Positions 1 through 11,366 of a stretch of 11,366 bases of DNA are shown in pieces. A program made the position numbers and the translations under genes. Source of the stretch: Acidobacteriaceae bacterium. Lineage in GTDB: Bacteria > Acidobacteriota > Terriglobia > Terriglobales > Acidobacteriaceae. Every line of letters begins with the position of its first letter. The stretch's first letter is position 1. The stretch covers positions 220 through 11,585 of the forward strand of contig PLBX01000008.1 of the NCBI GenBank assembly GCA_003135495.1, read 5' to 3'. The notes beneath the pieces are model-generated. The model saw only the letters and a program-made list of their open reading frames with translations, was not told the DNA's origin and did no database searches.

Positions 1-1070
1 CGGCAGAGTTCGCCGCTTTTTAGTGAAGTTCGTTTGCCGCCGCCAACAATTCCAGTCATGGTAAGGCCGAATAATAGCTGCTCCAGTTCGGTGATCGGGA
101 TCGTTAGTTCTCTCGCAATTTGGGCTCTCGTGATTCCGTCTTCATACAGAGCCCCGAATATTTTGGGCAACACTGCGGATGCCTCTCGTGGCGCTTCGTT
201 TGGTTCGGCATTCTTTCCCCGCTTCACAATCTCAATACACACTCCCCGATATTGCCAATCGCTCATCAAGCCCAGTCCATGTAACCGATATGCAAGCGCG
301 CTCACCGAAGTCGTCCATATTCTCTTGAGGTTAACCAGCGTGTTGTAAATCGGAAACTTAGGTGCATTTGCAAATACGCTCCCACGCGGCATCAAAAAGG
401 CGGAAGCAAAGGCGTTCGCCTGTTTCTCTGCTTCGATGCCTCGCGGCGGCCCGTGCTTATGAAGAACCAAATGCCCTAGCTCATGTGCAGCATCGAACCT
501 GCTGTGCTCCGAAGACTTATTGCTGTTAAGAAATACGAAAGGGGTGCCCCCCGTCCACATGGAGAATGCATCAACTTCCCTCGCGTCCAAGGCTAACGAA
601 AAGACACGGACACCATTCGCCTCCAACAAATGAATCATGTTCCTAATTGAAAGCGACCCAAGTCCCCAGAGACGACGTACAGTTTCTGATGCGGCTTCAG
701 GGTCGGGCTCTCGCCCTAGATCGGGGACTTGCACTTTTGGCAGCTCGAATTTCTTGCAGAGCCAAGCATTGAGATGCAGACCAAAAGCGGCTTGACTTAA
801 TGCCATATCGCGCTGCGGAGCTGTCATTTTAGACATTGATCGAAAGCTTCCGCTGTCCACACTAGGTTCTTCTAAATCGTCACCTTCAAAAAACTCAACA
901 GGAAATTGGAGAACCCTCACTATCCGAGACATCGTGTCTTCAGATGGAACAGTCGTCCCAGCCTCGTAAGCTTGGACTGACTTACGATCAACACCAATTT
1001 TCTCAGCGAACGCGAGTTTGTTTAACCCCTTTCGCTTCCTTGCAAGCGTAAGCCTACTCGGATTCAGCAT
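1..1070 (-). CDS. XRE-family regulator fused to ImmA/IrrE-type metallopeptidase (3' end off the window)
   Basis: The open frame runs from an ATG at 1070 off the left edge, about 356 codons without a stop. Residues about 5-60 form an XRE helix-turn-helix (core around KLAFAEKIGVDRKSVQAYEAG). After a linker comes a zinc peptidase domain with HELGH at about 196-200 and the downstream EKQAN/FLMP segment at about 215-228, which in this family carries the third metal ligand. XRE-ImmA/IrrE proteins are known to control integrative elements and prophages by cleaving a repressor, and others act in stress responses; here the DNA-binding and protease parts are in one chain. The residues after about 300 may form a second small helix-turn-helix (ITRAQIARELTIPITELEQLL). 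It starts 7 nt after the stop of the gene at 1078, so the two are probably co-transcribed. The ribosome binding site is weak. The family call is firm; the target is unknown. Confidence 0.9.
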   Translation of the reverse strand, partial: MLNPSRLTLARKRKGLNKLAFAEKIGVDRKSVQAYEAGTTVPSEDTMSRIVRVLQFPVEFFEGDDLEEPSVDSGSFRSMSKMTAPQRDMALSQAAFGLHLNAWLCKKFELPKVQVPDLGREPDPEAASETVRRLWGLGSLSIRNMIHLLEANGVRVFSLALDAREVDAFSMWTGGTPFVFLNSNKSSEHSRFDAAHELGHLVLHKHGPPRGIEAEKQANAFASAFLMPRGSVFANAPKFPIYNTLVNLKRIWTTSVSALAYRLHGLGLMSDWQYRGVCIEIVKRGKNAEPNEAPREASAVLPKIFGALYEDGITRAQIARELTIPITELEQLLFGLTMTGIVGGGKRTSLKSGELC

Positions 1071-1077
1071 CCACGGC

Positions 1078-1743
1078 TCATCCGAGTTTCTTAATTTCGA
1101 CAGTAATCTCAGGGCTTTGGCCACCATCGTCTCTTCCGAGCCTCACTATATCTGTGTCAAGCGGCGTGGGTGGGAAGACTATCCGTTCCGCCCAATCACT
1201 GACATAGCCATCATCGGCCATTGTGACCGGGCGCGATAGTTCATAGCGAAGTTCCCCGACTTCAAAGTCTCGATAAATCAAAAAAAGCCAAGTGGAGCGT
1301 CCCGGTATCTTCAACGAGGCGACTATTGGCGTCGGGTCTTCCATAAAGGCAAACCGCTGCTGTTCCCGATTGATCCTGACTGCATCCGCTGTTCGCGGTC
1401 CCTTGGGAGATCGTGTGCACGGAAATTGATCTGCACGCCCGGTGTTCTCATCGCCAGATGCCGCAGTGATTGCTATCGTTTTCGCTTCGTTGATTACGAG
1501 GGGCTGGTTCATCTCATTTTTTCTCGTCCAGCCTGAAGCCGTGAGTCCATCACGAATCGACCGATTGCCTTCGGCCCATGCAGCCAGTCCGGGGAAGGTT
1601 GGAGGGTGATTCGCAGTACATGATATATATGCTGTGAAATGTTCGTTGGCGGCAGTGACGAATGGCTCGCGGGTCAGCCCAAGCTGTGCAAGGCGTTCGT
1701 CAACATCATACGAGTCAACGTGGATTGGCGAAGATGAACTCAA
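1078..1743 (-). CDS. Hypothetical protein co-transcribed with the XRE/ImmA-IrrE gene
   Basis: I do not recognise a domain. I chose the TTG at 1743 because a strong purine-rich site (AGGGAGGGAG) lies just upstream of it. The frame also opens at a GTG at 1782, but no ribosome binding site precedes that codon. The product is about 221 residues, soluble-looking, with no signal peptide, membrane segment or cysteine motif. The C-terminal half (from about ASLKIPGRSTWLFLIYRDF) has alternating hydrophobic residues that suggest a beta-rich domain, and the end is EITVEIKKLG. The stop is 7 nt before the ATG of the downstream regulator-protease, so this is likely a functional pair. It could be the partner or substrate of the peptidase, but that is inference from position only. 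Confidence 0.6.
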   Translation of the reverse strand: MSSSSPIHVDSYDVDERLAQLGLTREPFVTAANEHFTAYISCTANHPPTFPGLAAWAEGNRSIRDGLTASGWTRKNEMNQPLVINEAKTIAITAASGDENTGRADQFPCTRSPKGPRTADAVRINREQQRFAFMEDPTPIVASLKIPGRSTWLFLIYRDFEVGELRYELSRPVTMADDGYVSDWAERIVFPPTPLDTDIVRLGRDDGGQSPEITVEIKKLG

Positions 1744-1775
1744 TTTCTCTCCCTCCCTATCAACTTCCCAGAATC

Positions 1776-1982
1776 TTACCACAAATGAGGGAGAAAACTG
1801 GGAAGTTCTGAATTTATTTCTCCACTGGGCAGGCGGCCCGCTTCCTTGGCGATAGCCTTACGCTTGGCTGGCTGCCATACCAGCCAGTCGTGGAGTTCGT
1901 TGTCAGTATTGGCGGAATGAGGTTCCACGTTCGCTCCTTGTGCCGTTATCTCTGCTGGCGTTTTCTTCCCCCCGATCTTCAT
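1776..1982 (-). CDS. Small hypothetical protein (68 aa), first gene of the minus-strand operon
   Basis: The frame runs from an ATG at 1982 and is preceded by GAGGGTGGCAGGAG, although the nearest GGAG sits only one base from the ATG. The product is hydrophilic, with a basic stretch in the middle (AKRKAIAKEAGR) and a Trp-containing segment (HDWLVWQP) before it. No known family is recognised. It ends 32 nt upstream of the preferred TTG start of the next gene, and overlaps that gene by 7 nt if the GTG start is used. Together with the two downstream genes it would form a three-gene operon. Evidence for coding is order, strand and spacing only. Confidence 0.4.
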   Translation of the reverse strand: MKIGGKKTPAEITAQGANVEPHSANTDNELHDWLVWQPAKRKAIAKEAGRLPSGEINSELPSFLPHLW

Positions 1983-2096
1983 GCTCCTGCCACCCTCTTG
2001 TTCAGGCCAAACGCTTCAACTCTGCTGTGCTTCGAAGTAATTCAATTGCATCGAACGTGCGAAGTTTAGCAGAAAAAGGAATCAGCACACGTGTGT

Positions 2097-2107
2097 GGGA
2101 TAATCCC
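2097..2107. promoter_or_regulatory. Perfect 11-bp palindrome at the start of the DUF5615-like gene
   Basis: GGGAT-A-ATCCC lies 4 nt before the ATG at 2112, within the 129-bp gap between two divergent genes. The inner GATAAT resembles a -10 box; if used, transcription would begin almost at the ATG and give a leaderless message, which would fit the absence of a ribosome binding site. No good -35 box is seen. It could equally be an operator or chance. Confidence 0.25.
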
Positions 2108-2111
2108 GCGT

Positions 2112-2545
2112 ATGGCAAGGAAGCGGGTGTTCCTTGACGAATGTGTCAGCGACCTCGGTCATGTTTTCGGGCTGAAGGCACACGTCTATACGGCACACGA
2201 TTTAGGAATGACCGGAAAGGAAGACACGCGAGTGATTGAGATGGCATTCAAACTGAAGTGCCTCATTGTGACCGTAAACAAAGATTTTCTGGACTACTAC
2301 TACAATCACCCGCGCAGAAAGGGAAAACGTGGCGTCTATTTTATGGGTTGATCTTCTTGAAGCCAAGCAAGCAGCTTACGCGAGAAAAGCAGCTGCGGCT
2401 TGCGTTGAAAACCATGGAATGGGAAGAGACGCGGCAGCATGACGATCTGGTTCGAGTATCTGCAACCGGGAAGACCCGACATGAACGACTCTGCCATCCC
2501 GAATGTGCGGCTGAATTTCCGAAGGAACAGGGAGAATGGGATTAG
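2112..2545 (+). pseudogene. DUF5615-like PIN-like protein, frameshifted
   Basis: The first frame (ATG at 2112) encodes RVFLDECVSDLG at the N-terminus, an acidic GKED at about 35-38 and IVTVNKDF at about 52-59. This is the layout of the DUF5615 PIN-like family, with acidic residues near D9, D38 and D58 in the positions expected for metal binding. The frame stops at 2349-2351 after 79 residues, just after GVYFMG. The -1 frame continues without a break into LIFLKPSKQLTREKQLRLAL and on to a stop at 2543-2545. Together they give about 144 residues, so one base appears to be missing near the GGG at 2345-2347. DUF5615 proteins usually act as toxin-like nucleases paired with a DUF433-type antitoxin, and no such partner is seen next to this gene. 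Decay, a sequencing error, or a truncated 79-residue product are all possible; no canonical slippery heptamer is visible. Confidence 0.65.
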
Positions 2546-2598
2546 CTCAACAGACAGTAGGGAAGTTCCCTTTTTCAGTCCTTCGGACTCGGGCCCGG

Positions 2599-3426
2599 TC
2601 ACCGGAGCCGCTCGAAAACCCAGCCTTCTAAATCTTCTGCAACCCAGTCGAACACCCCTAACCAAGTTTCGTTAATCTCAGCAGGAGGCGGCAGGGCGGA
2701 AAATGCACCTTGCCACCAATCTTTGTCCCGATATCTCAGGTCTGCGTGTGGATCGAGGGCCAGTACACGTCTGGCTTCGGGATACGAAGCGAACTTCCTA
2801 ACACATCTCGAATAAATGTCCAGCAACGCAGAAGCGAGTTGTGCGGGAAGATTGGTCGGGTCGACGTAGTCGAACACTGAGCTGCTACCGACGAACGTGA
2901 ACTTCAGACCCTTGCTGGGGGCGTCGTCCTCTTTTTCCCAATCTGGAACTTTCCCAAACGCCCAAGGCCAGCGGTCGTCAATGATTCCTTTAAGGATCGA
3001 TCCGGCTGCGACTTGAGACCATTGCGACCTGATTTGGCGAGCTGCTTTTAAAGCGAATGCCCGCAGTTCCGACTCCTTTCCCTCTATCAGCATTGGAAGT
3101 CTCAGCTCGTACAGGTCGTCGGGCGGGAGGCCTGTCAATTCTTCGCAGAATCGTTCGGTGACAAAGTGACTCTTCTTGTGTCGGTAGGGATAGTCAATCG
3201 GCCAAGAGATCGACTTTCTTTCGATCACAAGTTGAAGGTCTTGCTCTGAATCCACGTACAGTGCCTCGGGCTGAGGATTCATGCTGTCGATGCGGTCCAA
3301 GCACGCACGATGAACATAGTGGGAGCCGCCAGTTTGGTTTAGATGCTCAACAAACGCCTCGGTGAATGGTCTTTCGCAACCGCCGGATTCAGGTATACAG
3401 CTCATGACTTCTCTCCGCACTCCCAT
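2599..3426 (-). CDS. Hypothetical protein (275 aa) with a possible PD-(D/E)xK-like motif
   Basis: The frame starts at the ATG at 3426; a second ATG at codon 8 is an alternative. No family is recognised with confidence. Residues about 36-45 (HYVHRACLD) and the stretch YVDSEQDLQLVIERKS at about 57-72 resemble the D...(D/E)xK core of restriction-like nucleases, with D59, E69 and K71 as the candidate residues in a predicted beta-hairpin. The rest is mixed alpha/beta, with several Trp-rich segments (SWPIDYP, DDRWPWAFG, DKDWWQGAF) and an acidic C-terminus. There are no membrane segments. It is convergent with the DUF5615-like gene and divergent from the small gene at 3676. The nuclease idea is inference only. 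Confidence 0.7.
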   Translation of the reverse strand: MGVRREVMSCIPESGGCERPFTEAFVEHLNQTGGSHYVHRACLDRIDSMNPQPEALYVDSEQDLQLVIERKSISWPIDYPYRHKKSHFVTERFCEELTGLPPDDLYELRLPMLIEGKESELRAFALKAARQIRSQWSQVAAGSILKGIIDDRWPWAFGKVPDWEKEDDAPSKGLKFTFVGSSSVFDYVDPTNLPAQLASALLDIYSRCVRKFASYPEARRVLALDPHADLRYRDKDWWQGAFSALPPPAEINETWLGVFDWVAEDLEGWVFERLR

Positions 3427-3482
3427 CTGACGCCACGTTTACCTCCGGCGTTCAGGCCCAAAAAGTCGGCCCACACATCATC

Positions 3483-3504
3483 GAACAGTAGCGAAGTGCT
3501 GTTC
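3483..3504. promoter_or_regulatory. Inverted repeat in the divergent intergenic region
   Basis: GAACAG, 10 bases, CTGTTC form a perfect 6-bp inverted repeat about 57 bp upstream of the minus-strand gene at 3426. Its centre-to-centre geometry would suit a dimeric repressor. It does not match the E. coli LexA box, which has the arms in the opposite order. The 249-bp region around it contains no clear gene. Confidence 0.25.
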
Positions 3505-3675
3505 AACAATCTGTTTTCGCCGCGACAGTCGATAGCGTCCGCACATGGGGAAATTATGGCAGATCAATCTGGTGCTCTGCTCGCTCCCCCCTCACCTAAT
3601 TCGACAAATCTCGATTTTCACTTCCTCAGATAGAGACGGTCGGCGGACTCGAAACGCAGGAAGGTCACCACGGCA

Positions 3676-3942
3676 ATGAAGCAACCAATCGATGTGAACG
3701 GGAAGGTTCTCGACTTTAGACTTAGGAATTTCTTTGAATCGTATCAGGGCGAACTTGCACTCGCAGTCAAACACGTGAACGAGAGGTTCGCGTGGAGAAT
3801 CAAGTCTTTGGTCGATGACCATGGTGCCCTTGCCGTCGATGCCGCACTCAAGGATTTTTGGCTTACCGTCAGGCTACCCAAGACCCTGCACGACGCATTC
3901 GGCCCGACGACCATGCCCTACTTGTGGCCGTGCGAGGAATAG
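3676..3942 (+). CDS. Possible small hypothetical protein (88 aa)
   Basis: The plus frame from the ATG at 3676 has an even amino acid composition with two likely helices (LRNFFESYQGELALAVKHVN and GALAVDAALKDFWLTV). An AGGAAGG lies upstream, though about 11 nt from the ATG. No family is recognised. It stops about 150 bp before the tRNA fragment, so it would be the last gene of the element on this side. The opposite strand is also open at 3592-3822, but its composition (many Arg, Pro and Cys) looks like a shadow. Low certainty. Confidence 0.35.
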   Translation: MKQPIDVNGKVLDFRLRNFFESYQGELALAVKHVNERFAWRIKSLVDDHGALAVDAALKDFWLTVRLPKTLHDAFGPTTMPYLWPCEE

Positions 3943-3992
3943 GGATCATCACGACGAAGGGTTTGAAGGCATCGCTAAAGGACGCCGAACCT

Positions 3993-4011
3993 GATCCACA
4001 GCCGATCCACA
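3993..4011 (+). repeat. Direct repeat GATCCACA x2, 11-bp period
   Basis: GATCCACA occurs at 3993-4000 and 4004-4011, an exact repeat with an 11-bp period, about one helical turn. It lies on the presumed element side of the tRNA fragment. Arm-type binding sites for tyrosine recombinases or excisionases are often arranged this way; the assignment here is inference. Confidence 0.4.
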
Positions 4012-4012
4012 A

Positions 4013-4080
4013 CTTTGATATTTTCCAGCTAAAATCAAGGACTTTGGGCGGCTTCCTAATCTTCTAAGTCCTTTGATATT
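4013..4080 (+). repeat. Repeats next to the attachment site
   Basis: CTTTGATATT occurs at 4013-4022 and again at 4071-4080. An imperfect inverted copy, ATCAAGGACTT, lies between them, opposite AAGTCCTTTGAT, which covers the second copy. The set ends 15 bp before the tRNA-Val fragment, where recombinase arm sites would be expected. No gene is seen between 3943 and 4095. Confidence 0.35.
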
Positions 4081-4095
4081 CTTAGCCTGCTTGCA

Positions 4096-4140
4096 TTGAC
4101 ACGGTAGAGGTCAGGAGTTCGAGTCTCCTCGTGCCTACCA
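4096..4140 (+). tRNA. 3' half of tRNA-Val(GAC): attachment-site remnant
   Basis: Reading back from the 3' CCA (4138-4140): discriminator A4137, acceptor 3' strand CGTGCCT (4130-4136), T-stem AGGAG (4113-4117) pairing with CTCCT (4125-4129) around loop TTCGAGT, variable loop AGGTC, anticodon stem 3' strand GGTAG (4103-4107), and loop TTGACAC with anticodon GAC at 4098-4100 (Val). The 5' strand of the anticodon stem should be CTACC but is TTGCA, and no D-arm or 5' acceptor strand precedes it. This is therefore not a functional tRNA. Elements that integrate at the anticodon loop of a tRNA gene leave exactly this 3' segment duplicated at their distal end. Orientation predicts that the element lies to the left and that the intact gene is outside the window. 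A run of six T follows. Confidence 0.85.
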
Positions 4141-4196
4141 TTTTTTCCAATGGGTTAGCCCCTTAATTCCAACTGCCTGAGTCAAATCCCAAAACT

Positions 4197-4214
4197 TTTG
4201 TACTGGATTTGTAC
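4197..4214 (+). repeat. Direct repeat TTTGTAC x2, 11-bp period
   Basis: TTTGTAC occurs at 4197-4203 and 4208-4214, an exact repeat with an 11-bp period, 57 bp to the right of the tRNA fragment. It resembles recombinase arm sites, which would fit a second (tandem) element on this side. Confidence 0.35.
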
Positions 4215-4442
4215 ATCAATGATGTTCTGCATGTTTGCCTCTCTGGTCTTTCATTCGGGAACACGAATCGCCTCAGCGAAACTGCCCTCTTTCATGAAGC
4301 AGGAATTGCGTCAACTATTTGGTTGGCGATTCTTCAGCGCGCTCTGAAGCCGTTGCGGGGCAGAGGGGTGAGCAAATTTGTTGTACGAATCCCAGAACGG
4401 CTAAACGTATAGCACGAGCATTATTAGTTCCCCCTGACTGAC
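4215..4442. other. No gene recognised
   Basis: With the preceding bases from 4141, this makes about 300 bp between the tRNA fragment and the next gene. An open plus frame at 4209-4412 has no ribosome binding site and no recognisable motif. No integrase gene or fragment was recognised on either strand. I see nothing I can assign here. Confidence 0.4.
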
Positions 4443-4643
4443 TCACTGCACCATCTCCGTAACAGGTTCGGCATCCTGCAACCAAGGATGTTCATCAGGA
4501 GGAGGAGGCAGGATTACTACCTGTCCCGGCCTATGACTCAATGGGGTTCGCTTCAAGTCATGATAGGAGCAATACCCTGTGGCGCTGGGGCAAGCCATTG
4601 CAGGGCAATGGGGGGGAAGACATTTAGTGCGAATAAATTCCAT
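4443..4643 (-). CDS. Small Cys/His-rich protein (66 aa), last gene of the replication-type operon
   Basis: An AGGAGG lies 5 nt before the ATG at 4643, the best ribosome binding site in this part of the window, so the gene is probably real. The N-terminal half holds C8, H12, C13, C18, C25 and H28, a compact metal-binding (zinc-knuckle-like) pattern. The C-terminal half is Pro-rich (VILPPPPDEHPW). No family is recognised. It begins 16 nt after the stop of the 330-residue gene and is likely co-transcribed with it. A role in replication or regulation of the element is inferred from position only. Confidence 0.65.
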   Translation of the reverse strand: MEFIRTKCLPPHCPAMACPSATGYCSYHDLKRTPLSHRPGQVVILPPPPDEHPWLQDAEPVTEMVQ

Positions 4644-4659
4644 AAATACCTCCTATAAA

Positions 4660-5652
4660 CTAATACCCAATAGGCCTAATTTCATCCACGAATTTTGGAA
4701 TAACCCCTGTGCGTTGGCGTTCATTCCAGCAATCGATGCAATAATCGCTAGTGAGACTGCGGCAAGGGGATTTAGCACAGACCGTGCAAATCGGCGGAAC
4801 ATTGTTGTGAGCATGGGTGGCTGTTGGGGTTGTTCTCCCCTCCTCCATGATGCTCTCCTCGGTTTTCTGCCCAACTGCTTCCACCCTCTGCTTTGCTTCT
4901 TCCGCTTTTTTCCCGTTGGGCTTTTGGCCAAAGGGGAACAATGGCGTGCCATCATAATCATCATCCTTATCAAAGTTCATCAGTTCACCGATACCATCTA
5001 GGTTAGGGCACGGGGGCATGTCCCCAAGGTACTCATCCAACTCGGAATTACCCTTAGCCACCTTACATACCAAGAAATGATTCACATCCCGTTGGAGGGG
5101 TTCACCACAGTCTGAGCATGACTTACTTTGTCCATGTGGGGTTGGGGTCGGTTTTGGTTCTACGGTTCTAAGTTCTAGGTTTTTGGTTTGCCCTACTTCT
5201 TTTGACTTATCCTCTGCTTTTGGGGCGCTGGACTTATATTCACCAACAGCAGGAGCAGAAAACGGAGAGTCAAAAGAACCAGGAAACCTAAACCTATAAC
5301 CTTGTGCCGCATTTTGCGGCGGGGTGCATTCTGCGGGAGGTCGCAAATTGCGGTACTGAGCCTCAAATAATTCCACAATTACTGGAACGTTGATTGTTCG
5401 GACAGGTGTCCATCCAAAGGCCCACTGTTTCCTCTCTCCTGTGTCAATAAGCCAGCCATCCTTGACTAAGGCTTTGGTTTTACGCAGAACTGTATCATCA
5501 CTTACGCCAATAAATTCTGCCACGGTTTCCTTGGACGCATACAATGTATCGTTTCCTTCTGCCAGTTGAGCCGCCCACCCATAGAGGACTAGTTTGTCCA
5601 TTCCTTTTATTGCCCGGCATTCCAGAATCATTTCGCAGAGGGTGGTCATCAC
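4660..5652 (-). CDS. Winged-helix protein with two zinc-binding clusters, likely replication-initiation type
   Basis: The product is 330 residues. Residues about 18-85 read as a winged helix-turn-helix (LYASKETVAEFIGVSDDT, then VLRKTKALVKDGWL), the arrangement found at the N-terminus of phage and plasmid replication initiators and related regulators. A low-complexity linker rich in Pro, Lys and Glu follows. A CxxC-x9-H-x3-C cluster (C179, C182, H192, C196) lies in the middle, and a second cluster with CxxC pairs (C289/C292 and C305/C308, plus C297) lies near the end. The start overlaps the stop of the upstream 148-residue gene (ATGA at 5652-5649), typical of translational coupling. The replication role is inferred from the domain type and operon form; a transcription factor is the alternative. 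Confidence 0.75.
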   Translation of the reverse strand: MMTTLCEMILECRAIKGMDKLVLYGWAAQLAEGNDTLYASKETVAEFIGVSDDTVLRKTKALVKDGWLIDTGERKQWAFGWTPVRTINVPVIVELFEAQYRNLRPPAECTPPQNAAQGYRFRFPGSFDSPFSAPAVGEYKSSAPKAEDKSKEVGQTKNLELRTVEPKPTPTPHGQSKSCSDCGEPLQRDVNHFLVCKVAKGNSELDEYLGDMPPCPNLDGIGELMNFDKDDDYDGTPLFPFGQKPNGKKAEEAKQRVEAVGQKTEESIMEEGRTTPTATHAHNNVPPICTVCAKSPCRSLTSDYCIDCWNERQRTGVIPKFVDEIRPIGY

Positions 5653-6095
5653 TTCGCACCCGTGGCCTTCTGCTGGGCGATAGTTTCCGCAATAATTCGT
5701 TGCCGTTCTTCTGGTGTTGCATCCTCAAATGCTTCGGCGTCCCATTGCGGTGAATTGGGATCACGCTCTGCGTTCCGCTGGCGTCTGGCTGTAGGGTGGA
5801 ATTCTTGGTCGGGGTTTTCTTTCTCTAATATCTTCCACGCAGTTGCGCACACGTACTTCATGGCGCTTTCGCTCGTTGGTGGGTGGGTTTTCTCCGATAA
5901 TTTGGCCACGTAGGACTCTATGCCAGTAGCCAAATCCGCCAGCGAGAGACGCCTAACCGCGTTCTTTATTTCATGATCTGGGGGCAAAGTCAGTTCCGGG
6001 GGAAAGTATCCTAGCCAAAGTTCCTTGAAGGTAAGTGCGTCTTCTTGCGTCCGTTTTAGTTGCGCTATCAATTGCTGTGCGGTAAGTTTTGCCAT
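5649..6095 (-). CDS. Hypothetical protein (148 aa), first gene of the replication-type operon
   Basis: The frame starts at the ATG at 6095 with a weak site (AAGAG) upstream. It is mostly helical and charged: an N-terminal amphipathic segment (TAQQLIAQLKRTQEDA), a middle part with two conserved-looking helices (IKNAVRRLSLADLATGIESY, AMKYVCATAWKILEKE), and a Glu/Gln-rich C-terminus (TPEERQRIIAETIAQQKATG). No metal site or membrane segment is seen and no family is recognised. It overlaps the downstream initiator-like gene by 4 nt. Such partners often load a helicase or bind the origin, but that is only an analogy. Confidence 0.7.
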   Translation of the reverse strand: MAKLTAQQLIAQLKRTQEDALTFKELWLGYFPPELTLPPDHEIKNAVRRLSLADLATGIESYVAKLSEKTHPPTSESAMKYVCATAWKILEKENPDQEFHPTARRQRNAERDPNSPQWDAEAFEDATPEERQRIIAETIAQQKATGAK

Positions 6096-6147
6096 ACAAA
6101 CTCTTGAGTCATATGGCGAATTTTCAATACCGGAGTTTGAATAACCA

Positions 6148-6212
6148 TCTGACCTGTTTTCTTCTGACCTTGTTCGGTAATCGGCATCGGTTTAGGGAGT
6201 GGGAAAGGTCAG
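6148..6212. repeat. Iteron-like CTGACCT repeats
   Basis: TCTGACCT occurs at 6148-6155 and 6163-6170, a 15-bp period. The inverse complement AGGTCAG lies at 6206-6212, inside the loop of the hairpin at 6195-6224. They sit 50-120 bp upstream of the replication-type operon, on the side where an origin or autoregulatory operator would be expected. Confidence 0.45.
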
Positions 6213-6224
6213 TAACCCACTCCC
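6195..6224. repeat. Strong hairpin, 9-bp arms
   Basis: GGGAGTGGG (6195-6203) and CCCACTCCC (6216-6224) are perfect inverted arms around a 12-base loop. No T-run follows on either strand, so this is unlikely to be a Rho-independent terminator. The loop carries the inverted CTGACCT repeat. Confidence 0.6.
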
Positions 6225-6263
6225 CCGATTTTCAGGACGCCGCCGCCCTGTTTTGCTATCTAA

Positions 6264-6306
6264 GAATTTGGTAGCGACCAAATTCCCGGGCACCGCTAAA
6301 TGCCCG
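6264..6306. repeat. Two adjacent inverted repeats
   Basis: GAATTTGGT and ACCAAATTC (6264-6272 and 6277-6285) are perfect 9-bp arms around AGCG. One base later, CGGGCA and TGCCCG (6287-6292 and 6301-6306) form a second perfect hairpin with an 8-base loop. The first could be an operator or an extruded cruciform. Confidence 0.5.
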
Positions 6307-6324
6307 CTCTTTCTAATACTGCAT

Positions 6325-6380
6325 CGGCGGAGTCGATCCGCCGTCCCGCGGCGGCGCCAAGGCGATCCCCTCCGTAGGGG
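6325..6380. repeat. Two further hairpins
   Basis: CGGCGGA and TCCGCCG (6325-6331 and 6337-6343) pair around GTCGA. CCCCT and AGGGG (6367-6371 and 6376-6380) pair around CCGT, with an outer GCCAA/TTGGC pairing (6356-6360 and 6383-6387). With the three hairpins to the left, this makes five in under 200 bases. The region 6096-6521 has no gene I can support. Confidence 0.45.
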
Positions 6381-6521
6381 GTTTGGCATTTGCTTTCACT
6401 ATTCGCTATTCCAAAGCGCGGCCGGCTAGTCTTTTTGAGAAGCCACGTCGAACCGTCGCCAACCCCTTTGTACGCGGGATCGTTGCGGTCAGGATCTTCA
6501 CCCCTGGGTGGAGACTGAACA

Positions 6522-7106
6522 TCAGCGCGTCTGCGCACTTTCTCTCCTTGCGGTTGGTTGCTCTTTTAATTCGGCAACCGCCGCTTCCAGTTTGCCGACC
6601 CACTCCTGCCAGAGACTTCCGAAAGGAAGTCCGTCGTAGTATTCGGCAAGAAAAGGCGGAAAGATGTCGATCAGAACCCAATCGAGGGACTGCGTCTTCT
6701 GGTTGCCGTCGTGAACACGCTGGATAATCTCGCCGGCGCGGATAACATCTTTGCCCGCGTAACTGGCCATAATGTCGCGGTAGGTGAGCAGAAATATGGC
6801 GGATGGAAATTCCGTGGAGATCTCATACAAATGACTATTGACAATGCCGTATGATCTGCTTTTGAACGAAAGACTGAACCGGCGGGCCTCATTGACGCTG
6901 GCGTCGACATAACCGAGGTTTCTGGTAGCTTTAAATTCGACGAGTTTTTTCAGGTTGTCAGCGACCTCGCTGGGTGGCTCGCCAAACTTCCCAACTGCCC
7001 AGGTGACCAGTTCTGTTGATGGTTGTTTCAGTCTTTCCGCGATCTGATTGATCTCCGCGGGGCTGCCCGCGAGTACATCAAGTTCGTAATCGATCCAATT
7101 CGACAT
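6522..7106 (-). CDS. DUF1281/Api92-like protein (194 aa)
   Basis: I chose the ATG at 7106 because TAGGAG lies about 8 nt upstream and the product then begins MSNWIDYELDVLAG, close to the MANxCxNxLxVxG start of the DUF1281/Api92-like ferredoxin-fold family. The frame is open back to 7244, but that extension overlaps the upstream small gene. The central stretch (RFSLSFKSRSYGIVNSHLY, then EISTEFPSAIFLLTYRD) matches the family pattern of an aromatic strand followed by 'S..FP...f.l.Y'. The C-terminus is charged and helical. The family occurs on plasmids, ICEs and phages; its biochemical role is unknown to me. It is the last gene of a cluster that contains a second member of the family. Confidence 0.65.
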   Translation of the reverse strand: MSNWIDYELDVLAGSPAEINQIAERLKQPSTELVTWAVGKFGEPPSEVADNLKKLVEFKATRNLGYVDASVNEARRFSLSFKSRSYGIVNSHLYEISTEFPSAIFLLTYRDIMASYAGKDVIRAGEIIQRVHDGNQKTQSLDWVLIDIFPPFLAEYYDGLPFGSLWQEWVGKLEAAVAELKEQPTARRESAQTR

Positions 7107-7240
7107 TAGTGGTCTCCTACTGAAATTCATGAATCTGATCGTGCCATATAGCTTCATCCCGGAGTCTCCGTCCCCTTGGGCGAGCTCTGGAGTGTTCCCG
7201 ACTCTGTGTGGCTTCACGTGTGATATGTAATGGTTGGCCG

Positions 7241-7393
7241 TCACACTCTGGCTCGACCGAGGATTTTGATCTCCCTGTCGCTGTATCGCTCAGTGCGGAA
7301 CCCACCGGCGTCGAGAATCTGTTTGACTTGAGTGACGGCCCAATCGTCCTTGTCCTTAGTCTCTCCGCTAACAACATAATTATTTGAAGACAT
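7241..7393 (-). CDS. Small hypothetical protein (50 aa)
   Basis: ATG at 7393 with GAGG about 7 nt upstream; stop TGA at 7243-7241. The product begins MSSNNYVVSGETKDKDDW and contains VKQILDAGGFRTERYSDREI, which reads like a small helix-strand fold with a coding-like composition. It lies between the HU-like gene and the 194-residue gene on the same strand, 51 nt after the HU-like stop. No family recognised. Confidence 0.55.
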   Translation of the reverse strand: MSSNNYVVSGETKDKDDWAVTQVKQILDAGGFRTERYSDREIKILGRARV

Positions 7394-7444
7394 TCTTTGC
7401 CTCATTGCCTTTGTAAGGTTTGGTTAAAGCTAGGCCACGAACTT

Positions 7445-7862
7445 TTACAGGACGTCGTCGATATCCAACAAAGTTGCGGTCTCGGCCAGCGCAGTTTGTC
7501 CGACGAGCAGCACCCTAAGTTCGGTACGGTTGAGGTTTTCTCCCAGCTTCCGTGTTACCGGCTGCCGTTGAGATTCGTTCCGCGTGACTTCCTCCAACGC
7601 TCGCAATTTTCCCAAAGCAACGAACTTGACTTTGCGCTTCGGGTTTATCAATTGCTTTTTGCCTGTGAAAGGAATCTTCCGATAGATGCTGGCTCTGTGA
7701 TGAATCTTGAACTTCCCAAAGCTGCCCAGCTTAAGCGAGAAGCCATCAGAATCGAGGCGCTCAACCAATGTTTGCTCCAAGGAACCCGATTACAGCCTGA
7801 ATCACAGACTCCGCTTCTTTTTTCGTGGGCGCGGGCTGCACCCTGTCCGAGAACTCTCTCAT
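7445..7862 (-). pseudogene. HU-family DNA-binding protein, frameshifted
   Basis: One frame (ATG 7862 to TGA 7761) encodes PTKKEAESVIQAVIGFL, which matches the second helix of HU/IHF proteins. The frame one base further on (from about 7780 to the stop at 7445) continues with LEQTLVERLDSDGFSLKLGS, then FGKFKI, a beta-arm with IPFTGKKQ, and KRKVKFVALGKLRALE. This is the HU saddle and arm, with the Pro and Gly at the places expected. Joining F27 to the TTG at 7780 by dropping one base (minus-strand C at 7781) restores an HU fold of about 138 residues, with a C-terminal extension of about 45 residues. HU proteins bend DNA and help replication and recombination. The break could be decay, a sequencing error or, less likely, programmed +1 shifting. 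A 15-codon frame (ATG at 7910) ends in TAA directly before the ATG. Confidence 0.75.
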
Positions 7863-7909
7863 TTACTTCATTGGCTCCCTGATCTCCTTTGATCGCCACC
7901 TCAGGCTCA

Positions 7910-8710
7910 TCACAATTCGTCAAAGTCCAGACGCTTTTCTTTCACAATCTGGGACGGTAAAGACAGTTGGTCCTGGTGCCGAAATCGTTTAACTCCCAGG
8001 ATCACGCCTTCAAAGGTCAGGCGTTCTGCTGAGCTCTTCATCTGTAGCAACATTTCATTCAGTACTCTCTTCGCTTGCTCAACCGCCGTTGGGTCACGTT
8101 CGAGCTCATATGGTGAGTTGGTGAAGCGACTGTCAGTTAGGATTTGCCGCAGGTTCTCGATAGTATCAATCGCATCCTTAACTCTTAGCGCTGCACGTTG
8201 CGCCAACGAATACGGCAAATAAGTAGGCAACAGACTAACCGTGGGATACAACAGCGCGGGGTCAAAAAGATACCAGCTAGAAGGCCGCCAGAATTCGTCG
8301 ATGTCGTCGCCGTTTTGAATCACGAGTTCGCCGGAAGGCCCGTCTTGCAGGAGCCACCAATGGAGATGAAACGTAAGGTCAGGAAATGCTTTTGAAGCTT
8401 CTCTAAGTTCCTTTACCGGCGGCGCATTCTTGGTCTCGACGTAGAATCGCTGTGCCGACACTCCGAGCCTGTTATATTGCTCGTAGCAATAGAAGATGCA
8501 ATATCTGGCCCTGGACCGCTGCTTGCGGTATTCGTTTACCATCCTGCTGTACCAATTTTTGCCGTCCACACTATCATCCTCGCCCCACTGCTTTGGGATC
8601 AGATTATCTAGGTCGATCCCGAACATCGCCTTCGACAATGCTTTTACGAAAATCTCCGCGGCTTCGTTTAGCCCGACTACTGTGATTGTGGTCTCACAAA
8701 CATTCGCCAT
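7910..8710 (-). CDS. DUF1281/Api92-like protein (266 aa)
   Basis: ATG at 8710 with GGAG 6 nt upstream. The product begins MANVCETTITVVG, the typical start of DUF1281/Api92-like proteins. Residues about 95-125 (NAPPVKELREASKAFPDL, then TFHLHWW) fit the family pattern 'PP...l...s..FP.l.f.l.y'. A WG motif (PKQWGEDD) near residue 42 is also typical. After about residue 165 comes a helical C-terminal part (ALRVKDAIDTIENLRQILT and ELERDPTAVEQAKRVLNEML) that is probably extra. Function unknown. Its TGA overlaps an ATG (TGATG) of a 15-codon frame ahead of the HU-like gene, which suggests translational coupling. Confidence 0.65.
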   Translation of the reverse strand: MANVCETTITVVGLNEAAEIFVKALSKAMFGIDLDNLIPKQWGEDDSVDGKNWYSRMVNEYRKQRSRARYCIFYCYEQYNRLGVSAQRFYVETKNAPPVKELREASKAFPDLTFHLHWWLLQDGPSGELVIQNGDDIDEFWRPSSWYLFDPALLYPTVSLLPTYLPYSLAQRAALRVKDAIDTIENLRQILTDSRFTNSPYELERDPTAVEQAKRVLNEMLLQMKSSAERLTFEGVILGVKRFRHQDQLSLPSQIVKEKRLDFDEL

Positions 8711-8861
8711 ATTGTTCTCCTGTCATTGGCGTCGCAATGGTCGACATCTTTATCGTTCGGATTCTCCAGGCATCGAGCACAAGCCGGCATCTACTCGTCA
8801 AACTTTCGACTCCCGGCAAGCCTGCCTTAGTGAGTACATTTTGGAGCTGCGGCTTGATCAT
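8694..8861 (-). CDS. Possible small hypothetical protein upstream of the DUF1281-like gene
   Basis: The frame runs from an ATG at 8861 (a GTG at 8882 is an alternative) to a TGA at 8694, overlapping the start of the next gene by 17 nt. It encodes MIKPQLQNVLTKAGLPGVES followed by a basic helical part. The ribosome binding site is weak. Overlap with the next gene could mean coupling, or the frame could be chance. No other gene is seen from 8883 to 9131. Confidence 0.35.
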   Translation of the reverse strand: MIKPQLQNVLTKAGLPGVESLTSRCRLVLDAWRIRTIKMSTIATPMTGEQYGECL

Positions 8862-9131
8862 CTCTGCTAAAGAGCGTGGCACACATCTGATTTGCGGTCA
8901 CGTACTTAATAACCGTTCGTAGCCCATGTATGTGCACGGCTACGTTTGGAAGAGAAGAATTTGGTGGGACACGACGTGTATCCGACACTGCGAGGCTGCA
9001 CGAATGCATTCTCCAGTATCGTTACCGCTGGCATGGAGTTGGATTAACCCGAAGGCTGAGCGGGGATGAACAATCTTGTCGCTATAGCAAGTGAACAAGA
9101 GCGGGAGGAGCCTAGGATCTGACCAGCGTAT

Positions 9132-9908
9132 TCAATGTTTGCCGATTGCGACAGACCGACGATGATTCTCTGTAAGCAATTTCCCACCTTTGTTCGGCGA
9201 CAGAGATCGTACGATCTGTGTCACCGTCGCCAGTGTCACCTTGAATTTCTTCGCGGCCGCTGCGAGGTCCGCGTTCAGTTGGGTCCCGGGCATGCTGGGG
9301 TACGTGCTGATAATGCTGTGAACATATTGCCTAAGCTTCCTGTCTTTCGCTCGCTTGCGGCGCCGCACAGCTTCGCTAGCCTTCCGCTTTTTGTATTCTG
9401 GGTGTTTGGTCTCGATTTCATGATAGAAAGCAGAGCGGCACTCACTCTTGCAGAACTGTTGGTTGCTCCGTTCGGCCAAGAAAAAGTCGGTACATTGCAC
9501 ACACCTGCGGATCGCAGTCAAGTCTCCCGCTGCCCAAGCGCTCGCTAGCGTCAGCAGAATTTCCGCCTCGCGACCGTTGGATCTGCGCATCTCCCTCCTC
9601 AGGTTCTCCCGCCATGCTCTTACGTATCCGTCGAACTCGTGCCACCGGTTTCTCACATAGTACTCGCGCCCGTCTCCGTCCTCCAGACCTGCATTGAGCC
9701 ATTGAATCGCGCTGGTGAGTGCTTTTTTCGAGTACGCAGGATCCGGCGATAGCATCGATGACAACGCCTCGGCAGAGAATTCGTCACCGCCAAACCCCTG
9801 GGTCTCCTTCCGGGTGAGTTTGCTGCCCTGGAGAAGGCGCCATTGCGCTATTTCGAGTGCCCTACGTTGCGTCGGGCGCGATTGAATCTTCTTGTTATGT
9901 TTTCCCAC
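9132..9908 (-). CDS. Zinc-finger protein with basic C-terminal region, putative DNA-binding
   Basis: I chose the GTG at 9908, with AGAGGAGAGG at a normal distance upstream, over the GTG at 9914, which sits almost on the site. Residues (numbered from the 9914 start) C138, C141, C155 and C159 form CxxC-x13-CxxxC inside RRCVQCTDFFLAERSNQQFC, a zinc ribbon close in style to CGNR-type fingers. A strongly basic stretch follows at about 173-195 (KKRKASEAVRRRKRAKDRK). The C-terminus has a helix-turn-helix-like segment (LAAAAKKFKVTLATVTQIVR, about 218-237). The N-terminal 130 residues are helical and unrecognised. It stands alone, with no operon partner. A transcription factor or element-maintenance protein would fit; a specific role cannot be given. 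Confidence 0.7.
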   Translation of the reverse strand: MGKHNKKIQSRPTQRRALEIAQWRLLQGSKLTRKETQGFGGDEFSAEALSSMLSPDPAYSKKALTSAIQWLNAGLEDGDGREYYVRNRWHEFDGYVRAWRENLRREMRRSNGREAEILLTLASAWAAGDLTAIRRCVQCTDFFLAERSNQQFCKSECRSAFYHEIETKHPEYKKRKASEAVRRRKRAKDRKLRQYVHSIISTYPSMPGTQLNADLAAAAKKFKVTLATVTQIVRSLSPNKGGKLLTENHRRSVAIGKH

Positions 9909-9954
9909 TTGCACCTCTCCTCTCTGCGAAACTATGACTGTATCAGAAAGACGT

Positions 9955-9986
9955 AACCGTGCACAACATCGCTGATGTGGACGGTT
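9955..9986. promoter_or_regulatory. Interrupted inverted repeat upstream of the zinc-finger gene
   Basis: AACCGT (9955-9960) pairs with ACGGTT (9981-9986), and inside it ACATC (9966-9970) pairs with GATGT (9974-9978) around GCT. It lies about 45 bp upstream of the gene at 9908, where an operator could sit. Confidence 0.25.
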
Positions 9987-10415
9987 ATTTGGTACGTGAC
10001 TGCTGAGTCAAAGTGGCGAATTATGGAAGTTTAGAGCGGATTGGGACATTACGTCAGCGCATTTAACTGAACCTCAGACGCACAATCGCTGGAGGAGCTG
10101 GGAACCAGCAGGGCGCAACGGATATTGAATCCGCCGCGTCCACAGAAATTCGATCCGTGCTAACCGATATCGCGGTGTGTAGGCAGTAGAACCACGGAAT
10201 TCGGCCGCTCTGCCATATTGCCGAAATCCGGAAACTTGCTGACTCGAAATAATTATGCATCCAGAACGGCAAAAACTGGTGGCCCAAACTGTGGCAACGC
10301 CACTGCTCACGGTAGATGATACGAATCCACGCAATGAAACCGGAATTCAAAAACTACGATCCGCACAGCGTCTACTCTGGGTGCACCATCCGAGTCGAAC
10401 ACCTTGGAGCGGCGT
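9987..10415. other. No gene recognised
   Basis: About 430 bp. The open minus frames at 10063-10350 and 10074-10334 overlap each other, have Trp/Ile/Ser-rich shadow-like composition and lack a convincing start. No tRNA, terminator or mobile-element end was recognised. It may be the boundary between accessory DNA and the chromosomal gene to the right. Confidence 0.4.
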
Positions 10416-11090
10416 TCATTTGCCCAGATGCTTTTTCAGGAATTCCAGCGAGCGATCCCGCGCCTGTTTCGCAGCCGAGGCATTGTAGCTCGCCCGATCA
10501 TTACAGTTGAACCCGTGGTCTGCTTCGTACCAGAAAATCTCCACCTCAGGATGAGCCGCGTGCACTCGATCTACTCCTACCTTTGGAATGTGTTTGTCCA
10601 GCGTGCCGAAGTGCAGCATCACCGGGCAACGAGGATTCTCCTGAGCAAAATTAGCGATATATCCGCCGTAGTATCCCACGGCTGCATCGGGGTTCAAGCG
10701 TGTAGCCGCAAGCCACGCCATGGTTCCGCCAAAACAGTAGCCAATGACCCCGCACTTCTTCGCCGTGTGTGTCCGCAAGTATCCCAAAGCAGCACCTATA
10801 TCCTTTACAGCGTCTGCGTGATTGATCTGCCTCGCCAGAGCGATCCCTTTCTGTAGGTCTGCGGCGTCATAGCCTAGTTCTACGCCCCGCTCAATTCGAT
10901 CAAACAATGATGGCGCAACTGTCAGAAAGCCGTCTTTGGCATAGCTGTCGGCCACTGAACGAATGTGACGATTAACTCCAAACGCCTCCTGAATGACCAC
11001 GAGCCCCCCAATGGGCTGGTCGCTCGGCGAGGACACGTATGCGTCGAGTTCATGACCATCGCTTACCCTTAGCCTGACTGTTTCGCTCAT
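10416..11090 (-). CDS. Dienelactone hydrolase family protein
   Basis: 224 residues, the usual length for the family; ATG at 11090 with CAGGAG 8 nt upstream. The alpha/beta-hydrolase triad is visible: nucleophile C119 in GYCFGG, D165 in GTLDKHIP and H192 in ADHGF. E35 (IQEAFGVN) is the residue that in dienelactone hydrolase pairs with the cysteine. The enzyme class opens dienelactone to maleylacetate in the chlorocatechol branch of aromatic degradation, but most genomic members have unknown substrates and no other pathway gene is nearby. Cytosolic, with no signal peptide. It looks like a resident metabolic gene rather than part of the mobile elements. The family is certain; the substrate is not. 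Confidence 0.92.
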   Translation of the reverse strand: MSETVRLRVSDGHELDAYVSSPSDQPIGGLVVIQEAFGVNRHIRSVADSYAKDGFLTVAPSLFDRIERGVELGYDAADLQKGIALARQINHADAVKDIGAALGYLRTHTAKKCGVIGYCFGGTMAWLAATRLNPDAAVGYYGGYIANFAQENPRCPVMLHFGTLDKHIPKVGVDRVHAAHPEVEIFWYEADHGFNCNDRASYNASAAKQARDRSLEFLKKHLGK

Positions 11091-11282
11091 ACGGCGTCTC
11101 CTGAAGATATTTTAGAACCATTCATTCGCTCCCTCACAGAGGGCAAATCGTAATACTCTCCTGCGTCCGCACCTATGAAACGCCGTAGCCGACCCAAACC
11201 CCGTCCCGGCAGGCAAATCCCAGCGGAAGGGGCTTCTCCTGAAAGGCATCCGAATCCAGTCGCCTAGCCGGACAGTGGCGGG

Positions 11283-11366
11283 TCAATTCTTGATTGTCTT
11301 CTTCAGAACGTAGTCGAAGTGCCTTTCGCTGGTGCCGTCGTCAGAAGTCCATTCCGCACGGAGCGT
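11283..11366 (-). CDS. C-terminal end of an unknown protein (5' end off the window)
   Basis: An open frame enters from the right edge and stops at a TGA (11285-11283) after 27 codons, ending HFDYVLKKTIKN. It has protein-like composition and lies upstream of the hydrolase gene on the same strand, 192 bp away. Too little is present to assign a family. Confidence 0.5.
   Translation of the reverse strand, partial: TLRAEWTSDDGTSERHFDYVLKKTIKN

Follow-up and report, generated by a model that had tools for sequence, protein, structure and literature searches.

The window, the whole stretch of 11,366 nucleotides analysed here, belongs to a 75%-complete Acidobacteriaceae MAG of 592 contigs and 4.76 Mb, and its contig, C253, ends 219 bases left of the window's left edge. 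On the plus strand, positions 4096..4140 hold the 3′ half of a tRNA-Val(GAC) gene, the core of an attachment (att) site, spanning everything from the start of the 7-nt anticodon loop through the CCA end. All 45 letters agree with the 3′ end of the intact tRNA-Val(GAC) genes that ARAGORN calls in relatives. The half comprises the anticodon loop TTGACAC (4096-4102, with the anticodon GAC at 4098-4100), the 3′ strand of the anticodon stem, GGTAG (4103-4107), the variable segment AGGTC (4108-4112), the T arm AGGAG-TTCGAGT-CTCCT (4113-4129), and the 3′ strand of the acceptor stem, CGTGCCT (4130-4136), followed by A73 (4137) and CCA (4138-4140). Just upstream, where the intact gene has the stem partner CTACC, TTGCA (4091-4095) stands instead. 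The original prediction, a half tRNA-Val(GAC) gene with its 5′ half missing and its stem partner replaced, is thereby confirmed. No other stretch on either strand of the window comes within 12 mismatches of the 38-nt core of this site, and the core occurs once in the MAG with up to 3 mismatches allowed; chance is ruled out as the source of the 45-base half. ARAGORN called no tRNA in the window. The single Rfam match, HPnc0260 (4102-4242, minus strand, E 0.026), is below the gathering score; since the matching part of its consensus resembles the complement of the 3′ end of a tRNA, HPnc0260 matches may be tRNA shadows.

At the left end of the window, two adjacent minus-strand genes (3-1782) match the components of RosmerTA, a name for RmrT/RmrA that appears in a figure legend of PMC11883136. 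One gene (3..1127), which runs past the window's left edge, encodes an XRE and IrrE/ImmA protein (Pfam HTH_3 and PF06114) that resembles RmrA (PADLOC, E 4.4e-141); the other (1078..1782) encodes its RmrT-like partner (PADLOC, E 2.8e-56). Both match PADLOC models, and the likeness to RosmerTA is known here from sequence matches only; the pair is thus a candidate RosmerTA anti-phage defence system, possibly carried as island cargo. An RmrT homologue is present in 2 of the 61 genomes searched, this one included, so that the left cargo is sporadic. A short protein with the domain of unknown function DUF5615 (Pfam) is encoded at 2091-2351 on the plus strand.

The sequence adjoining the half (3993..4095, +), which would be the distal end of a left element, has a counterpart in the relative G011 (contig C16): the two are 94.3% identical over 158 bp (3993-4150), across the junction, and the fetched parts of G011:C16 share no other sequence and no protein with the window. 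As this comparison suggests, the roughly 100 bases left of the half appear to be conserved beside different cargo, as an attachment arm would be. Within them, a P-arm-like motif, TCTAAGTCCTTTGAT (4063..4077, +), starts 33 nt upstream of the core, and scores p = 0.003 with a left-arm profile built from 28 other halves and compared with 20,000 random 60-mers. The motif lies at 32-33 nt from the core in 14 of the 28 training halves. In leave-one-out scoring, 15 of these 28 reach p<0.01 and 22 reach p<0.05, against 4 and 6 of 58 control sequences taken upstream of intact tRNA genes.

On the other side of the half, a P′-arm-like motif, TTCCAATGGGTTAG (4145..4158, +), lies just past the CCA. It scores p = 0.001 with a right-arm profile derived from 29 flanks of intact tRNA genes with an integrase (compared with 20,000 random 30-mers), and it is the sole match of that score on either strand of the window. 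At p<0.01, the motif is found at 26 of the 29 integrase-bearing intact sites (leave-one-out) and at 24 of 29 scored halves (9 of 11 with an integrase and 15 of 18 without); two further halves with short flanks both reach this threshold. It also follows 12 of 26 intact tRNA genes for which no integrase was detected, and therefore is no proof of a second element. Further to the right, the minus-strand gene at 4660..5652 encodes a phage replication-initiation (O-like) protein (PHROG 391, E 6e-9). Among 24 genomes of the genus, this one included, its further matches are weak and confined to this genome and G004; since no strong match exists in the 23 others, the right stretch itself appears to be accessory. 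Toward the right end, a dienelactone hydrolase gene (10416..11090, -; Pfam DLH) marks where similarity to G004 and G017 resumes: positions 10386-11236 are 93.8% identical in DNA to G004:C79 and 80.7% to G017:C122, and strong protein matches (68% or more) occur only in these two among the 23 other genomes of the genus. In G004, integrase-profile fragments (L102, 1041-1835, -) lie about 5.6 kb from the dienelactone hydrolase gene, so that its neighbourhood there may be mobile.

The same site was examined in relatives. A search of 101 genomes, allowing at most 3 mismatches, found the 38-base core in 24, this MAG among them, and ARAGORN called an intact tRNA-Val(GAC) at 18 of 30 loci taken from core-bearing genomes. 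The exact 45-mer was found in at least 119 stretches of named genomes and gave no match in viral contigs. The 80 loci listed, all labelled Acidobacteria or groups within save one Rhodanobacteraceae, include Terriglobus roseus DSM 18391, Silvibacterium and Edaphobacter, and carry 81 copies (50 intact, 27 halves and 4 at contig edges). Together with the loci of other relatives, with duplicates merged and mismatched copies left out, the matches listed comprise 94 distinct exact copies outside the window: 59 intact, 31 halves and 4 at contig edges. Identity was predicted to start in the anticodon loop, and indeed most of the listed halves diverge there, while a few retain part or all of the anticodon stem. 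With a profile of 21 integrases, an opposite-strand tyrosine integrase was detected in the first 1 kb downstream of 29 of the 59 intact genes listed and of 11 of the 31 halves, any copy whose flank was short being scored as a miss; the 20 of 31 listed halves with no integrase found to their right were counted as contrary evidence. Three of the relatives' integrases were checked by Pfam, and all three match Phage_integrase.

Several contigs carry both an intact gene and a half. G007:C100 carries an intact tRNA gene (786-862), an integrase (873-2156, -) and a half core (60487-60524) 59.7 kb apart, with a further integrase hit beyond the half; an intact tRNA gene, an integrase and a half span 37.9 kb on G046:C51; and on G020:C24 an intact gene and a half are separated by 2.4 kb. 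G002 and G008 have an intact tRNA-Val gene with no integrase profile hit in the 2.6 kb downstream. What follows these genes is similar to the sequence after the G020 half, over 45 bp and 82 bp, and in G002 also to that after the half at L129, over 63 bp; no longer gene sharing was seen among the right flanks of G002, G008 and G020. Relatives yielded no unoccupied counterpart of the window's right flank. The right-side ORFs of the window were compared with the right flanks of 15 tRNA-Val sites and match none there; among those 15 sites, integrase-region genes are shared, and otherwise only G003 and G007:C175 have ORFs in common. Since the ORFs are mostly unshared among these sites and the window, the right side of tRNA-Val sites appears to be variable throughout. 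A separate locus (L116, G063:C7) holds two near-identical decayed tRNA-Val halves at 3847 and 6223, 2.4 kb apart, with flanks that match on both sides. Altogether, tRNA-Val(GAC) looks like a strong and heavily used integration hotspot in Acidobacteria.

Within the 75%-complete, 592-contig MAG itself, no intact tRNA-Val(GAC) gene was found. Neither the window nor the MAG holds its 5′ half, as searched with a 31-mer of the true 5′ sequence at up to 3 mismatches; an additional search with a 15-mer that is one letter off the true sequence, 3 mismatches allowed, also gave no match. No integrase was found in the window by Pfam (the ten largest ORFs and four more), by the 21-integrase profile in all six frames, or by tblastn with 35 queries, 14 of which failed BLASTP against two reference integrases. 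The GC content is 0.519 on the left side and 0.513 on the right, each at most about one standard deviation below a sample of 1-kb windows of the own genome (0.537, sd 0.024), which was counted against an island. Contig C72 of the MAG was considered as the missing left end and rejected, as its CCACCA misfits tRNA-Val. This contig opens on an apparent tRNA CCA (L242, positions 1-60), behind which lie a similar motif and an integrase; the break in the assembly seems to coincide with an attachment site. Elsewhere in the MAG, the same TTCAATGACTT motif stands behind a tRNA-Thr(CGT) gene, as does an integrase that contains an internal stop (L256, C237:2461-3098), and four loci (L045, L046, L052 and L244) have tRNA genes containing NN scaffold joins, one of which yields a false 131-nt tRNA hit.

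Considering the exact half, its identity to intact genes and the architecture in relatives, we regard it as very likely that the half tRNA gene is the attachment-site scar of a tRNA-gene island, with positions 1-4095 as the distal part of the element. We propose the following course of integration. The attP of the element would carry the 3′ part of tRNA-Val(GAC), and a tyrosine integrase would recombine it with the chromosomal gene by a crossover within the 7-nt anticodon loop. The incoming 3′ half would restore the tRNA gene at the integrase end of the element, while the old 3′ half would be displaced to the distal end. The region 1-4095, with the RosmerTA-like pair, would be the distal part of such an element, and the intact tRNA gene and the integrase would lie left of the contig. 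That the half marks a distal end with its element on the left, as originally predicted, is supported by the comparison with elements integrated at tRNA-Val in relatives. The part to the right of the half is probably element-derived, since the flank after the CCA keeps the P′-arm motif; we consider it somewhat more likely than not that it is the remains or the proximal end of another element at the same site, whose own integrase would since have disappeared or been exchanged.

Such a scar is ordinary in kind and a textbook case. Of the 3919 islands reported by Islander, 3760 have a 3′ fragment and 2083 have anticodon-centred sites; 125 tandems, each of two or more, are counted, and the filters require that the intact tRNA gene lie 2-200 kb away on one replicon and point the same way (PMC4383910). 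The window resembles these tRNA-gene islands, as described there, in its 3′ fragment, in the logic of orientation and in the divergence at the anticodon loop, and relatives carry an integrase beside the restored tRNA gene; it differs in that integrase and restored tRNA gene are not visible on this contig. One feature of such islands, a 3′ fragment that exactly matches an intact tRNA gene, is present here, the intact genes being those of relatives. In the Islander tandems, each member is described as having its own tRNA fragment and integrase (PMC4383910). The relatives' halves that are followed by a further integrase (11 of 31 listed) are alike in this respect, whereas no integrase was found right of the window's half. 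The predicted tandem of elements gains some support: an integrase-site motif lies right of the CCA, and further integrases lie beyond the halves of some relatives, but as the fragment is present and no integrase was found on the right, the window may be called only tandem-like.

The alternatives differ in how much of this arrangement they alter. The mildest departs from the scar of a tRNA-gene island on the right side only: the half would be a simple attR between an element to its left and ordinary chromosome to its right, and the right-hand motif would be a chance or leftover match. The lack of any integrase found on the right and the right-side ORFs without a counterpart at the 15 tRNA-Val sites agree with this, but the motif, at p = 0.001, is the only match of its score in the window, and the O-like gene without a strong match in the 23 other genomes of the genus indicates that the stretch itself is accessory; we therefore consider a simple attR unlikely, though still a serious alternative. 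It is decidedly less probable that the window comes from a circular phage or plasmid that has not integrated, with the half as its attP and both arms present. P-like and P′-like arms do flank the core on both sides, as they would in an attP, and the right side has a phage-like O-type replication gene. However, where integrases are seen at tRNA-Val sites they lie within 1 kb past the P′ arm, and none was found in the window, while the right end of the contig holds the dienelactone hydrolase gene common to G004 and G017, although this gene too is strongly conserved in just these among the 24 genomes.

Two further readings question the junction or the loss of the gene. An assembly chimera at the repeated tRNA 3′ end might be suspected from the NN joins within several tRNA genes of this MAG, but there is no N at the half-tRNA site, and G011 has a further copy of the left junction, over 158 bp, while the right junction is without an independent copy. 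The 45 bp of the half are also shorter than the usual read length, and a chimera is accordingly very improbable. Since group I introns can occur in the anticodon loop, the place of the break here, the half might belong to a split or intron-bearing tRNA gene still in use. With no 5′ half in the window or the MAG, and with an Rfam scan free of intron families up to E = 1, we give this reading hardly any credence. The attachment-site scar of a tRNA-gene island remains the preferred explanation.

A wider form of the right-hand motif, TTCAAYNACTT, is found within 10 bases after the 3′ end of tRNA genes at 49 places in 30 of 61 genomes, against 0 matches of its reversed control in all 61. The 30 places examined involve tRNAs for at least ten amino acids, and an integrase lies within 1 kb at 13 of the 28 that have 1 kb of sequence. 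In viral contigs, the pattern occurs in at least 120 stretches; the 80 loci listed give 81 matches, of which 80 have a paired T stem, with an integrase at 40 of the 69 that have 1 kb of sequence. Of the 9 matches to a scrambled control in viral contigs, 4 have a paired T stem, with an integrase at 0 of 8; the turned-round motif has 65 matches, of which 56 have a paired T stem, with an integrase at 4 of 52. The turned-round motif after tRNA 3′ ends is thus commoner than the scramble, mostly without an integrase (viral loci L509-L573). The left P arm is not general at viral sites, being found with one mismatch at 3 of 63 loci and exactly at none. A string search of the open literature found no description of the TTCAAYNACTT motif, and the arm-site consensus given for one element in PMC11963761 is a different sequence. 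We tentatively propose, as a possibility somewhat short of probable, that TTCAAYNACTT within 10 bp after the CCA is a general arm signature on the integrase side of tyrosine-integrase islands, across many tRNA types and shared by Acidobacteria and viral contigs. The window would then be a hybrid attP of two stacked elements at tRNA-Val(GAC), one of them lacking an integrase and dependent on that of its neighbour.

No description of a tRNA-Val(GAC) integration hotspot in Acidobacteria was found in the open literature at the level of titles. The present analysis maps an island end and such a hotspot in this group, and the short flank motif might allow island ends and integrase-less junctions to be recognised in fragmentary genomes.
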